DNA of 64,000 nucleotides, taken from Actinocorallia populi (GTDB lineage Bacteria > Actinomycetota > Actinomycetes > Streptosporangiales > Streptosporangiaceae). The notes under the pieces were generated by a model that was not told the origin of the DNA, did not search any database, and saw only the letters and a program-made list of their open reading frames with translations. The DNA lies in assembly GCF_002995495.1 (NCBI RefSeq), contig NZ_PVZV01000005.1, positions 310,001 to 374,000 on the forward strand, in the 5' to 3' direction. Shown in pieces: positions 1 through 64,000 of the stretch. Positions within the stretch are counted from its first letter, which is position 1. Each line of letters opens with the position of its first letter. The position numbers were made by a program, and so were the translations under genes.

Positions 1-360
1 GGCGGTGACGACGCCGATGGCGCCCCAGGCGGCGAGGCCGGCCTTGGAGGTGGCGCGGCTGTGCAGGAAGGCGGCGACGCCGGAGAGGATCGCGAAGCCC
101 ATCTTCACGTGCAGGGTGGTCGACTGGGCGTCGGAGTAGTGGTCGCTCACCTCGAGCATGTTCCACACGCCGGTGAGGAGCAGCACGGCGAAGGCGGGCC
201 AGGCGACCTGGTTGAAGCGGCGGGCCGCGACCTTGGTGACCCCGTCGAAGCCGCGGATGGCGGGCACCAGGGCGCCGAGGGTGATCTGCCCGCCCACCCA
301 GATGGTGGCGGCGAGCACGTGCAGGAAGACGCGCATGTTTTCGACGGTGATGGCGAGCAT
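1..360 (-). CDS. CopD-like integral membrane protein (3' part missing)
   Basis: This reverse-strand gene starts at ATG 360 and runs off the left edge, so only the first 120 residues are visible. They read as several hydrophobic helices: an N-terminal helix ending in TIWVGGQITLG, a second around WPAFAVLLLTGVWNM, and a third beginning at LHVKMGFAILSGVAAFLHS. The His-rich helix followed by WVGG is typical of the CopD / DUF2269-type membrane proteins, whose cellular role is poorly defined (copper handling has been proposed for some). No operon partner is visible. Function is inferred from fold pattern only. Confidence 0.65.
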   Translation of the reverse strand, partial: MLAITVENMRVFLHVLAATIWVGGQITLGALVPAIRGFDGVTKVAARRFNQVAWPAFAVLLLTGVWNMLEVSDHYSDAQSTTLHVKMGFAILSGVAAFLHSRATSKAGLAAWGAIGVVTA

Positions 361-484
361 GGAGGGGCCTCCTGGATTGTTCTGGACGCGCCCAGTATGC
401 CGCCGATCAAGGGACGGGCCGATCCGGGTCGCCGGGTTCGGGTTTCGGGGTGCGGACGGCCGTCCGAGGAAGCAGGATGGAGGT

Positions 485-856
485 GTGGAAGATCTTGTGG
501 CGTTCCTCCGGGCGAGACTCGACCGGGACGAGGCGGTGGCGCGGGCCTGCATGAGCGCCGCGTGGAAGGTGGCGGCGGGCGGGACGGTCAGGGTCGATCC
601 CGCGGGAGAGGCGGCGCCGGAGCGCGCCTTCGTGGCGACGGCGGAGAACGAGGCGTACGCCGAGCACATCGCCCGCATGGACCCGCACAGGGTGCTGCGG
701 CAGGCCGGGGCGCAGCGGCGGTTGATCGCGCTCTACGAGAAGGAGCGGTGGGCGCGGCAGCGGGGCGTGCCGGGCGGCGGCGTGCTGGAGGACGTGCTCA
801 GGGGCCTGGCCTCGCAGTACTCCGACCACCCCGCCTACCGGCCGGAATGGGCGTGA
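485..856 (+). CDS. DUF6221 family protein
   Basis: A 123-residue soluble protein starting at GTG 485, with AGGA at 474-477 giving a 7-nt spacing. It begins VEDLVAFLRARLDRDE and ends YSDHPAYRPEWA. This opening and the DHPxYRxEW ending are the hallmarks of the actinobacterial DUF6221 family, which is of unknown function and often phage- or plasmid-associated. Compared with typical members, a middle segment with Cys pairs appears to be absent. It stands alone between the leftward CopD-like gene and the leftward hydrolase. An in-frame upstream extension to position 158 overlaps the opposite gene and looks spurious. Confidence 0.75.
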   Translation: MEDLVAFLRARLDRDEAVARACMSAAWKVAAGGTVRVDPAGEAAPERAFVATAENEAYAEHIARMDPHRVLRQAGAQRRLIALYEKERWARQRGVPGGGVLEDVLRGLASQYSDHPAYRPEWA

Positions 857-862
857 GGCCCC

Positions 863-2449
863 TCAGGGGACGACGGGCAGGGTGATCCAGGACGGCCGCG
901 CCGCGTCGTGGAAGACGGTCTGCTCGGCCTTCTCCAGCGCGGGGTGGCGGTCGAAGCGCGGGTGGTTCGACCCGGCGACCTCGACGCGGATGCGGTGGCC
1001 CGCCTTGAAGACCTGGCTCGTGGCCACCAGGTCCACCTCGTGCACCGCCCGCGAGGCGGGGGAGCGGACGATGCCGTCGGCGACGTTCAGGGCGCGGCCG
1101 TCCGGGTGCACGTCGACGAGCTTGACCGTCCAGTCGGCGCCGGAGGCGGTGGTGGCGCCGTGCAGGGTCGCGGTCAGCTCACCGGTGACCTCCAGGTCGT
1201 GCTCGAGCGGCTCGGTGGTGAAGCACGCCACGCCGGGGTGCCCCTCGACCTCCCGCTGGTCGCGGGGGCCGACGTTGAGGGGATCGGGCAGGAGCAGCCC
1301 GCCGCCGTGGGTCGGCACGGGGTCGGCGGGGTCGTGCGGGAAGACGGACGGCGTGGCGCCCTCGGCCGGGGCGTCCGTGGAGAGCACGCCGCCGGAGTGC
1401 AGGTGGAAGCGGGTGGGGACGGCGCGGGCCAAAGGCCACGACTCCTCCTCGCGCCAGACGTTCGCGCCCATGATGAAGATCCGCACGGCGGGCCCGTCCT
1501 GGTTCCCGGCCAGGAACGCGACCTGGGTCTGCTCCAGGGCGGCCATCTGGGCCGCCGCGGACGCGCCGAAGAACACCTCGCCGGCCGCCGATCCCTGGCT
1601 GAGGTGGGTCCAGGGGCCGATGATGAGCCGTCCGCCGGGAATGCGCCTGTGGTTCTCCAGGGTGCCCTTGAGGAAGACGTCGAACCAGCCCGCCGTGTGC
1701 AGGACGGGGACGTCGATGTCCTCGTGCCGCAGGGTCGTCGCGAGCGCCTCCCAGTAGGCGTCGCGCTCGGGGTGCTCCACCCACTCGCGCCAGGCCGGGA
1801 AGTTCTCGGCGACCCGCGCCTCGGTCAGCGGGTGGTCCTCGGTCGGCGAAGGGTTCTCGCCCATGAGCGAGAACTGCTTCAGGAGCCTTCCGAGGGCCTC
1901 GGGGTCTCCGCCGCGCATGTCATGGAGCGCGCCGAGCATGCCCTGCAGCGCGCTCCAGTGGAAGGCGGATCCGACGGCCAGCGCACCGCCGTTGTAGTTG
2001 AGCCCGTCGTAGAAGTCGTACGGCGTCATGGTCGCGACGACCGCCTTGAGCGCCTCGGGCCGCTCGGAGGCCAGTTGCAGGGCGCACCCCGCCAGGTAGG
2101 ACATGCCGGACGCGACGACCTCGCCGTTCGACCACGGCTGCGCGGTGATCCACTCGACGGTGTCCACCCCGTCCGGGCCCTCGTTCACCCACGGGTCGAA
2201 CTCGCCGTCGCTGTCGCCCCGGCCCCGGCAGTGCTGGAAGACCACGGCCATCCCCGCCTCCAGGAAGGGCCGGAGCGGCGCGGACCGGAAGGTCTGCTCC
2301 CCGTAGGGGCTGCGGACCAGCACGGTCCGGTGCGTATTGTCGTCGTCGGGTCGGTAGACGTCCGCGCGCAGGACCGTGCCGTCCCGCATCGTGACCGGCT
2401 GCCCGTGGACGGCCGCCACCGGCCGTGGTGAGAGGTTCAACTGACCCAT
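863..2449 (-). CDS. CocE/NonD family alpha/beta hydrolase
   Basis: A 528-residue serine hydrolase of the CocE (X-Pro dipeptidyl-peptidase-like / cocaine esterase) family. The N-terminal alpha/beta domain carries the nucleophile in GMSYLAG (Ser117); Asp257 (TAGWFDVFL) and His282 (GPWTHL) complete the expected triad. A C-terminal jelly-roll segment (about 380-528, with HEVDLVATSQVFKAGHRIRV) is characteristic. No signal peptide is seen, so it is probably cytoplasmic. It lies 9 nt downstream of the FAD monooxygenase gene on the same strand and probably forms a two-gene operon, suggesting ester or amide cleavage of a product of that oxygenase. The start follows a GGAG at the usual distance. The substrate cannot be read from sequence. 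Confidence 0.9.
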   Translation of the reverse strand: MGQLNLSPRPVAAVHGQPVTMRDGTVLRADVYRPDDDNTHRTVLVRSPYGEQTFRSAPLRPFLEAGMAVVFQHCRGRGDSDGEFDPWVNEGPDGVDTVEWITAQPWSNGEVVASGMSYLAGCALQLASERPEALKAVVATMTPYDFYDGLNYNGGALAVGSAFHWSALQGMLGALHDMRGGDPEALGRLLKQFSLMGENPSPTEDHPLTEARVAENFPAWREWVEHPERDAYWEALATTLRHEDIDVPVLHTAGWFDVFLKGTLENHRRIPGGRLIIGPWTHLSQGSAAGEVFFGASAAAQMAALEQTQVAFLAGNQDGPAVRIFIMGANVWREEESWPLARAVPTRFHLHSGGVLSTDAPAEGATPSVFPHDPADPVPTHGGGLLLPDPLNVGPRDQREVEGHPGVACFTTEPLEHDLEVTGELTATLHGATTASGADWTVKLVDVHPDGRALNVADGIVRSPASRAVHEVDLVATSQVFKAGHRIRVEVAGSNHPRFDRHPALEKAEQTVFHDAARPSWITLPVVP

Positions 2450-2458
2450 CGGAGCTCC

Positions 2459-4093
2459 TCAGTTCAGGGTGTAGGCGTCATAGGCGACGGCGTCGGCCTC
2501 GCGGCGTCCGGTGGCCACCGCGACGGTCCGGCCGAGCCAGGCGTAGTCGGGGTGGGATGTCTCGAACCGCAGCGTGAGCCGGAAGTAGTACTCCGACGGG
2601 TCGACCTCCTGCCCGCGCGACAGCCGGTCCAGCACCTCGGGCGGGCCGTGGCGGAAACCCTGCGTCTGCAGGTAGATGAGGGCCCCGTCGTGCGTCCGCA
2701 GGGTGTACCGGGTGTCGATGGAGGCGGCCCCGTCGTCATGGACGACCTGCCAGTCCGCACCGCCCGGCAGCACGGTCCCGCTCAGCCGGGGGCCCTCGAA
2801 ACCGCCGCCGGTGATCTCGATGACGCGCCGGTCGCCCCACGGGGTGCGCCCGAGGTGCCGGACGGGCGCGAGCGTGACGCGGAAGGTCGCCAGCGGCGCC
2901 AGCACAGGCGCGTCGCGGTGCGCCGACCAGGAGGCACGCTCGTTCAGCCCGGCCGGGTCGAACCCGGCGAGCTTTTTGTAGCGCAGCGAGATCTCCTCCC
3001 GCTCGGCGCGCGGGATGACCTCCTCGATGTCGTCGAAGCCCTCGGGGGCCCGTTCCTGCGCCAGTCCCAGCAGGACCTCGGGCCCCTGCCCCCGGTTGGC
3101 CCGCACGATCGCGGCCGTCGCCGGGCGGCGCCGCTCCTCGTAGAACTCCAGTCCCTTGCCGGTGGCCAGCGCGTGCGCCAGGACCCGCGCGTCGATGACC
3201 GCCTGGGAGGCGCCGTTGGAGCCCACCGGGTACATCGGGTGCGCGGCGTCGCCGAGCAGCGTGACGTTCCCGCGCGTCCAGCGCGGCAGCGGGTCGCGGT
3301 CGACCATCGGGTACTCGTAGACGGCGTCGGCCGCGGCGATCAGCGCGGGCGCGTCGAGCCAGCCGAGGTCCCAGGCGGCGAAGTCCCCGGCGACCTGCGC
3401 GGGGTCCGCGCGCCGGTTCCAGTTCCCGGTGTCCACGGCCTGGTCGGTGGGCCGCTCGGCGATCCAGTTGACGGGTACGAGCCCGTCCCCGTCCGGCGCG
3501 CCGATGGGGTAGGCGACGAACTTGCGGACGCCGTCTCCGGCCATGACCATGCTCCGGCCGGTGAGGAACGGCTCGGCCCGGGTGACGCCGCGCCACAGGG
3601 TGAGGCCGTTCCAGACCGGCGGTCCCTCGTCGGGGTGGAGGGCGGCGCGCACGGCGGAGCGGATGCCGTCGGAGCCGATGAGGAGGTCGGCGTCGTGCTC
3701 CAGGCCGGTGACGGGGGCGCCGCAGCGCACCGCGTCCGGACCGAGGCGCTCGCGGACCGCCTCCAGCAGCATCATCTGCAGCTCGCCCCGGTGGACAGAG
3801 TACTGCGGCCACCGGTATCCGGCGGCCAGGCCGCGCTCCTCGGCACTGATGATCCGGCCGCGCGGAGTGGCGTAGACGAGCTCAGCGACGGGGACGCCGA
3901 GCCGGGCGAGCCGGTCGGCCAGGCCGAGCTCGGTGAGCTCGCGCACGGCGTGCGGGAGCAGGTTGATCCCGACTCCGACGGGCCGGAGCTCGGCGACGGC
4001 CTCGTGCACGCCCACCTGGGAGAACCCGGCGGCGTGCAGGCTCAGTGCGGTGGTGAGCCCGCCGATCCCCGCCCCTGCGATGATGACGCGCAT
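2459..4093 (-). CDS. FAD-dependent aromatic monooxygenase fused to a DUF3237 domain
   Basis: A 544-residue protein. Residues 1-395 are a class A flavoprotein monooxygenase (p-hydroxybenzoate hydroxylase fold): GAGIGG dinucleotide motif at 7-12, the DG motif (IGSDGIRSAVR, near 142) and the GD motif (GDAAHPMYPVG, near 281). Residues about 397-544 match DUF3237 (ITGGGFEGPRLSGTVLPGGADWQ, YTLRTHDGALIYL, SEYYFR), normally a separate protein of about 150 residues. Start ATG 4093 was chosen because the dinucleotide fold begins at once; an upstream in-frame start at 4156 would overlap the MarR start. Probably hydroxylates an aromatic substrate using NAD(P)H and O2; the DUF3237 domain may act on the product. 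Divergent from the MarR gene across an 18-bp palindrome, which implies MarR control. Confidence 0.88.
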   Translation of the reverse strand: MRVIIAGAGIGGLTTALSLHAAGFSQVGVHEAVAELRPVGVGINLLPHAVRELTELGLADRLARLGVPVAELVYATPRGRIISAEERGLAAGYRWPQYSVHRGELQMMLLEAVRERLGPDAVRCGAPVTGLEHDADLLIGSDGIRSAVRAALHPDEGPPVWNGLTLWRGVTRAEPFLTGRSMVMAGDGVRKFVAYPIGAPDGDGLVPVNWIAERPTDQAVDTGNWNRRADPAQVAGDFAAWDLGWLDAPALIAAADAVYEYPMVDRDPLPRWTRGNVTLLGDAAHPMYPVGSNGASQAVIDARVLAHALATGKGLEFYEERRRPATAAIVRANRGQGPEVLLGLAQERAPEGFDDIEEVIPRAEREEISLRYKKLAGFDPAGLNERASWSAHRDAPVLAPLATFRVTLAPVRHLGRTPWGDRRVIEITGGGFEGPRLSGTVLPGGADWQVVHDDGAASIDTRYTLRTHDGALIYLQTQGFRHGPPEVLDRLSRGQEVDPSEYYFRLTLRFETSHPDYAWLGRTVAVATGRREADAVAYDAYTLN

Positions 4094-4110
4094 CGGTGGC
4101 CTTTCGCAGT

Positions 4111-4128
4111 TTGTTATGGCCGTAACAA
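4111..4128. promoter_or_regulatory. MarR-type operator palindrome
   Basis: TTGTTATGGCCGTAACAA is an 18-bp inverted repeat (arms TTGTTA/TAACAA, inner GGCC) in the 62-bp gap between the monooxygenase and marR-like gene. Size, symmetry and position between divergent genes fit a MarR dimer site that would control both promoters. Confidence 0.75.
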
Positions 4129-4155
4129 TATGGACCAGTCCCCGGGGGGAAGGCA

Positions 4156-4653
4156 ATGGAGGAGTACGAGGAGCTCGCCCGCCGGAGCATTCCGGACCGG
4201 GCGCCCGGCGCCGACGTGGAGGCGTTCTCCCTGGCCTACAACCTGCTGCACGTGGCCTACCTGCTGATCAGCGATCTGGAGTCGGCGGTCCACCGGCCGC
4301 GCGGCCTGACGCTGCCCGGCTTCCGGCTGATGTTCAAACTCTGGCTGCTCGGCCCGGCGAAGCCCGCCCGGCTGGCGGAGCTGTCGGTGATGAGCCGCTC
4401 GGCCGTCACCAACGCCCTGCACACGCTGGAGCGCGCCGGGCTCGTGGAGCGCCGCCCGTCCCCGACGGACGGGCGCGCGGTCACGGCGGAGCTCACGGCG
4501 GAGGGGGAGGCCGTGGTGCGGGAGGCGTTCGGGGCGCAGGCGGCCCGGGAGCGGGAGTGGTTCGCCGGTCTGGACGAGGCCGAGCGGGCCGGGCTGACCG
4601 CGCTGCTGCGCCGGATGGTGGGGTCCCGCCCGGAACGGCCGCGCGATGATTAG
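4156..4653 (+). CDS. MarR family transcriptional regulator
   Basis: A 165-residue winged-helix regulator. Helices at LPGFRLMFKLWLLGP and PARLAELSVMSRSAVTNALHTLERAGLVERRPSPTDGRAVTAELT give the MarR recognition helix and wing (the DGR tip is canonical). ATG 4156 is preceded by a GGGGGGAAGG stretch at 4144-4153. It is divergent from the monooxygenase-hydrolase operon with a clear palindrome between them. Members of this family usually repress the divergent catabolic operon and themselves, and are released by a phenolic ligand; the ligand here is unknown. The stop codon overlaps the tandem palindromes that precede the next gene. Confidence 0.92.
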   Translation: MEEYEELARRSIPDRAPGADVEAFSLAYNLLHVAYLLISDLESAVHRPRGLTLPGFRLMFKLWLLGPAKPARLAELSVMSRSAVTNALHTLERAGLVERRPSPTDGRAVTAELTAEGEAVVREAFGAQAAREREWFAGLDEAERAGLTALLRRMVGSRPERPRDD

Positions 4654-4677
4654 AGAACCTCTCTAGAGAACCTCTCT
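4652..4677. promoter_or_regulatory. Two tandem 13-bp palindromic operators
   Basis: AGAGAACCTCTCT occurs twice head to tail (4652-4664 and 4665-4677) without a spacer; each copy is an AGAGA/TCTCT palindrome around ACC. They end 9 bp before the -10 box of the SDR-tetR transcript, so a bound repressor would block the -35 region. The likely ligand is the TetR protein encoded as the second gene of this transcript. Confidence 0.75.
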
Positions 4678-4686
4678 GGAAACGGC

Positions 4687-4692
4687 TACCTT
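4687..4692 (+). promoter_or_regulatory. -10 box of a leaderless promoter
   Basis: TACCTT lies 6 nt before ATG 4699, which has no Shine-Dalgarno sequence. This geometry places the transcription start at or next to the A of the start codon, as in actinobacterial leaderless mRNAs. The -35 region coincides with the tandem palindromes. Confidence 0.55.
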
Positions 4693-4698
4693 CATGCC

Positions 4699-5514
4699 AT
4701 GACAGAACGAGGAGCAGTGATCATCACGGGCGGCAACCGGGGCATCGGCCTGGCCACCGCGGAACTGCTGGCCGCCCGCGGGGCGAGGGTGGTCCTGGTG
4801 GCGCGGCGCAGGGAGCAGGGCGAGGCCGCGGTCGCGCGGCTGGGCGCGAACGCCGAACTCGTGGTCGGCGACCTCGCCGACCGGGCGGGGACCGCCGCGC
4901 TGGCGGGCGAGCTCGGCGAACGTTTCCCCGACGTCCGCGCGCTGGTGCACAACGCCGGGATCTGGCCGTCCAGGCGGGTGCTCAACGCCGACGGGTTCGA
5001 GCAGGCCTTCTTCACCAACCATCTGGCGCCGTTCCTGCTCGACCACCTGCTGGAGGAGCGCCTCAAGGCGAGCGGCTCGACCGTCGTGAAGGTCAGCGCC
5101 GGCCTCTACGTCAAGGGCAGGGTCGATCCGGAGCGCACGCCGACCGGTGCGGACTTCCACGCCATCCGCACCTATGCCGACACCAAGCTGGCGAACGTCA
5201 TGATGCTCCCGCTGCTGGCCGAACGCTGGAAGGATGCCGGGGTGACCGTCAACGCACTGCACCCCGGCGTGATCCGCACCGGCCTGGGCGACCGGCGCGG
5301 CCCGGTCGGCCTGCTGCTCAAGGCCGTCAAGCGCACCTGGCAGCCGCCGGAGGAGGGCGGGCGCCCCGTCGCCCGCCTGGTGGCCGACCCTCCCGCGACG
5401 TCCGGCGCCTACTTCGACGTGGACAAGGAGGTCCCGCTGGCGCCGGTGGCGCTGGACACCGCGCTGGCCAAGAGGTTGTGGGCCGACGCGTCGGCCGCGC
5501 TCGACGTCTCCTGA
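4699..5514 (+). CDS. Short-chain dehydrogenase/reductase (retinol-dehydrogenase-like)
   Basis: A 271-residue SDR. The Rossmann signature TGGNRGIG is at residues 10-17, NAG follows beta-4, Ser is in VKVSAGLY and the catalytic Tyr/Lys pair in YADTK. Length and the TNHLAPFLL segment resemble the retinol dehydrogenase / WW-oxidoreductase-like branch, which uses NADP(H) to interconvert alcohols and ketones; the real substrate is unknown. The mRNA is probably leaderless. The stop codon overlaps the TetR start (TGATG), so the pair is translationally coupled and presumably autoregulated through the tandem palindromes upstream. Confidence 0.92.
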   Translation: MTERGAVIITGGNRGIGLATAELLAARGARVVLVARRREQGEAAVARLGANAELVVGDLADRAGTAALAGELGERFPDVRALVHNAGIWPSRRVLNADGFEQAFFTNHLAPFLLDHLLEERLKASGSTVVKVSAGLYVKGRVDPERTPTGADFHAIRTYADTKLANVMMLPLLAERWKDAGVTVNALHPGVIRTGLGDRRGPVGLLLKAVKRTWQPPEEGGRPVARLVADPPATSGAYFDVDKEVPLAPVALDTALAKRLWADASAALDVS

Positions 5515-6110
5515 TGTCCCCCAGGCACCGGGCCACCGCCGGGACGGTGGAGAGGCTGCTGGACACCGCGCTGGACGTCTACGCCCGTGACGGCCGCGAC
5601 GGTTTCACGATGAGCGCCGTCATCAAGGAGAGCGGTGTCAGCAGCGGCAGCCTCTACCACCACTTCGGCAGTTTCGACGGGCTGGCCGCCGCCCTCTACA
5701 CGCGGTGCATGACGGCGCTGCTGGAGGCCATGGCCGCCGCGCTCGAACCGTGCGAGGACGCCCGTGAAGGCGTCATCGCCGCGGTCCGCGCCTACTTGGG
5801 CTTCGCCGCGGAGCACCGTGTGGAGGCCGGTTTCATCCACGCCTCCGCCTACGCGGCCTTCCTGCCCGCCCACGCGCCGGCGATCGCCGCGGCCAAGGAG
5901 CCGCTCCTGCGGCGCATGATGGACTGGACGCGCCCGCACGTCGCCGCGGGCGAGATCGTCGACCTGCCGCCGGCCCTGATGGAGATGCTGCTCATCGGCG
6001 CAGCCGCCGAGACCACCCGGCGCTGGCTGGCGGGAGCCCCCGGGATCGATCTGGCGGAGGCGTCCGAGCTGCTTCCCGAGCGCGTCTGGCGCTCGCTGCG
6101 CGCGGGCTGA
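5514..6110 (+). CDS. TetR/AcrR family regulator of the SDR operon
   Basis: A 198-residue TetR protein. The N-terminal HTH reads FTMSAVIKESGVSSGSLYHHFGSFDGLAAALY, the usual TetR pattern with the G-x-LYxHF motif. The C-terminal half is a ligand-binding helical domain with no recognisable ligand signature. ATG 5514 shares one base with the SDR stop; an upstream in-frame start at 5478 would lie inside the SDR gene and is less likely. It ends 7 bp from the convergent TetR gene. Likely target: the two 13-bp palindromes at 4652-4677. Confidence 0.93.
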   Translation: MSPRHRATAGTVERLLDTALDVYARDGRDGFTMSAVIKESGVSSGSLYHHFGSFDGLAAALYTRCMTALLEAMAAALEPCEDAREGVIAAVRAYLGFAAEHRVEAGFIHASAYAAFLPAHAPAIAAAKEPLLRRMMDWTRPHVAAGEIVDLPPALMEMLLIGAAAETTRRWLAGAPGIDLAEASELLPERVWRSLRAG

Positions 6111-6117
6111 GCCGCCG

Positions 6118-6726
6118 TCACCGCGTGAAGGGCTTCTCCAGCTCGTCGAGCGCGGTGAGGAGGATGTCCCTCAGGGTGCCGTTCTGCTGTTTCTCCAGCC
6201 AGGCGATGTTGGCGACCCGCACCGCGCCGGTGTAGGCGGCGGCGAGCACCCGCGGCCGCATCCCGCCGTCCCCGTCGCGTTCGGTGATCGCCTGGGCCAG
6301 TTCGCGCTCCAGGGGGCCGAATCCCGCCATCTGGCGGGCGAGCAGGGAGGGGTGGCGCCGGGTCAGCTTGCCGCGCAGGACGGCCTCGCGGTCGGGTTCG
6401 CCCCTGCGTTCGGTCAGCTCCTCGGCGGCGCGGCGCAGCGCCTGCCAGCCGGTCTCCCCGCAGGGGCGGTCGCGCACCGCCGCGATGAGCTGGCGGAAGC
6501 GCGCCTCCTCGCCGTACATGACGGCGTCGGCCTTGTCGTTGAAGTAGTTGAAGAACGTGCGGCGGGAGATGTTCGCCACATCGGCGATGGCCTCGACGGT
6601 GACCTTGTCGAAGCCGTACTCGGCGACGAGGTCGAGCGCGGCCCTGTGGACGGCCAGCCGTGTCTCGGCCTTCTTGCGCTCCCGCAGTCCCGTGGCGGGT
6701 TCCCGCAGTCCCGAAGAGGTGGTCAT
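6118..6726 (-). CDS. TetR/AcrR regulator of the first MFS module (paralogue 1)
   Basis: A 202-residue TetR protein with HTH VTVEAIADVANISRRTFFNYFNDKADAV. It is a close paralogue of the regulator at 10161-10748; the two share LRERKKAETR, the whole HTH and RRHP..LARQ in the C-terminal domain. Start ATG 6726 has no Shine-Dalgarno sequence, but TAAGCT (minus strand, 6733-6738) lies 6 nt upstream, suggesting a leaderless mRNA. It is divergent from the MFS-sigma gene, and the gap contains a 22-bp element repeated in the second module. Expected role: drug- or metabolite-responsive repressor of the neighbouring exporter. Confidence 0.93.
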   Translation of the reverse strand: MTTSSGLREPATGLRERKKAETRLAVHRAALDLVAEYGFDKVTVEAIADVANISRRTFFNYFNDKADAVMYGEEARFRQLIAAVRDRPCGETGWQALRRAAEELTERRGEPDREAVLRGKLTRRHPSLLARQMAGFGPLERELAQAITERDGDGGMRPRVLAAAYTGAVRVANIAWLEKQQNGTLRDILLTALDELEKPFTR

Positions 6727-6764
6727 GCGGTCAGCTTATGCGGAATCCGAGATTCGTGCCCAAT

Positions 6765-6786
6765 GTGCAAAGTTTCGCGGAGTGCA
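6765..6786. promoter_or_regulatory. Conserved operator candidate, copy 1
   Basis: A 22-bp segment starting GTGCAAAGTTTC and ending AGTGCA, with TGCA at both ends. It matches the segment at 10787-10808 in the second tetR/MFS module at 20 of 22 positions, while the flanking DNA is diverged. Conservation in both divergent gaps suggests a binding site for the paralogous TetR proteins, possibly allowing cross-regulation. Confidence 0.6.
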
Positions 6787-6828
6787 GGTAACCTCAATTC
6801 GTTAATCGGACAGAACGGGAGGAAACGG

Positions 6829-9063
6829 GTGACGGATACCGAGTCCGAGCCGATGAGCCACCGGCAGATCATGAAGGTGCTGAGCGGTCTGCTCACCGTC
6901 ATGGGCGTGGCGATGATGAGCAGCACGATCGTCTCGGTGGCGCTGCCGCAGATCATCGGCGCGCTCAAGGGCACCCAGTCGCAGTACACCTGGGTCGTCA
7001 CCGCGATGCTGCTGACCTCCACGGTCTCCACCCCGCTGTGGGGCAGGCTGGCCGACCTCTTCAGCAAGAAGCTGCTGCTGCAGGTGGGCATCGTCATCTT
7101 CCTGCTCGCCTCGCTGGGCGCCGGGTTCGCCCAGAACACCGGCCAGCTGATCTTCTTCCGGGCGGTGCAGGGCCTGGGCATGGGCGCGGTCCAGGTGCTG
7201 ATCCAGGTGGTCATCGCCGCGATGATCTCGCCGAAGGACCGCGGGAAGTACAACGGCTACCTCGGCGGCGTCATGGCCGTGGCCACCGTCGGCGGGCCGC
7301 TGATCGGCGGCTTCATCACCGACTCCGCGCTGGGCTGGCGCTGGTGCTTCTTCCTCCCGCTGCCCTTCATCGCGATCGCCTTCTTCCTGCTGCAGAAGAC
7401 CCTGCACCTCCCGGTGGTCCGCCGCGACGACGTCAAGATCGACTACCTGGGCGCGACGCTCATCGCGGCCGGGGTGAGCGTGCTGCTGGTCTGGATCACC
7501 TTCGTGGGCGGCAGTTTCGCCTGGCTGTCCTGGCAGACCGCCGCCATGGTCGGCGCGAGCGCGGTGCTGCTCGTCCTGTCGGTGTGGGTGGAGACCCGTG
7601 CCGCGCAGCCCGTCGTGCCCGTGCACATCGTGCGGCAGCGCACCCCCGCGCTCGCGATCATCGGCAGTGCCGCGGTCGGCATGGCGATGTTCGGCGGCGC
7701 GGTGTTCCTGGGCCAGTACTTCCAGATCGGCCGCGGCTACTCGCCCACCGAGGCGGGCCTGCTCACCATCCCGATGATGCTCGGCGTGCTGGTCTCCTCG
7801 ACGATCTCGGGGCGGATCATCTCCAACACCGGCAAGGTCAAGCCGCACATCATCATCGGCCTCGCGGTGCTCACCGCCGGTTTCCTCGCCATGTCGACCA
7901 TCGACCACGAGACCTCGCTGATCTTCGTGGGCGCGGCGATGGTGGCGATCGGCACCGGCGTCGGCATGTCGATGCAGAACCTCGTCCTGATCGTCCAGAA
8001 CGACGTGTCCATGCGGGACATGGGTGCGGCCAGCGGAGCGATGGCGTTCTTCCGCTCGCTGGGCGGCACCATCGGCGTCTCGGTGCTCGGCGCGATCCTC
8101 GCCACGAAGGTCGCGGAGTCCATCAAGAAGGGCTTCGCCGAGGCGGGCGTCCCGGTGACCGGCGACCAGGGCGGCAGCCTGGACATCGCCGCGATCCCCG
8201 AGCCGCTGCGGGAGATCGTCCGCGCGGCCTACGGCGACGGCACCGGCCACATCTTCCTGGTCTCCACCGGCATCGCCGTCGTCGGCCTGATCGCGGTGCT
8301 GTTCCTCAAGCCGAGGGACCTGCGCGACAGCCTCGACCTGCACGAGACCCCCGCCCCGGCGGCGGCGACCCCCGCCCCGGCGGCGCAGGCCCCCGTCCCG
8401 GCGGCGAGGCACGTCCCGGCGGCGGTGACGCCCGTCCCGGTGATGCAGACCCCCGCCCCGGCGCCGGCGGTGGAGACGCCTGCCGCGGCGGCGGAACCGA
8501 TCGTGACCGCGGGGGCGGACACGGCCGGGACCGCCGCCGCCGCGGACGGCCTGAGCGACGCGGAGGCGGTCGCGAGGTCGTTGCGCGAGCCCGAGGTGTT
8601 CGCGGTGCTCCTGGACCGGTACTACGCCCGGGTCCACGAGTTCGCCTCGTCCTGGCTGGCCGAGGACGCCGCGGCCTCGGTCGCCGCCGACACGTTCCTC
8701 ACCGCGTTCGACCGGCGGCACCGGTACGACCCGGAGGGGCCCGCCGGGGTCTGGCTGTTCGCCATCGCCGCCAAGAAGGTGCGGCGGCAGTGGCTCGAGG
8801 ACGGCAAGCGGCGCGACGGCCGCGACGGGTCCCCCCGGCCGGTCGGCCTGGAGGAGGAGCACGAGGCGAGGCTGACCGCCAGGCTGGCGGAGCTGTCCCC
8901 GGGGGCGCGGGACGTCCTGCTGCTCGTGGCCTGCGCGGACGTCGGCTACGCGGAGGTGGCGGCGGCGCTCGATCTGCCCGTCGCCGCGGTGGAGTCACGG
9001 CTGAAGAACGCCCGTGACAGGTTCAGGGAAGCACTCGAGCAGGAGGGGATCGACCATGGCTGA
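6829..9063 (+). CDS. MFS (DHA2) exporter fused to an ECF-type sigma factor
   Basis: A 744-residue fusion. Start GTG 6829 follows GGGAGGA at 6817-6823. Residues 1-504 are a 14-TM DHA2-family drug/H+ antiporter (TWVVTAMLLTSTVSTPLWGR, loop 2-3 motif GRLADLF). Residues 505-574 are a Pro/Ala-rich linker. Residues 575-744 form an ECF-type sigma factor: region 2 (FAVLLDRYYARVHEFASSW, AADTFLTAF, WLFAIAAKKVRRQW) and region 4 (LTARLAELSPGARDVLLLVA, YAEVAAALDLPVAAVESRLK). The paralogue at 10852 is the same exporter but stops after the PRDLRD segment. The reading frame is uninterrupted and base composition does not change at the junction. The stop overlaps the start of the CU044_5270-type gene by 8 bp, the arrangement in which free ECF factors of this type usually occur. 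The topology should leave the sigma domain cytoplasmic, as both MFS termini normally face inside. Confidence 0.9.
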   Translation: MTDTESEPMSHRQIMKVLSGLLTVMGVAMMSSTIVSVALPQIIGALKGTQSQYTWVVTAMLLTSTVSTPLWGRLADLFSKKLLLQVGIVIFLLASLGAGFAQNTGQLIFFRAVQGLGMGAVQVLIQVVIAAMISPKDRGKYNGYLGGVMAVATVGGPLIGGFITDSALGWRWCFFLPLPFIAIAFFLLQKTLHLPVVRRDDVKIDYLGATLIAAGVSVLLVWITFVGGSFAWLSWQTAAMVGASAVLLVLSVWVETRAAQPVVPVHIVRQRTPALAIIGSAAVGMAMFGGAVFLGQYFQIGRGYSPTEAGLLTIPMMLGVLVSSTISGRIISNTGKVKPHIIIGLAVLTAGFLAMSTIDHETSLIFVGAAMVAIGTGVGMSMQNLVLIVQNDVSMRDMGAASGAMAFFRSLGGTIGVSVLGAILATKVAESIKKGFAEAGVPVTGDQGGSLDIAAIPEPLREIVRAAYGDGTGHIFLVSTGIAVVGLIAVLFLKPRDLRDSLDLHETPAPAAATPAPAAQAPVPAARHVPAAVTPVPVMQTPAPAPAVETPAAAAEPIVTAGADTAGTAAAADGLSDAEAVARSLREPEVFAVLLDRYYARVHEFASSWLAEDAAASVAADTFLTAFDRRHRYDPEGPAGVWLFAIAAKKVRRQWLEDGKRRDGRDGSPRPVGLEEEHEARLTARLAELSPGARDVLLLVACADVGYAEVAAALDLPVAAVESRLKNARDRFREALEQEGIDHG

Positions 9064-10153
9064 GCCGTGGCCGGCGCGGAAAGAGGAGAACGGGCGGCCG
9101 CGCGCCCAGGCCGAGGCCAGGGCACGGCTCCTGGAGCACGCCGGGAAGGCCCGTGCGGGCCGGCGGCTCCGGCCGGGCCGGATCGCGGTCTGGGGGGCCG
9201 GCGTGGTGGCGGTGTGCGCGGCCGCGGCCCTCGTGCTCGTCCCGGCGGTCCGCGACGACGACGGCGGCGGCCCGGTCGCGAAGGCGCGGCGGACGGCGGA
9301 CGGGGTCCTGCTGGCCGCGGCGGACGCCGCGGACCGGCAGCCGCCGGAGAACGGCAGGTACCTGCACACCAGCTCGCGCGAGACCGAGCTGGTGAGCGCC
9401 GGCACCGAGCGCTCGTCCTTCCTGGTCGTCGAGGACCGGGTGACGGACCACTGGCAGGCGGCCCGTCCCGCGCGGGACGGGAGCCTGGTGTGGACGAGGC
9501 GGCTGGGCACCCGGCCGCTGAGCGCCGAGGACGAGCAGGCGTGGAAGGCCGCGGGCTCGCCCGCCCGGGTGGCCGGGCTGTCCTGGACCGGCAGGCCGAA
9601 GGTCGAGCTGCGGCAGGCAGGTGCGTGGAAGAGGAGCAGGGTCGAGGTCGGCAAGTCGGCGAGCCGGGCGAAGGTCGGCACCCTGGGCTCGGCGAAGGTG
9701 ACACTGGGCCGGTTGAACGCGCTGCCCGCCGATGCCGGGGAGCTGCGGGCGTCGCTGCTGGGGCGTTACCGGGGCGGCGAGGCGGGGACCGACCTGTGGC
9801 TGTTCGGCGCGGCCCGCGATCTCCTGGACGGGTCCCTCCCGGTCCGCCCGGAGGTGCGGGCGGCCGCCTACCGGATGATGGCGGGGCTGGGCGGCGTCGC
9901 GCTGCTGGGCCCAGCCCAGGACGGGCGGGGCCGCCCGGGGACGGCGATCGCGTTCGACGAACCCGGGAACGAACGCGGCCTCGTCCGCCACACCCTGATC
10001 GTCGACGAGGGGACGGGACGGCTGCTGGAGGCCAGGGAGATGATGCTGAACCCCTCCCGGGCCTATGCGAAGATCCCCGAGGGCACCGTCTACGACTCCG
10101 TGGTGTACGACCACGAGTGGACCGACGCGCGGCCGGCCGTCCCGAGGTCCTGA
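9056..10153 (+). CDS. CU044_5270-type single-pass membrane protein, putative sigma partner
   Basis: A 365-residue protein with a basic N-terminus, one membrane helix at about 41-62 (VWGAGVVAVCAAAALVLVPAV) and a large extracytoplasmic domain. Its layout and sequence (DGVLLAAADAADRQP..GRYLHTSS, a late YRMMAGLGGVALLG segment) match the CU044_5270 family, which in actinobacteria is regularly encoded directly after an ECF sigma factor. By that context it may act as an anti-sigma or signal-sensing partner, with residues 1-40 contacting the sigma domain. ATG 9056 has AGGAGGGG at 9041-9048 and overlaps the fusion gene stop by 8 bp, so the two are co-translated. The exact biochemical role is not established. 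Confidence 0.8.
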   Translation: MAEPWPARKEENGRPRAQAEARARLLEHAGKARAGRRLRPGRIAVWGAGVVAVCAAAALVLVPAVRDDDGGGPVAKARRTADGVLLAAADAADRQPPENGRYLHTSSRETELVSAGTERSSFLVVEDRVTDHWQAARPARDGSLVWTRRLGTRPLSAEDEQAWKAAGSPARVAGLSWTGRPKVELRQAGAWKRSRVEVGKSASRAKVGTLGSAKVTLGRLNALPADAGELRASLLGRYRGGEAGTDLWLFGAARDLLDGSLPVRPEVRAAAYRMMAGLGGVALLGPAQDGRGRPGTAIAFDEPGNERGLVRHTLIVDEGTGRLLEAREMMLNPSRAYAKIPEGTVYDSVVYDHEWTDARPAVPRS

Positions 10154-10160
10154 GCGGCGG

Positions 10161-10748
10161 TCAGCCGCCGAAGGCCGGGTCCAGCTCGTCGAGCGCCGCC
10201 ATGGTGGTTTCGGTGAGGCCGCGGCTCTGGTCCTCCTCCAGCCAGACGGCGGAGGCGATCCGGAGGGCGGCCAGGAAGGACCCGGCCAGGACGCGGGCGC
10301 GCAGGCCGCCGTCGCCGTCGCGCTCGGCGATGTCCTGGACCAGCTCGCGCTCGAGCGCGCCGGTCCCGGCCAGCTGGCGGGCGAGCAGGACGGGGTGGCG
10401 GCGGGCCAGCCGGACGCGCAGCACCCACTCGCGGTCGGGCTCGCCGTACTCCTCGATCAGCTCCTCGGCCGCCCGGCGCAGGGCCTGCCAGCCCCCCTCG
10501 TCGGCGGGCCGGGCCCGGAACTTCTCCAGCAGCCGGCGGTGGCGGTCCTCCTCGCCGTACATGACGGCGTCGGCCTTGTCGGCGAAGTAGTTGAAGAACG
10601 TCCGCCGGGAGATGTTCGCCACATCCGCGATGGCCTCGACGGTGACGTTGTCGAACCCGTGCTCGGCGATCAGATGCAGGGCGGCCCGGTACACGGCCTG
10701 GCGAGTCTCGGCTTTCTTGCGCTCGCGCAGCCCCGGCGTGGTGGTCAT
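10161..10748 (-). CDS. TetR/AcrR regulator of the second MFS module (paralogue 2)
   Basis: A 195-residue TetR protein, paralogous to the one at 6118-6726; its HTH (VTVEAIADVANISRRTFFNYFADKADAV) is almost identical, so DNA specificity is probably shared. ATG 10748 was chosen because MTTTPGLRERKKAETR aligns with the paralogue; TAGGAT at 10756-10761 (minus strand) lies 7 nt upstream and suits a leaderless start. It is divergent from the second MFS gene with the repeated 22-bp element between them. It ends 7 bp from the convergent CU044_5270-type gene. Confidence 0.93.
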   Translation of the reverse strand: MTTTPGLRERKKAETRQAVYRAALHLIAEHGFDNVTVEAIADVANISRRTFFNYFADKADAVMYGEEDRHRRLLEKFRARPADEGGWQALRRAAEELIEEYGEPDREWVLRVRLARRHPVLLARQLAGTGALERELVQDIAERDGDGGLRARVLAGSFLAALRIASAVWLEEDQSRGLTETTMAALDELDPAFGG

Positions 10749-10786
10749 ACGGAGCATCCTAAGCGGTGAGCAAATTAATGCCCACC

Positions 10787-10808
10787 GTGCAAAGTTTCCC
10801 TGAGTGCA
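10787..10808. promoter_or_regulatory. Conserved operator candidate, copy 2
   Basis: A second copy (20 of 22 identical) of the element at 6765-6786, again located between a divergent TetR gene and an MFS gene; core GTGCAAAGTTTC, end GAGTGCA. See the entry for copy 1. Confidence 0.6.
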
Positions 10809-10851
10809 GTTAGGCTTGTCCTGTCTACGTGCATATCGGGAGGAACATTCA

Positions 10852-12417
10852 GTGGCGGACACCGCATCCCCGGGGATGAGTCACAAAGAGATCATGAAAG
10901 CCCTGAGCGGGCTCCTGATCGTCATGGCCGTGACGATGATGAGCAGCACGATCGTCTCGGTGGCGCTGCCGCAGATCATCGGCGCGCTCAAGGGCACCCA
11001 GTCGCAGTACACCTGGGTCGTCACCGCGATGCTGCTGACCTCCACGGTCTCCACCCCGCTGTGGGGCAGGCTGGCCGACCTGTTCGACAAGAAGCTGCTG
11101 CTGCAGGTGGGCATCGTCATCTTCCTGCTCGCCTCGCTGGGCGCCGGGTTCTCCCAGAACACCGAGCAGCTCATCGCCTGGCGCGCGGTGCAGGGCCTGG
11201 GTCTGGGCGCCGCCCAGGTGCTGATCCAGGTGGTCATCGCCGCGATGATCTCGCCGAAGGACCGCGGGAAGTACAACGGCTACCTGGGCGCGGTCATGGG
11301 CCTGTCCACGGTCGCCGGACCGCTGCTGGGCGGCCTCATCACCGAGGTGATGGACTGGCGCTGGTGCTTCTTCCTGCCCGTCCCGTTCGCGGTGCTGGCC
11401 TTCTTCATGCTGCACAGGACCCTGCACCTGGAGCACGTCCGCCGCGACGACGTCAAGATCGACTACCTGGGCGCGACCCTCATCGCCGCCGGGGTGAGCG
11501 TGCTGCTGGTCTGGATCACCTTCGTGGGCGGCAGTTTCGCCTGGCTGTCCTGGCAGACCGCCGCCATGGTCGGCGCGAGCGCGGTGCTGCTCGTCCTGTC
11601 GGTGTGGGTGGAGACCCGTGCCGCGCAGCCCGTCGTGCCCGTGCACATCGTCAAGCAGCGCACTCCGGCGCTGGCCATCATCGGCAGTGCCGCGGTCGGC
11701 ATGGCGATGTTCGGCGGCGCGGTGTTCCTGGGCCAGTACTTCCAGATCGGCCGCGGCTACTCGCCGACGGTGGCGGGCCTGCTCACCATCCCGATGATGC
11801 TCGGCATGATGGTCTCCTCGACGATCTCCGGCCAGATCATCTCCCGGACCGGCAAGGTCAAGCCGCACGTCGTCATCGCGCTGATCTCCCTCACCCTGGG
11901 CTTCGCGCTCATGTCGACCATCGACCACGAGACCTCCCTGGTGTTCATCGGCGGGGCCATGGTGCTGGTCGGGGTCGGCGTCGGCATGTCGATGCAGAAC
12001 CTCGTCCTGGTCGTCCAGAACGGCGTCTCGATGCGGGACATGGGCGCGGCCAGCGGCGCGCTGGCGTTCTTCCGCTCGCTGGGCGGCACCATCGGCGTCT
12101 CGGTGCTCGGCGCGATCCTCGCCTCGAAGGTCGCGGAGTCCATCAAGAAGGGCTTCACCGAGATCGGTGTACCGGTGACCGGCGACCAGGGCGGCACCCT
12201 GGACCTGGAGGCGATCCCCGAGCCGCTGCGGGAGATCGTGCGCGCGGCCTACGGCGACGGCACCGGCCACATCTTCCTGGTCTCCACCGGCATCGCCGTC
12301 GTGGGCCTGATCGCGGTGCTGTTCCTCAAGCCGAGGGACCTGCGCGACACCATCGACCTGCCGCCGGCGCCCGCGCCCGAGCGGAAGGAAGAGGAGAAGG
12401 AGTTCGCCGCCCGCTGA
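10852..12417 (+). CDS. MFS transporter, DHA2 family (no sigma extension)
   Basis: A 521-residue 14-TM drug/H+ antiporter. GTG 10852 follows GGGAGGA at 10838-10844. Over the first 500 residues it is very close to the exporter part of the upstream fusion, including long identical stretches in TM helices 2-4 and 7-10, so the two modules arose by duplication. It diverges at the C-terminus: after PRDLRD it has only a short charged tail (PERKEEEKEFAAR). Controlled presumably by the divergent TetR at 10161-10748. Substrate unknown; family members export lipophilic drugs or secondary metabolites. A stem-loop follows at 12434-12468. Confidence 0.93.
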   Translation: MADTASPGMSHKEIMKALSGLLIVMAVTMMSSTIVSVALPQIIGALKGTQSQYTWVVTAMLLTSTVSTPLWGRLADLFDKKLLLQVGIVIFLLASLGAGFSQNTEQLIAWRAVQGLGLGAAQVLIQVVIAAMISPKDRGKYNGYLGAVMGLSTVAGPLLGGLITEVMDWRWCFFLPVPFAVLAFFMLHRTLHLEHVRRDDVKIDYLGATLIAAGVSVLLVWITFVGGSFAWLSWQTAAMVGASAVLLVLSVWVETRAAQPVVPVHIVKQRTPALAIIGSAAVGMAMFGGAVFLGQYFQIGRGYSPTVAGLLTIPMMLGMMVSSTISGQIISRTGKVKPHVVIALISLTLGFALMSTIDHETSLVFIGGAMVLVGVGVGMSMQNLVLVVQNGVSMRDMGAASGALAFFRSLGGTIGVSVLGAILASKVAESIKKGFTEIGVPVTGDQGGTLDLEAIPEPLREIVRAAYGDGTGHIFLVSTGIAVVGLIAVLFLKPRDLRDTIDLPPAPAPERKEEEKEFAAR

Positions 12418-12433
12418 GGCCGGGGCCCGAACG

Positions 12434-12468
12434 GTCCCGGAACCAGATCGTGATCCAGATTCCGGGAC
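12434..12468 (+). terminator. Stem-loop after the second MFS gene
   Basis: GTCCCGGAA (12434-12442) pairs perfectly with TTCCGGGAC (12460-12468) across a 17-nt loop, 17 nt after the stop codon. There is no T-run, as is common for actinobacterial terminators. Confidence 0.5.
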
Positions 12469-12531
12469 AAGAGCTCTGAAACGTCGCACTGTGGGTATAT
12501 CTCGTTCCACCGGGATATGGGCAGGTGAGAC

Positions 12532-12675
12532 ATGATGACCCCGAACCGGCAACGAAAAATCCTGGCGGACATGGCCGAGCGCCTGCGCGAGGAGGACCCC
12601 CAGCTCGTCGGACGCTTCACGATCTTCGCTCGGCTCGCCGAGGAGGACGGGCCCGTGCCGCCCGAACCCGCCTGA
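12532..12675 (+). CDS. Small DUF3040-like protein
   Basis: A 47-residue protein, MMTPNRQRKILADMAERLRE... ending VPPEPA. The N-terminal pattern (R-x-x-L/ILADMAERLREEDPQLVGRF) resembles the cytoplasmic helix of actinobacterial DUF3040 proteins, but the usual two membrane helices are missing, so it is either a truncated member or a stand-alone helix. ATG 12532 (or 12535) follows AGGTGAG. It lies alone between two stem-loops. No function is known. Confidence 0.55.
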   Translation: MMTPNRQRKILADMAERLREEDPQLVGRFTIFARLAEEDGPVPPEPA

Positions 12676-12693
12676 CCGCCCCCACCCCGTCCC

Positions 12694-12711
12694 GCGGCCG
12701 GTTATGGCCGC
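12694..12711 (+). terminator. Short GC hairpin after the DUF3040-like gene
   Basis: GCGGCC (12694-12699) and GGCCGC (12706-12711) flank a 6-nt loop, 18 nt downstream of the small gene's stop. It could terminate that transcript before the permease gene promoter. Confidence 0.4.
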
Positions 12712-12786
12712 TTCTCAGAAGTGGATCTTCTTGCGGTTCCTCCGTGACAGGTATGGAATCGCATGATTCGTTGATCTTCGGATGGG

Positions 12787-14241
12787 ATGGGAATGACCGG
12801 GACGGCCGAGGGGGTGGGCGCGCCGGAGCGGCTGGGCAGGACGCTGAGCGCGCCGAAGATCGTGTTCATGGTGGTCGCCGCGGCGGCGCCGCTGGTGGCG
12901 ATGGCGGGAACGGTCCCGCTGTCGATGGGGTCGGGCAACGGCGCGGGGGTGCCGGGCGCCTACGTCGTGGCGATGCTGACCCTGCTGTGCTTCTCCGTGG
13001 GCTACGCCGCGATGGCCCGCTCGATCACCGACGGCGGCGGCTTCTACGGGTACATCGCGCGCGGGCTCGGCCGTCCGGTCGCGGCGGCCGGGGCGGTGCT
13101 CGCGCTGACCGGGTACAACGGGCTGGTCGCGGCGCTGGCCGGCGGCATCGGCTACTTCCTGACCGACATGGGCGGTGCGCCCGGCCCCTGGTGGGCGTGG
13201 ACGCTGGGTGCGCTCGTCATCATGGGGGCGCTCGGGTACCGCAACATCGACCTGTCGGCGAAGGTCCTCGGTGTGCTGATGGTGTGCGAGATCGGGGTGC
13301 TGGTCGTCTTCGACGTCGCGGTGCTGGTGAACAGGGGCATGGACGCCTTCCAGTTCACCTCCTTCGCGCCGGACACCGTCCTGTCGGGGGCGCCCGGCGT
13401 GGCGTTCATGTTCGCGTTCGGGTCGTTCGTGGGTTACGAGGCGGCCGCGCTGTACTCCGAGGAGACCAAGGACCCGGTGCGGACGGTGCCGCGCGCCACC
13501 TACGCGGCGGTCCTGGTGATCGGCCTCTTCTACGCCGTCACCAGCTGGCTGATGGTCGGGGCGATGGGCGCGGACCAGACGAAGGAGACGGCCCGCACCC
13601 AGGAGGGCGACCTGTTCTTCTTCCTCACCGAGCAGCAACTCGGTGAGGCCGCCAGCGCCTTGTTCGGGCTGCTCATCATCACCAGCCTCTTCGCCTCCCT
13701 GGTGGCCGGGCACCAGGCCGCCGGACGGTACGTGTTCGCGCTGGCCCGCGACGGCCTCGCTCCGGCGAAGCTCAGCGCGGTCCACGCCGAGCACGGCTCG
13801 CCGTACATGTCGAGTCTGGCGCAGAGCGTTTTCACCGCCGTGGTGGTGGTGCTCTTCGCGGTCGCCGGGCTCGACCCGTACAAGACGCTCGTGACGGTGA
13901 TGAGCGGCCTGTCGACCCTGGGGATCGTGCTGCTGCAGGCGCTCACGTCCATCGCCTGCGTGGTCTACTTCCGCAAGAAGGGCTCCGGCGGGCTGCTGGG
14001 CACCCTGGTCGTCCCGCTGATCGGCTGCCTGGGGCTGCTGCTCGCGGCGGCCCTCATCCTGCTGAACTTCGAGACGCTCGCGCACACCGACTCCGCGTTG
14101 ATCAACGCCCTGCCCTACGCCGTCCTGGCGTGCGCGGTGGCGGCGGCGCTCTACGCGTTGCGGCTGCGCAAGTCGGATGAGGCACGTTATGTTCGGATCG
14201 GTGCGATGACGAGGGGAACCGATGAGCTACCCGTTGGCTGA
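12787..14241 (+). CDS. APC superfamily amino acid/amine permease
   Basis: A 484-residue membrane protein with about 12 helices. Signature segments are the unwound TM1 region (VVAAAAPLVAMAGTVPLSMGSGNGAGVPGAY) and the TM6 region (FMFAFGSFVGYEAAALYSEETKDPVRTVPRA), diagnostic of amino acid-polyamine-organocation permeases in which E-x-x-x-P follows TM6. It probably imports an amino acid or amine by proton symport. The start is ATG 12787 (ATG 12793 is also possible). It overlaps the following MaoC gene by 20 bp and so heads a permease-hydratase-ligase-membrane protein transcript. Confidence 0.88.
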   Translation: MGMTGTAEGVGAPERLGRTLSAPKIVFMVVAAAAPLVAMAGTVPLSMGSGNGAGVPGAYVVAMLTLLCFSVGYAAMARSITDGGGFYGYIARGLGRPVAAAGAVLALTGYNGLVAALAGGIGYFLTDMGGAPGPWWAWTLGALVIMGALGYRNIDLSAKVLGVLMVCEIGVLVVFDVAVLVNRGMDAFQFTSFAPDTVLSGAPGVAFMFAFGSFVGYEAAALYSEETKDPVRTVPRATYAAVLVIGLFYAVTSWLMVGAMGADQTKETARTQEGDLFFFLTEQQLGEAASALFGLLIITSLFASLVAGHQAAGRYVFALARDGLAPAKLSAVHAEHGSPYMSSLAQSVFTAVVVVLFAVAGLDPYKTLVTVMSGLSTLGIVLLQALTSIACVVYFRKKGSGGLLGTLVVPLIGCLGLLLAAALILLNFETLAHTDSALINALPYAVLACAVAAALYALRLRKSDEARYVRIGAMTRGTDELPVG

Positions 14242-14707
14242 ACTGCCCGCCCGCGTCGGCACGGAGCTCTTCTGCTCCGACTGGATACCGCTGCGCCTGG
14301 AGGACGAGCAGGCGTTCGCCTCCGCGACGTTCCTGCGCGAGGACTTCCTCGGCCGCGCCCCGTCCAACGGAGACCCCTACGGCGAGAACCTGCTGTCGGG
14401 CTTCCTGCTGCTGTCCCTGCTGGTGGCCGTGCACAAGCGCCACCTGGACGTCGACGCGGACACCGCGTACGCGCTGAACTACGGGCTGGAGAAGGTGCGG
14501 TTCCTCCGCCCGGTCATGGCGGGGGAGAAGGTGCGGGTACGCGCCGAGCTCCTGGACGTCAAGGAACGCGATCCCGGGCAGTACCGGGTGCTCACCCGCA
14601 ACGTCATGGAGGTCGAGGGCGCCGGCACCCCGGCCATGGTCGCGGAGTGGCTCACCCTTTTCGTGGACCCGGAGACCGCGGACTCGGGGGAGGCCGCCGG
14701 TGAGTGA
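14222..14707 (+). CDS. MaoC-like hotdog-fold hydratase
   Basis: A 161-residue MaoC-domain protein. The hydratase-2 loop appears as AFASATFLREDF and later NLLSGFLLLSLLVAVHKRHLD; the catalytic Asp/His pair of (R)-specific enoyl-CoA hydratases is not clear here, so activity may differ or be reduced. The segment YGLEKVRFLRPVMAGEKVRVRAELLDVKER is the conserved hotdog core. It overlaps the permease at its start and the acyl-CoA ligase at its end (8 bp), implying translational coupling and a joint role in CoA-thioester metabolism. Confidence 0.82.
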   Translation: MSYPLAELPARVGTELFCSDWIPLRLEDEQAFASATFLREDFLGRAPSNGDPYGENLLSGFLLLSLLVAVHKRHLDVDADTAYALNYGLEKVRFLRPVMAGEKVRVRAELLDVKERDPGQYRVLTRNVMEVEGAGTPAMVAEWLTLFVDPETADSGEAAGE

Positions 14708-16250
14708 GCTGCCGGGAGACGGCATCGTCCCCCGTCTCGAGCGGATCGCCGACTACCTCACGTACTGGAGCGAGCGGCAGCCGGACGCGCTCTTCGACGA
14801 GTCCGAAGGCCGTCTTCGCACCTACCGGCAGGCCGAGGCGGACGTGGACACCTGCGCCTCCGCCCTGCACGCCGCCGGTGTGACCCGCGGGGACAAGGTC
14901 GCGGTCCTGAGCACGCCGCGGGCGGAGTTCCTCACCCTGTTCCTGGCGCTGTCCCGGATCGGCGCCGCGTACGTCGGCCTCAACCCCGCGCACACCAGGG
15001 ACGAGCTGCTGCACATCGCGTCCGACAGCGGGCCGGTCCTGCTGTTCGGCCAGAAGGAGCACCGGGGCCGCGACTACACCTCGGACCTGGCGGCCCTGCA
15101 CCGGGAGGTACCGAGCATCCGGGAGTCCCACCCGCTTCCGGCCGGTGACTTCCTGACGGGCGCCGGCGGCACCGTCCCGTCCCCGGGAGACCCCCGCGAG
15201 GACGCGCTCGTCGTCTACACGTCCGGCACCACCGGACGCCCCAAGGGCGTGGCCATCAGCCACCGGGCCTTCGCCGAGGGCTGCCGCCTGCAGGCGGCGC
15301 GGCTCTACCACCCCGGCTCGGTCACCCTGGCCAACCTGCCGGTCAGCCACGTCGGCGGCGTCATGGACGTGGTGTCGGTGCCGCTGGCGATGGGCGGCGC
15401 GATCCGCTTCATGGACGACTTCGACCCCGCCGCCATCCCCGGCGTCATCGAGGAATCGAAGATCACGCTGTGGGGCCAGATCCCGCTGATGTTCCAGTAC
15501 GTCCTGATGACGCCGCAGTACGCCGACGCCGACCTGTCGTCGCTGAAGCACATCGGCTGGGGCGGCGCGCCGATGCCGCGCGAGACGCTGTCCGCGCTGC
15601 GCGCCACCGGCGCCCGGCTCACCTCCGTCTACGGGCTCACCGAGAGCTGCGTGGCCGTCGCCTACAACGACGAGACCGCCGACGACGAGAGCCTGACGAC
15701 CACGGTGGGCCGTCCCGACACGAGGCTGGAGCTGCGCCTGGCCGGGGAGGACGGCGAGCCGGTGCCGCCCGGGACCCCCGGCGAGATCCAGGTGCGCAAC
15801 GCCTGCCTGATGACCGGCTACCTCGGCCTGCCGGAGGAGACCGCCGCGGCGTTCACCGAGGACGGCTTCCTGCGCACCGGCGACCTGGCCGTGGCCCGTC
15901 CCGACGGTGCGCTCACCCTCATCGGACGGCTGAAGGAGATGTACAAGTCCGGCGGGTACAACGTCTACCCCCGGGAGATCGAGCTGGTGCTGGAACGGCA
16001 CCCCTCGGTGTCGGCCGCCGCCGTCGTGAGCGTGCCGGACGAGGTCTACACCGAGGTGGGCGTCGCTTTCGTCGTGGGTACGGCCACCGCGGAGGAGCTG
16101 GACGCCCACTGCCGGGAGCACCTGGCGTCCTACAAGGTGCCCAAACGCATCGAGCTCCTGCCGGGCCTGCCGCTCCTGCCCGCCGGGAAGGCGGACAAGG
16201 CGGCGCTACGCGAAGCGGCACTGAAATGCTCCGCAGCGCCCTCTACATAA
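14700..16250 (+). CDS. AMP-forming acyl-CoA synthetase
   Basis: A 516-residue ANL-superfamily ligase. It has the P-loop VVYTSGTTGRPKG, the A5-like motif SVYGLTES, the adenylate-binding DGFLRTGDLA, the hinge GRLKEMYKSGGYNVYPREIE, and the catalytic C-terminal Lys in PAGKADKAALRE. It converts a carboxylic acid, ATP and CoA to acyl-CoA, AMP and PPi; chain length cannot be predicted reliably. GTG 14700 overlaps the MaoC stop. Its 3' end overlaps the next gene by 25 bp. With the MaoC protein it could activate and hydrate an unsaturated acid. Confidence 0.92.
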   Translation: MSELPGDGIVPRLERIADYLTYWSERQPDALFDESEGRLRTYRQAEADVDTCASALHAAGVTRGDKVAVLSTPRAEFLTLFLALSRIGAAYVGLNPAHTRDELLHIASDSGPVLLFGQKEHRGRDYTSDLAALHREVPSIRESHPLPAGDFLTGAGGTVPSPGDPREDALVVYTSGTTGRPKGVAISHRAFAEGCRLQAARLYHPGSVTLANLPVSHVGGVMDVVSVPLAMGGAIRFMDDFDPAAIPGVIEESKITLWGQIPLMFQYVLMTPQYADADLSSLKHIGWGGAPMPRETLSALRATGARLTSVYGLTESCVAVAYNDETADDESLTTTVGRPDTRLELRLAGEDGEPVPPGTPGEIQVRNACLMTGYLGLPEETAAAFTEDGFLRTGDLAVARPDGALTLIGRLKEMYKSGGYNVYPREIELVLERHPSVSAAAVVSVPDEVYTEVGVAFVVGTATAEELDAHCREHLASYKVPKRIELLPGLPLLPAGKADKAALREAALKCSAAPST

Positions 16251-17422
16251 CCTGCGCCGTCGCGATGACGGCCTGGTTCCTCTACAAGCTCCGGTACCTG
16301 CGCACCCGCTGGGAGAGCCCTCGGTTGTGGGCGCTGTGCGCGGCGATCCTCTCCACCGCGGTCACGCTGTGGCTGGCGGCGCCCTCGAACGTGTTGTGGG
16401 TCGACCGCAGCACGGGCATCCCCAACCTGGCCACCTTGCTGGTCGCCGCCTGCCAGACGGTGTCGGGCGGGGTCTACCTGACCCTGGCCCTGCTGTGGCG
16501 CCACCCGTTCCGGGAGGCGTGGTCGCTGGTGCGATGGATCGTCCTGGCCTGCCCGCTGTGCGTCCTGGCGCTCTCGGCATTGTTCTTCGCCTCGTCCACC
16601 CCGGTGGAGCGCACCGAGGACTTCAACACCTACTACGCCGGCCAGCCGACGGTGGCGGTGTTCTCCCTGCTGTGGTTGTCGTGGGTGCTGACGGGCCACG
16701 CAGTGCTGGCCTACTGGTGCTTCCGCTGGACCCGGGAGCCGGACTACGCGGCCTTCCCGTGGTTGCGGCGCGGCCTGTGGGTGTACGGCGCGTACGGGGT
16801 GGACGTCGCGCTGTTCCCGCTGGTCGGCATCCTCGCGATCCTCGCGCGCCGCACGGGCCTCGCCGACCTGGACGCCCTCTACAAGGCCACCGGCCCGGTG
16901 GCCGCGCTGGGCGGCGTGCTGCTGCTGACAGCGGCGCTGACCCTGCCGACCTTCGGCCCGAAGCTGGAGCCCGCCGCGGCCTGGGTCGCCCGGTGGCGGC
17001 TGTACCGGCGGCTGCGGCCGCTGCACCGGGAACTGGCGAAGGTCGCGCCGGAACTCGTCTACACCTCCCCGGGACGGAGGTTCGACCCCTACCACCGGAC
17101 CCGGCGCATGGTGCTGGAGCTGAGCGACTGGCGCTGGAGCCTGGCGCCGCTGTTCGACCCGGAGGTGGCGCGGCTGGCCGAGCGGCGCGGGCGCGGGGCG
17201 GGCTACGCGGGGGAGAGGCTGGCGGCGGTGGTCGAGGCGGCGCAGCTGAGGAACGCGCTGGAGACGTGGTCGCGCGGGGAGCGCGGCGTCGCGGCGGACC
17301 GGTCGGGGGAGGAGGTGCGGGACGGCGCGCTGGGCACCGAGCTCGCCTGGTGGGTCCGGGTCGCCGAGGCGTTCTCCCGGTGCCCGGTGGTGGCGGCCGT
17401 GGTCGTCACGGTCCGCGCCTAA
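16226..17422 (+). CDS. MAB_1171c-type multi-pass membrane protein
   Basis: A 398-residue protein with seven or so N-terminal membrane helices (YITCAVAMTAWFLYKLRYLR, WVDRSTGIPNLATLLVAAC, VYLTLALLWRHPF, and so on) followed by a cytoplasmic C-terminal half (from about 245: WRLYRRLRPLHRELAKVAPELVY, DPYHRTRRMVLELSDW). This is the MAB_1171c family, annotated as a putative transporter though unproven. Such genes commonly sit next to XRE and ImmA/IrrE genes, as found here at 21.8-23 kb once the two insertion elements are removed. The start overlaps the ligase gene; TAA at 17420-17422 abuts the inverted repeat of the first element, so the coding sequence is intact. Confidence 0.82.
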   Translation: MLRSALYITCAVAMTAWFLYKLRYLRTRWESPRLWALCAAILSTAVTLWLAAPSNVLWVDRSTGIPNLATLLVAACQTVSGGVYLTLALLWRHPFREAWSLVRWIVLACPLCVLALSALFFASSTPVERTEDFNTYYAGQPTVAVFSLLWLSWVLTGHAVLAYWCFRWTREPDYAAFPWLRRGLWVYGAYGVDVALFPLVGILAILARRTGLADLDALYKATGPVAALGGVLLLTAALTLPTFGPKLEPAAAWVARWRLYRRLRPLHRELAKVAPELVYTSPGRRFDPYHRTRRMVLELSDWRWSLAPLFDPEVARLAERRGRGAGYAGERLAAVVEAAQLRNALETWSRGERGVAADRSGEEVRDGALGTELAWWVRVAEAFSRCPVVAAVVVTVRA

Positions 17423-19477
17423 GGCCTGTTTCAAAGGAGGAGAAACAGTCCGGTGCCCGGTGGTGTCTGTCCGGTGTGGTCCTTTTCGGGTCCCGGTCCG
17501 GGGTCGGCTCCGCTGGCGTTCCGGATGCGGCCGGGCAGAGGCCCCACCTTTGCGGGCGCGGCTGCCGTCCAGCACCTCGCCCCGCTGGGCGGGGTGGGGG
17601 CGGGTGACGGTTGACCCGGTCAGGGCTCCTTGCAGCCCTGACCCGAACACGCCCAACGCGTGCCGGGAAGTCACATAGTCGACCGACGCCGTAAGCGCAT
17701 CGGCCGGATCGGTCCAGATGACGAACGCGCCCAGCGCTGCCGAGACCAGGTCCCGATCGGCTTCCAGTCCGCAGGCGGGGCAGTCGTGGACGCGCTGGGC
17801 GAGGGTCTTGGACACGCGTTGTCCGCACAGGCAGTGCTGGGACAGCGCCGTGGTGAACGTCGACGCCCGCCCCAACCCCCCACCCACGGCTGCACATTCG
17901 GCAGCCAACGCGGCGGTGAGCATGCCGGACGCGAAGGCCGCGCATGCCCGCCCCCATCGCCGGAACCAGGCGGGCAGGTGACAGGCCTCCACCGTCAGAC
18001 GCGCACCGTGGACCTCGACGAGCCGGGCCGCCACCACCCGAGCGCGTGCCCGTTTGGCTTCGATACGCCCGGCCTGCTCTGCCCGAATGCGGGTGCGCAG
18101 GGCACGGTAGCCGCCGGTCAGCCGGTCTGTGCGGTGGGAGCTGAGGGGACGGCCCGCGGCGTCGGCCTGGCGCGGGCCTTTGGGCAGGTCGACGTGCCGG
18201 TCTGGCAGCCCGGTGGCCTGTCTGCGCCGCTGGCGTTCGAGCTGGCGGCGTGACAGTTCGTAGCGGGCTTTGTTGGCGGCGCGGCGGGAGCGCTCCAGGG
18301 CGCTTTTGCGTCGGCGGTCGGTGCGCCGCTCCCGCTCCACGGCGGCCTGCTCGACCTCGGTGAGGCGGATCTGGTCGGCCAGCACCGGCCCGTCGGCCGG
18401 GTCCAGGGTGGCGGGCAGGGAGAGGATCGACAGGTTGGAGACGTTCACGTCCACCCCGCCGACCCGCTCCAGAGCGGCGGCGCGTCGTCTGCGCTCTGCG
18501 GTGGCCGGGGAGGTGTAGTCGCCGTCCAGGACCATCAGATGCGCCTCATAGACCCACCCACCGGGAGCCGAAGGGTGAGGCCGCCGCACCAGGTCGATCT
18601 TGTGCCACAGCTCGGGTCGATCCAGGAAGTGGCGCAGCCACCGCCATCGGCCCGCGCCCGCAGGCAGGCGCACCGGCAGTACCAGTTCGCCGCGTCTGCT
18701 GTCGGGGCCGCCGTTGAACACCACCGTCAGGGGGCCGTCGTGGTCCCACCATGCTCCGCGCCTCGCCCCATCCGCACCGGCGGGATCAGGGAGCGGCAGG
18801 CGGCGGGGCTGGGCGAGTACCGGCGTTCCCGGCTCCAGGGCTGCGGCTTGCGCCGGGCTGGTCACGTGAGCGGGTAGGGCCGGGTGGCGGTAAGTGTTCA
18901 GATGGCCCTGCAGGCTGCCGTGCAGCCGGAACGTCTCCCACTTGCGCGGCGCGGTGTGGGATCGCGCCCGCCCAGGAATCCGCGTGTACTCCCACCACGA
19001 ACCCGGCCGGGGACGGCACGCCCTGCGTCCCGAGGCATCGGGGAGCAGGTGGCGCTCCACCCCCGTCCACACCTCGTCGGCCTGATGCATCACCAGCGCC
19101 TTCGAGACGTGGTGCCGCAACCAGCCCGAAGCGTCCAGATGCGCATAAGCGGCCCGCTCCAGCCCCGGACGCGACAGGCCCAGCTGCTTGCGCCACTCCA
19201 CCGGATCCCGCTCGCGCCGGTGCACGCCCCTCCAGAACGCCGCCACCCGCGCCCGCGCGTCCCGCTGCAACGCCCGCTTGATGCAGAACATCGCCCCGAA
19301 CAACGACTCCAGCCGGGCCGCAGCCTGCTCATCGACCACCAGCGGCAGGCAGATCACCACCACCGGACCGTCATACCGCCACGCCGCCGCCTTGTTCGCC
19401 CCACGTGTCCGGCGCACACCACCACGACCGGCGGACGCACCCGAGGGGGCCGCGTCCGGGGTGGTGGTCGTCTTCAT
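17423..19477 (-). CDS. TnpB-related RuvC/zinc-ribbon protein (C-terminus uncertain)
   Basis: A TnpB-related transposon protein. From ATG 19477, RuvC-I Asp is in GGVDVNVSNLSIL (about 343), RuvC-II Glu in LTVEACHLPAWFRRW (about 497), and the zinc ribbon HCLCGQ...CPACG precedes the RuvC-III Asp in EADRDLVSAAL (about 576), so catalytic residues appear present. TnpB proteins are RNA-guided nucleases whose guide comes from the element's end next to the gene's 3' end. Oddity: after about residue 620 the frame has no stop inside the element and runs out through the inverted repeat; another frame near 17.6 kb reads VNRHPPPP, the tail I recall from relatives, so a C-terminal frameshift is likely. It may be a decaying copy. 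Confidence 0.7.
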
Positions 19478-19612
19478 GACCCCGCATCCTGCCATGTGCA
19501 ACCGACAGAACGCAGAGAGTCACCAAAGCTTTCTCCGCCACCCGGCAAAGCCACAACGGAACCCGGTTGGGCGAAAACCGCATCCGCCCCACACCAGACT
19601 TTGAGACAGGCC
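17423..19612 (-). mobile_element. Insertion element with a TnpB-related gene and 14-bp inverted repeats
   Basis: A 2190-bp element bounded by GGCCTGTTTCAAAG (17423-17436) and its complement CTTTGAGACAGGCC (19599-19612), 13 of 14 matching. It carries one leftward TnpB-related gene. Flanks are CTAA on the left and CTAG on the right, both fitting a YTAR target, so a 4-bp duplication with one change is possible. Classical IS605/IS607 elements lack terminal inverted repeats, so the ends may come from a different transposon type carrying TnpB as a passenger. It sits exactly after the MAB_1171c stop codon. Confidence 0.75.
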
Positions 19613-19616
19613 CTAG

Positions 19617-20869
19617 TAGTGCTTTGTTAGGTCTAGGGCGGTCTTCGGTGGCAGGTCGGGCAGCAGCCGGTCCAGGAACGGCCCTCGAAATGGTCCAGTC
19701 CCAGGGCGGTCTTCAACTCGCGGTAGTCGTGTTCGATCCGCCACCGGATCTTGGCCAGGCGGACCAGGTTGGCCGGTGGGGTGTCGGCGGGCAGGTTGGC
19801 CAGCCAGTACTTGACCGGTTCCGGCTCGTCGTGGGGCCATTGGGCGATCAGGTGGGCGAGTGGCAGGGTCCGGTCTGCGCCCAGGCGGGGTCGCCGTCCG
19901 GCGATGCGGACCGCCATGATGACGAACTGGGGGGGTCAGGATGCCTTTGGAGCCGTGCCGCCAGGCCAGGGTCGCCGCGGTGGTGCGGCCTGCGGTCAGG
20001 ACGTGTTCGCGCAGGCTGACCGGTTTGGTGCGGTAGCGGGGCAGGGACCACCGGCCCGGTCCGCTGCGTTCATGAGCGATCAGCTGCGGGCGTGCGTCGG
20101 CGGGATGGGCGGTGACCTGGCCTTTGACCTGCACCACATAGCCCAGGCCGCGTTCTGCCAAAGCGGCCCGCAGGTGCGCGTTGTCGCCGTAGCCGGCATC
20201 GGCGACGACCACCGGGGGCGCAGTCCCCAGCCGGTGAGCTCGTCGAGCATCTCGACGGCCATCCGCCACTTGGGCCGATACCGCTCGGTTTCGGGGATGC
20301 CGCAGCGCCGCCGCTTGAGAGCGATCTGCTCGTCGTCTTCAGCGTGGTCCCAGGCGGGCGGGAGGAACAACCGCCAGTTCAGCGGGCAGGAGGAGGTGTC
20401 GGGAGGGCGTGCACGCTGACGCCGATCTGGCAGTTGCCGACCTTGCCCAGCGTCCCGGAGTACTGGCGGGCCACCCCCGGCGAGAAGTGGCCGTCCTTGA
20501 CGAACCGGGTGTCATCGATCGCCCACGCCACCGGGTCCACCACCTCCACCGCGCGCACCGCCAAGCGTTGCCGGACCGCGGAGAAGTCCCAGGTCGAGGA
20601 GGTCACGAACTGCTGCAGCCCCTGGTGGTCCACCCCCAGCCGCCCGGCCATCGGCTGCATCGACTTGCGGCGCCCGTCCAGCAGCAGGCCCCGCAGATAC
20701 GTCATGCCCTTGGCCCGCTGATCACGACGTGCCAACGGCGCGAACACCTCCGCCGCGAACGCCTCCAACCGTCGGCGCACATGAGCGAGTTCCTCGGGAA
20801 TCATGCCTACACCCGAACACGCCAAAGCAGTCCAGACCAGGCACAACAGGCCGACCTAACAAAGCACTA
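19617..20869 (-). mobile_element. IS701-like insertion sequence with CTAG target duplication
   Basis: A 1253-bp element with perfect 17-bp inverted repeats (TAGTGCTTTGTTAGGTC at 19617-19633 and its complement at 20853-20869), flanked on both sides by CTAG (19613-19616 and 20870-20873). A 4-bp YTAR duplication and a DDE transposase are typical of the IS701 family. The perfect ends suggest a fairly recent insertion, although the transposase is broken. The left target copy directly touches the end of the neighbouring TnpB-type element. Confidence 0.88.
19633..20804 (-). pseudogene. IS701-family DDE transposase, several frameshifts
   Basis: The transposase is readable only by switching frames. 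From ATG 20804 the first part carries the first catalytic Asp (WAIDDTRFVKDGHFSPG). A shift near 20.39 kb moves into a frame with LKRRRCGIPETERYRPKWR. A further shift near 20.2 kb leads to VVVADAGYGDN (second Asp) and WSLPRYRTKPVSLREHV, and another near 19.93 kb leads to IRWRIEHDYRELKTALGLDHFEGRS (catalytic Glu), ending at TAG 19633-19635. At least three indels are needed, so the protein cannot be made in one piece unless some are sequencing errors in GC-rich runs. Confidence 0.82.
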
Positions 20870-21673
20870 CTAGTCTCCGCGCACCCGCCAGCCGACGCCG
20901 GCGTAGCAGGTCAGTCCGGGCACGGTCGGGTCCGGGCGCGTGTCCAGCGTCTCGGGCGCGTGGGCGAGGCCGTCGAACAGCTCGGCGATCTGGGCGTCGG
21001 TGCGGATGGCGATCCCGGTGCCGGTGCGGGCGTAGATCTTCTCGACCGCGGCGACCATGCCCTGGTCGGCGCGGTCGCGGGACAGGTGGCTCAGCACCAC
21101 CGCGCCGCCCGCCGCCATGACGTTGCGGAACGCGCGCACCGTCTGGGCGGGGTCGGGCAGGTAGGGGAGCACGTCGCCGAGCAGGACCCCCACGGGGCGG
21201 GCGAAGTCGACGGCCTCCATCGAGCTCAGCCGGGCGACGAGGACCTCGGGGGAGCGCAGGTCGCCCTGCACGGCCCACACCCCGGGACGGCCGGAGAGCA
21301 GCGCCCGGTTGTGCACGGTGACGACCGGGTCGTCGTCGACGTAGACGACCCGGCACGGGCCCGCGGCGTGCCCGGCCGCCACCTCGTGGGTGCAGGGCGA
21401 GGCGGGGAGCCCGGCGCCGAGGTCCAGGAACTGGTCGATGCCGTGCTCGGCGGCGAGCGACGCCACCGCGCGCATGAGGAAGCCGCGTCCGGATGCGGCC
21501 AGCGCCCGCAGTTCGGGGGCGGCGCGCAGCAGTTCGGTGACCGCCAGGCGGTCGCACGCGAAGTTGTCCTTGCCGTCCAGCAGGTGGTCGCTCATGCGCG
21601 CGACGTTGGGGACGCTGAGGTCGAGCGTCGCGGGGGCGCCGAAGGAATGGCTGGCCAGAGCGCTCCCCGTCAT
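20870..21673 (-). CDS. SAM-dependent methyltransferase, PF04672 (DUF574) family
   Basis: A 267-residue class I methyltransferase of the actinomycete-specific PF04672 family. The family opening (VPNVARMSDHLLDGKDNFACDR) is followed by motif I (IDQFLDLGAGLPASP), motif II (RVVYVDDDPVV) and VGVLLGDVLPYL. It is expected to transfer a methyl group from SAM, but no substrate is known for most members; they are often linked to XRE or DUF397 regulators. ATG 21673 has GGGGAGG 8 nt upstream. Its TAG stop uses the CTAG target copy of the IS701-like element. Before the insertions it would have converged on the MAB_1171c gene with overlapping stop codons. Confidence 0.9.
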   Translation of the reverse strand: MTGSALASHSFGAPATLDLSVPNVARMSDHLLDGKDNFACDRLAVTELLRAAPELRALAASGRGFLMRAVASLAAEHGIDQFLDLGAGLPASPCTHEVAAGHAAGPCRVVYVDDDPVVTVHNRALLSGRPGVWAVQGDLRSPEVLVARLSSMEAVDFARPVGVLLGDVLPYLPDPAQTVRAFRNVMAAGGAVVLSHLSRDRADQGMVAAVEKIYARTGTGIAIRTDAQIAELFDGLAHAPETLDTRPDPTVPGLTCYAGVGWRVRGD

Positions 21674-21798
21674 GGGCGCACCTCCCCGTTCTCATACTGG
21701 AGAAGGGCCATCATGAACCTCCCTGGACGGCAGTAGAACTGCAGCCTAATCTTCGGTGACCTTGGTCGGCAAGGACCCGTCCGGCGCCCCGGGCGGGC

Positions 21799-22311
21799 TC
21801 AGTGCAGGTGCGCCAGTTCCTCCGCGATGCGCCGCAGCCGGGGGGAGGCATGCGGGAGCACGCCGGGGAGCGGTTCGCGGTGCTCGGTCAGCCGGGCCAG
21901 CAGAAGGTCGGCGAGCTCCTCGGCCTCCTGCTCCTGCACCCCCGTGTGGTTGCTGCGGGCCGCGACGATGCGCGCCATCCGGCCCGGCAGGTGGGGCAGG
22001 AACTGCCGCCGCACGCCCTCCAGGGAGGCGGGCTCGTGGCCGAGCAGGACGTGCGAGAGCTCGTGCAGCAGGATGCCCATGCGGTGGTACCAGGACCGCG
22101 AGCTGGCGCAGTAGACGACGTAGGAGCCGTCGGCCAGCCGCACGGTCGCGCCGCTGAAGGGCGCGCCGCCCAGCGAGGCGAACTTCACCGACACCTGCGC
22201 CTGCACCAGCTCGCCGAGCAGCGCTCCGATGCGGCGGCACGTGTCCTGGTAGGTGGCCGAGGGCGTGAGCCGTTCGGCGGCCCACGCGCACAGCGCCTTC
22301 TGGTCGGTCAT
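21799..22311 (-). CDS. ImmA/IrrE-type metallopeptidase
   Basis: A 170-residue protein with the zinc-peptidase motif HELSHVLLGH (HExxH) near residue 92 and a downstream acidic helix QEQEAEELADLLLARL supplying the third ligand region. ImmA/IrrE proteins cleave or trigger cleavage of a partner XRE repressor in response to stress or phage/ICE induction. The start ATG 22311 overlaps the stop of the upstream XRE gene by 4 bp (ATGA), so the two are translationally coupled. The obvious candidate substrate is that XRE protein. Confidence 0.85.
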   Translation of the reverse strand: MTDQKALCAWAAERLTPSATYQDTCRRIGALLGELVQAQVSVKFASLGGAPFSGATVRLADGSYVVYCASSRSWYHRMGILLHELSHVLLGHEPASLEGVRRQFLPHLPGRMARIVAARSNHTGVQEQEAEELADLLLARLTEHREPLPGVLPHASPRLRRIAEELAHLH

Positions 22312-23033
22312 CGGCTCATGCCTCCGTTCCCGAACACCCATGTGGCCTCACCCGTCTCCACCGCCTCGGTGATCGCGTGCACGGCCCGCCTGCGCAGCTC
22401 CGGCGTCCAGTCCGGGGCCTGCCGCGCCATCCGGGCGGCGAACTCCACCACCCCGGCGTCGCGGAGCTCGATGAACCGGGCGAGCTCGGCGTCGACCGTC
22501 TCGGCCAGCCGGTCGTCGAGGAAGTAGGCGGCCTGCGGCCCGTGCTCGTCGCCGAGGCCGAAGAAGCCGGCCAGCGCCAGGATGTGCCGCAGCCGCGGGT
22601 TGGGCAGCGTGCCGGGGTCCGGGTTGAGCAGCTCCCGGATGTAGCTGGAGGAGATCGACCCGTGCCGGCCCCCGGAGGTGATGGCGGCGGCGGCCTCCTC
22701 CGGGGTGTAGGGGCCGCGGTGCGGCGGGTGGATCGCGGCGAACAGGTGGCGCAGCTTGCGGCTGAAGGAGCGGCGGGGGAGCTCGGGCCCGAGGCGCTCG
22801 CGCCTGCCGCCGACGAACACCGCGGGGCAGACGCCCAGGGCCGCCGCCAGGTCCTCGACCGTCTGGAGGGTGGGGTTGTCGCGGTGCCCCTTGCGCAGGT
22901 GGGAGATGTACCCGTCGGTGATCTCGCCCCCGCTCCCGGCGACGAGCCGGGTCAGCTCGGTGTTGGTGAACGGCTCGCGTCCGTCGGGCCGCGCGCACAG
23001 GCGGTCGAGGATCGTCGCGAAATTCTCAGTCAT
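22308..23033 (-). CDS. XRE-family regulator with two helix-turn-helix segments
   Basis: A 241-residue DNA-binding protein. The N-terminal HTH (FTNTELTRLVAGSGGEITDGYISHLRKGHRDNPTLQTVEDLAAAL) is canonical for XRE proteins. A second HTH-like repeat follows at about 112-155 (YTPEEAAAAIT..GSISSSYIRELLNPDPGTLPNPRLRHILAL), making a tandem-HTH architecture seen in actinomycete regulators paired with ImmA. ATG 23033 has GGAGGG 6 nt upstream and TACAGT (minus strand 23055-23060) as a possible -10. Likely represses its own operon and perhaps the methyltransferase and MAB_1171c genes; relief by the ImmA-like peptidase is inferred. Confidence 0.85.
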   Translation of the reverse strand: MTENFATILDRLCARPDGREPFTNTELTRLVAGSGGEITDGYISHLRKGHRDNPTLQTVEDLAAALGVCPAVFVGGRRERLGPELPRRSFSRKLRHLFAAIHPPHRGPYTPEEAAAAITSGGRHGSISSSYIRELLNPDPGTLPNPRLRHILALAGFFGLGDEHGPQAAYFLDDRLAETVDAELARFIELRDAGVVEFAARMARQAPDWTPELRRRAVHAITEAVETGEATWVFGNGGMSR

Positions 23034-23139
23034 GCCCTGCCCTCCAGGGGCCTCACTGTAGTGGAGAGGCCGGACCGGCGATCACCGAACGGGGCGGGCG
23101 GCAGGTTCCGGACATATGACTCCTCTCTCCATCAAGCGA

Positions 23140-23169
23140 TTGACCAAATACAGGTATTTGTCCTACTTT
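23140..23169 (+). promoter_or_regulatory. Promoter with embedded TetR operator
   Basis: TTGACC (23140-23145) and TACTTT (23164-23169) are separated by 18 bp and form a good sigma-70-type promoter. The spacer is filled by the perfect palindrome CAAATACAGGTATTTG (23145-23160). TACTTT ends 6 nt before GTG 23176, so the transcript is probably leaderless. The encoded TetR is the likely binder, giving autorepression of the three-gene operon. Confidence 0.75.
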
Positions 23170-23175
23170 CCAGGG

Positions 23176-23772
23176 GTGACCAGTGCGAGCGCGGAATCCC
23201 CGGTGGAACGGATCCTGGACGCGGCGACCCTGCTCTTCGCCGAACAGGGCTTCGCCGGAACCCCGACCCGGCTCATCGCCGAGGCCGCGGGGCTCAACAT
23301 CGCCACCGTCAACTACCACGTGGGCGGCAAGCGCGACCTGTACCTGGCGGTCATGGAGCGCGCCGCCGAACGCGAGCGCCTGGCGCTGGGCGAGGCCATG
23401 GAGGCCTTCACCGCCGACGCCGAGGGCGTGCACCGGCTGGCCGACCGCTACCTCGACTTCTGCGTGGCCCACCCGGAGATCGCCGCTCTGTGGCTGCGGC
23501 GCTGGTTGTCGGAGGCGGAGGACATCGCCTCCCTGGAGGCCGAACGGGTGCGCCCGCTGATCGGCCGGATCGTGGAGCTGGCCGGACAGGTCGCGGGACC
23601 CGAGGTGGACGCCGAGTACGCGGTCTGGTCGGTGGTCTGGTGCGTGCACGGCTTCATCCGCGGCGGCGTCCTGGACGAGCGGGGCCGGCGCCGGCGCGGC
23701 GGCGACGGGGCGGCGCTCCGGCGGTTCCGCCTCACCCTGCACCGCCTCGTGGACGGGCTGCTGGAGTTGTGA
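23176..23772 (+). CDS. TetR/AcrR family regulator
   Basis: A 198-residue TetR protein: HTH FAGTPTRLIAEAAGLNIATVNYHVGGKRDLYLAV, followed by a CerR/DUF1956-like C-terminal domain (DRYLDFCVAHPEIAALWLRRWL). GTG 23176 is preferred over ATG 23116 because the promoter and palindrome lie between them. The stop overlaps the transporter start (GTGA), so it is the first gene of a regulator-transporter-lyase operon and probably senses that pathway's substrate. Confidence 0.92.
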   Translation: MTSASAESPVERILDAATLLFAEQGFAGTPTRLIAEAAGLNIATVNYHVGGKRDLYLAVMERAAERERLALGEAMEAFTADAEGVHRLADRYLDFCVAHPEIAALWLRRWLSEAEDIASLEAERVRPLIGRIVELAGQVAGPEVDAEYAVWSVVWCVHGFIRGGVLDERGRRRRGGDGAALRRFRLTLHRLVDGLLEL

Positions 23773-25106
23773 AGGGGAGAATCGGCCGCGGACGGCTCCT
23801 GGGATACGCGCTCGGCTCGGTCGGCACCGGCGTCTTCTCCACCACGCCGGGCCTGCTGCTCCTCTACTACCTCACCGACGTGATGGGCGTGCCCGCCGCG
23901 GTCGCGGGCGTCGCGCTCGTCCTGCCCAAGGCGTGGGACGTCCTGCTCAACCCCTACATCGGCACCCTCAGCGACCAGGAGGCCGTGCGCACCGGGCGCC
24001 GCACCCGGCTGCTGCTCCTGGGCGCGATCACCCTGCCCGTGCTGTTCGCGCTGATGTTCGCCGCGCCCGCGCACGGCACCGTCGCCGCGGTCTGGGTGAT
24101 GGCCGCCTTCCTGCTGGCGGCCAGCGCCTTCGCCGCCTTCCAGGTGCCCTACGTGGCGCTGCCCGCCGAGATCTCCGACCTGCCCGAGGAGCGCTCGCGG
24201 GCCATGGCCTGGCGGATCGTCGCGCTGACCGTCGGCATCCTGGTGGCCGGAGGCCTGGCCCCCGAACTGGTCGGGCTGGCCGGAGACGGGCGCGGCGGCT
24301 ACGCGGTGATGGGCGCGGTGATCGGCCTGCTCATGGGCGCGGCGATGCTGGCCGCGGCCCTGTCCACCCGCTGGATCGTCTCCCGGCCCGGCCCGAAGCC
24401 GCTGGGATTCGTCGCCGCGCTGCGCGTGGCGCGCGGCAACCGGCCGTTCTTCGCACTGCTCGGCGCGTTCGTCATGCAGTCGCTGGCCATCGCGGTGATG
24501 CTCGCCGGCGCCGCCTACGTCGCGGAGTACCGGCTGGGCGACGACGGGCTCACCTCGGTGCTGTTCGTCTGCCTCGTCGCGCCCAGCGCCCTGGCGGTCC
24601 CGGTGTGGAGCCGGCTGTCCCGGCGGTACGGCGCGGTGCCGTGCTACCTGCTGGCCGCCCTGCTCTTCGCCGCCGGGTCGCTCGCGCTCCACCCCGCGCT
24701 CACCGCCGGGGCCGCGGTCACCGCGTTCGCGCTGACCGGGCTGCTCGGCGTCTGCTACGCGGCGCTGCAACTGCTGCCGCTGTCCCTGCTCCCCGAGACC
24801 GTCCACGCCGACGCGGGACGGACCGGACACGCCCAGGCCGGGGCGTTCACCGGAACCTGGACGGCCGCCGAGACGGGCGCGATGGCGCTGGGCTCCGGCG
24901 TGTACTCGGCCGTCCTGGCGTTCACCGGTTTCCGCTCCGCCGAGGCCGGAACGGAGGTCGTCCAGGCCGAGGGCGCCCTGACCGGGCTCACCGCCGGGTT
25001 CGCCCTCGTCCCCGCCCTCCTGATGCTGGCCAGCGTCCCGCTGGTGCTCGCCTACCGGGCCCGCGCGCTGGCCCACCGAACCGAAGGAACCCCCGATGCT
25101 GCCTGA
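23769..25106 (+). CDS. MFS_2 / GPH-type transporter
   Basis: A 445-residue, 12-helix transporter of the glycoside-pentoside-hexuronide / MFSD2-like group: LLLLYYLTDVMGVPAAVAG, then KAWDVLLNPYIGTLSDQ (the GPH D-x-x-x-D/NP..G signature) and FQVPYVALPAEIS. In eukaryotes the related MFSD2A and Spns proteins move lysophospholipids and sphingosine-1-phosphate; in bacteria many move sugars. Being sandwiched between a TetR and a sphingosine-1-phosphate-lyase-like enzyme favours a lipid or amine phosphoester over a sugar, but this is inference. GTG 23769 overlaps the TetR stop by 4 bp; the 3' end overlaps the next gene by 11 bp. Confidence 0.85.
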   Translation: MKGRIGRGRLLGYALGSVGTGVFSTTPGLLLLYYLTDVMGVPAAVAGVALVLPKAWDVLLNPYIGTLSDQEAVRTGRRTRLLLLGAITLPVLFALMFAAPAHGTVAAVWVMAAFLLAASAFAAFQVPYVALPAEISDLPEERSRAMAWRIVALTVGILVAGGLAPELVGLAGDGRGGYAVMGAVIGLLMGAAMLAAALSTRWIVSRPGPKPLGFVAALRVARGNRPFFALLGAFVMQSLAIAVMLAGAAYVAEYRLGDDGLTSVLFVCLVAPSALAVPVWSRLSRRYGAVPCYLLAALLFAAGSLALHPALTAGAAVTAFALTGLLGVCYAALQLLPLSLLPETVHADAGRTGHAQAGAFTGTWTAAETGAMALGSGVYSAVLAFTGFRSAEAGTEVVQAEGALTGLTAGFALVPALLMLASVPLVLAYRARALAHRTEGTPDAA

Positions 25107-26538
25107 GAACGGACGCCCCGCCGAAGACCTGCTGGCCGAACTGGCCGCGCTGAAGGAGGCGGACCTGCCCGTCCACGGCGGCAAGGTGACGGCCTACGTC
25201 TACGACACCGGCCGCGCCGAGGTCCGCGACGCCGCCGCCCGCGCCTACATGCAGATGCTGGAGGTCAACTGCCTCGACCCCACGGCCTTCCCCAGCATCG
25301 TCGAGCTGGAGAAGCAGGTCGTCGGCGCGGTCGCGTCGAAGCTGGGCGGCGGCCCCGCGACACCGGGCGTCTTCACCAGCGGCGGCACCGAGTCGATCAT
25401 GCTGGCGGTGAAGTCCGCGCGGGACGCCCGTCCCGTCGCCCGCCCGCGCCTGGTCGTCCCGGTGACGGCGCACCCCGCCTTCCACAAGGCCGCGCACTAC
25501 CTGGGCCTCGACCTGGTCACCGTCCCGGTGGACACCACGACGTTCCGGGCCGACCCGGCCGCTATGGAGGCAGCCATCGACGAGGACGCCGCGAACACCG
25601 TCCTGGTCGCGGTGTCCGCGCCGTCCTACCCCCACGGCGTGATCGACCCCGTTCCCGAGGTGGCCGCCCTCGCCGCCGCCAGCGGCATCCCCTGCCACGT
25701 CGACGCCTGCGTGGGCGGATGGCTGCTGCCGTGGCTGCGCGACGCGGGGGAGGAGATCCCCCCGTTCGACCTCTCCGTACCGGGCGTCACGTCGATCTCC
25801 TGCGACCTGCACAAGTACGGCTACGCCCCCAAGGGCGCCTCCACCGTCCTGTACGCCGACGAGTCGCTGCGCCGCCACGCCTACTTCGCGTCCGCGGCCT
25901 GGCCCGGCTACACCGTCATCAACTCCACGGTCCAGAGCAGCAAGGGCGCCGGCCCGCTCGGCGGCGCCTGGGCGACGATGCAGGCGCTCGGCGAGTCCGG
26001 CTACCGCAGGCTGGCCGCCGACTCCGTCGCCGCCGCCCGCAAGATCATCTCGGGTGTGGCGGGCATCCCCGGCCTGCGCGTCCTGGGCGCTCCCGCGGCC
26101 TCCCTCGTCGCCATCGCCTCCGACGACCCGGCCCTCGACGTCTTCGTCCTGTCGGACAGGGCACGCGACCACGGCTGGCTCATCCAGCCGCAGCTCTCCT
26201 TCCCCGGCATCCCCGCCAACGTCCACCTGACCCTCACCGGCGTGAGCCTCGACGGCGTGGACGCCCTGCTCGAAGTGCTCGCCGAGGCCGCCGCCGAGGC
26301 CCGCGAGTGCGGCCCGCCCGCACTGCCCGACGGGCTGGTCGAGGCGCTCAAGGAACTGGACCTCGACACCGTCGACGACGCGGGCTTCGCCGCCCTGCTG
26401 GCCTCCGTCGGCGCCGACCCGGCGGGCGGCCCCGGCGGCATGGCCGTCGTCAACTCCGTCCTGGACGCCCTCCCCCCGCAGACCCGCGAGGGGCTTCTCA
26501 TCCGCTTCCTGTCCTCCCTCTACCGGACCTTCGACTGA
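25096..26538 (+). CDS. PLP-dependent lyase/decarboxylase, sphingosine-1-phosphate-lyase-like
   Basis: A 480-residue fold-type I PLP enzyme. FTSGGTESIMLAV binds the cofactor phosphate, CHVDACVGGWLLPW holds the ring-stacking and Asp203 contacts, and CDLHKYGYAPKGAS contains Schiff-base Lys240. The combination of HVDAC-GG and DLHKYGYAPKG is closer to sphingosine-1-phosphate lyase (aldehyde plus phosphoethanolamine products) than to glutamate or tyrosine decarboxylases. No membrane anchor is present, as in bacterial homologues. The last about 90 residues are an extra acidic C-terminal extension. Co-transcribed with the preceding transporter. Alternative: an amino acid decarboxylase of the same superfamily. 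Confidence 0.82.
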   Translation: MLPENGRPAEDLLAELAALKEADLPVHGGKVTAYVYDTGRAEVRDAAARAYMQMLEVNCLDPTAFPSIVELEKQVVGAVASKLGGGPATPGVFTSGGTESIMLAVKSARDARPVARPRLVVPVTAHPAFHKAAHYLGLDLVTVPVDTTTFRADPAAMEAAIDEDAANTVLVAVSAPSYPHGVIDPVPEVAALAAASGIPCHVDACVGGWLLPWLRDAGEEIPPFDLSVPGVTSISCDLHKYGYAPKGASTVLYADESLRRHAYFASAAWPGYTVINSTVQSSKGAGPLGGAWATMQALGESGYRRLAADSVAAARKIISGVAGIPGLRVLGAPAASLVAIASDDPALDVFVLSDRARDHGWLIQPQLSFPGIPANVHLTLTGVSLDGVDALLEVLAEAAAEARECGPPALPDGLVEALKELDLDTVDDAGFAALLASVGADPAGGPGGMAVVNSVLDALPPQTREGLLIRFLSSLYRTFD

Positions 26539-26548
26539 CGGCCCACGA

Positions 26549-26566
26549 ACGGACGTGGAAGTCCGT
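26549..26566 (+). terminator. Weak stem-loop after the PLP enzyme gene
   Basis: ACGGAC and GTCCGT flank the loop GTGGAA, 10 nt after the stop. It is a possible terminator; there is no T-run. Confidence 0.35.
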
Positions 26567-26640
26567 ATGCGCTGGTGGGGGGCTGAAAACCCGTCTCCGG
26601 GGAAGGGCCTGAAGAGGGTCTGCCGGGGGAGGGCGCAGGG

Positions 26641-28257
26641 ATGGGCCGGGCTGTCGAGGACGGGGAGAAGCGGGCCGGAGGGCTCGCGGCGGCGGGACGG
26701 GCGGTCGACGACCGCCTGGGCGCGGCCGGCTTCCTGAAGCGCAACATCGGGAAGGCGTTCCCCGACCACTGGACGTTCCTGCTGGGGGAACTGGCCCTGT
26801 ACTCGTTCCTCGTCCTGGTGGCGACGGGGATGTTCCTGATGCTGTTCTTCAAGCCGAGCATGGGAGAGGTCGTCTACGACGGCTCCTACGCGCCGCTGCG
26901 CGGAGTGAGGATGAGCGAGGCCTTCGCCTCGACCGTGCGCCTGTCGCTCGACGTGCGGGGCGGGCTGCTGCTCCGGCAGATCCACCACTGGGCGGCCCTG
27001 GTCTTCCTCGCGTCGATCTGCGTCCACCTCCTGCGGGTCTTCTTCACGGGCGCGTTCCGCAGGCCGCGCGAGGTGAACTGGCTGATCGGCGTCACCATGT
27101 TCGTGCTGGCGATCGCGGAGGGTTTCGCCGGGTACTCGCTGCCGGACGACCTGCTGTCGGGCACGGGGCTGCGCATCATGCAGGGGATCGTGTTGTCGAT
27201 CCCGGTGGCGGGCACCTACCTGAGCTTCTTCGTGTTCGGCGGTGAGTTCCCCGGCGAGGACTTCATCCCCCGGCTCTTCACCGTCCACATCCTGCTGCTC
27301 CCCGGGCTGCTGCTGGCGCTGGTCACCTTCCACCTGTCGATCGTGTGGCACCAGAAGCACACGCAGTGGCCCGGTCCGGGCGGCAGCGAGAGGAAGGTCT
27401 CCGGAGACCCGACCTATCCGGTGTTCCTCGCCAAGACGGTGGCGCTGCTGCTCTTCACGGTCGCCGTCCTCGCAGGGCTGGGGGCCTTCGCCCAGATCAA
27501 CCCGGTCTGGCTCTACGGGCCGTACGAGCCGAGCCAGGTCTCGTCGTACGCGCAGCCCGACTGGTACGTCGGCTTCCTGGAGGGCGCCCTGCGGATCATG
27601 CCTCCGTGGAGCACGACGGCGGCGGGGCACACGATCGCGTGGAACGTCCTCGTCCCGGCCGTGCTCCTGCCGGGCGCGTTCTTCACCCTCCTCGCGCTGT
27701 ACCCGTTCTTCGAACGGTGGGCGGTCGGCGACTGGCGGGTGCACAACCTGCTGGACCGCCCCCGGAACGCCGCGACGCGCACCGCCATCGGGGCGGCGGT
27801 GATCGCGTGGTACGGCAACCTGTGGGCGGCGGGCGGCGACGACGTGCTCTCCACCTACTTCCACATACCGGTCGAATGGCTCGTGTGGTTCTTCCGGGCG
27901 GGTTTCTTCCTCCTCCCCCTCCTGGCGTTCACGGTGACGCGGAGGTTGTGCCTGAGCCTGCAGCGGCGCGACCTGCGGACGTTCGAGGAGGGCTACGAGA
28001 CGTGCGTCCTGACGGGTACTCCCGAAGGGGAGTACGTCGCGCTGCACGCGAAGGCGGACGAGGAGCAGATGGCCGCCCTGGAGCCGCGGCACCCGAAGGA
28101 GCTGGAGGCGAGCGCCCCCGGCCTGTTCCCGCTGCCGACCCCGGACCGGTTCAAGGCGCGGGTCAGGTCCAGGGCGAACCGGTTCTACGTCGACTACCAG
28201 AACGAGGTGATCGGAGGAGGGCAGGGCCGCGGCTCGGGCGGCGGGATCCCCGAATGA
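26641..28257 (+). CDS. qcrB: Cytochrome b subunit (QcrB-like), orphan copy
   Basis: A 538-residue actinobacterial cytochrome b of the bc1 (bcc) menaquinol oxidase. Haem ligands are His115/His129 in HHWAALVFLASICVHLLR and His216/His231 in FTVHILLLPGLLLALVTFH. The quinol-site motif is PDWY (QPDWYVGFLEGALRIMPP), the actinobacterial form of PEWY. ATG 26641 follows a GGAGGG. Unlike the housekeeping locus, no qcrC or qcrA genes are adjacent; the next gene, on the opposite strand and 2 bp away, is cytochrome oxidase subunit I. It is probably a second, duplicated copy. Confidence 0.92.
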   Translation: MGRAVEDGEKRAGGLAAAGRAVDDRLGAAGFLKRNIGKAFPDHWTFLLGELALYSFLVLVATGMFLMLFFKPSMGEVVYDGSYAPLRGVRMSEAFASTVRLSLDVRGGLLLRQIHHWAALVFLASICVHLLRVFFTGAFRRPREVNWLIGVTMFVLAIAEGFAGYSLPDDLLSGTGLRIMQGIVLSIPVAGTYLSFFVFGGEFPGEDFIPRLFTVHILLLPGLLLALVTFHLSIVWHQKHTQWPGPGGSERKVSGDPTYPVFLAKTVALLLFTVAVLAGLGAFAQINPVWLYGPYEPSQVSSYAQPDWYVGFLEGALRIMPPWSTTAAGHTIAWNVLVPAVLLPGAFFTLLALYPFFERWAVGDWRVHNLLDRPRNAATRTAIGAAVIAWYGNLWAAGGDDVLSTYFHIPVEWLVWFFRAGFFLLPLLAFTVTRRLCLSLQRRDLRTFEEGYETCVLTGTPEGEYVALHAKADEEQMAALEPRHPKELEASAPGLFPLPTPDRFKARVRSRANRFYVDYQNEVIGGGQGRGSGGGIPE

Positions 28258-28259
28258 GC

Positions 28260-29927
28260 TCAACCCGACCCGGGCGGCCGCCGGCCCGGGAGCTCCCGCA
28301 GCCCGAAGTGCAGGTCGAAGGCCGGACGGCTGGTGCGGATCGGCGGGATCACCCGGAAGTTGTGGCGGGGCGGCGGGCATGAGGTCGCCCACTCCAGGGA
28401 GCCGCCCGCGCCCCACGGGTCGTCGGTCCCCACCCTGGTCCCGTGCCGGTGGGTGCGCCAGACGTTCCACAGGAACGCGAAGGTCGAGGCGCCCAGGACG
28501 AACGAGCCGAGCGACGAGACGGCGTTCAGGGCGGTGAACTCCCCGGCGTAGTCGGCATAACGCCGGGGCATCCCCTGCACGCCGAGCAGGTGGTGCACCA
28601 GGAAGGTCGTCTGGAAGCCGAAGAACAGCGTCCAGAAATGGATCTTCCCCCAGCGCTCGTCGAGCCGCTTGCCCGTCATCTTCGGCCACCAGAAGTAGAA
28701 GCCGCCGAACATCGCGAAGACGACCGTCCCGAACAGCACGTAGTGCAGGTGGCCGACGACGAAGTAGCTGTCGGTGGCGTGGAAGTCCAGGGGCGGCGAG
28801 GCGACGATGACGCCGGTGAGCCCGCCGAACAGGAAGGTGACGAGGAATCCGATGGCGAACAGCATCGGAGTCTCGAAGGTGAGGTGGCCCCGCCACATCG
28901 TGCCGATCCAGTTGAAGAACTTCAGGCCGGTCGGGACGGCGATGAGGAACGACATGAAGGAGAAGAACGGCAGCAGCACGGCCCCGGTGGCGAACATGTG
29001 GTGCGCCCACACGGTCATCGACAGGCCGGTGATCGCGATGGTCGCGCCGACCATGCCCTTGTAGCCGAACAGCGGTTTGCGGCTGAACACCGGGAGGATC
29101 TCGGTGACGATGCCGAAGAAGGGCAGCGCCACGATGTAGACCTCCGGATGGCCGAAGAACCAGAACAGGTGCTGCCACAGGAGCGCGCCCCCGCTCGCCG
29201 CGTCGTAGACGTGCGCGCCGAGCCTGCGGTCGGCGAACAGGACGAGCAGCGCCGCCGTCAGGACCGGGAAGGACAACAACACCATCAGACTGGTGAACAG
29301 GACGTTCCACGTGAAGATCGGCACCCGGAACATCACCATGCCGGGCGCGCGCATCCACACGACGGTGGTGACGAGGTTGACCGACGTGAGGATCGTCCCG
29401 GCCCCCGACAGGACCAGACCCATGATCCACAGGTCGCCGCCCACCCCGGGGGAGTGGGCCCCGTCGGACAGCGGCGTGTAACCCGTCCAGCCGAAGGCCG
29501 CGGCGCCGCCGGGCGTGAGGAACCCGGCCAGCACCAGGAGCCCGCCGAACAGGAACAGGTAGTAGCTGAGGGTGTTGAGCCGGGGGAACGCCACGTCGGG
29601 CGCCCCGATCTGCAGCGGCACCAGGAAGTTGGCGAACCCGGCGAACATCGGTGTCGCGAACAGCAGCAGCATCACTGTCCCGTGCACGGTGAAGAGCTGG
29701 TTGTAGCGGTCGGGGGAGACCACCTGCATGCCCGGCTCGAGCAGCTCCGCCCGCATCACCATCGCCATCAGCCCGGCGGCCAGGAACATCACGAACGCCG
29801 TGCCGAGATAGAGGTGGCCCACCACCTTGTGGTCGGTGGTCGTCAGGACGTCGCCCAGCCGCGTGCCCTTGCGGTGCCCCTCCAGCGCGCGGCGCAGGCT
29901 CGGCGCCCACGGTCCGGTCGCGGTCAT
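28260..29927 (-). CDS. ctaD: Cytochrome c oxidase subunit I (CtaD), orphan copy
   Basis: A 555-residue haem-copper oxidase subunit I. It contains [16 protein letters not shown] (low-spin haem His), [10 protein letters not shown] (CuB His cross-linked to Tyr), [10 protein letters not shown] (two further CuB ligands) and [12 protein letters not shown] (haem a3 and a ligands), plus K-channel residues, so it is expected to be catalytic in the aa3 oxidase. The gene converges on the cytochrome b gene with 2 bp between stop codons. No subunit II, III or haem-a synthase gene is nearby, so it likely pairs with subunits encoded elsewhere or forms an alternative oxidase. Confidence 0.95.
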
Positions 29928-30040
29928 CTTCCCTCGTCTCGTCGCCCACGTCGATCAGCTGTCCTACCCGCCGCCGCGACGCGACGAAATGAAGCGATGG
30001 CCAAGAATCGGCTCCCGTCCCGGCCTTCGCCCCCGAAAGC

Positions 30041-30063
30041 GCGCCCCCGCCCGGCGGGGGCGC
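30041..30063. terminator. Strong GC hairpin downstream of the desaturase gene
   Basis: GCGCCCCCGC (30041-30050) and GCGGGGGCGC (30054-30063) form a perfect 10-bp stem with a 3-nt loop, 34 bp past the desaturase stop and before the ctaD promoter region. The 170-bp gap otherwise shows nothing clear. Confidence 0.6.
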
Positions 30064-30097
30064 GGCCCGTGCCGTCCGGGGGGTCCCCTCCGGTCGT

Positions 30098-31054
30098 TCA
30101 GGCGGCCTTGGCGGAGGGGTCCGCCGGGGTGTCGGCGAGGCGGGCCGCGAGGCGTGCGGGGTCGGGCCAGCGGACGTCGCGGGCCCAGCCGAGGCGCTCC
30201 AGGGCGCGGATGAGGACGGCGCTGGGGTCGTGGTGGCCCTTGAGGACCCCGTGGCGGGCGCAGGTGGGCTCGGCGTGGTGCCAGTTGTGCCAGCCCTCGC
30301 CGAAGGTGAGCAGGGCGACCCAGCGCAGGTCGGTGGACCGGTCGCGGGTGGTGAAGGGGCGGTCGCCGAAGCTGTGCGCGAGGGAGTTCACCGACCAGGT
30401 CACATGGTGGACCACCGCGTAGCGGACCAGGCCGCCCCAGAAGAGCGCCGACCAGAAGCCCGCCCACGACTGGGACAGCACGCCGCCCAGCGCCGCGGGC
30501 AGCAGGAACGAGGCGGCCGCGACGAGCGGGTAGGCGGCGTCCAGCCGCCGGATGCCGGGGTCGGCCAGCAGGTCGGGCGCCCAGTGCGCGCGGCTGGAAC
30601 GGCGGCGCGCGGTGTAGAACCAGCCGGCCTGGGCGTGCAGCAGGCCCCGGAGCAGGCCGAGGCCGCTCTCGCCGTACGCCCAGGGCGAGTGCGGGTCGCC
30701 GGGCCCGTCGGAGTACTTGTGGTGGCGCCGGTGCTCGGCGACCCACAGCGTCACCGGCCCCTGGAGCGCGAGGCCGCCCGCGACGGCCAGGGCGGCGCGG
30801 ACCGGCCGCGCGCACTTGAACGACCGGTGGGTGAGCAGGCGGTGGTAGCCGACGCTGATCCCGAAGATGCTCACCGTGTACATGACCAGGAAGATCATCA
30901 GATCGCGCGGGCCGACGCCCCGTCCCCAGGCGGCGCACACCGCCGCGCCGAGCGCCAGCAGGGGCAGCACGACGAGCACCAGCAGGTACGCGTGCCGGCG
31001 TGCATGCGAGACGGGGAGCGTCCCCCGCACGTCCGGCTCGGGCGTGTCGGACAT
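30098..31054 (-). CDS. Fatty acyl-CoA/lipid delta-9-type desaturase
   Basis: A 318-residue membrane di-iron desaturase. The three histidine boxes are present: HRLLTH, EHRRHHKYSD and WHNWHHAEP; four membrane helices alternate with them. It inserts a cis double bond (usually delta-9) into acyl-CoA or lipid-bound acyl chains using O2 and an electron donor; no fused cytochrome b5 domain is seen. ATG 31054 follows GGGAGG. It is divergent from the P450-dioxygenase-lipase operon across 195 bp. That context suggests it may supply the unsaturated fatty acid that the dioxygenase would oxidise, although a housekeeping role is equally possible. Confidence 0.93.
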   Translation of the reverse strand: MSDTPEPDVRGTLPVSHARRHAYLLVLVVLPLLALGAAVCAAWGRGVGPRDLMIFLVMYTVSIFGISVGYHRLLTHRSFKCARPVRAALAVAGGLALQGPVTLWVAEHRRHHKYSDGPGDPHSPWAYGESGLGLLRGLLHAQAGWFYTARRRSSRAHWAPDLLADPGIRRLDAAYPLVAAASFLLPAALGGVLSQSWAGFWSALFWGGLVRYAVVHHVTWSVNSLAHSFGDRPFTTRDRSTDLRWVALLTFGEGWHNWHHAEPTCARHGVLKGHHDPSAVLIRALERLGWARDVRWPDPARLAARLADTPADPSAKAA

Positions 31055-31179
31055 CGAGGCCTCCCGGGAGCGCGGTCGTGACCCCATTCGACCCGGGAGG
31101 CATGACGGTCGGTAGTGGCGGGAGGTGCATGAAAGTCTCACCTGGGGAATCTAGTTGCCTACTCTTCGTGTTTCCGGGC

Positions 31180-31209
31180 TTGCGACCTGCGCGATCATCT
31201 GCTTACTCT
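31180..31209 (+). promoter_or_regulatory. Putative promoter of the P450-dioxygenase operon
   Basis: TTGCGA (31180-31185) and TACTCT (31204-31209) are spaced by 18 bp and lie about 40 nt before the P450 start. TACTCT also occurs at 31160-31165. Prediction from pattern only. Confidence 0.4.
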
Positions 31210-31249
31210 CTGGCTCCGGTCGATCACAGTCCCCCGCGTGGAGGCCAGC

Positions 31250-32497
31250 ATGCACACCGACGGTTACCTCGCCCGGTACGACGCGCTCCAGCAGGCCGAC
31301 CCCGCGGCGGCGCTCATGCTCCTGGCGGGCTGGCTGCGCACCGACTGGCGGCCCCTGTTCGCCGAGCTCCGCGCCCGCAGACCCGTCCTGACCACCCCGG
31401 CGTTCACCCTCGTCACCCGCCACGCGGACGTCACCGAGGTGCTGTCCCGCCCGGCCTCCTTCACCGTGGGCGCCTACACGGCGCCCATGGAGACCGCGCT
31501 GGGCGGCCCCGTCATGCTCACCCGCGACGCCACCCCGATGAACTGGCGGGAGAAGGGCCTCATGCAGGTCGTGCTCGCCCCCGAGGACGTCCCCGGGCTG
31601 CGCGCGCTCACCGGGGAGCTCGCCGACGCGGCGCTCGACGCGGCGGGCGGTGCGATCGACGTGGTCGGCTCCCTGTTCCGCGCCGTCCCGCTGGCCGTGT
31701 GCGCCCGGTACTTCGGCTTCCCCGGGCCCGACCCGCGGACGCTCTCCCGCTGGTCCCGCGCCGTCATGACCGACGTCACCGCCAACCTCGCCGGCGACCC
31801 CGCGATCCGCGCGGCGTCCGCCGAGGCGGGCGCGGAGATGATGGCCTACCTCCGCGGCCTCGTGGCCGACCGCCGCGCCGGCCCGGAGGGCGCCGACGTC
31901 CTCGGCCGGCTCGTGCGCACCCGGCTGCCCGCCGAGTTGGGCTTCGACGACGAGCGGATCGCCGTCAACACCGCCGGGCTCCTCCTGGGCTTCGTGGAGA
32001 ACGCCGCAGGGTCGATGACGAACGTGCTCGACCACCTCCTGGCCCATCCCCCGCTGCTGGAGCGGGCCGCCGATGCCGCCCGCGACCCCGAGCGCTTCGA
32101 GCCCCACGTCTGGGAGGCCCTGCGGTTCGACCCCTTCCTCAAGATGATCGTCCGTTTCTGCGTCCGCGAGCACGCCCTGCCCTCGGGGGCGGTGGTCCCG
32201 GCCGGCGGGCTCGTGCTGGCCGCGGTCGCCTCGGCGATGGACGACGAGGCGGCGGTCGAGGAGCCGGAGTCCTTCCGGCTCGACCGGCCCGGACACACCC
32301 TGCTGCACTTCGGGCACGGCCCGCACGCCTGCGTCGGCGTCCACCCCGGCCGCACCGTCGTCACCGAGACGCTGCGCAGGCTGCTGCTGCGGCCGGGCCT
32401 GCGGTCGGGCGGCGAGACCGTCCGCGACCGGGGGATCTTCCCCGACCGCCGCATCCTGCATCTGGACGCCCCCGCATGGAAGGAATCCCGGGTTTGA
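31250..32497 (+). CDS. Cytochrome P450 lacking the I-helix threonine
   Basis: A 415-residue P450. The haem loop is FGHGPHACVG with ligand Cys361; ExxR is Glu289-Arg292 (WEALRFDP). The I-helix reads AGLLLGFVENAAGS, so the usual acid-Thr pair that delivers protons for O2 activation is absent, as in P450s that rearrange hydroperoxides (CYP74, the P450 half of linoleate diol synthases). ATG 31250 has GGAGG 5 nt upstream; GTG 31238 is an alternative. It overlaps the haem dioxygenase gene by 22 bp. Predicted role: isomerisation or dehydration of a fatty acid hydroperoxide made by the next protein; a conventional monooxygenase role is less likely. Confidence 0.88.
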   Translation: MHTDGYLARYDALQQADPAAALMLLAGWLRTDWRPLFAELRARRPVLTTPAFTLVTRHADVTEVLSRPASFTVGAYTAPMETALGGPVMLTRDATPMNWREKGLMQVVLAPEDVPGLRALTGELADAALDAAGGAIDVVGSLFRAVPLAVCARYFGFPGPDPRTLSRWSRAVMTDVTANLAGDPAIRAASAEAGAEMMAYLRGLVADRRAGPEGADVLGRLVRTRLPAELGFDDERIAVNTAGLLLGFVENAAGSMTNVLDHLLAHPPLLERAADAARDPERFEPHVWEALRFDPFLKMIVRFCVREHALPSGAVVPAGGLVLAAVASAMDDEAAVEEPESFRLDRPGHTLLHFGHGPHACVGVHPGRTVVTETLRRLLLRPGLRSGGETVRDRGIFPDRRILHLDAPAWKESRV

Positions 32498-34077
32498 GCC
32501 GTTCCAAGGCACGGAGCATCGCCACCGACGGCGCCGTCAACAGGCTGCGCTTCCTCGCCCTCACCCACGCCCGGCCCCTCTGGCGGCTCGCCGAGACCGC
32601 CGTGCCCGTGCGCCGCCGCCTCAACGCGACACTGATCGACCAGGCGGTCCGCGAGATGCCGCCCCGGCCCGAGCCGCTGAGCACCCTGGCGCCCTACACG
32701 TCCTGGACGTCCCTCACCGACCGCACCTACAGCGGCAGGCACCTGCCCCCGCACGACGACCAGGAGACCGGCCGCCCCTCGGTCGACAAGGCAGCCGACC
32801 TCTTCCTGCGGGAGGGGCCGATGGACCCCTGCCCCCGCTCGACCGTGCTGTTCGCCTACTTCGCCCAGTGGTTCACCGACGGGTTCCTGCGCGGGGAGTC
32901 CCGCGAGCCGCGCGACCCCCGGCGCAGCACCTCCAACCACGAGATCGACCTCAACCCGCTCTACGGCCTCGACGCGGCGGCCACCGCGGCGATCCGCGCC
33001 CACGAGGGCGGCCTGCTCAAGAGCCAGCTGGTCAACGGCGGCGAGTTCCCGCCCTACCTGTGCGAGAACGGCGAGGTCAAACCGGAGTTCCGGGCGCTGA
33101 CGGCCGTGCGCATGGAGATGCTGCCGCCCGAACGCCGCGACACCCTCTTCGCCCTCGGCGGCGACCGCGGCAACGTGCAGGTCGGCTTCACCATGATGAC
33201 CGTGCTGTTCCTGCGCGAGCACAACCGCGTCGCCCGGCTCCTGGCCGAGCAGAACCCCGGCTGGGACGACGAACGCATCTTCCAGACCGCGCGCAACATC
33301 GTCATCGTGCAGGTCATCCGGATCGTGGTCGAGGAGTACATCAACCACATCACCCCCTACCACTTCCGGTTCCTGCTCGACCCGAAGCTCGGAACGATGC
33401 TGCGCGGAGCCCCCTGGCACCGGCAGAACTGGGCGTCGGTGGAGTTCAACCTCGTCTACCGCTGGCACAGCCTGATCCCGGGCACGCTGGTGGTCGGCGA
33501 GAAGGAGCTGCCGGCACCGCACACCCTGTTCGGCGGGGCGCTCATCCCCGGCCCCGGCCTGGGCAGGCTCTTCGAGGACGCCTCCGAGCAGCGTGCCGGA
33601 CGCATCGGCCTCTTCAACACCGACCCGTCGCTGCGCGAGGTGGAGGTCTCCTCCATCACCGACGGCCGCACCCTCGGCCTGGCCCCCTACAACGACTACC
33701 GCGAGCACTGCCGCTTCCCCCGCGTCCGGCGCTTCGACCAGGTCTCCGGCGACCCGCGCGTCCACGAGTCCCTCGCCGACCTGTACCGGGACGTCGACGA
33801 CCTGGAGCTCTACGTCGGCATGTTCGCCGAGGAACCGGGCTCGCCGAAGGCCATCCTCCCGCCCCTCCTCACCAAGATCATCGCCATCGACGCCTTCTCC
33901 CAGGCCCTCACCAACCCCCTCCTGGCCCCCCGCGTCCTCAACGCCGCCACCTTCACCCCCCTGGGCCTGGAGACCATCGCCCGCACCCGCACCCTCTCCG
34001 ACGTCCTGCACCGCAACACCCCCGAGGACCCCGCCCCCCGCTTCGTCTCCATGACCTGGCGAGGCGCCCTGCGATGA
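32476..34077 (+). CDS. Cyclooxygenase-like haem (per)oxidase/fatty acid dioxygenase
   Basis: A 533-residue animal-haem-peroxidase-family protein, closest in pattern to prostaglandin H synthases. VLFAYFAQWFTDGFLR aligns with the COX distal segment AQHFTHQFF: Gln131 is kept but the distal His position is Asp135. FNLVYRWHSLIP aligns with the proximal segment FNTLYHWHPLLP: the radical Tyr (Tyr328) and proximal haem His331 are kept. NHEIDLNPLYG is also conserved. No signal peptide or EGF domain is seen. Conserved Tyr with altered peroxidase-site His suggests a dioxygenase that makes hydroperoxides but reduces them poorly. The start overlaps the P450 gene by 22 bp; the end overlaps the hydrolase (ATGA). 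Confidence 0.9.
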   Translation: MEGIPGLSRSKARSIATDGAVNRLRFLALTHARPLWRLAETAVPVRRRLNATLIDQAVREMPPRPEPLSTLAPYTSWTSLTDRTYSGRHLPPHDDQETGRPSVDKAADLFLREGPMDPCPRSTVLFAYFAQWFTDGFLRGESREPRDPRRSTSNHEIDLNPLYGLDAAATAAIRAHEGGLLKSQLVNGGEFPPYLCENGEVKPEFRALTAVRMEMLPPERRDTLFALGGDRGNVQVGFTMMTVLFLREHNRVARLLAEQNPGWDDERIFQTARNIVIVQVIRIVVEEYINHITPYHFRFLLDPKLGTMLRGAPWHRQNWASVEFNLVYRWHSLIPGTLVVGEKELPAPHTLFGGALIPGPGLGRLFEDASEQRAGRIGLFNTDPSLREVEVSSITDGRTLGLAPYNDYREHCRFPRVRRFDQVSGDPRVHESLADLYRDVDDLELYVGMFAEEPGSPKAILPPLLTKIIAIDAFSQALTNPLLAPRVLNAATFTPLGLETIARTRTLSDVLHRNTPEDPAPRFVSMTWRGALR

Positions 34078-36350
34078 CCCCCGAGAACACCCCCATCCCC
34101 GCCCGAACCCCGGAGGAGCGGGACCAGGTGAGCGGTGAGAGCGATTCCGGGGCGCGGTGCGGGGGAGCGGGGGAGGAGGCCTCCGGGCGGTTGATGGCGG
34201 CGGCCCGGGAGCTGGCCGAGATCGCGCACGCGTTGCGGGAGGCCTCCGTCCACGCCACGGCGGCGCTCCACGAACCCGCGCTGGCGGCGTCGCTGCGGCG
34301 GTCGCCCGGCACGGGACTGCGCGCGCAGCGCGCGCTGCTGCGGGCGGTCACCGACCGGCGCGGGCTCGGGTGGGCCGTCAGCGGGGGCAGGGCCGGGACG
34401 CTCGGGGCGAAGCTCGGCGGGCTCGTGCACGCCGGGAACCTCCCCATCCGGGTCATGACCACGTCGTTGCGGCTGCGCATCGCCGCCGTCGTCCTGCACC
34501 ACCCCGAGCTCGCCGAGGATCCGCTGCTGCGCCGCCTGCTGGAGGCCGTCTCCGCCGACGGCGACCTCGCCGCAGGCCGCGCGCTGCACGCCCTCATCAG
34601 GGACCGCGGGGCGGCCCGCGCCCTGTCCGGCATCGCGCCGATCTTCGGCGAGCTCCTGGCGCTGCGCGCCCTGCTCGACAAGAACCCGCTCAACGACAAC
34701 ACGGCCTGGCTCATCGCCACGGGCCTGGGCGCCGCCACCGCCGACCCGCTGACCGGCATGAGCAACCGCGTCGTCGCCCGCCTCGACCGCGGCGCGGGCG
34801 CGGCCGTGCCCGTCGAGCCCGCGCCGCACGAGGCCGGACGCCTCAGCACCCGCGGCTCGTTCCTGGACTACCTCTGCGACCTGCTCGTCATCCGCCCCAC
34901 CGGCCGCGCCCTCGTCCAGACCGTCCGCGGCCCCGACGGGGTGGAGCGCCACGTCGTGCTCGCCCCCGGCATGCGGACGGGCGGTTTCGACACCGACTCC
35001 CCGGCCGACCTCCTGGGCGCCTTCAGCAGCACGGTCCTGGACAGCGGCCCCTACAGCCGCTCCCTGGCCGCGGCCGTCGCCGACTACGGCGTCCCCGAGG
35101 GCGCCGAGGTGGCGCTCATCGGCCACAGCGCGGGCGGCTCGGCCATCATGAGCCTCGCCCAGGACCCGGAGTTCAACGCCCGCCACGTCCTGACCGACGC
35201 CATCGCCATCGGCTCGCCCATCGACTTCAAACAGCCCGCCTCACCCGCCACGCGGGTCTCCAGCATCACCAACCACCACGACATCATCCCCACCCTCGAC
35301 GGCCAGGGCGCCGGGAACTGCTTCGCCCTGCACCCCGACTGGTACATCGTCGACTACACCGACTCCACCCACCTCTTCCCCGCCTGCCACGGCCTGGAGC
35401 AGTACGCCGCCAACCTCCGCGACGACCTCCCCGAGGCCCGCGCCCACCTGGAGGCCCAGCTCACCGCCTACACCGGCCCCATCGTGCGCCGCCGCCTCTA
35501 CCGCCTGTACGACCACGCCCCGCACCCCGCGGGCTTCCCCTTCCTCACCGTCCCCACCCACTCCAGGCACACCTCCGAGGGCCCCGTCACCGTCCCCGTC
35601 CGCACCTTCGACGCCACGGTGTTCACCGCCTGGTTCACCGTCCCCGCGGAGAAGGCCGCCGCCCTCCTCACCGGCACCCCCTTCACCCCCGTGACCGCGG
35701 CCTCCCGCGCCATCGCCGTCCTGCACTTCACCACCCACCACCGGAGCACCCTCGACCCCCACCACGAGACCACCCTCAGCCTGCTCGTCCACTCCCCCCT
35801 GCACCCCCGCCCCACCGGCCTCCTGCGCGACCTGCTGCGCGCCCCCGCCCTCCGCCACGCCGGCCTCCACCCGCTGGCCGCCGCCGTCACCACCCCCCAG
35901 GCCCGAGCCGCCGCCGCCGACCTGTGGTCCCACCCCGCCCACCTCACCGAAACGACCCTCACCCTCACCCCCACGGCGGTGGAAGCCGCCATCACCGCCC
36001 CCGGCGAGACCACCCCTCTCCTCGTCCTCACCGGCACCCCGGGCCCCCGGCTCCGCCCGCCCGCCCCCCGCCGCTCCGCGGCCACCCGAGTCCTGTACTC
36101 CCGCACCGGGAACACCCCCTACCGCTCCACCCTCCAGTCCACCGGCCCCACCACCACCCACCCCGTCCCCCGCCTCCTCCTCACCGCCGGAGCACCCGAG
36201 CACCCCCTGCCCGCCCTCCTCCACGCCCTCTCCCTCCCCCGAACCCGCCCCTTCCTCTGCCAGACCACCCCTTCCGCCCGCCTCCTCCACCATCCCCCCG
36301 CCCCGCTCACTTCTTCTTCCGTCGACCACCCGCTCACCCCGGAGCCCTGA
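34074..36350 (+). CDS. Large lipase-like alpha/beta hydrolase with an extra C-terminal domain
   Basis: A 758-residue protein. Residues about 260-450 hold an alpha/beta-hydrolase core with LIGHSAGGSAIMS (nucleophile Ser352, lipase-type GxSxG); SSITNHHDIIPTLDG and YTDSTHLFPACHG probably supply Asp and His. The N-terminal 250 residues are helical and unassigned. The C-terminal part (about 500-700) has VPVRTFDATVFTAWFTVPAEKAAALL and AAAVTTPQARAAAADLW, which loosely recall the acetoacetate-decarboxylase fold, but the catalytic Lys is not seen. Coupled to the dioxygenase by ATGA. Predicted to release acyl chains from lipids for the dioxygenase. The last 400 bp are extremely C-rich, and its final codons lie in the first unit of a tandem repeat. 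Confidence 0.72.
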   Translation: MTPENTPIPARTPEERDQVSGESDSGARCGGAGEEASGRLMAAARELAEIAHALREASVHATAALHEPALAASLRRSPGTGLRAQRALLRAVTDRRGLGWAVSGGRAGTLGAKLGGLVHAGNLPIRVMTTSLRLRIAAVVLHHPELAEDPLLRRLLEAVSADGDLAAGRALHALIRDRGAARALSGIAPIFGELLALRALLDKNPLNDNTAWLIATGLGAATADPLTGMSNRVVARLDRGAGAAVPVEPAPHEAGRLSTRGSFLDYLCDLLVIRPTGRALVQTVRGPDGVERHVVLAPGMRTGGFDTDSPADLLGAFSSTVLDSGPYSRSLAAAVADYGVPEGAEVALIGHSAGGSAIMSLAQDPEFNARHVLTDAIAIGSPIDFKQPASPATRVSSITNHHDIIPTLDGQGAGNCFALHPDWYIVDYTDSTHLFPACHGLEQYAANLRDDLPEARAHLEAQLTAYTGPIVRRRLYRLYDHAPHPAGFPFLTVPTHSRHTSEGPVTVPVRTFDATVFTAWFTVPAEKAAALLTGTPFTPVTAASRAIAVLHFTTHHRSTLDPHHETTLSLLVHSPLHPRPTGLLRDLLRAPALRHAGLHPLAAAVTTPQARAAAADLWSHPAHLTETTLTLTPTAVEAAITAPGETTPLLVLTGTPGPRLRPPAPRRSAATRVLYSRTGNTPYRSTLQSTGPTTTHPVPRLLLTAGAPEHPLPALLHALSLPRTRPFLCQTTPSARLLHHPPAPLTSSSVDHPLTPEP

Positions 36351-36513
36351 TGCCCGTCCCCCTCGCTCCGCTCGCTTCTTCTTCCGTCGACCGCTCGTTC
36401 ATTTCGGGGCTCTGATGTTTCGTCCCGCTCAGTAGTCCTTCTGGCCATCACCTTCGCCATCCCCCCGTTCCGCTCGCTTCTTCCGTCCACCCGCTCATCC
36501 CGGAGCCCCGATG
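36303..36513 (+). repeat. Three imperfect stop-start repeats
   Basis: Three related units (36303-36352, 36368-36417, 36470-36513) begin CCGCTCrCTTCTT, pass through CCGTCsACC and end GGAGCCCTGATG or a variant. Each unit ends in an ATG preceded by GGAG/GGGG. Unit 1 encodes the hydrolase C-terminus with its TGA overlapping ATG; unit 2 closes a 21-codon mini-ORF whose stop again overlaps ATG; unit 3 supplies the ribosome site and start of the gene at 36511. Probably a duplicated gene junction. Confidence 0.7.
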
Positions 36514-36762
36514 ACCGATCCGCTCAGCGACCACGCCGCCCGCCTGGCGTCCGACGCGGAGGCCCTCGAGCGCTGCACGGTGCGCCTCCGCGCTCTGGCT
36601 CGCCGCCTCCGTGCCGACGAGGCCGCGCCGTCCTGGCTCCACGCCGCCCTTGACGCACACCTGACGGCCTGCACCGTTGCGTACGACGACCTCTCCACCG
36701 CCGCCGTCCTTCTCCGCGCCCATGCCTCGGGCTCGGCCGGGCCTTTCGAAGACCGGGAATGA
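36511..36762 (+). CDS. Small helical hypothetical protein
   Basis: An 83-residue, alanine- and arginine-rich protein predicted to form two or three helices (HAARLASDAEALERCTVRLR; WLHAALDAHLTACTVAYDDL). Size and two-helix layout recall WXG100-like or ESX-associated proteins, but there is no WxG turn. It begins at the ATG closing the third repeat unit (GGAG 6 nt upstream), after the hydrolase gene. I do not recognise the family. Confidence 0.5.
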   Translation: MTDPLSDHAARLASDAEALERCTVRLRALARRLRADEAAPSWLHAALDAHLTACTVAYDDLSTAAVLLRAHASGSAGPFEDRE

Positions 36763-36869
36763 CGTACCAGGCGGAACGGGTCCGGAACAGCGAAAGGAGC
36801 CGCCGCCGGACAGGTGATGGCGTACACGCTGATGACGTCTTCGTTCCGTGAAGGCCCGCAGCGGACCGG

Positions 36870-36875
36870 TAGACT
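36870..36875 (+). promoter_or_regulatory. -10 box of a leaderless promoter before the Uma2 gene
   Basis: TAGACT lies 7 nt before ATG 36883, which lacks a Shine-Dalgarno sequence. Pattern-based. Confidence 0.5.
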
Positions 36876-36882
36876 CGCGGCC

Positions 36883-37470
36883 ATGACGAGCGGCGCTCCT
36901 GAAGACTGGTATCGCTGGATTCCCGAGCAGATCACCGCGCAGGAGTACGAGGCGCTGCCCGAGGATTTCTGCCGGACGATCGAGGTCATCGACGGGCATG
37001 TCGTCAAGTGCGAGAGTGCTTCCCGGTTGCACAACCGCGTCGCACGGCGGCTGGCGGCGGTACTGGAGCAGGGACGTAAGCCCGAGCCATGCCTGATGGT
37101 GGAAACCGATGTCGATGTCCGGATCAGCGATGTGCCGCTCAACCTCAGGCGCCCGGACGTCACCGTGTACAGGTGCCTGCCCGACGACCGGCGTTTGTAC
37201 GCGGGAGACAGCGTTCTGGTCATCGAGATCGTGTCACCGGAGAGTTCCTTCCGCACCGACACGGTCGACAAGAAGGCCGCCTACGCTGCGGCGGGCATCC
37301 CGGTCTATCTGATCGTGTTCCTCTCCGAGTCCCAGGACGGTATCGAGCAGATCGAGGAGTACCGGCTCTCGGAGGGTCGGTATCACCTGGTCTGCCTGCA
37401 CACCCGCAGGCTGTCCCTTGACGGACCGATCCCTGTCGATACGACTTTCAGGGAGCTTTCCGACGGGTGA
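36883..37470 (+). CDS. Uma2-family (DUF820) PD-(D/E)xK nuclease-like protein
   Basis: A 195-residue protein with the Uma2 core: TAQEYEALPEDFCRTIEVIDGHVV (Glu of motif I), RRPDVTVY (catalytic Asp), VLVIEIVSPESSFRTDTVDKKAAYAAAGIPVYLIV (Glu-x-Val...Lys). These are the residues of the restriction-endonuclease-like fold. The family is hugely expanded in actinomycetes and cyanobacteria; no biological role has been settled. ATG 36883 was chosen over 36814 because it follows the -10 box at leaderless distance. No partner gene is evident. Confidence 0.9.
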   Translation: MTSGAPEDWYRWIPEQITAQEYEALPEDFCRTIEVIDGHVVKCESASRLHNRVARRLAAVLEQGRKPEPCLMVETDVDVRISDVPLNLRRPDVTVYRCLPDDRRLYAGDSVLVIEIVSPESSFRTDTVDKKAAYAAAGIPVYLIVFLSESQDGIEQIEEYRLSEGRYHLVCLHTRRLSLDGPIPVDTTFRELSDG

Positions 37471-37549
37471 CGAGGCTTTCGTGCAGCCGGGCGGAGGAGA
37501 GCGGGGCGGTGATCGGAAGATCATGCGGCTTCGGGGCGTTGTTCAAGGT

Positions 37550-38545
37550 ATGGACTACGTACAGCTGGGACGTACCGGACTCAAGGTGAGCCGTCTGGTG
37601 CTCGGGACGATGAACTTCGGGCCGGAGACCAACGAGGCGGACAGCCACAAGATCATGGATGCGGCGCTGGACGCGGGCGTCAACTTCTTCGACACGGCCA
37701 ACGTGTACGGGTGGGGCGAGAACAAGGGGCGCACCGAGGAGATCATCGGGACCTGGTTCGCGCAGGGGGGCGGGCGCCGGGACAAGACGGTGCTGGCCAC
37801 CAAGGTGTACGGGAGCATGGGGGCCGACGGGAAGCCGTGGCCGAACGCCGACAAGTTGTCGGCGTTGAACATCCGCCGTGCGGCGGAGGATTCCCTGCGG
37901 CGGCTCGGCACCGACTACATCGACGTCTACCAGTTCCACCACATCGACCGGGCCACTCCGTGGGAGGAGATCTGGCAGGCGATGGACGTGCTGGTGCAGC
38001 AGGGGAAGGTGCTCTACGTCGGGTCGTCGAACTTCCCCGGGTGGGCGATCGCGCGCGCCAACGAGACGGCGGCCCGCCGCGGCTCGCTCGGGCTGGTGAG
38101 CGAGCAGTGCCTGTACAACCTCTTCGAGCGCCGCGCCGAGATGGAGGTCATCCCGGCCGCCGAGGCGTACGGGCTCGGCGTCATCCCGTGGTCGCCGCTG
38201 CAGAGCGGCCTTCTCGGCGGGGTACTGCGCAAGGAACGTGAAGGGGGAGGAGCCCGGTCGTTGTCCGAGCGGAACCGGCAGCTCCTCTCCGACCCCGCGA
38301 CCCGCGCGAAGATCGAGGCCTACGAGGAGCTCTGCGCCGCCCACGGACTGGAGCCCGGCGAGGTGGGGCTGGCCTGGCTGCTGACCCGGCCGGGCGTCAC
38401 CGGCCCGATCGTCGGCCCCCGCACCATGGAGCAGCTGGAGTCGGGCCTGCGCGCCGCAGCCCTGGAACTCTCCCCGGAGTTCCTCGAGAAGCTCGAGGAG
38501 ATCTTCCCCGGCCCCGGCCCCTCTCCGGAGGCCTTCGCCTGGTGA
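37550..38545 (+). CDS. Aldo/keto reductase
   Basis: A 331-residue (beta/alpha)8 NADPH-dependent oxidoreductase. The catalytic tetrad is Asp48 and Tyr53 (FFDTANVYG), Lys85 (LATKVYG) and His130 (QFHHID); GSSNFPGWAIARA and the C-terminal IVGPRTMEQLESGLRAA cofactor loop are typical of the YajO/Kv-beta-like AKR branch. It reduces aldehydes or ketones of unknown identity. ATG 37550 fits the family start (MDYVQLGRTGLKVSRL); ATG 37523 is an alternative. It converges on the kinase-DnaJ gene, with a palindrome cluster between. Confidence 0.92.
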   Translation: MDYVQLGRTGLKVSRLVLGTMNFGPETNEADSHKIMDAALDAGVNFFDTANVYGWGENKGRTEEIIGTWFAQGGGRRDKTVLATKVYGSMGADGKPWPNADKLSALNIRRAAEDSLRRLGTDYIDVYQFHHIDRATPWEEIWQAMDVLVQQGKVLYVGSSNFPGWAIARANETAARRGSLGLVSEQCLYNLFERRAEMEVIPAAEAYGLGVIPWSPLQSGLLGGVLRKEREGGGARSLSERNRQLLSDPATRAKIEAYEELCAAHGLEPGEVGLAWLLTRPGVTGPIVGPRTMEQLESGLRAAALELSPEFLEKLEEIFPGPGPSPEAFAW

Positions 38546-38551
38546 CGGGCG

Positions 38552-38685
38552 GCCGGACCGCGGTCCGGCATGTTTCACCGTCCCGGAGGCAGCAGCCTCC
38601 GGGACGGTGCGGGACGGCGGAGCGGAATGCTCCGCCGTCGGCTTTCCGGCAGGACGGCGGCCTGCCCCGAAGCCGGGTGCTTCGG
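38552..38685. terminator. Cluster of five consecutive palindromes between convergent genes
   Basis: Five perfect inverted repeats fill most of the 143-bp gap: 38552-38569 (GCCGGACCGCGGTCCGGC), 38576-38609 (15-bp stem, loop AGCA), 38613-38639 (11-bp stem, loop GGAAT), 38648-38666 (6-bp stem) and 38667-38685 (7-bp stem). None has a T-run. They may act as a bidirectional terminator, but the number exceeds what termination needs. Confidence 0.75.
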
Positions 38686-38688
38686 CGG

Positions 38689-40371
38689 TCAGTGCCGGGC
38701 ACAGGTGTGGTCGGCGGGCAGGGTGGTGTTGCTCTGCGGGGACTCGCCGCGGCGGCGGGCCAGATCCTGGAAGAAGGCGGTCTCGTGCGAGTCGAGGTGA
38801 GTGGGGATGTCTATATGGATAGAGACGTAGATATCGCCACGGCCCTCACCGTTCACGTGGCGGGCGCCGTAGCCGGACAGGCGGAACCGCTGGGCGGGCT
38901 GGACGCCGGGCGGGATCTTGAAGGTGACCGGCTTCCCCGTCAGGTCACGGAGGGTGGCCTGGGAGCCGAGCACGGCCTGTGACAGCGGGATCCGCAAAGT
39001 GCAGTGCAGGTCGTCGCCCTCACGGCGGAAGGTCTCGTGGCCGAGCTCGACGATCTTGAGGTAGAGGTCGCCGGGTTCGCCCGCGCCCGGGCCGACCTCT
39101 CCTTCGCCGGCGAACTGGATGAGGGTGCCGTGCTCGACGCCCGCGGGGATCTTCACCTTGAGCGTCCGCTGGACGGCCACCCGCCCCTCGCCCTCGCACT
39201 CCCCGCAGGGACGGGTGAGAAGGTCCCCGTAGCCGTCGCACCGCTCACACGCCTGCCAGCGGGACGGGCCGGTCATCGTGCCGCCCCGGCCGCGGCACGG
39301 GGGACAGGGGACGGGAGAGCGGCCGTCGGAGGTGCCCGCCCCCGAGCAGGCGGAGCAGGCGGCCGCGGTCTCGATGGTCAGCTCCTCCACCGAACCCTCG
39401 CAGGTCTTCTGCAGGCAGAGCTCGAGCGGGATCGTCGCGTCTTGGCCCCGCGCCACCCGCTCGCGCCGTCCCAGGACCGTCTTCTTCCTGGATCCGGCGG
39501 CCCCGGAGTCCTCCGCCGCCGGCCGCGGCGCCCAGTGCGTGGCACGCGCCGAACGCAGTTCGGCGGCGACGAGGGAGGCGTCCGCGGGACGGTCCGCGGG
39601 CTCCTTCGCCAGCAGGGCGCCGAGCAGGTCCGTGACGGAGCCGGGGACGCCCGCGCGCAACGAGCCCAGCGACGGCGGCGCCAGGTTCAGGTGCTGGTTC
39701 ATGAGCTGGTAGATGGTCGAACCGTCGAACGGCGGCCTGCCGGTCAGCAGCGCGTATCCGAGGCAGCCGAGCGCGTACAGGTCCGCCCGGTGGTCGATGC
39801 GCGAGTCCTTCCACTGCTCGGGGGCCATGTAACCGGGTGTGCCGATCGGGGCGCCCGCCCGGGTCAGCGCGGTGGCGCCCCCGTACCAGGCGATCCCGAA
39901 GTCGCAGATCTTCACCCGTCCTCCGGCCAGGAGCATCAGGTTGGCGGGTTTGAGGTCCCGGTGCACCACGTCGTGCGCGTGCGCGACCGCCAGCGCCTCG
40001 GCGGTCTGCGCCAGCAGGTCGATCGCCCGGTCCACCGGCAGCCCGCCCGGGTGCGCCCGCAGTTCCCGGTCCAGATCCGACCCGTGCAGGAACTGCATCA
40101 CGATGAACAGGTGCCCCCGGTCGTCCCCGCTGTCGAAGACCGTGGTGATGCCCGGGTGGTCGAGCTTCGCCGCGGCCCTGGCCTCCCGGTGCAGCCGGGC
40201 CGACAGCCTGTGGTCGGGAGTCCCGCCCGGTTCGGTGAGCACCACCTTCACCGCGACGTCCCGGTCAAGCCGCAGGTCGGCGGCCCGCCAGACCTGGCCC
40301 ATCGCCCCGTTCCCGAGCAGCGCCTCCAGACGGTACCGATGCGCCAGAAGCATTCCGGCCTGCAGTGCCAT
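38689..40371 (-). CDS. Ser/Thr protein kinase fused to DnaJ zinc-finger and C-terminal domains
   Basis: A 560-residue fusion. Residues 10-270 are a Hanks-type kinase: GNGAMGQVW glycine loop, VAVKVV (Lys42), HRDLKPAN (catalytic Asp139), DFG 157-159, APEQ. After a linker (about 275-310), residues 312-540 are the DnaJ substrate-binding half: four zinc-binding pairs (Cys339/342, 356/359, 375/378, 389/392), then NIPAG-like KIPAGVEHGTLIQFAGEGE and CTD-II with LRIPLSQAVLGSQATL. The J-domain with its HPD motif is missing; the kinase occupies its place. No membrane helix, so cytoplasmic. It probably binds unfolded clients and phosphorylates them or partners, without stimulating DnaK in the usual way. 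ATG 40371 follows GGGGGA. Confidence 0.9.
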   Translation of the reverse strand: MALQAGMLLAHRYRLEALLGNGAMGQVWRAADLRLDRDVAVKVVLTEPGGTPDHRLSARLHREARAAAKLDHPGITTVFDSGDDRGHLFIVMQFLHGSDLDRELRAHPGGLPVDRAIDLLAQTAEALAVAHAHDVVHRDLKPANLMLLAGGRVKICDFGIAWYGGATALTRAGAPIGTPGYMAPEQWKDSRIDHRADLYALGCLGYALLTGRPPFDGSTIYQLMNQHLNLAPPSLGSLRAGVPGSVTDLLGALLAKEPADRPADASLVAAELRSARATHWAPRPAAEDSGAAGSRKKTVLGRRERVARGQDATIPLELCLQKTCEGSVEELTIETAAACSACSGAGTSDGRSPVPCPPCRGRGGTMTGPSRWQACERCDGYGDLLTRPCGECEGEGRVAVQRTLKVKIPAGVEHGTLIQFAGEGEVGPGAGEPGDLYLKIVELGHETFRREGDDLHCTLRIPLSQAVLGSQATLRDLTGKPVTFKIPPGVQPAQRFRLSGYGARHVNGEGRGDIYVSIHIDIPTHLDSHETAFFQDLARRRGESPQSNTTLPADHTCARH

Positions 40372-40454
40372 GGATCCCCCGACAGAGTTCTGCTGGACTC
40401 CGCTGAATATCTCACCGGTCCTCGCGTTCCGTACAGGATGAGAGAGGACGAAAA

Positions 40455-40481
40455 GGCCGGACCCCCGGTGGGAGCCCGGCC
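40455..40481 (-). terminator. Terminator of the ABC exporter operon
   Basis: GGCCGG/CCGGCC arms with an inner CCC/GGG pair; on the minus strand the stem is followed at once by TTTTCGT. It lies 31 bp past the stop codon at 40513. Confidence 0.6.
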
Positions 40482-40512
40482 CTGTCGTTCGGACGGGGAG
40501 CGGAGGGGGCCG

Positions 40513-42483
40513 TCAGGTGGTGACGGCCTCGGCGAACTGGGCGGCGTAGAGGCGCTGGTAGGCGCCGTCGGCCGCGATCAGCTCGTCATGGGTGCCCTGC
40601 TCCACGATGGTGCCGCGCTCCATGACGAGGATGAGGTCGGCGTCGCGGATGGTGGACAGGCGGTGGGCGATGACGAAGCTGGTGCGGCCCTGGCGGAGGC
40701 TGCGCATCGCCCGCTGGATGAGGACCTCGGTGCGGGTGTCGACCGAGCTGGTGGCCTCGTCGAGGATGAGGATGGCCGGTTCGGCGAGGAAGGCGCGGGC
40801 GATGGTGATGAGCTGCTTCTCGCCCGCGCTGACCGTGCCGCCCTCCTCGTCCAGGACGGTGTCGTACCCGTCGGGGAGGGTGCGCACGAACGGGTCGACC
40901 TGGGTGGCCTTCGCCGCCTCGACGACCTGCTCGCGGGTGGCGCCGGCGTTGCCGTAGGCGATGTTCTCGGCGATGGTGCCGCCGAAGAGCCAGGCGTCCT
41001 GCAGGACCATGCCGGTGCGCGAGCGCAGGTCGGCGCGGCTCATCTCGGCGATGTCCGCGCCGTCCAGGGTGATGCGGCCGCCGTTCAGCTCGTAGAAGCG
41101 CATCAGGAGGTTGACCAGCGTCGTCTTGCCGGCGCCGGTCGGGCCGACGATCGCGACGGTCTGGCCCGGCTCGACGGTCAGGGACAGGTCCTCGATGAGC
41201 GGCTCGTCCTGCTTGTAGGAGAAGTTCACGCGCTCGAAGGCGACGCGGCCCTCGACGTGCTCCAGCGTCGCGGGCTCGTCGCGGTCCGGGCGCTGCTCCT
41301 CGGCGTCGAGCAGGCCGAAGACCCGCTCGGCCGAGGCGACGCCGGACTGCACCAGGTTCGCCATGCTCGCCAGCTGGCTGAGCGGCTGGGTGAACTGGCG
41401 CGAGTACTGGATGAACGCCTGCACGTCGCCGAGCGACAGGGAGCCGTTGGCGACCCGCAGCCCGCCGATCACCGCGACCAGCACGTAGTTGAGGTTGCCG
41501 ATGAACATCATCGCGGGCTGGATCAGCCCGGAGATGAACTGCGCCTTGAACGAGGCCTGGTAGAGGCTGTCGTTCTGCTCGGTGAACGTCTCGGCGGCCT
41601 CGTCCTTGCGGCCGAACACCGACACCAGCGTGTGCCCGGTGTACATCTCCTCGATGTGGGCGTTGAGCTTGCCGGTGCTCGCCCACTGCTGGATGAACTG
41701 CGGCTTGGACCGCCCGCCGATCTTCGCCGCGACGAGCATCGACAGCGGCACCGTGATCAGGGCGACCAGCGCCAGCAGCGGTGAGATCCACAACATCATC
41801 GCCAGCACGCCGACGATGGTGAGCAGGGAGTTCGCCGCCATGCTCAGGGTCTGCTGCATGCTCTGCGACAGGTTGTCGATGTCGTTGGTGACACGGCTGA
41901 GCACCTCGCCGCGCTGCTGCCGGTCGAAATAGCTCAGCGGCAGCCGGGAGAGTTTGGCCTGCACCCGCGCGCGCAGCCGGTACATCGCCCGCTGGACGAC
42001 CGTGGTGGTCACCCGCCCCTGCACCACCGCGAGGAGGCTGGCCACGAGGTAGACGGCGAGGGCGGCGAGCAGCACCCGGCCGACCGCGCCGAAGTCGATG
42101 CCCTCGCCGGGGACGACGTCCATCGAGGAGACCATGTCGGCGAAGTTGTCGTCGCCCTGCGCGCGCAGCCCCTCGACGACCTGCTCCTTGTCCGCGCCGT
42201 CGGGCAGCCTCGAGGAGATCGCGCCGTTGAAGATGAGGTCGGTGGCGATGCCGAGGATCTTCGGCCCGGCCACGGTGAGCGCGACGCTCACCGCCGTCAG
42301 CGCCAGCCCGGCGATGATCAGCGCGCGCTCCGGCCGCAGGTCGCGCAGCAGCCGCTTGCCCGACTCGGTGAAGTTCGAGGGCTTCTCCAGGGAGGGCCCG
42401 GCCATCCAGGCCCCGGGGCCGGTGCGGGGCGGCCCGCCTGCGGCCGGCGCCTTGGGCGCCTCGGGGCGGTTCGGCGTGGTCAT
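40513..42483 (-). CDS. ABC exporter half-transporter, canonical Walker B (heterodimer subunit)
   Basis: A 656-residue type IV ABC half-exporter: six-helix domain (about 55-380) then an ATPase domain with Walker [11 protein letters not shown]-loop [10 protein letters not shown], signature TVSAGEKQ, Walker [13 protein letters not shown] (catalytic Glu present) and H-loop AHRLS. With the next-listed gene it forms a heterodimer of the TM287/288, BmrCD or LmrCD type, where this is the subunit with the consensus Walker B Glu. The N-terminus has a Pro-rich cytoplasmic extension. ATG 42483 overlaps the upstream gene's stop (ATGA). Predicted multidrug or lipid exporter. Confidence 0.93.
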
Positions 42484-44213
42484 GCCGCCTCCTGTTCGGT
42501 GAGCTGGGAGAGGACGATCTCCCGGTAGGTCTCGTTGCCGGCCATCAGCTCCTCGTGGGTGCCCGTCCCCACGACGCGGCCGTGGTCGAGGACCACGATC
42601 CGGTCGGCGTGGCGGATGGTGCTGACCCGCTGGGCGACGATGAGGACGGTGGCGCCGGAGGTCCGCTCGGCGAGCGCGGCGCGCAGCCGCGCGTCCGTGG
42701 TGTAGTCGAGCGCGGAGAAGGAGTCGTCGAAGAGGTAGATCTCCGGCCGGTGCACCAGGGCCCGCGCGATGGCCAGGCGCTGGCGCTGGCCGCCGGAGAC
42801 GGTGGTGCCGCCCTGGGAGACCGGGGTGTCCAGGCCCTCGGGCATGCGTTCCACGAAGTCCCTGGCCTGGGCGATCTCCAGTGCCCGCCACAACTCCTCG
42901 TCGGTGGCGTCGGCCCTGCCGTAGCGCAGGTTGGAGGCGATGGTCCCGGAGAACAGGTAGGGCCGCTGCGGGACGAGGCCGATGAGGTCCGACAGCTTCG
43001 CCGGGTCGAGCTCCCGCACGTCCACGCCGTTGACGAGGACGTCGCCGCCGGTCACGTCGAACAGGCGGGGGACGAGGCCGATCAGGGTGCTCTTGCCGCT
43101 GCCGGTGGATCCGATGATCGCGACGGTCTCGCCGGGCCGCGCGGTGAGGGAGACGCCCTGCAGCACCGGCTCCTCGGCGCCCGGGTAGCGGAACTCCACG
43201 TCGCGCAGCTCCAGGGTGCCGTGCCCGGTGGTCTCGGTGACGGGCTCGGCGGGCGGGACGACGCTGGAGTCGGTGTCCAGCACCTCCCGGATGCGCTCGG
43301 CGCAGACCGAGGCGCGGGGCGCCTGCATGAACATGAACGTCGCCATCATCACCGACATCAGCGTCTGCATCAGGTAGCTGAGGAACGCGGTGAGCGCGCC
43401 GATCTCCATGCCGCCGCTCTCGATCCGGTGCCCGCCGAACCACAGGACGGCGACGCTGGCGAGGTTCACGACCCCCAGCACCAGCGGGAAGATCAGGCTC
43501 ATGAAGTTCCCGGCGCGCCGGGAGACGTCCATCAGCTCGGTGTTGGCCCGGTCGAACCGCTCGGTCTCGCGGTCCTCGCGGACGAAGGCGCGGACGACCC
43601 GGACGCCGGTGATCTGCTCGCGCAGGATCTGGTTGAGCTGGTCGAGCCGCTCCTGGATGGTGCGGAACAGCGGGTGCATCCTGGACAGCGCGAAGGCGAC
43701 GGCGGCCGACAGCAGCGGCAGCACCACCAGCAGCAGGCCCGACAGCGGGACGTCCTGGCGCAGCGCCATGATGATGCTGCCGGTCCCCATGATCGGCGCG
43801 GTCACCGCGATGGTCATCGCCATCAGGACGAGCATCTGCACCTGCTGCACGTCGTTGGTGGTGCGGGTGATGAGCGACGGGGTGCCGAACTGGCCGACCT
43901 CGCGGGCGGAGAAGCGCTGGACCCGGTCGAACAGGCCGGCGCGCAGGTCGCGGCCGAGCGCGCCGGCCGTGCGGGCCGCGAAGTAGATGGCGCCGACGGA
44001 GCACAGGACCTGGCCCACGGACACCGCGAGCATGACGCCGCCGAGCCGCAGGATGGTGCCGGTGTCGCCGGTGACCACGCCGTCGTCGATGATGTCGGCG
44101 TTCAGGGTCGGCAGGTAGAGCATCGCGAGGGTGGCGAGGAACTGCAGCGCCACCAGCAGGGTCAGGTCCCTGCGGTAGGGCCGCAGGAACTCGCGGACGA
44201 GACTGATCAGCAA
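42480..44213 (-). CDS. ABC exporter half-transporter, degenerate Walker B (heterodimer subunit)
   Basis: A 577-residue half-exporter. The membrane domain spans about 15-310; the ATPase domain has Walker [11 protein letters not shown]-loop [11 protein letters not shown], signature TVSGGQRQR and Walker [13 protein letters not shown], in which the catalytic Glu is replaced by Asp. This DDSFSALD form marks the degenerate-site partner of heterodimeric exporters. Transcribed first of the pair and 44 bp downstream of a TetR gene, so the three genes are probably one operon. Substrate unknown. Confidence 0.93.
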
Positions 44214-44257
44214 GGGGGGCTCGCTAGAGGTGGTAGCGACCGGCGGTGCCGGCCTGG

Positions 44258-44851
44258 TCAGCGATGGTCGTGGGCGGACGCGACGGGGGCGACGTGCAGC
44301 AGGCCCTCCCGCAGCGCGTCCTGGAGCGTTCGGCCGGTGTGCTGTTCGTGTTCGAGCCAGTGCTGGGTGGCGATCCGGACGGCGGTGCCGAGCGAGGCCG
44401 CCAGCAGGGAGGGGAACATGTCCCGCTCGGGATCGAGCCCGCAGCGCTCGGCGATGGCCTCCACGAGGGGTTGGGACATCGCCTTGTGGCTCTTGAGGAA
44501 CTCGCCGTGCAGCGCCCGGTTGCAGAAGATCATGTGCATGATCCGCCAGTCCGGGGAGCCCTGCTCCGCGTGGTGTTCGAGCACGGCCTGGACGCAGGCG
44601 TCGGCCAGCGGCTCCTGCGGAGGCCGCGCCCTCAGCCGTTCCCCCAGCTCCCGGTTGCGGGCGACGGGGATGGCGCAGATCGCCGCCTCCCGGCTGGAGA
44701 AGTAGTTGTTGTAGGTGCGGGGGGAGACGCCGGCCGCGGCGGCGATGTCCTCCACCCGCACGTTCTCCGGACCGTGCTTCAGGGCGAGGTCGGCCGCGGC
44801 GAGGCTCAGCGCCTGCCGTGTCGCTTCTTTCTTGCGCTCCCTGAGGTTCAC
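44258..44851 (-). CDS. TetR/AcrR regulator of the ABC exporter operon
   Basis: A 197-residue TetR protein: HTH VRVEDIAAAAGVSPRTYNNYFSSREAAI and a C-terminal helical domain with a PDWRIMHMIFCNRALHGEF segment. GTG 44851 (VNLRERKKEATRQAL) is preferred to ATG 44935, because a -10 box lies 7 nt upstream and the upstream extension overlaps the terminator of the neighbouring gene. It probably represses its own transcript, including the exporter genes, until a substrate binds. Confidence 0.9.
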   Translation of the reverse strand: MNLRERKKEATRQALSLAAADLALKHGPENVRVEDIAAAAGVSPRTYNNYFSSREAAICAIPVARNRELGERLRARPPQEPLADACVQAVLEHHAEQGSPDWRIMHMIFCNRALHGEFLKSHKAMSQPLVEAIAERCGLDPERDMFPSLLAASLGTAVRIATQHWLEHEQHTGRTLQDALREGLLHVAPVASAHDHR

Positions 44852-44858
44852 GCAGGCG

Positions 44859-44864
44859 ACGGTA
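44859..44864 (-). promoter_or_regulatory. -10 box of a leaderless promoter for the TetR-ABC operon
   Basis: On the minus strand TACCGT lies 7 nt before GTG 44851. Upstream, GCGTGCCGCGCAAATTT (about 44874-44890) resembles the arm of the terminator at 44909-44937 and could serve as an operator. Confidence 0.45.
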
Positions 44865-44908
44865 TGCGCTTCCTGCGTGCCGCGCAAATTTTTATTCAGA
44901 GAAAAACT

Positions 44909-44937
44909 GCGTGGCGCGCAATTTAAGCGCGCCACGC
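44909..44937 (-). terminator. Intrinsic terminator of the acyl-CoA synthetase gene
   Basis: GCGTGGCGCGC and GCGCGCCACGC form a perfect 11-bp stem with a 7-nt AT loop; on the minus strand it is followed by AGTTTTTC. It begins 13 bp past the stop. This is the most classical terminator in the window. Confidence 0.85.
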
Positions 44938-44950
44938 TCCTCCGGCCGGG

Positions 44951-46543
44951 TCAGCCCCGCTCGGCCGCGGCCTCCTTGGCCCAGCGATAATCGGCCTTGC
45001 CCGACGGGGTGCGGCGCACCTCGTCCACCACGTGGATCCGCTTGGGGATCTTGTATCCGGCGAGCACCTCGCGGCAGTGCCCGCGCAGCTCCTCCTCGGT
45101 GACGGGGGAGCCGAGCGAGACCACCGCGGTCACCCGCTGGCCCAGCAGCTCGTCGGGCAGCCCCACGACCAGCGCGTCGTAGATGGCCGGGTGCGACTTC
45201 AGCGCACTCTCGACCTCCTCGACGTACACCTTCTCGCCGCCGGTGTTCACCACGGTCGAGCCCCGGCCGAGCAGGATCATGTGGCCCTCGGCGTCGACGC
45301 GCATCATGTCGCCCTGCAGCGCCCACCGGACACCGTCCGCGTCCGTCACGAACGTGGCCTCGGTCTTCGCCGGGTCGTTCCAGTAGCCGATCGGGATCCG
45401 CCCGGAGCGGGCGAACACCCCGATCTCCTCCGATCCGGGTTCGATCCGGCGCAGCTTCTCGTCCAGCACCGCGGCGTCCGGCTGGGGCATGAAGCGCGGC
45501 CGCCCGTCCGGGCCCGGCTCGACGGCCCGTGCGGCCGTTCCGGTCTCCGAGCCGCCGATCGGGTCGAGGATCGTCATCAGCGACGGCAGCGCCCGCTGGA
45601 GCCGCTCCTTCACGTCGGGCGAGGTGACCGAGCCGCCGGTGGCCACGACGAGCAGGGACGACAGGTCGTAGGCGTCGGGGTTGGCCTCCAGGAAGTCGGC
45701 GATCGGCCGTGCCATGGCGTCGCCGATCGTGGTCATCACCTGCGCGCCCTCCCGCGAGGCGACCTCCAGGATCCCGGCCGCCGAGAAGCTGGGCTCCGAC
45801 CACAGCACCAGCTTCGACCCGGAGGTCAGGGACGCCCAGCTCACCCAGATGCCGGCGGCGTGCATGAGCGGCGCGTTGCACATGATGGTGAGCCCGCCCG
45901 CCGCGGCGTTCTCACCCGCCTGCTCGGGCCGCTGGATCGGGTCGCCGACCATGTTGCCGCCGCCCATGGCCTGGAAGAAGATGTCCTCGATACGCCACAT
46001 GACGCCCTTGGGCAGGCCGGTGGTACCGCCCGTGTAGAGCAGGAAGAGGTCGTCGCCGGAGCGTTCGGCGGGCACCCGCGCGGGCGAGGCGGCGGCCAGC
46101 GCCTCCTCGTACCGGACGGCCCCGGGCACCTCGCCGCCGTCCCCGTCCTCGATCACCAGCACGGAGCGCAGGTCGGGCAGCCGGTCGCGGGCGGGGCCGA
46201 GGCGCGCCAGCGGGCCGCGCTCGCCGACCACCACGGTGCTGCCCGAGTCGCCGATCACGTGGGCGAGCTCGTTCGCCGTGTAGCGGTAGTTGACGTTCAC
46301 CGGGGCCGCCCGCAGCTTGAAGGCGGCGATCTGGGTCTCCAGCCACTCGGCGCGGTTGACCGACAGGATCGACACCCGGTCCCCGGGGCCGACTCCGGCC
46401 TCGGCCAGGACCGCGGCGGCCCGGTTCGCCCGCGCGTCGAGCTCGGCGAAGGTCAGGCGGGTGTCGCCGGCGACCAGGGCGAGCCGGTCGGGCACGGCGT
46501 CGGCGACGATCTCGAACAGGTCGGCGAGGTTGAAGGACGGCAT
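44951..46543 (-). CDS. Acyl-CoA synthetase, FadD-like
   Basis: A 530-residue AMP-forming ligase that opens MPSFNLADLFEIVADAVPDR, a start shared with mycobacterial FadD19/FadD17-like enzymes that activate long-chain or steroid side-chain acids. Motifs: LLYTGGTTGLPKGVMW (P-loop), GGSETG, GDMMRVDAEGHMILLGRGSTVVNTGGEKVYVEEVE (hinge) and RTPSGKADYRWAKE (catalytic Lys). ATG 46543 has GGAAGG about 9 nt upstream; a longer in-frame start at 46720 runs into the divergent promoter region. Single-gene transcript ended by a strong terminator. Exact substrate not predictable. Confidence 0.92.
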   Translation of the reverse strand: MPSFNLADLFEIVADAVPDRLALVAGDTRLTFAELDARANRAAAVLAEAGVGPGDRVSILSVNRAEWLETQIAAFKLRAAPVNVNYRYTANELAHVIGDSGSTVVVGERGPLARLGPARDRLPDLRSVLVIEDGDGGEVPGAVRYEEALAAASPARVPAERSGDDLFLLYTGGTTGLPKGVMWRIEDIFFQAMGGGNMVGDPIQRPEQAGENAAAGGLTIMCNAPLMHAAGIWVSWASLTSGSKLVLWSEPSFSAAGILEVASREGAQVMTTIGDAMARPIADFLEANPDAYDLSSLLVVATGGSVTSPDVKERLQRALPSLMTILDPIGGSETGTAARAVEPGPDGRPRFMPQPDAAVLDEKLRRIEPGSEEIGVFARSGRIPIGYWNDPAKTEATFVTDADGVRWALQGDMMRVDAEGHMILLGRGSTVVNTGGEKVYVEEVESALKSHPAIYDALVVGLPDELLGQRVTAVVSLGSPVTEEELRGHCREVLAGYKIPKRIHVVDEVRRTPSGKADYRWAKEAAAERG

Positions 46544-46738
46544 CTTTGGGATCCTTCCGACGGAGGACACCCAACCTAACCCGGTCCCTCCCGGTGAGGT
46601 AAGTCCTTGCTTATGGCGTTCCTCTGCCCTAACGGCCGCAGGCCGGGAAACGGCCGGTGGGGACGGGAGAAGGCCCTCGCCGGGAGCGCCGCACGCTAGG
46701 TTTGGACCCACGGTCGGCAAGCTGGAAGGGGTGCTCGA

Positions 46739-46948
46739 ATGGGAATGAGCCAGGAGAAGGCCAGGGAGCTGTTCCCCGTGGTGGACGCCAACGGGGACGG
46801 GCTGATCTCGCCGGCGGAGCTGGCGCGGCTGTACGAGCGGAACGGGACGCCGATCACGCCCGAGGAGATGGAACTGATCTTCGCCAAGGCCGACGCCGAC
46901 GACGACGGGCTGATCTCGCTGGAGGAGTTCGTGGTCTTCCTCGGCTGA
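46739..46948 (+). CDS. Two-EF-hand calcium-binding protein
   Basis: A 69-residue calmodulin-like protein with two canonical 12-residue loops: Asp16-Glu27 (DANGDGLISPAE) and Asp52-Glu63 (DADDDGLISLEE). Both have Asp at 1, 3 (or Asn) and 5, Gly at 6 and Glu at 12, so both should bind Ca2+. No signal peptide; cytoplasmic Ca2+ sensor or buffer like the CabD-type proteins of streptomycetes. ATG 46739 has GGAAGGGG 7 nt upstream; TAGGTT at 46697-46702 is a possible -10. Ninety bp later comes a small membrane protein gene, possibly co-transcribed. Confidence 0.9.
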   Translation: MGMSQEKARELFPVVDANGDGLISPAELARLYERNGTPITPEEMELIFAKADADDDGLISLEEFVVFLG

Positions 46949-46989
46949 GCGGGCGCGTCAAGGACGGGCAAACCTTCGGCGTCGCGCCT

Positions 46990-47006
46990 GGTCACGCAGC
47001 GTGACC
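46990..47006. promoter_or_regulatory. 17-bp palindrome
   Basis: GGTCACGCAGCGTGACC has perfect 8-bp arms around a central A. It lies between the EF-hand gene and the membrane protein gene, 31 bp before the latter. Odd-centred, short-spaced symmetry fits a dimeric regulator site better than a terminator. Confidence 0.5.
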
Positions 47007-47015
47007 GGCGGCATG

Positions 47016-47039
47016 ATCACTCCCGGAGAGGGGAGTGAT
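47016..47039 (+). promoter_or_regulatory. Hairpin covering the ribosome site and start codon
   Basis: ATCACTCCC (47016-47024) pairs with GGGAGTGAT (47031-47039). The loop GGAGAG contains the Shine-Dalgarno sequence and the 3' arm contains the first two bases of ATG 47038 (and all of alternative GTG 47035). Folded mRNA would hide the start. Confidence 0.55.
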
Positions 47040-47568
47040 GCACCGGATCGGGCTGTGGGCGATCGTGGCGGCCGGGCTGGCCACCGCGCTGCTGGACGTC
47101 CTGCTGTGCCTCAGCCTGATGGGCGATGTGATGCGGGCCGAGGGGGCGGGGCTCCTCGCCTGGGCGGCGACGCTCGTCCTGTCGGGGTGCTTCCTGATCG
47201 CGGTGGCCATCGTCCTGCTGCACTGCGCGGCCGACTGGGGCTGGTGCCGGCCGGGATGGTGCTTCGGGCTGCTCTACCTGCTGGTGGTCGCCGAGGAGCT
47301 GTGGGACCGCGGCGGGACCTACGGCTCTCCCACGCCGATGATCCTCGTCTGCTCCTACCTGACGACGATCCCGTTCCAGTTCGCCGTCTGGGCCCGCCGC
47401 ACGGCGGCGCTGGAGGCGAAGGCGGAACGGCCCGAGCCGGAAAGGCCGCTCGTCCAGTGGCCGCACACGGTGCGGCAGGTGTTCGCCCGCCCCGCCGGCG
47501 ACGCGGACGCCCTGGCCGGGGAGAACCCGCCGGCGCACGGGCTGAGCTCGGCGGCGAACCGCCGGTAG
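47038..47568 (+). CDS. Four-helix membrane protein of unknown function
   Basis: A 176-residue protein with four predicted membrane helices (IGLWAIVAAGLATALLDVLLC; GLLAWAATLVLSGCFLIAVAIVLL; PGWCFGLLYLLVVAEELW; MILVCSYLTTIPFQFAVWA) and a polar C-terminal tail of about 50 residues. Several Cys and Trp residues sit in loop 2-3 (CAADWGWCRPGWC). I do not recognise a family. ATG 47038 is preferred (GTG 47035 is possible). Expression may be limited by the start-site hairpin. Located after the EF-hand gene. Confidence 0.65.
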   Translation: MHRIGLWAIVAAGLATALLDVLLCLSLMGDVMRAEGAGLLAWAATLVLSGCFLIAVAIVLLHCAADWGWCRPGWCFGLLYLLVVAEELWDRGGTYGSPTPMILVCSYLTTIPFQFAVWARRTAALEAKAERPEPERPLVQWPHTVRQVFARPAGDADALAGENPPAHGLSSAANRR

Positions 47569-47686
47569 GCCGCGCCGGTAAGGCATTTTCCGCACATCTT
47601 CCTCCGCCGACTCCGCTCCGGAAGGCGGTCACTCCCCGCCGGAACATCCCTACGCTTCGGGCGCATCGACCCGAAGGCGAGGTTCC

Positions 47687-49291
47687 GTGGCGACCGCGAC
47701 GACGACCGGACGAGAAGAACGGCGGGCCGGATGGGCGAGGCGCCTGGCGGCCTGCGCGCCCGACTGGGGATGGCTGGGGCCGCTGATCGTCGCGGCGTAC
47801 GCGTTCACGGTGGTGTTCGTCCGGCTGGGCGACCCGCACGAGCTGATGTGGGACGAGACCTACTACGCCAAGGACGCCTGGGCGCTGCTGCACAGCGGTG
47901 TCGAACTGGCCTGGCGCGACCAGCCGGGCGGGCAGCCCGCCAACGGGTTCGTCATGGCCGGAAACCCCGAGGCGGGCCTGCGGCCGGGCGCTGCGGGCCA
48001 CGCCGTCCACCCCCCGGCGGGCAAGTGGCTGATCGCCCTGGGCATCGCCGCCTTCGGCATGGACCCGTTCGGGTGGCGGGCCGCCGCGGGGCTGGCCGGG
48101 ATGCTGATCGTGCTCATCACGGCCCGGACCGCCCGGCGGATGACCGGTTCGACCCCGCTGGGCTGCGCCGCCGGACTGCTGGTCGCGCTCGACGGTTCCT
48201 GGCTGGTCGCCGCCCGCGTCTCGATGCTCGACGTCTTCCTCGCGCTCTTCGTCGTGGCGGGTTTCGGCTGCCTCGTCGTCGACCGTGATCTCACCCGTGC
48301 CGCGCTGGCGGACCGCGCTCGTCCGGGAGGGTTCGGCCCCTTCCTGTGGCGGCCGTGGCGGATCGCGGCGGCCGTCTGCCTCGGCCTGGCGTGCTGCACC
48401 AAGTGGGCGGGCCTGTACGCGCTGGTCTTCTTCTGGCTGCTGGCGCTGCTGTGGGACCGGGGCGCGCGGGCCGAGGCCGGGGTGCCCCGGCCGTGGAGCG
48501 GCACCCTGCTGCTGGACGTGGTGCCGTCCTTCCTGACGGTGTGGGCGGTCGCGGCGGCGACGTACCTGGCCGGCTGGTGGGGCTGGTTCGTCTCCGGGAC
48601 CGGGCTGCAGGAAAGGTTGTTCGGCCGGACGGTCCCCGGAGCGGGACGCCTCTGGGCCCAGGAGAACCCCAGCTCCTTCTGGCCGGGCTTCCTCGATCCG
48701 CTGCGCTCGTTGTGGCACCGGCACGCCGAGACCCTCGAGTTCCACCGGGGCGTCACCGGCTCCCACCCCGCCCAGTCCTGGCCGTGGGAGTGGCTCTATC
48801 TGGGGCGGCCCGCGGGGATGCACTTCCAGGTCCACCAGGACGGGCGCGAGGGCTGCACGCCGCTGCGCCAGTGCGTCACCGCGGTGACGGACCTCGGCAC
48901 ACCGGCGATCTGGTGGGCGGCGCTCCCGGCTCTGGCAGCCCTGTTCGTGCTGACGATCCGCGCGTGGGACTGGCGGTCCGGGACCGTCCTGTGGGGATGG
49001 CTCGCGGGCGTCCTTCCGTGGCTGCCCGAAGCGGCCGGAGGCCGCGTCATGTTCTCCACCTACGCGCTGCCGCTGCTGCCCTTCACCGTCCTGGCGCTGG
49101 TGCTGCTGTTCGCCAAGGGGCTGGAGGCGGCGCGCGACCGCACGGGACGCCGGATGGCGGTGTACCTCGCGGGCGCCGCCTACCTCGGGGTGGTCGCGTG
49201 GAACTTCTGGTACCTCTACCCGGTCCTCACCGCCGACCTCGTCCCCTACGCCTCCTGGTCCGAGCGGATGTGGTTTCCTCGCTGGTCCTGA
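47687..49291 (+). CDS. Protein O-mannosyltransferase (PMT, GT39)
   Basis: A 534-residue polytopic glycosyltransferase. The catalytic first external loop has LMWDETYYAKDAW (Asp-Glu motif), followed by HPPAGKWLIALG, and the PMT C-terminal core GRVMFSTYALPLLPF. It transfers mannose from polyprenyl-phosphate-mannose to Ser/Thr of proteins as they are exported by Sec; actinobacterial targets are Pro/Thr/Ser-rich lipoproteins and secreted proteins. GTG 47687 follows GAGG. The 3' end overlaps the convergent FnIII-like gene by 65 bp. The Thr-Pro-repeat proteins encoded nearby are ideal candidate substrates. Confidence 0.92.
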   Translation: MATATTTGREERRAGWARRLAACAPDWGWLGPLIVAAYAFTVVFVRLGDPHELMWDETYYAKDAWALLHSGVELAWRDQPGGQPANGFVMAGNPEAGLRPGAAGHAVHPPAGKWLIALGIAAFGMDPFGWRAAAGLAGMLIVLITARTARRMTGSTPLGCAAGLLVALDGSWLVAARVSMLDVFLALFVVAGFGCLVVDRDLTRAALADRARPGGFGPFLWRPWRIAAAVCLGLACCTKWAGLYALVFFWLLALLWDRGARAEAGVPRPWSGTLLLDVVPSFLTVWAVAAATYLAGWWGWFVSGTGLQERLFGRTVPGAGRLWAQENPSSFWPGFLDPLRSLWHRHAETLEFHRGVTGSHPAQSWPWEWLYLGRPAGMHFQVHQDGREGCTPLRQCVTAVTDLGTPAIWWAALPALAALFVLTIRAWDWRSGTVLWGWLAGVLPWLPEAAGGRVMFSTYALPLLPFTVLALVLLFAKGLEAARDRTGRRMAVYLAGAAYLGVVAWNFWYLYPVLTADLVPYASWSERMWFPRWS

Positions 49292-50432
49292 CCGCGGTCT
49301 CGATGGCGTCGCGTTCGGCGGCGACGCGCTCGTGGGCGGTGGGCGGAGCGGGAGGGGCGAGCGCGGCCAGCCTCCGGCGGCGCGACCAAAGGCCCAGATG
49401 CGTCAGTGAGAGGAAGAGGACACCGCCGATCGCGGCGCCCCGGGCGGCGTGCTCGTCCAACGCGGGCAGCAGGGGGTCGCGGTCGGCCACCAGGCCGAAC
49501 GCGGGCGGAGCCGGGGACGAAGGCGCCACCACGGGCAGCGACGGCAGGAGTCCCAGGTCGCCGGGACCCGGGGAGGGTGGGGAACTCGGGTCTTCGGGCA
49601 GGGGGCCGGGCCAGTTCGGGACCGCCGGTGGAGCCGGACTCGACGGGACGGCGCCGTCGGGAGAGGGGTTCGGCGAGCCGCCGGGCGCGTCCGGGGTTGC
49701 GGAGGCGGGGCTCGGACCGTCCGGCGGTTTCGGTTCGTCGGAGCCGCTCGGGGACGGCGAGGGCTGTTCGGAAACGGGGGAGGGAGCCTCGGGGGCGGGT
49801 TCGGGGCGCGGCGCCGGCTCCTGGGGAGGGGGTTCGGGAACGTCCAGATCCACGAAGTTGTAGGACGTGGGGGAGGACAGGGTCGCGCCCGCCCGTTCGG
49901 CCTCCACCCCGACGGCCAGCGCCCCGGACGCCGAGGCGGGAACGTCGAAGGAGGTCCGGCAGGTCCCCGAGCAGGGCCCGGCGGAGGACCCGCCCTGCTC
50001 GCTCCGCACCTCGTAGCCGGTGATTCCGGGTTCGGCGTTGGCGTTCCACGTGACCGTGACGGTCCTGCCCGCCAGCGAGGCCCGCACCCCGGTGGGGGCG
50101 GCGGGCCTCGTGGCCATCCGGAACGTGCTCTCGCTGCCGTCTCCGCCGAGGACCGGGTCGAACCGGACCCGGTGCGTGCCGTTCGGCACGGTCAGCCCGT
50201 CCAGGGTGTAGGTCAACTCCCGGTCGCTTCCTGCGTCGCGTACGACCCCGTCAACCAGCAGCCGCCCGCCGCCCGCGGGGGCCTGCACCCGGACGGTGAC
50301 GGTGCGGGCGGTGACGGTCGAGCCGTCCGCCGGGGAGATGGCGGGTCCGGCCGCCCGCGCGGAGGCGGCCGGGAACACCGGGACGGCGGCCAGGACGAGC
50401 AGGAAGAGCGGAGGGACACCGCGCTTCGGCAT
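49227..50432 (-). CDS. Secreted, membrane-anchored FnIII-like Pro/Ser-rich protein
   Basis: A 401-residue exported protein: signal peptide 1-27 (PLFLLVLAAVPVFPAASARA), an Ig-like segment (ISPADGSTVTARTVTVRVQAP), a fibronectin-III-like domain (PTGVRASLAGRTVTVTWNANAEPGITGYEVRSE) with a Cys pair, a Pro/Ser-rich stretch of about 120 residues, one membrane helix (GAAIGGVLFLSLTHLGLW) and an Arg-rich cytoplasmic tail. Probably a wall-spanning surface protein and O-mannosylation target. It is the last gene of an operon after the DUF6801 and JmjC/cupin genes (13 bp gap). Its end overlaps the PMT gene on the other strand. Confidence 0.82.
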   Translation of the reverse strand: MPKRGVPPLFLLVLAAVPVFPAASARAAGPAISPADGSTVTARTVTVRVQAPAGGGRLLVDGVVRDAGSDRELTYTLDGLTVPNGTHRVRFDPVLGGDGSESTFRMATRPAAPTGVRASLAGRTVTVTWNANAEPGITGYEVRSEQGGSSAGPCSGTCRTSFDVPASASGALAVGVEAERAGATLSSPTSYNFVDLDVPEPPPQEPAPRPEPAPEAPSPVSEQPSPSPSGSDEPKPPDGPSPASATPDAPGGSPNPSPDGAVPSSPAPPAVPNWPGPLPEDPSSPPSPGPGDLGLLPSLPVVAPSSPAPPAFGLVADRDPLLPALDEHAARGAAIGGVLFLSLTHLGLWSRRRRLAALAPPAPPTAHERVAAERDAIETAVRTSEETTSARTRRRRGRGRR

Positions 50433-50445
50433 GAACGGTCCCCTT

Positions 50446-51459
50446 CTACAGGTCGTGGTAGGTGCGGTAACTGCGGGAGAAGTCGTTGCGCTCGCGGAAG
50501 TTGATGAAGCTCATGGTCACCGAGACGTCGAGACCCTCGACGTAGTGCCACCAGCCGATGGGGATGAACAGCAGGTCCCCGGGGCCGATGACGCATTCGA
50601 TGACGGAGGCCTCCCGCATCGCCGGATGCCGTTCGTAGTCGACGCCGCTCCCGTCGACCTGTGAGTAGCAGTGGAAGTGGTTGTAGACATGGGCGGTGTC
50701 GGTCATCGGGATGAGCTTGACCTTCTTGCGGCCGATGACCTGGGCCATGAAGTTGTTGGTCAGGTCGTGGTGGAACGGGGTCTTCGTGCCGGCCGGGCCG
50801 AGCCAGAAGAACCCGGTGTCGGGCGAGTCCGGGTCGAGGTACTCGGTGACGGTCTCGACGTCGTCCCACAGGCCCGCCAGCGCCTCCCGGTTCACGCCGG
50901 TGTTGTTGGCCGTCATGTAGAAGTCGTTGGTCGCGCCCGCCCGCTCCACCAGGTGGACGTACTCGCCGAAGAGCATGGTGCGGACGTGCTTCTCCCGGTT
51001 GATCTCGAACTCCGGATCAGAGTCGCGGCCGAACTGCACCTCGACCTTGCGGTCGCCGTACCCGTCGCGGAAATGGGCGAGGTCCCACTTCTCCATCGCT
51101 GGCCAGGACGAGAGCCGGCCGGTGATGACGACGGGCCGGTTCTGGAAGTAGTGCTCCTCGAAGAACTCCTCCCGGGAGAGCAGCTCCTTCCGCGGCACGT
51201 CCGCGCTTCCCGATCGCATCCGCCCGAGCCGCGAGAGGACCGACAACGTCCACTCCCGCTTGGCCAGCCGGTTGCGCATCCGGGCCGCCCCCACCAGGTA
51301 GGGGTGGGTCAGCGCCGTCTCGAGCTCGCGCACCGCCTCCTCGGCGGAGAAGCCCTCTTCGACGAGCTTGGCGCACAACGCGTTCGGCGACGTCTCCAGC
51401 AGCAGGTTCTCGGCGATCCAGCGCCGCCAGTCGTCCAGCGAGGGTGCCGGTGAGGACAT
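50446..51459 (-). CDS. JmjC/cupin_8-like Fe(II)/2-oxoglutarate oxygenase
   Basis: A 337-residue protein. The N-terminal 90 residues are helical. The double-stranded beta-helix carries the iron ligands His230-x-Asp232 (PFHHDLTNN) and His305 (GWWHYVEG), and Lys247 may bind 2-oxoglutarate; RPVVITGRLSSWPAMEKW and GDLLFIPIGWWH are typical of FIH/JMJD-like cupin_8 hydroxylases. These hydroxylate protein side chains or small molecules. No signal peptide, so it acts in the cytoplasm. It is 27 bp after the DUF6801 gene and 13 bp before the FnIII-like gene, so its target may be one of these proteins before export, but that is untested. Confidence 0.87.
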   Translation of the reverse strand: MSSPAPSLDDWRRWIAENLLLETSPNALCAKLVEEGFSAEEAVRELETALTHPYLVGAARMRNRLAKREWTLSVLSRLGRMRSGSADVPRKELLSREEFFEEHYFQNRPVVITGRLSSWPAMEKWDLAHFRDGYGDRKVEVQFGRDSDPEFEINREKHVRTMLFGEYVHLVERAGATNDFYMTANNTGVNREALAGLWDDVETVTEYLDPDSPDTGFFWLGPAGTKTPFHHDLTNNFMAQVIGRKKVKLIPMTDTAHVYNHFHCYSQVDGSGVDYERHPAMREASVIECVIGPGDLLFIPIGWWHYVEGLDVSVTMSFINFRERNDFSRSYRTYHDL

Positions 51460-51486
51460 GGGAGTACCTTTCTTCGGGCGCCGGGC

Positions 51487-52809
51487 TCAGAACCTCGGAC
51501 GCAGCTCGACGGTGTTCCCTGAGCCCGCGGTCATCGCGTTGACCAGGGGGGTGAGCGGGCCGCATTCGTGCAGCGCGGGCAGGTGGTACCGGCCGGTGAG
51601 CGTGGAGCCCCGCTTCTTGGACCTGAGGTTGATCTCGGCGGGCGAGTACGTGCGGCAGTGCGCGCCGCCCCCGAACGGGATGCCGTACAGCTTGATCGCG
51701 GTGACCTTCACGTGCAGCCTCGAACGGGAGGTGAGCACGCCCCGCTTGAACCTGCCGGTGGTGTCCCCCTTCGGCTCGAAGACCACCCTGGCCCGCACCG
51801 GCAGGACGCGCAGCACCTTGAACCGCCCGGTCGCGGAGTCCAGCGACAGGCGGCCGGCGTAGCGCCCCGTCCTCGGGTCGACGTTCGCCTGGAGCCTGCC
51901 CGCCAGCGGGACGGAGCCGTTGGCGCGCTTGAGGAAGGTGGAGCCCTTCAGCTTGACGGAGTAGGGCACCGTCCCGCCGGGCGGTGTCGGCGTGGGGGTG
52001 GGTGTCGGTGTGGGGGTCGGCGGTGTCGTCGGTGTCGGCGTGGGGGTGGGCGTGGGCGTCGTGGGCGTGGGTGTCGGCGTTGGAGGCGTCGGCGTCGGCG
52101 TCGGAGTGGTCGGTGTCGGTGTGGGCGGCGTCGGGGTGGGCGGTGTGGGCGTCGGCGTGGGGCCGCTGCCCTTGGGGACGACCTTGCCCCGTGCCAGCAC
52201 GGTCTCCTGCCCGGCGGGGATGGTGCAGGGCGCGCTGAAGGCGTCCGAGCCGGTCTCCAGCTGGATCGGGACGCCGGCCGCGTCCTTCAGCGTCATCGGG
52301 CCGAGCGACAGCCCGGTGACCGTGACGACGATGTCGCCCTCCTCCTGGAAGGTCAGCGACGGCGAGCTGCCGGTCGCCTTGATCTGCATCTCCCCACTGG
52401 CCGGAACGTTCGACTTCTCCAGCTCGACCGGGATCCGCGGGTCGAGGTCGGTCCGCGGCGCCGTGATGTTCGCGGTGGAGGTGCCCGAACCCTCGATCGT
52501 CTTGCCGCCGACGAGATTCATGCCGCGGACGGTGCTGGCGTTGATCGTGGAGATCGCCTCGATGGGAAGCTCGCCGGTGGCCTGGCCGATCTCCACGATC
52601 TCCGGGATCGGGATGCTCATCGCGACCCTGACGTCCTGCACGCCCACGATGGGGAACGTGCAGCTGAAGGTGAGGTCCAGCGTCGCAGCCGAGGCCGGGG
52701 CGGAGCCGAGCGCCCCGACCGTGCCGAGCGCGAGGCAGCCGACGGCCGCCGCGGCGAGCCCGGTCACGGCGCCGCGTCTTTGGTTCCTGGTGCGCAAACT
52801 GCCCTCCAT
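51487..52809 (-). CDS. Secreted DUF6801 protein with Thr-Pro repeat (paralogue A)
   Basis: A 440-residue secreted protein. Signal peptide 1-42 ([26 protein letters not shown]); DUF6801 domain about 43-205 starting [13 protein letters not shown] and closing with [15 protein letters not shown], two Cys probably disulfide-bonded; a 60-residue Thr-Pro-rich hinge; a C-terminal beta-rich domain (about 275-440) with another Cys pair (HCRTYSPAEI; HECGPLTPLVNAMTAGSGNTVEL). No anchor or LPXTG is seen. It is almost identical in the first 205 residues to paralogue B at 53311 on the other strand. First gene of an operon with the JmjC and FnIII-like genes. Confidence 0.85.
   Translation of the reverse strand: MEGSLRTRNQRRGAVTGLAAAAVGCLALGTVGALGSAPASAATLDLTFSCTFPIVGVQDVRVAMSIPIPEIVEIGQATGELPIEAISTINASTVRGMNLVGGKTIEGSGTSTANITAPRTDLDPRIPVELEKSNVPASGEMQIKATGSSPSLTFQEEGDIVVTVTGLSLGPMTLKDAAGVPIQLETGSDAFSAPCTIPAGQETVLARGKVVPKGSGPTPTPTPPTPTPPTPTPTTPTPTPTPPTPTPTPTTPTPTPTPTPTTPPTPTPTPTPTPTPPGGTVPYSVKLKGSTFLKRANGSVPLAGRLQANVDPRTGRYAGRLSLDSATGRFKVLRVLPVRARVVFEPKGDTTGRFKRGVLTSRSRLHVKVTAIKLYGIPFGGGAHCRTYSPAEINLRSKKRGSTLTGRYHLPALHECGPLTPLVNAMTAGSGNTVELRPRF
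51982..52161 (-). repeat. Thr-Pro coding repeat in paralogue A
   Basis: 60 codons of alternating Thr and Pro with occasional TT or PP breaks, joining the DUF6801 and C-terminal domains. Synonymous codons vary, so selection on the peptide rather than slippage alone is likely. A probable O-mannosylated stalk. Confidence 0.9.
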
Positions 52810-53310
52810 ACGTCTGAAAGAATTGACGTGAGCGGAGGGGTAAAACTATCCGGAGTGCGCTCGGGCGGTATTGGGCTCGGCTGACAAGTTTTTCGTTCCG
52901 ATGCTCACCGGCCGCCGGTCTTATGGCATGGCGACGGCATGATCGGGAACTCAGGAAACGCAGGATTTCGGTAGGGGATTCTTGCCCGGCTGACAATGCG
53001 GGGCGGGTTCGGCATGGAAAAGGATGATTGATCATGGCGCTGAACTGGTCTTATGGGGAGTTCTTCCTGCGGGTAGAGGGCCGCGGGGGCCGGAAGATCT
53101 TTTCCGGTGGCCTTTGCGTGATGTGAGCCAAGATCCGGGAAAACTTGTCATCCGTCTCTGGGGACGCGACATGAACCGGTGAGTAGTTTACGCCACTGAA
53201 ACGTCGTGATTCTGCGACGCGTGCCCTGTCCGGCGCAAAAGCAAGGCGCTGTCGAGCGGCGTTTTCCAGACGCCCGCCAAGGGGCATTTCCGCAAACGGA
53301 AGGCAGTTCA
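52810..53310. promoter_or_regulatory. Divergent intergenic region with mirrored promoter elements
   Basis: A 501-bp gap between the divergent DUF6801 paralogues, without a convincing gene. GACAAGTTTT (52883-52892) and its exact complement AAAACTTGTC (53140-53149) lie in mirror orientation; each is followed, toward its own gene, by TAGTTT and a conserved ACGTC..TTCT block (TAGTTT at 53184-53189 on the plus side). The two promoters were evidently duplicated with the genes and are probably controlled together. Confidence 0.6.
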
Positions 53311-54627
53311 GTGAGCACTCGGAAGAAATCCAGGAAGGCCGGCACCGGGCTGGCCGCGGCGGCCGTCGGCTGCCTCGCGCTCGGCACGGTCGGCGTGCTC
53401 GGGTCCGCCCCCGCGTCCGCGGCGACGCTGGACCTCACCTTCAGCTGCACGTTCCCCATCGTGGGCGTGCAGGACGTCAAGGTCGCGATGAGCATCCCGA
53501 CCCCCGAGACGATCGGGATCGGCGAGCCGACCGGCGAGCTCCCCATCGAGGCGATCTCCACGATCAACGCCAACACCGTCCGCGGCATGATCCTCGTGGG
53601 CGGCAAGACGATCGAGGGCTCCGGCCTGTCGAAGGCGAACATCACCGCCCCGCGCACCAACCTCAACCCGCAGATCCCGGTCGAGCTGGAGAAGTCGAAC
53701 GTCCCGGCCAGCGGGGAGATGCAGATCAAGGCGACCGGCAGTTCGCCGTCGCTGACCTTCCAGGAGGCCGGCCCCGGCACGATCACCGTCACCGGCCTGG
53801 AGCTCGGGCCGATGATCGTCCGTGACGCCGCCGGCGCCCCGATCCAGCTCGAGGTCGGCTCGGACACCTTCAACGCGCCCTGCACCATCCCCGCCGGGCA
53901 GAACACCGTCCTGGCCACCTTCGACGTGATCGACACCCCGACCCCCACCCCGACCCCGACCCCGACTCCGACCCCCACCCCCACCCCCACGCCGACCCCG
54001 ACTCCGACCCCCACCCCCACGCCGACCCCGACCCCCACGCCGACTCCCACCCCGACTCCGACCCCCACCCCCACGCCGACCCCGACCCCGACCCCGACCC
54101 CGCCGGGCGGCATGCACTTCGACTTCGACCTGAAGGGCTCCTCGAACATCAAGGCCGCCAACGGGACGGTGCCGCTGACCGGCTCGGTCAGCTCCGACCT
54201 GGTCATGGAGACCGGTGAGGTCACCGCGGACCTGACGCTGAACCCGACCAAGGGCACCTTCCAGATCCTCGGCTTCCTGCCGGTCAACGCCGACGTCGCC
54301 TTCGACCCGGTCGGCGGGACCACCGGCACCTACAAGGAGGGGGTGCTGACGACCACCTCGAAGATGACCGTGCGGCTGCCGTCGCTCAAGGCGTTCGGCA
54401 TCCCGCTCGGCGGCGGCGAGAAGTGCCGGACCTCCGCGCCCTCCGAGATCAGGCTGAAGTCGACCGAGCCCTTCTTCAACCCCTCCAAGGGAGGGCCGCT
54501 GAAGGCCGCCGACTACAAGATCGCCAAGCTGCAGGACTGCGGTGCCCTGAACGGCGTCCTCAGCCTCTTCACCGCCGGGTCCGGCAACACGATCGACCTC
54601 GTGCTCACGCCCAAGGCCCAGGGCTGA
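53311..54627 (+). CDS. Secreted DUF6801 protein with (Thr-Pro)28 repeat (paralogue B)
   Basis: A 438-residue secreted protein with the same order as paralogue A: signal peptide, DUF6801 ([18 protein letters not shown] to [16 protein letters not shown]), Thr-Pro hinge, C-terminal domain ([18 protein letters not shown] ... CRTSAPSEI ... [22 protein letters not shown]). GTG 53311 has GGAAGG at 53298-53303. The hinge is a pure run of 28 Thr-Pro pairs, unlike A. Two Cys pairs are conserved. Likely an extracellular, O-mannosylated surface protein; no function is known for DUF6801. Confidence 0.85.
53935..54102 (+). repeat. Perfect (Thr-Pro)28 coding repeat
   Basis: 168 bp encoding 28 uninterrupted Thr-Pro pairs, with mixed ACC/ACG/ACT and CCG/CCC codons. 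The opposite strand gives an artefactual Val-Gly reading frame. Confidence 0.95.
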
Positions 54628-54643
54628 CCCCGTCCGCACCCCA

Positions 54644-54672
54644 GGGCCCCCGCCGCGCCGCGGCGGGGGCCC
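54644..54672. terminator. GC-rich stem-loop between paralogues B and C
   Basis: GGGCCCCCGCCGC and GCGGCGGGGGCCC form a perfect 13-bp stem with a 3-nt loop, 16 bp after the stop of paralogue B and just before the AGGAGGAGG site of the next gene. It could terminate or attenuate read-through. Confidence 0.6.
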
Positions 54673-54690
54673 GCCAGGAGGAGGCACCCG

Positions 54691-55908
54691 ATGACGCGAA
54701 ACCGGCAGGGCGCGCTCGTCCTGGTCCTGCTGCTCGCGCTGACGGCGGTCGCGGCCGAGCCTCTCGCCCGGCGGCCCGCCCGCGCCCAGGCGGCCGAGGC
54801 CGACCTGTCCTACGCCTGCGCCTTCTCCTCCGGACGGGCGAAGACCGGCGTGACGGTCTCCGGCACTTTTCCCGACACCGGCACGGCGGGGCAGCCGCTC
54901 GCCCCCGGCCGCATCACCCTGACGCTCACCGTCCCCCGCGCCGCCCTGCCCGACGCGGTCCCGGCGGTGACGGCCGACCTGGCGATGTCCCTCGTCCAGG
55001 GAACGGCCGCCACCCCCGTGGACTGGCCGGTCTTCACGCTCCCCGCCGCGCCCGTACCGGAATCCGGCGACGTGACGCTGACCGGCTCGGCGGCGGTCCC
55101 ACCGGTGACACCTCCGGCCGAGGGGAGCGCCGTCTTCACCGCGGGCGCGCTGAAACTGGCAGTCGGCGAGGCCGTCGAGGTCTCCTGCGCCCCGGAGCCT
55201 GGCACCGCCACGGCCGTGGCGACCATCCCGGTGGCGTCCGGAGCCGCCCCCGGCACACCCCCCGAATGCGGGAAGATCGCCATTGATCCCGCCGACCCCG
55301 GCAACACCGGCTGCGCCTACATGACGGGCTTCGCGAACGTCGCCAAGCTCGGCGCGGCCACCCTGCTGAACGACCCCGCGTCCGCCGGCCCCGCGCTCAC
55401 CAACGTCATCGTCCACCCGCCGAAGGCCGGCCACCTCCTGGTGGACTTCCAGTTCGCCTCCCCGCTGCGCGCCCGCTCGACGTTCCTGGTGTTCGGCTTC
55501 ATGCCCACCACCGCCGTGATCGAGATGAGCCAGCCGGAGAAGGGCCTGGTCGACCTGTCCATCGCCACCGGGAAACTCACGGTGACCGGGGAGATGGAAA
55601 TCCGGATCACCGAAGCCTCCATCAACGGCACCCCTTTGGACATCGGTCCCCGCTGCCGCGGAAGAACTCCGGCGAAAATCGAGGCGGTCGGCGGAGAGGA
55701 TTACGGGAACCCTCTCGTCGGCGGTTCCCTGAATGGATCGTTCGCCATTCCTGAATTCATCGGTTGCGGTGTCGGAGAAGACCTCAGCCGCATTTTCTCC
55801 GGTGCCGTCTCCGGCCCCGGAAACCTGCTCAAGCTCGTGCAGGGACCCGTGTGCGCGCCCCCCGACCCCGGCGAGTGCCCGCCCAAGGTCCCCGAGCTCC
55901 GACGATGA
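54691..55908 (+). CDS. Secreted DUF6801-like protein (paralogue C)
   Basis: A 405-residue exported protein: signal peptide 1-35 (LVLVLLLALTAVAAEPLARR region), an N-terminal DUF6801-like domain (LSYACAFSSGRAKTGVTVSGTFP to VEVSCAPEPGTATAV) more diverged than in A and B, no Thr-Pro hinge, and a second half with its own Cys pairs (PPECGKIAI..TGCAYMTGFANV; CRGRTPAKI; CGVGEDLSRIFSGAVSGPGNLLKL). ATG 54691 follows AGGAGGAGG. It is 63 bp downstream of B and 19 bp upstream of D, probably in the same transcription unit. Function unknown. Confidence 0.8.
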   Translation: MTRNRQGALVLVLLLALTAVAAEPLARRPARAQAAEADLSYACAFSSGRAKTGVTVSGTFPDTGTAGQPLAPGRITLTLTVPRAALPDAVPAVTADLAMSLVQGTAATPVDWPVFTLPAAPVPESGDVTLTGSAAVPPVTPPAEGSAVFTAGALKLAVGEAVEVSCAPEPGTATAVATIPVASGAAPGTPPECGKIAIDPADPGNTGCAYMTGFANVAKLGAATLLNDPASAGPALTNVIVHPPKAGHLLVDFQFASPLRARSTFLVFGFMPTTAVIEMSQPEKGLVDLSIATGKLTVTGEMEIRITEASINGTPLDIGPRCRGRTPAKIEAVGGEDYGNPLVGGSLNGSFAIPEFIGCGVGEDLSRIFSGAVSGPGNLLKLVQGPVCAPPDPGECPPKVPELRR

Positions 55909-55927
55909 CCCGGAAGAAAGGCGACCC

Positions 55928-57007
55928 GTGCGGATCAGGATGAGAGCGGCGGGCCTGGCGCTGGCCGCGACGGGGGCCGTCTGCGTGACGGGCCCCGCCG
56001 CGGCCGAACCGGTGGCCCTGGAACTGGACTACAGGTGCAACTTCCCGCTGATGGCGGGCGAACCGGTCGTGGTGCGCGTCACCACCGACCTGCCCCGGCG
56101 CCTCGCCGTCGGCGAGCGCATGCCCCCCATCACGCTGGAGACCGCGGACACCGTCAGCGCCTACGCGGCCAAGGGCCTGACCACCATGTACGCCGCCACG
56201 CTGGAGGGCACCGCGGACGCCTCGGCCGTCCTGACCACCCCCGACGGCCTGCGGCTGCCCCTCACCGTCCCCAACGTCCTGGAGAAGGCCGAGATCCCGA
56301 AGACGGGGGAGTTCACGGTGCAGAGCCGCGGCTCGACCCCCGGCCTGGTCTTCGACACCCCGGGCGAGGCCCGGATCACCGTGGGCGACCTGCTGCTGAG
56401 GCTGACGCCCCGCGACGCCTCCGGCGAGCTCACCGGCCTGGGCACGTTCGAGTCCGAGTGCGTCCAGGTCCCCGGCCAGAACGACGTCCTGGCCGTCATC
56501 CAGGTCGGCGACGAGCCAGGCCCCGGCGGCTACACCGCCAAAGGCTCCGCCCGCATCAAGGCCGGCTCCGCCACCCTGCCCCTGACCGGCGCCCTCGACG
56601 GCGGCCTCACCGGCGGCTCCTTCGAAGGCGCCCTGACCCTGGACAGGACGACCGGCACGTTCAAGGCGCTGGGCTTCCTCCCCGTCACCGCGGACGCCCT
56701 CTTCACCCCCGCGGGCCCCCTGACCGGCACCGCCGCGGGCGAGACCCTCACCGCCTCCGTGGAGACGCATCTGTCCCTGCCCTCGGCCCGCCTGTTCGGC
56801 CTGCCGATCGCCACCGGCGACTGCCGGACGTCCGCACCCGCCCGCCTGGACCTGAGGTCCTCCGCGTTCACCGCCGCGTCAGGAGGCACCCTCACCGCCG
56901 CCTACACCCTTCCCGCCCTCGCCGGCTGCGGCCTCTTCACCCCGCTGATCAACGGTTTCACCGCAGGTCCGGGCAACACCATGACCCTCACCCTGAAGCC
57001 CGCCTGA
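55928..57007 (+). CDS. Secreted DUF6801 protein (paralogue D)
   Basis: A 359-residue secreted protein: signal peptide 1-29 (AAGLALAATGAVCVTGPAAA), DUF6801 (LDYRCNFPLMAGEPVVVRV to SECVQVPGQNDVLAVIQV), a short Gly/Pro linker instead of the Thr-Pro hinge, and the C-terminal domain shared with A and B (GDCRTSAPARLDLRS; AGCGLFTPLINGFTAGPGNTMTL). GTG 55928 is the chosen start; ATG 55940 is an alternative. Last gene before a strong stem-loop, convergent with the secreted lipase gene. Confidence 0.82.
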   Translation: MRIRMRAAGLALAATGAVCVTGPAAAEPVALELDYRCNFPLMAGEPVVVRVTTDLPRRLAVGERMPPITLETADTVSAYAAKGLTTMYAATLEGTADASAVLTTPDGLRLPLTVPNVLEKAEIPKTGEFTVQSRGSTPGLVFDTPGEARITVGDLLLRLTPRDASGELTGLGTFESECVQVPGQNDVLAVIQVGDEPGPGGYTAKGSARIKAGSATLPLTGALDGGLTGGSFEGALTLDRTTGTFKALGFLPVTADALFTPAGPLTGTAAGETLTASVETHLSLPSARLFGLPIATGDCRTSAPARLDLRSSAFTAASGGTLTAAYTLPALAGCGLFTPLINGFTAGPGNTMTLTLKPA

Positions 57008-57017
57008 CCGGACGAAA

Positions 57018-57052
57018 GAAGGAGGGGACGCCGTGGCGGCGTCCCCTCCTTC
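57018..57052. terminator. Bidirectional terminator between DUF6801-D and the lipase
   Basis: GAAGGAGGGGACGCC and its exact complement form a 15-bp stem with a 5-nt loop (GTGGC), placed between two convergent stop codons. Confidence 0.8.
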
Positions 57053-57062
57053 CGTGTGCGGG

Positions 57063-58301
57063 TCAGCAGTTCGTGGCCGCGTCCTTCCCGGCGACGCGGT
57101 CGGTGAGGAATGCCAGGGCGTCGGCGTTGCCGAGGTGGACGCCGGTCAGGTGGCCGGCGTCGAAGGTCTTCCAGGTCAGCTTCACACCCTTGCTGCAGTA
57201 GGTGCTCCGCAGGGTGGCGGCTTGCTGATGGTCGACGAGTTCGTCGCGCGTGACGTGGTACTGGAACACCGGGACGGTGATGGTCGAGCCTCCCAGCTTG
57301 TTGACGCCGTAGGCGCGCTGCCACGCGGCGTCGGCCAGGGGACTGCGGGTGAAGTAGTCGGCGACGCTGCGGCCCTGGTAGTCGGCGAACAGCTCGATCG
57401 CGCAGTCGTTCTTGCGCATGGCGCCGAAGACGGCGCGCCCGTTCTCGTTGAGCACGCCGTCCAGGCCGAGGCCGTAGGCGTTGTCCAGGCCGATGAGGGC
57501 GTTCATGAGGAAGCCGAAGCCGACACCGCCGTTGAGGGCGAGGGAGACGAGGGCCAGGTCGGCGGGGACGCCGCCGCCGACCACGCCGACCAGGTTCAGA
57601 CCGGGCGCGTAGGACGGCTGGAGCTCGCCCGCCCACATCGCGGCGCCCCCGCCCTGGGAGTAGCCGCGGAAGGCGACCTTCGCGTCCGCCGACAGGCCGG
57701 CCTCGGGCAGCCGCTGGGCGGCGCGGACGGCGTCGATGAGCGCGGGCCCGGTGGAGCGCCCCACCACGTAGGTGGTCTCGGGGTCCGGGTGGTAGCCCTC
57801 GTAGTCGGTCACCGCCACCGCCCATCCCCTGGCCAGCATGTCGTTCACCGCCGGCTGCTCGTAGAAGGCGCCGTCGTCGATCATCCGGGAGGGGGCGCAC
57901 CGGTAGGCGGGCCCGTGCGTGCCAGGACCGAACCCGACGATCGGCGCCGCCGCCCGGTCGCCCTTCCTGGGCACGAGCACCATCCCCGTCACCGCGTTGG
58001 GCTTCCCGTGCGCGTCCGTGGACAGGTACATCACCTCCCAGGCGTCGGCCAGGGCGCGGGCTCCGGGCGGGCCCGCCTTGGCGGGACGCGCGCGGATGAC
58101 GTCGCCGGGCGCGCCCGGGGGCAGCGGGTTCGGCGGGGTGAAGAACGCGTCGTCCGCCGCATCGGCCGCGGTCCGGGAGGGCGGAGGCGCCGCCGAGGCC
58201 TGCACGGCCGCCCCGGCGAGCCCGCACACGGCCCCGGTGAGCGCGGCCACGGTCAATACGAGAACGCTGCGGCCGCCGCGCGGCCCCTTCCCGTCATTCA
58301 A
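57063..58301 (-). CDS. Secreted lipase (LIP family, PF03583-like)
   Basis: A 412-residue secreted alpha/beta hydrolase. An N-terminal signal (SVLVLTVAALTGAVCGLAGAAVQASA) is followed by FTPPNPLPPGAPGDVIRARP, the classic opening of the secretory lipase family. The nucleophile Ser is in FRGYSQGGGAAMW; VFQYHVTRDELVDH supplies Asp and DAGHLTGVHLG the His. Such enzymes hydrolyse triglycerides or esters outside the cell. TTG 58301 is preferred because GAGG (58309-58312) is 7 nt upstream; ATG 58337 is an in-frame alternative. It lies directly before the mce operon on the opposite strand, suggesting that released fatty acids or sterol esters are imported by Mce. Confidence 0.87.
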   Translation of the reverse strand: MNDGKGPRGGRSVLVLTVAALTGAVCGLAGAAVQASAAPPPSRTAADAADDAFFTPPNPLPPGAPGDVIRARPAKAGPPGARALADAWEVMYLSTDAHGKPNAVTGMVLVPRKGDRAAAPIVGFGPGTHGPAYRCAPSRMIDDGAFYEQPAVNDMLARGWAVAVTDYEGYHPDPETTYVVGRSTGPALIDAVRAAQRLPEAGLSADAKVAFRGYSQGGGAAMWAGELQPSYAPGLNLVGVVGGGVPADLALVSLALNGGVGFGFLMNALIGLDNAYGLGLDGVLNENGRAVFGAMRKNDCAIELFADYQGRSVADYFTRSPLADAAWQRAYGVNKLGGSTITVPVFQYHVTRDELVDHQQAATLRSTYCSKGVKLTWKTFDAGHLTGVHLGNADALAFLTDRVAGKDAATNC

Positions 58302-58547
58302 TTGTCGACCTCTTCCGCAGCTGGCTGGTCCCGGCAATCAAGGGCGTCAGGCTATCCGAGCCCGCCGTTGCGGAGCCTGTGCGGAACCTGATGAATTCCC
58401 CGCCCCCCGCGCTCATTTTCCGCACGTTCTCCGGAAGCGATGGATTCAAGGGCGAACAAGTGTCTTTTAAATGTGCGTCCGCTGACAATGCAAGCCCGCC
58501 GGGCATTCCTAGGATCGCTTCACCCACCCGAAATAAGGAGTACCACC

Positions 58548-59105
58548 ATGGCAAGGCGATGGATTCTCGCCGCCCTGCTGGCCGTCGCGGCCGGCGGAGC
58601 GGCGGCCGGTTGCTCGTCCGGCGAGGAGAAGGCGGCCGCGGACGAGACCCCGCTGCTCGGCCCCGAGGCCGCATGGGCGACCAAGGTCTGCACGACGGTG
58701 GCCGGGCAGGGCCTCCAGCTGAAGATGCCCGCCCTGGACACCAGCCAGGGCGCCCAGGCCAAGCAGGGCATCGTCGACTTCCTCACCCAGGTGTCCGGCC
58801 AGATGCAGAAGATGGACGAGGGACTGCGCGCCGCCGGGCCGCCCCCGGTCGACGGCGGCCGGGAGAAGACCGACAAGGCGCTCACCCGGCTGGACGGCGC
58901 CCGCAAGGCCGTCGACAAGGCCGCCACCACCCTGCGCAGGGCGAAGGTCACCGACGAGAAGTCGCTGCAGACCGCGCTCGGCTCGGTCGCCAGGGTGATG
59001 GTCAAGTACGGCGAGTACCAGGGCCCGCTGCAGGACCTCAAGGCCGCCGATCCCAAGCTGAACATCGCCTTCCTGGCCGCGCCCTCCTGCCGGGGCCTGG
59101 GCTGA
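58548..59105 (+). CDS. Lipoprotein leading the mce operon
   Basis: A 185-residue lipoprotein: signal with lipobox ending AAAGC (WILAALLAVAAGGAAAGCSS), then a helical domain (LLGPEAAWATKVCTTVAGQG; GIVDFLTQVSGQMQKMDEGLRAAGPPPV; TALGSVARVMVKYGEYQGPLQDLK). The layout resembles small Mce-associated lipoproteins, though I cannot assign a family. ATG 58548 has AAGGAG at 58535-58540; TAGGAT at 58510-58515 may be the -10. It is only 3 nt before yrbEA, so it is the first gene of the mce transcript and may assist substrate capture. Confidence 0.75.
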   Translation: MARRWILAALLAVAAGGAAAGCSSGEEKAAADETPLLGPEAAWATKVCTTVAGQGLQLKMPALDTSQGAQAKQGIVDFLTQVSGQMQKMDEGLRAAGPPPVDGGREKTDKALTRLDGARKAVDKAATTLRRAKVTDEKSLQTALGSVARVMVKYGEYQGPLQDLKAADPKLNIAFLAAPSCRGLG

Positions 59106-59108
59106 CCC

Positions 59109-59894
59109 GTGGCCACCCCCTTGACCGGTGTCCCGGCGGCCGCGCTGCGCCAGACGGGACGGCTGTTCGCGCTCGGTGCGACGGTGCTCGCGCTGACGTT
59201 CAGACGGCCGTTCCAGCTCCGCGAGCTGGTGGAGCAGTTCTGGTTCATCGCCGGGGTGACGATCGTGCCGACCGCGCTGGTCACCGTCCCGTTCGGCGCG
59301 ATCATCTCGCTCCAGGTCGGCTCGCTCACCCAGCAGCTCGGCGCACAGTCCTTCACCGGCGGCGCCAGCGTGCTGGCGATCATCCAGCAGGCGAGCCCGC
59401 TGATCGTGGCGCTGCTGATCTCGGGGGTGGCCGGCTCGGCCATCTGCGCCGACCTCGGCTCCCGCAAGATCCGGGAGGAGATCGACGCGATGGAGGTGCT
59501 CGGGGTCTCCCCGGTGCACCGCCTGGTGGTGCCGCGCGTGTGGGCGTGCGTCCTGGTCGCCGTGCTGCTCAACGGCCTGGTGTCCGTCGTCGGCGTCGCG
59601 GGCGGCTATGTCTTCAACGTCCTGATGCAGAACGGCACACCCGGCGCGTACCTGTCGAGCTTCTCGGCCCTGGCGCAGCCGGCCGACCTGTACGTCAGCG
59701 AGTTCAAGGCGCTGCTGTTCGGCTTCATCGCCGGCGTCGTCGCCGCCTACCGGGGGCTGAACCCCGCCAGCGGCCCCAAGGGCGTGGGCGACGCGGTCAA
59801 CCAGGCGGTCGTCATCACCTTCCTGCTGCTCTTCTTCGTCAACGCCGTGATCACCGCGATCCACCTGCAGATCGTCCCCCCGAAGGGAGGCTGA
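59109..59894 (+). CDS. yrbEA: YrbEA: MlaE-family permease subunit of the Mce importer
   Basis: A 261-residue membrane protein of the MlaE/YrbE family: FWFIAGVTIVPTALVTVPFGAIISLQVGSLTQQLGAQSFTG, GVAGSAICADLGSRKIREEIDAMEVLGVSPVHRLVVPRVWA (the conserved E-E-I-D-A-M/L coupling helix) and a final GDAVNQAVVITFLLLFFVNAVIT. With YrbEB it forms the inner-membrane channel of a Mce lipid importer driven by an MlaF/Mkl-type ATPase, which is not in this window. GTG 59109 start, 3 nt after the lipoprotein gene. Confidence 0.95.
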   Translation: MATPLTGVPAAALRQTGRLFALGATVLALTFRRPFQLRELVEQFWFIAGVTIVPTALVTVPFGAIISLQVGSLTQQLGAQSFTGGASVLAIIQQASPLIVALLISGVAGSAICADLGSRKIREEIDAMEVLGVSPVHRLVVPRVWACVLVAVLLNGLVSVVGVAGGYVFNVLMQNGTPGAYLSSFSALAQPADLYVSEFKALLFGFIAGVVAAYRGLNPASGPKGVGDAVNQAVVITFLLLFFVNAVITAIHLQIVPPKGG

Positions 59895-59898
59895 GCCG

Positions 59899-60735
59899 AT
59901 GTCCGTGTTCGCCGGGCTCGCCAGGCGCGTCCGCAACCCCCTGTCCTACCTGGACGCGCCAGGGGACCAGCTGCTCTTCTACGCCCGCGCGCTGCTGTGG
60001 ACGCCCAGGGCCGTGCGCCGCTACCTCAAGGAGATCCAGCGGCTGCTGGCCGAGGTCGCCTTCGGCAGCGGCGGCCTGGGCGTGGTCGGCGGCACCGTCG
60101 GCATCATGATCTCGATCACCCTGTTCACCGGGATCGTGGTCGGCCTGCAGGGCTACGCCGCGCTCCAGCAGATCGGCACCGCGGCGTTCACCGGCTTCAC
60201 CTCCGCCTACTTCAACACCCGCGAGATCGCCCCGCTCGTCGCGGGCCTGGCGCTCAGCGCGACGGTCGGCGCGGGGTTCACCGCCCAGCTCGGCGCGATG
60301 CGCATCAACGAGGAGGTGGACGCGCTGGAGGTCATGGGCATCCCCGGCATGCCCTACCTCGTCACCACCCGGATCGTCGCGGGCGCGGTCGCGATCATCC
60401 CGCTGTACGGCATCGGCCTGCTCAGCTCGTATCTGGCGTCGAGACAGGTCACGGTCTGGTTCAACGGCCAGTCGGCCGGAACCTACGACCACTACTTCAC
60501 GCTGTTCCTGGCCCCCGTGGACGTGCTGCTGTCGTTCCTCAAGGCCTTGGTCTTCAGCGTGCTGGTGATCCTCTCGCACTGCTACCACGGATTCCGCGCG
60601 TCCGGCGGCCCGGCCGGGGTGGGCGCCGCCGTCGGACGCGCGGTCAGAACGTCGATCGTGCTCATCAGCATCACCGACTTCTTCCTCAGCCTCGCCCTGT
60701 GGGGCACCACGACCACCGTGAAGGTTGCGGGATGA
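59899..60735 (+). CDS. yrbEB: YrbEB: MlaE-family permease subunit of the Mce importer
   Basis: A 278-residue partner of YrbEA. Conserved parts are MISITLFTGIVVGLQGYAALQQIGTAAFTGF, ATVGAGFTAQLGAMRINEEVDALEVMGIPGMPYLVTTRIVAG (coupling helix) and GGPAGVGAAVGRAVRTSIVLISITDFFLSLALWG. The N-terminus is a longer cytoplasmic segment than in YrbEA, as usual for the B subunit. ATG 59899 follows GGGAGG. The stop overlaps the mceA start by 4 bp (ATGA). Confidence 0.95.
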   Translation: MSVFAGLARRVRNPLSYLDAPGDQLLFYARALLWTPRAVRRYLKEIQRLLAEVAFGSGGLGVVGGTVGIMISITLFTGIVVGLQGYAALQQIGTAAFTGFTSAYFNTREIAPLVAGLALSATVGAGFTAQLGAMRINEEVDALEVMGIPGMPYLVTTRIVAGAVAIIPLYGIGLLSSYLASRQVTVWFNGQSAGTYDHYFTLFLAPVDVLLSFLKALVFSVLVILSHCYHGFRASGGPAGVGAAVGRAVRTSIVLISITDFFLSLALWGTTTTVKVAG

Positions 60736-61937
60736 ACAAGCAGAGATGGGCGGGAGTGGTGTTTCTGCTGATCCCGGCCCTGCTGGTGTGGCTGTCGATC
60801 GCGGTGTACGACAAGCGGTTCACCCGCGTCAGCATGGTGACGCTGGAGACGGGGACGGCGGGCAGCGAGATGCATCCGTACGCGGATGTGAAGCTGCGCG
60901 GTGTCCGCGTCGGGGAGGTCCGTGAGATCGACGCGGATGGCTCGGGGGCGCGGCTCGCGCTGGCCTTGGAGCCGGACAAGCTCCGGCTGCTGCCCGCGAA
61001 CGTGCTGGCGCAGTTGTTGCCGACGACGCTTTTCGGCACCCGTTACGTGGCGCTGATCCCGCCGGAGCAGCCCAGCGCGGAGCGGTTGAGGCCGGGCGGG
61101 ACGATCGGCCAGGACCGTTCGCAGAATGCTGTGGAGCTTCAGCAGGTGCTCGACAACCTGCTGCCTCTGTTGCAGGCCGTCCAGCCCGCGAAGCTCTCGG
61201 CCACCCTCACCGCGATCGCCCAGGCGCTGGACGGCCGCGGGCAGCGGCTCGGCAGGACGCTGGTCGAGCTGGACGCCTACCTCAAGAAGCTCAACCCCTC
61301 CCTGCCCGCCCTCAACCGGGGCATCCGCGAACTGGTCGAGCTCACCGGCCACTACGGCGAGGCCGTCCCCGACCTGATCACCGCTCTGTCCGACCTGACC
61401 GTCACCAGCCGGACCCTCGCCGCCCAGAAGGCGAACCTCGCGTTGCTGTACGACACCGTCACATCGGCCTCGCAGGACTTCACGGACTTCCTGAAGGACA
61501 ACTCCGAGACGTTCATCCGACTGTCGGCGCGCAGCAAACCCACCCTGAGGCTGTTCGCGAAGTACTCGCCGGAGTTCCCCTGCACGCTGCGGACGCTCAC
61601 CGAGTTCATCCCGAAGATGAACGAGGTGCTCGGCAAGGACACCGGACGTCCGGGAGTCCGCGTCAGGGTCCGCACCGTCCCCGACCCCGGCGCCTACCAG
61701 CCCGGCAAGGACAAGCCCGCCTACACCGCCAAGAGCGGCCCGGCCTGCTACCCCGTCCCCTACACCACCGCGAAGGTGGCGCGCGGCGGTCTCGGCCCGG
61801 CCAACTCCCCCCAGGAGAACTCCCTGCTGAACGAGCTGATCGCCCCCGAGCTCGGCGAGCCCGCCCAGGTCCTGCCCGACTGGAGCAGCGTCCTGATCGG
61901 CCCGCTCTACCGGGGAGCGGAGGTGACGGTCGGATGA
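60732..61937 (+). CDS. mceA: MceA: Mce-family lipid-binding protein
   Basis: A 401-residue MCE protein: one N-terminal membrane helix (WAGVVFLLIPALLVWLSIAV), the MCE domain (about 38-120: DVKLRGVRVGEVREIDADGSGARLALALEP, FGTRYVALIPP), then a long helical region (LQQVLDNLLPLLQAVQPAKLSATLTAIAQALDG) that forms the periplasmic tunnel, and a Pro-rich tail. It forms a heterohexamer with MceB-F to conduct lipids across the envelope. Start overlaps YrbEB (ATGA); its end overlaps mceB in the same way. Confidence 0.93.
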   Translation: MNKQRWAGVVFLLIPALLVWLSIAVYDKRFTRVSMVTLETGTAGSEMHPYADVKLRGVRVGEVREIDADGSGARLALALEPDKLRLLPANVLAQLLPTTLFGTRYVALIPPEQPSAERLRPGGTIGQDRSQNAVELQQVLDNLLPLLQAVQPAKLSATLTAIAQALDGRGQRLGRTLVELDAYLKKLNPSLPALNRGIRELVELTGHYGEAVPDLITALSDLTVTSRTLAAQKANLALLYDTVTSASQDFTDFLKDNSETFIRLSARSKPTLRLFAKYSPEFPCTLRTLTEFIPKMNEVLGKDTGRPGVRVRVRTVPDPGAYQPGKDKPAYTAKSGPACYPVPYTTAKVARGGLGPANSPQENSLLNELIAPELGEPAQVLPDWSSVLIGPLYRGAEVTVG

Positions 61938-62974
61938 GACGCAAGGGACTGGCCGCGCCGCTGGTCAAGTCGGTGCTGTTCATCGTGACGACGGTGCTGG
62001 CCACCGCTCTGCTGGGGGTGACGATCGCGCAGAGCGGCGGCGGTGACGCCGTCTCCTACCGGGCCAGGTTCACCGACGCCTCCGGCCTGCGGGCGGGGGA
62101 CAGCGTCCGGATCGCCGGTGTGCAGGTCGGCCGGATCGAGCGGTTGCGGATCGTCGACCGCAGGCTCGCCGAGGCCGTCTTCACCGTCGAGAAGGGCCGC
62201 GCGCTGCCGGCCACCGCCACCGCCGGGGTGAAGTGGCTGAACCTCGTCGGCCAGCGCTACCTGGAACTCGGCCAGGGCACCGGGCTCGGGGGAGTGCTGC
62301 CACCCGGCGGGCTCATCCCGCCGGACCGCACGCTCCCCGCCGTGGACCTGACCGAGCTGTTCAACGGTTTCCAGCCGCTGTTCCAGGCCCTGTCCCCGCA
62401 AGACGTCAACAAGCTCGCCGACTCCCTCATCCAGGTGCTCCAGGGCCAGGGCGGGACGCTGGAGACGCTGCTGACCACGGTCGGCTCACTGACCACCACG
62501 ATCGCCGCCAAAGACCAGGTGATCGGCCAGGTCATCACCAACCTGAACACCGTGCTGGAGACCGTCAACTCCCGGGGCGACCGGTTCGGCGGCCTCATCT
62601 CGACGTTGCGCGCGCTGGTGTCGGGGCTGGCCGCGGACCGCGAGCCCATCGGTGAGGCGGTCACGGCGCTCGGCGACCTCACCGAGACCACCACGTCCCT
62701 GCTGGAGGACGGACGGGAGCCCCTACGCGCCGACATAGCCGAGCTGGGACGGCTGTCGAAGAACCTCCAACAGGACGCGCCGACCGTCGAGCGGTTCCTG
62801 AAGCGGCTGCCGACCAAGCTCGAGACGATCGCGCGGCTCGGCTCCTACGGCTCCTGGCTGAACTTCTACGTCTGCGAGGCCACCGTGACCGGCGTGTCCT
62901 ACAAGCAGTACCCGGGGGAGACTCCGCCCCCGCTCACTCCGGTGGCCGGGGACGCGGCGAGGTGCGGCTCATGA
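61934..62974 (+). CDS. mceB: MceB: Mce-family lipid-binding protein
   Basis: A 346-residue MCE protein with an N-terminal helix (LVKSVLFIVTTVLATALLGVTIA), an MCE domain (YRARFTDASGLRAGDSVRIAGVQVGRIERLRIVDRRLAEAVFTV; GQRYLELGQG) and the long helical region (LADSLIQVLQGQGGTLETLLTTVGSL). The end contains a WLNFYVCEATV motif common in Mce proteins. Part of the heterohexamer. It overlaps both neighbours by ATGA, giving strict translational coupling. Confidence 0.93.
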   Translation: MRRKGLAAPLVKSVLFIVTTVLATALLGVTIAQSGGGDAVSYRARFTDASGLRAGDSVRIAGVQVGRIERLRIVDRRLAEAVFTVEKGRALPATATAGVKWLNLVGQRYLELGQGTGLGGVLPPGGLIPPDRTLPAVDLTELFNGFQPLFQALSPQDVNKLADSLIQVLQGQGGTLETLLTTVGSLTTTIAAKDQVIGQVITNLNTVLETVNSRGDRFGGLISTLRALVSGLAADREPIGEAVTALGDLTETTTSLLEDGREPLRADIAELGRLSKNLQQDAPTVERFLKRLPTKLETIARLGSYGSWLNFYVCEATVTGVSYKQYPGETPPPLTPVAGDAARCGS

Positions 62975-63987
62975 TCCGCCGCCGCAAGCGCGTCGCCGAC
63001 CGCGATCCGATCGCCGTCGCCATCGTCGGCCTGCTGCTGATGAGCCTTGTCGGCGGCCTGGCCTACTCCGCGGAGGACCTCCCGGTCGTCGGAGGCGGCA
63101 CCACCTACAGCGCGGACTTCACCGAGGCAGCCGGGCTCCGCTCCGGCGGTGAGGTGCGGATCGCCGGCATGAAGGTCGGCAAGGTCACGCGGGTGGCGCT
63201 GGACGGGGCCAAGGTGCGCGTCGACTTCCGCGTCGAGGACGTGTGGATCGGTGATGCCAGCACCGTCGCCATCGCCATCAAGACCGTCCTGGGCGACAAG
63301 TACCTGGCGGTCGACCCCCTGGGGACCGGCGCCCAGAAGCCCGAGGAACGCATCCCGGCGAGCCGGACGACCTCTCCTTACGACGTGGTGACCGCCTTCC
63401 AGGACCTTTCAGGGACGATCGACCAGATCGACACCGAGAAACTGGCACAGAGCCTCGACACCCTGGCTGAGACGTTCTCCGGCACCGCTCCCGGCGTCCG
63501 CAAGACCCTGTCGGGCATGTCGGCCCTGTCGAAGACCATCGCCACACGGGACGACGCACTGGCGACCCTGTTCCAGAACACCAAGAAGGTCAGCGGGCAA
63601 CTCGCCGACCGCACGTCTGACTTCGAAGCGCTGCTCCGCGACGGCAATCTCCTGCTCGGCGAGCTCAAACGCCGCCGCCAGGCCATCCACGGCCTCCTTG
63701 TGGGCACCCGCACCATGTCCGAGCAGCTCTCAGGCTTCGTCGACGACAACCAGAAGAAGCTCAAACCCACCCTGCAAGCGCTGGGCGAGGTCGCCGACGT
63801 GCTCCAGCGCAACCAGGACAACCTCGACCGGGCGCTGAAACTGACCGCCCCCTACACCCGCCTGCTGGGCAATGCCCTGGGCAACGGGCGCTGGATGGAC
63901 GGCTACCTCTGCGGTCTCGTGCCCAACGCCTACCAGGCCGACCCCCCGGCGGCGGGCTGCCTCCCGCCCAAGCAGGAAGGGCAGTGA
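62971..63987 (+). CDS. mceC: MceC: Mce-family lipid-binding protein
   Basis: A 338-residue MCE protein: N-terminal helix (IAVAIVGLLLMSLVGGLAYS), MCE domain (TYSADFTEAAGLRSGGEVRIAGMKVGKVTRVALDGAKVRVDFRV; GDKYLAVDPLG), helical region (GTIDQIDTEKLAQSLDTLAETFSGTAPGVRKTLSGM) and the ending WMDGYLCGLVPN typical of MceC. Third hexamer subunit. ATG 62971 overlaps the mceB stop (ATGA); an in-frame start at 62962 is less likely. Confidence 0.93.
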   Translation: MIRRRKRVADRDPIAVAIVGLLLMSLVGGLAYSAEDLPVVGGGTTYSADFTEAAGLRSGGEVRIAGMKVGKVTRVALDGAKVRVDFRVEDVWIGDASTVAIAIKTVLGDKYLAVDPLGTGAQKPEERIPASRTTSPYDVVTAFQDLSGTIDQIDTEKLAQSLDTLAETFSGTAPGVRKTLSGMSALSKTIATRDDALATLFQNTKKVSGQLADRTSDFEALLRDGNLLLGELKRRRQAIHGLLVGTRTMSEQLSGFVDDNQKKLKPTLQALGEVADVLQRNQDNLDRALKLTAPYTRLLGNALGNGRWMDGYLCGLVPNAYQADPPAAGCLPPKQEGQ

Positions 63988-63988
63988 G

Positions 63989-64000
63989 ATGCTCCGGAAA
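63989..64000 (+). CDS. mceD: Start of the next mce gene (MceD expected; truncated by window end)
   Basis: ATG 63989 begins one base after the mceC stop and encodes MLRK before the window ends. The identity rests only on the invariant gene order of mce operons; AAGGAAGGG upstream (63970s) is a suitable ribosome site. Confidence 0.5.

Follow-up and report, generated by a model that had tools for sequence, protein, structure and literature searches.

A DHA2-type exporter joined in frame to an ECF sigma-like domain in Actinocorallia populi

Architecture of the locus

We analysed a 64,000-nucleotide stretch of Actinocorallia populi DNA (hereafter the window), in which nucleotides 6829–9063 of the plus strand encode a single chain of 744 residues. 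A DHA2-type MFS exporter is followed in this chain by a 70-residue Ala/Pro linker and by regions 2 and 4 of an ECF sigma factor. The features of the locus are:

6118..6726, minus strand: TetR/MftR-type regulator, divergent (TetR_N and TetR_C_14, Pfam)
6829..8340, plus strand: DHA2-type MFS exporter part, residues 1–504, GTG start (MFS_1, 1.1e-45)
8341..8550, plus strand: Ala/Pro-rich linker, residues 505–574 (26 Ala and 14 Pro in 70)
8551..9063, plus strand: ECF sigma-like part with regions 2 and 4, and stop codon, residues 575–744
9056..10153, plus strand: CU044_5270-family single-pass membrane protein, 365 aa (NF038083 match)
10161..10862, minus strand: TetR-type regulator, true start uncertain (TetR_N, 7.1e-12)
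10852..12417, plus strand: tandem paralogue exporter without the sigma part, 521 aa

The uninterrupted frame through exporter, linker and sigma part proposed by the first-pass annotation was confirmed by (i) the ORF translation, in which the first stop codon is at 9061–9063, (ii) the Pfam domains, whose limits agree with the residue boundaries 1–504, 505–574 and 575–744 given there, and (iii) a steady GC3 of 0.98, 0.97 and 0.96 in the three parts, compared with 0.70 in the presumably intergenic nucleotides 12418–12786. The bare open frame is weak evidence, because a GC content of ~72% keeps other long frames open: competing frames of 659 (plus strand) and 686 (minus strand) codons run across this region, and the ORF called mechanically opens earlier, at 6352 (903 codons). 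The GC3 profile is better evidence for a coding junction than the open frame alone. The linker DNA is a degenerate 21-bp tandem repeat (8346–8469, 6 copies).

The exporter half and its relatives

The exporter half scores 156.6 bits against MFS_1 (Pfam cut-off 33.4; residues 22–416), and its hydrophobic TM-like segments, merged in a hydropathy scan, span residues 14–496. DHA2-type exporters have 14 TM helices with both termini in the cytoplasm. The best NCBIfam models describe OtrB, Tcr3 and EmrB-type efflux proteins, each matched below its own cut-off, and the score against the EmrB subfamily model TIGR00711 (191.1 bits, cut-off 230.2) does not place the exporter in that subfamily. The likeness to these DHA2 multidrug exporters lies in the exporter body (191 bits to TIGR00711) and the divergent TetR gene, whereas the 240-residue C-terminal addition sets the fused gene apart: among 74 distinct exporter genes of at least 50% identity, the fused gene included, it alone carries a sigma domain.

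Shine-Dalgarno pairing is strong at the GTG start at 6829 (6817–6824, −10.3 kcal/mol) and ranges from −10.3 to −10.8 kcal/mol at the start codons of the fused gene, the paralogue and the partner gene. We found no sigma-70-type promoter-like site in 6600–10900 (mean expected by chance, 0.1) and no terminator-like site between the exporter and sigma parts. The regulator at 6118..6726 probably controls the fused gene and that at 10161..10862 the paralogue; a TetR relative is also divergent to the MFS gene in the sister species G001 and G002.

The sigma-less paralogue suggested for a before/after comparison is real; it shares 86% identity with the fused exporter over 511 residues, and the two copies are sisters in the exporter tree (support 100/99). 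Since the split of the copies, the tree assigns a change of 0.039 to the fused copy versus 0.23 to the paralogue. Conservation of the fusion in related genomes, suggested as a check, is not supported. The syntenic site reads MarR-SDR-TetR-TetR-MFS in G001, with the same order from SDR onwards in G002, and both species have a plain exporter there, whose C-terminal tail is 38 or 14 residues long. Neither a sigma nor a CU044 match lies within the 12–14 kb retrieved at each site. Another exporter copy in each sister species bears pentapeptide repeats instead of a sigma domain.

Wider searches concerned this exporter and sigma group. Across 394 genomes of the class, no frame exceeds 543 codons among the matches listed, apart from that of the window itself, and none of the 2295 plasmid records with a match covers 80% of the fusion. 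A scan of contigs from 84,980 species with the sigma part, which detects close relatives only, returned just two distant free sigmas. The five longest frames among the sigma matches listed (G227, 848 codons; G025, 651; G278, 539; G263, 514; G176, 477) were rejected as fusions, as inspection by eye showed upstream sequence that is out of frame and lacks an exporter. The openly licensed PMC literature yielded no MFS-sigma fusion, and the first-pass annotation likewise knew of none.

The sigma half and its CU044_5270 partner

Region 4 of the sigma half is recognised by Sigma70_r4_2 (38.6 bits for the domain alone, Pfam cut-off 25.7; residues 681–730, 4e-9), and the sigma70-ECF model TIGR02937 (NCBIfam) is likewise matched above its cut-off (45.3 bits for the domain alone versus 42.9). 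Sigma70_r2 stays below its Pfam cut-off of 24 bits, with 17.9 bits for the whole protein and 21.3 for the domain alone (residues 594–655); six free relatives that were scanned reach 40.1–56.4 bits. Folded alone, after a mixed alignment that placed free sigmas onto the exporter had been discarded, the sigma domain is predicted by AlphaFold to adopt a sigma2-sigma4 fold (pLDDT 87.7). All 22 PDB matches of this model at E ≤ 0.001 are ECF sigma entries, including CnrH, SigW and sigma-E, the best being CnrH (6.2e-06, TMq 0.62).

Compared with 42 free relatives, the fused sigma breaks 8 of the 23 columns that are invariant in the free relatives, the worst free relative breaks 2 of 25, and 35 of the 43 rows (fused and free) break none. 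At columns conserved to at least 85%, it is changed in 17 of 61 and retains 44, compared with 13 changes in 63 in the worst free row. The segment that connects regions 2 and 4 is ~12 residues shorter in it than in the free relatives. Its end branch in the sigma tree has a length of 1.69 (median 0.16, next longest 0.81), so long that the position of this row in the tree is not trustworthy; nor is this branch a rate on the clock of the exporter, because among the matches listed no relative exceeds ~50% identity. No other member of the clade of the fused sigma has been sampled, and the test of broken invariants is weaker for it: the long branch and some of the changes may reflect this alone. Some changed positions in region 4.2 are tolerated in other ECFs, as the 'AVE' of the recognition helix is also present in CnrH. 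The change of eight residues that no free relative varies makes a working sigma output doubtful.

The partner gene belongs to the CU044_5270 family (NF038083, 134.2 bits, NCBIfam cut-off 100) and overlaps the fused gene by 8 bp (9056–9063), both as first annotated. Genes of this family were said to follow free ECF sigma genes as a rule, and of the 38 free relatives covered by the following-gene scan (4 of the 42 were left out), 32 indeed have a CU044_5270 gene next after the sigma gene. Gene order and overlap, the latter found in 21 of the 42, are thus shared with these free pairs, but there the sigma is free, whereas here an exporter is fused to its N-terminus and eight invariants are changed. 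The best sigma matches in free pairs show ~45–50% identity to the fused sigma, among the matches listed. The term CU044_5270 itself returned no paper from the openly licensed PMC literature.

The pairs of the sister species (L150/L151) were considered as the source of the fused pair and rejected for the sigma, whose best match in this genome is another locus, L005 (65–67% identity). The partner tree, from which six of 39 rows resembling other proteins or partial matches were dropped (L002, L004, L049, L126, L139 and L147), disagrees with this sigma-based rejection and groups the partner of the window with L150/L151 (96/87).

Possible roles of the tethered sigma domain

With slightly better than even confidence, we interpret the gene as a lineage-specific fusion of a working exporter to a sigma domain that is decaying or changing its role and has ceased to recognise promoters as a conventional sigma would. 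In this species, tandem duplication of a TetR-exporter unit would have produced the two exporter copies, between which a sigma/CU044_5270 pair came to sit; the first exporter would then have lost its stop codon and the sigma gene its ribosome-binding site, leaving the two joined by a repeat-expanded Ala/Pro linker. The exporter half would still export under its TetR repressor with a cytoplasmic C-terminus, and the sigma half would be made mainly as a membrane-tethered domain that keeps its predicted fold. Having lost residues kept in all 42 free relatives examined, this domain is most likely no longer a conventional promoter-recognising sigma. Against decay stand the intact frame, the high GC3, the 44 of 61 conserved columns, the confidently predicted fold and the intact overlap and partner Shine-Dalgarno sequence, which a plain pseudogene would not need, although GC3 and openness fade slowly at high GC.

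Retention of a sigma fold together with loss of the invariants of free relatives would also suit a sigma mimic. In this unlikely alternative, the tethered domain would bind not promoters but a protein, either the CU044_5270 protein through its cytoplasmic segment or a different anti-sigma factor, and the amount or state of the exporter would alter the availability of a different free sigma, as in PhyR/NepR. PhyR is an established sigma mimic (PMC8999054, section 2.2), PhyR chains occur among the weaker PDB matches of the sigma model (E 0.02–0.06), and the partner gene has been retained with its overlap and Shine-Dalgarno sequence. However, CU044_5270 proteins are anti-sigma factors by conjecture only, and the N-terminal MDELxxLR segment of the partner is, in the alignment, only partly retained in the protein of this locus. 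PhyR-NepR-EcfG shares with the fusion a sigma-like fold within a larger protein (PMC8999054, section 2.2), but PhyR, a protein of Alphaproteobacteria, is a response regulator, and Pfam finds no receiver domain in the 744 residues. It is improbable that the exporter is specifically an anti-anti-sigma device, whose sigma-like domain, devoid of promoter and RNAP contacts, titrates the CU044_5270 protein and thereby lets the abundance or occupancy of the exporter set the activity of another, free ECF; the CU044_5270 protein would here combine a cytoplasmic tail with a modelled RseB/LprG-like outer sensor.

A working switch within one protein, whose active sigma would be freed or positioned by transport or by occupancy with substrate, appears unlikely and gained no support from the analysis. 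The single polypeptide with a flexible linker and the habit of CU044_5270 genes to follow ECF genes elsewhere suit such a device, and ECFs with membrane extensions are known, namely ECF36 (N-terminal 3–4 TM and DUF2275), ECF48/52/53 and IutY (PMC8999054, section 3.5.3). The covalent tie of sigma to membrane segments is common to these proteins and the fusion, but their extensions are there described as anti-sigma-like, whereas here a complete transporter takes that place and Pfam recognises no anti-sigma domain in the 744-residue chain. The switch is disfavoured by the absence of the fusion from the relatives examined, the broken invariants and the sub-threshold Sigma70_r2.

Release of the sigma, by proteolysis of the linker or by an internal start within it, would leave export and sigma merely co-expressed, and has little likelihood. 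Proteolytic release is known for the membrane-fused ECF IutY (PMC8999054), and the best placed internal codon, GTG 8503, lies by eye about where free relatives begin. Its Shine-Dalgarno pairing (−5.0 kcal/mol) is, however, equalled or bettered by 26% of 126 background ATG/GTG codons and contrasts with that at the exporter and partner starts. The linker contains five ATG/GTG codons in frame, none with a strong Shine-Dalgarno sequence (−1.7 to −6.3 kcal/mol); this does not preclude initiation, because the nearby presumed gene starts at 4699 and 12787 are no better (−1.7 and −3.3 kcal/mol).

An artefact, through a missed frameshift or the joining of two near-identical exporter copies, is very improbable: although short reads cope poorly with exact stretches such as those shared by the copies (up to 164 bp) and with GC-rich repeats such as the linker, the last exact match of at least 40 bp between the copies ends at 8329 and none covers the linker or sigma part, codon periodicity is continuous through 8251–8700, and the window is interior to a 720-kb contig.

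If the sigma half has any function at all, the locus would wire a transporter to transcription in one chain, which otherwise needs separate proteins. If it is idle, the locus offers a clean natural case of a sigma captured by a neighbouring membrane gene, with the plain sister copy adjacent, and shows how membrane-extended ECFs could arise. As a by-product, the outer domain of the CU044_5270 partner resembles weakly, in predicted structure, RseB/MucB, which regulate sigma-E, and the lipid carriers LprG/LppX. LprG-Rv1410 pairs a lipoprotein with an MFS transporter, whereas the partner here crosses the membrane once and belongs to a family whose genes usually come after sigma genes, and the structural match of its outer domain to LprG is middling.

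Reading frame across the exporter-sigma junction

The first-pass annotation described an exporter and an ECF sigma factor fused in one frame. The fusion is real and unusual: 744 codons run uninterrupted from an MFS exporter through an Ala/Pro linker into sigma regions 2 and 4, and codon-position GC is unbroken across them. The fused gene overlaps the following gene, its partner, by 8 bp. The window is placed well away from the ends of a 720-kb contig of the 8.25-Mb genome.

Upstream of the fused gene: MarR and SDR genes (named by eye)
Upstream of the fused gene: TetR, then a divergent TetR
6829-9063 (+): fused gene; exporter residues 1-504, linker 505-574, sigma part 575-744
9056-10153 (+): partner, a CU044_5270-family single-pass membrane protein
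Downstream of both: a second divergent TetR, then the paralogue exporter
10852-12417 (+): the paralogue, a tandem exporter without a sigma part

Because the GC content of the DNA is ~72% and other frames over the fused-gene stretch are also open (659 and 686 codons), an open frame is weak evidence, and we took codon-position GC as the better coding test. No break in its pattern occurs across 8251-8700.

Table. GC at codon positions 1/2/3
Exporter part: 0.62/0.45/0.98
Linker: 0.84/0.74/0.97
Sigma part: 0.78/0.49/0.96
12418-12786, presumed intergenic: 0.64/0.57/0.70

Anti-Shine-Dalgarno pairing at starts 6829, 9056 and 10852 is -10.3 to -10.8 kcal/mol, and none of 126 background codons pairs as well as 6829 and 9056. 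The five ATG/GTG codons in the linker pair at -1.7 to -6.3 kcal/mol, which is no bar to an internal start, since the presumed nearby starts 4699 and 12787 are equally weak. No terminator-like site was found between the exporter and sigma parts. The linker DNA is a degenerate 21-bp tandem repeat.

Distribution and origin of the fusion

With up to 14 candidates scored per genome, a 108-residue piece of the exporter C-terminal half has matches in 125 of 338 family genomes. We examined 77 loci at ≥50% identity, comprising all listed matches with a stop-to-stop frame >600 codons and part of the shorter ones; these represent 74 distinct genes, the fused one included. Conservation of the fusion across related genomes is not borne out, as one exporter in 74 carries a sigma part and the syntenic genes of both sister species (G001 and G002) are plain. 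Gene order in G001 (MarR-SDR-TetR-TetR-MFS) matches the window, that in G002 does so from SDR onward, and the 12-14 kb fetched around these exporters gave no match to the sigma or CU044 gene of the window.

C-terminal extensions >100 residues occur in three of the 74 genes: 240 residues (sigma) in the fused gene, and 332 and 345 residues in G001 and G002, where a hydrophobic stretch and pentapeptide repeats are added (Pfam Pentapeptide, 1e-20 and 1.2e-26). The remaining 71 stop 2-80 residues past the exporter body. The subfamily seems prone to C-terminal domain gain in this genus. The extended genes of G001 (L015:1501-4008) and G002 (L016) are second exporter copies of 836 and about 845-855 residues, and their addition of linker, hydrophobic stretch and repeats differs from that of the fused gene.

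In a tree of 43 of the 73 extracted exporters, the fused copy and the paralogue are sisters (support 100/99) with branches of 0.039 and 0.23, and the sister species' plain and pentapeptide copies form two pairs beside them. Together with the plain syntenic exporters, this tree leads us to infer that the sigma part was captured in this species' lineage, beside the less changed exporter copy. Between the two tandem exporter genes (6911-8329 against 10934-12349), identical stretches (≤164 bp) alternate with diverged ones, a patchwork that looks like gene conversion.

With the sigma part as query, seven others among 341 family genomes reach E 1e-30 (46-50% identity, frames of 201-295 codons); 198 of 345 genomes of the order match at 1e-22, nearly all in the same family, and 54 of a drawn sample of 394 class genomes at 1e-16. 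Among the matches listed for the class, the window's own frame alone is long enough to hold an exporter. Among the matches listed for the order, five longer sigma-bearing frames were rejected as further fusions on inspection. Sister-species sigma relatives show 33-38% identity by BLAST and up to 42% by another scoring.

State of the sigma part

We compared the sigma part with 42 unfused relatives (44 extracted, two duplicates dropped). Eight of the 23 columns invariant in these are changed (R609W, D617S, G645A, R656L, E658D, G719A, T720A, R727N); D617 presumably corresponds to a core-binding aspartate of sigma-70 region 2.2. In a leave-one-out comparison, no free relative departs from more than 2 of 25 such columns, and 35 of 43 rows keep them all. 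At columns conserved ≥85%, the fused part differs in 17 of 61, retaining 44; the largest departure among free relatives is 13 of 63. The end branch of the fused part in the sigma tree is 1.69 (median 0.16, next longest 0.81), a length that is neither a clean rate nor directly comparable with the exporter's branch because close relatives are unsampled. Region 2 scores 21.3 bits, below the Pfam cut-off of 24 (40.1-56.4 in six free relatives). The sigma70-ECF superfamily model is nevertheless passed (45.3 bits, cut-off 42.9), the AlphaFold model is confident (pLDDT 87.7, pTM 0.71), and all 22 of its PDB matches at E ≤0.001 are ECF sigma entries. Some of the region 4 changes are shared by CnrH, a working ECF.

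Given the changed invariants, the sigma domain probably does not guide RNA polymerase as a conventional sigma would. The exporter part would be expressed under its TetR and active in export; its C-terminus is presumably cytoplasmic, judging from DHA2 topology, and the sigma domain would be held at the membrane on a flexible linker. A working one-protein switch coupling transport to transcription, as first proposed, draws support neither from the relatives nor from the state of the sigma domain, which has possibly been repurposed. If it still binds the partner, it could behave like a PhyR-type mimic; sigma mimicry by PhyR and ECFs fused to membrane segments are both described in PMC8999054. The term MFS has no match in the searched text of two ECF reviews, and no published MFS-sigma fusion was found in a literature search that may miss major ECF classification papers.

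Among genes following the sigma, 2 of 39 scanned match LCP (LytR-CpsA-Psr) models; at L004 and L139 (loci matched by eye) this cell-wall transferase match replaces CU044_5270. The Nonomuraea sp. SYSU D8015 locus carries the same sigma as G178, a genome of the window's family, and Planotetraspora is labelled Streptosporangiaceae in the sigma tree; on these grounds the window belongs to one family with Nonomuraea and Planotetraspora. Elsewhere in the window, the mechanical ORF at 22377-25106 (909 codons) has an MFS_2 sugar-type transporter confined to its second half (residues 476-893); the gene itself probably begins at about 23.8 kb.
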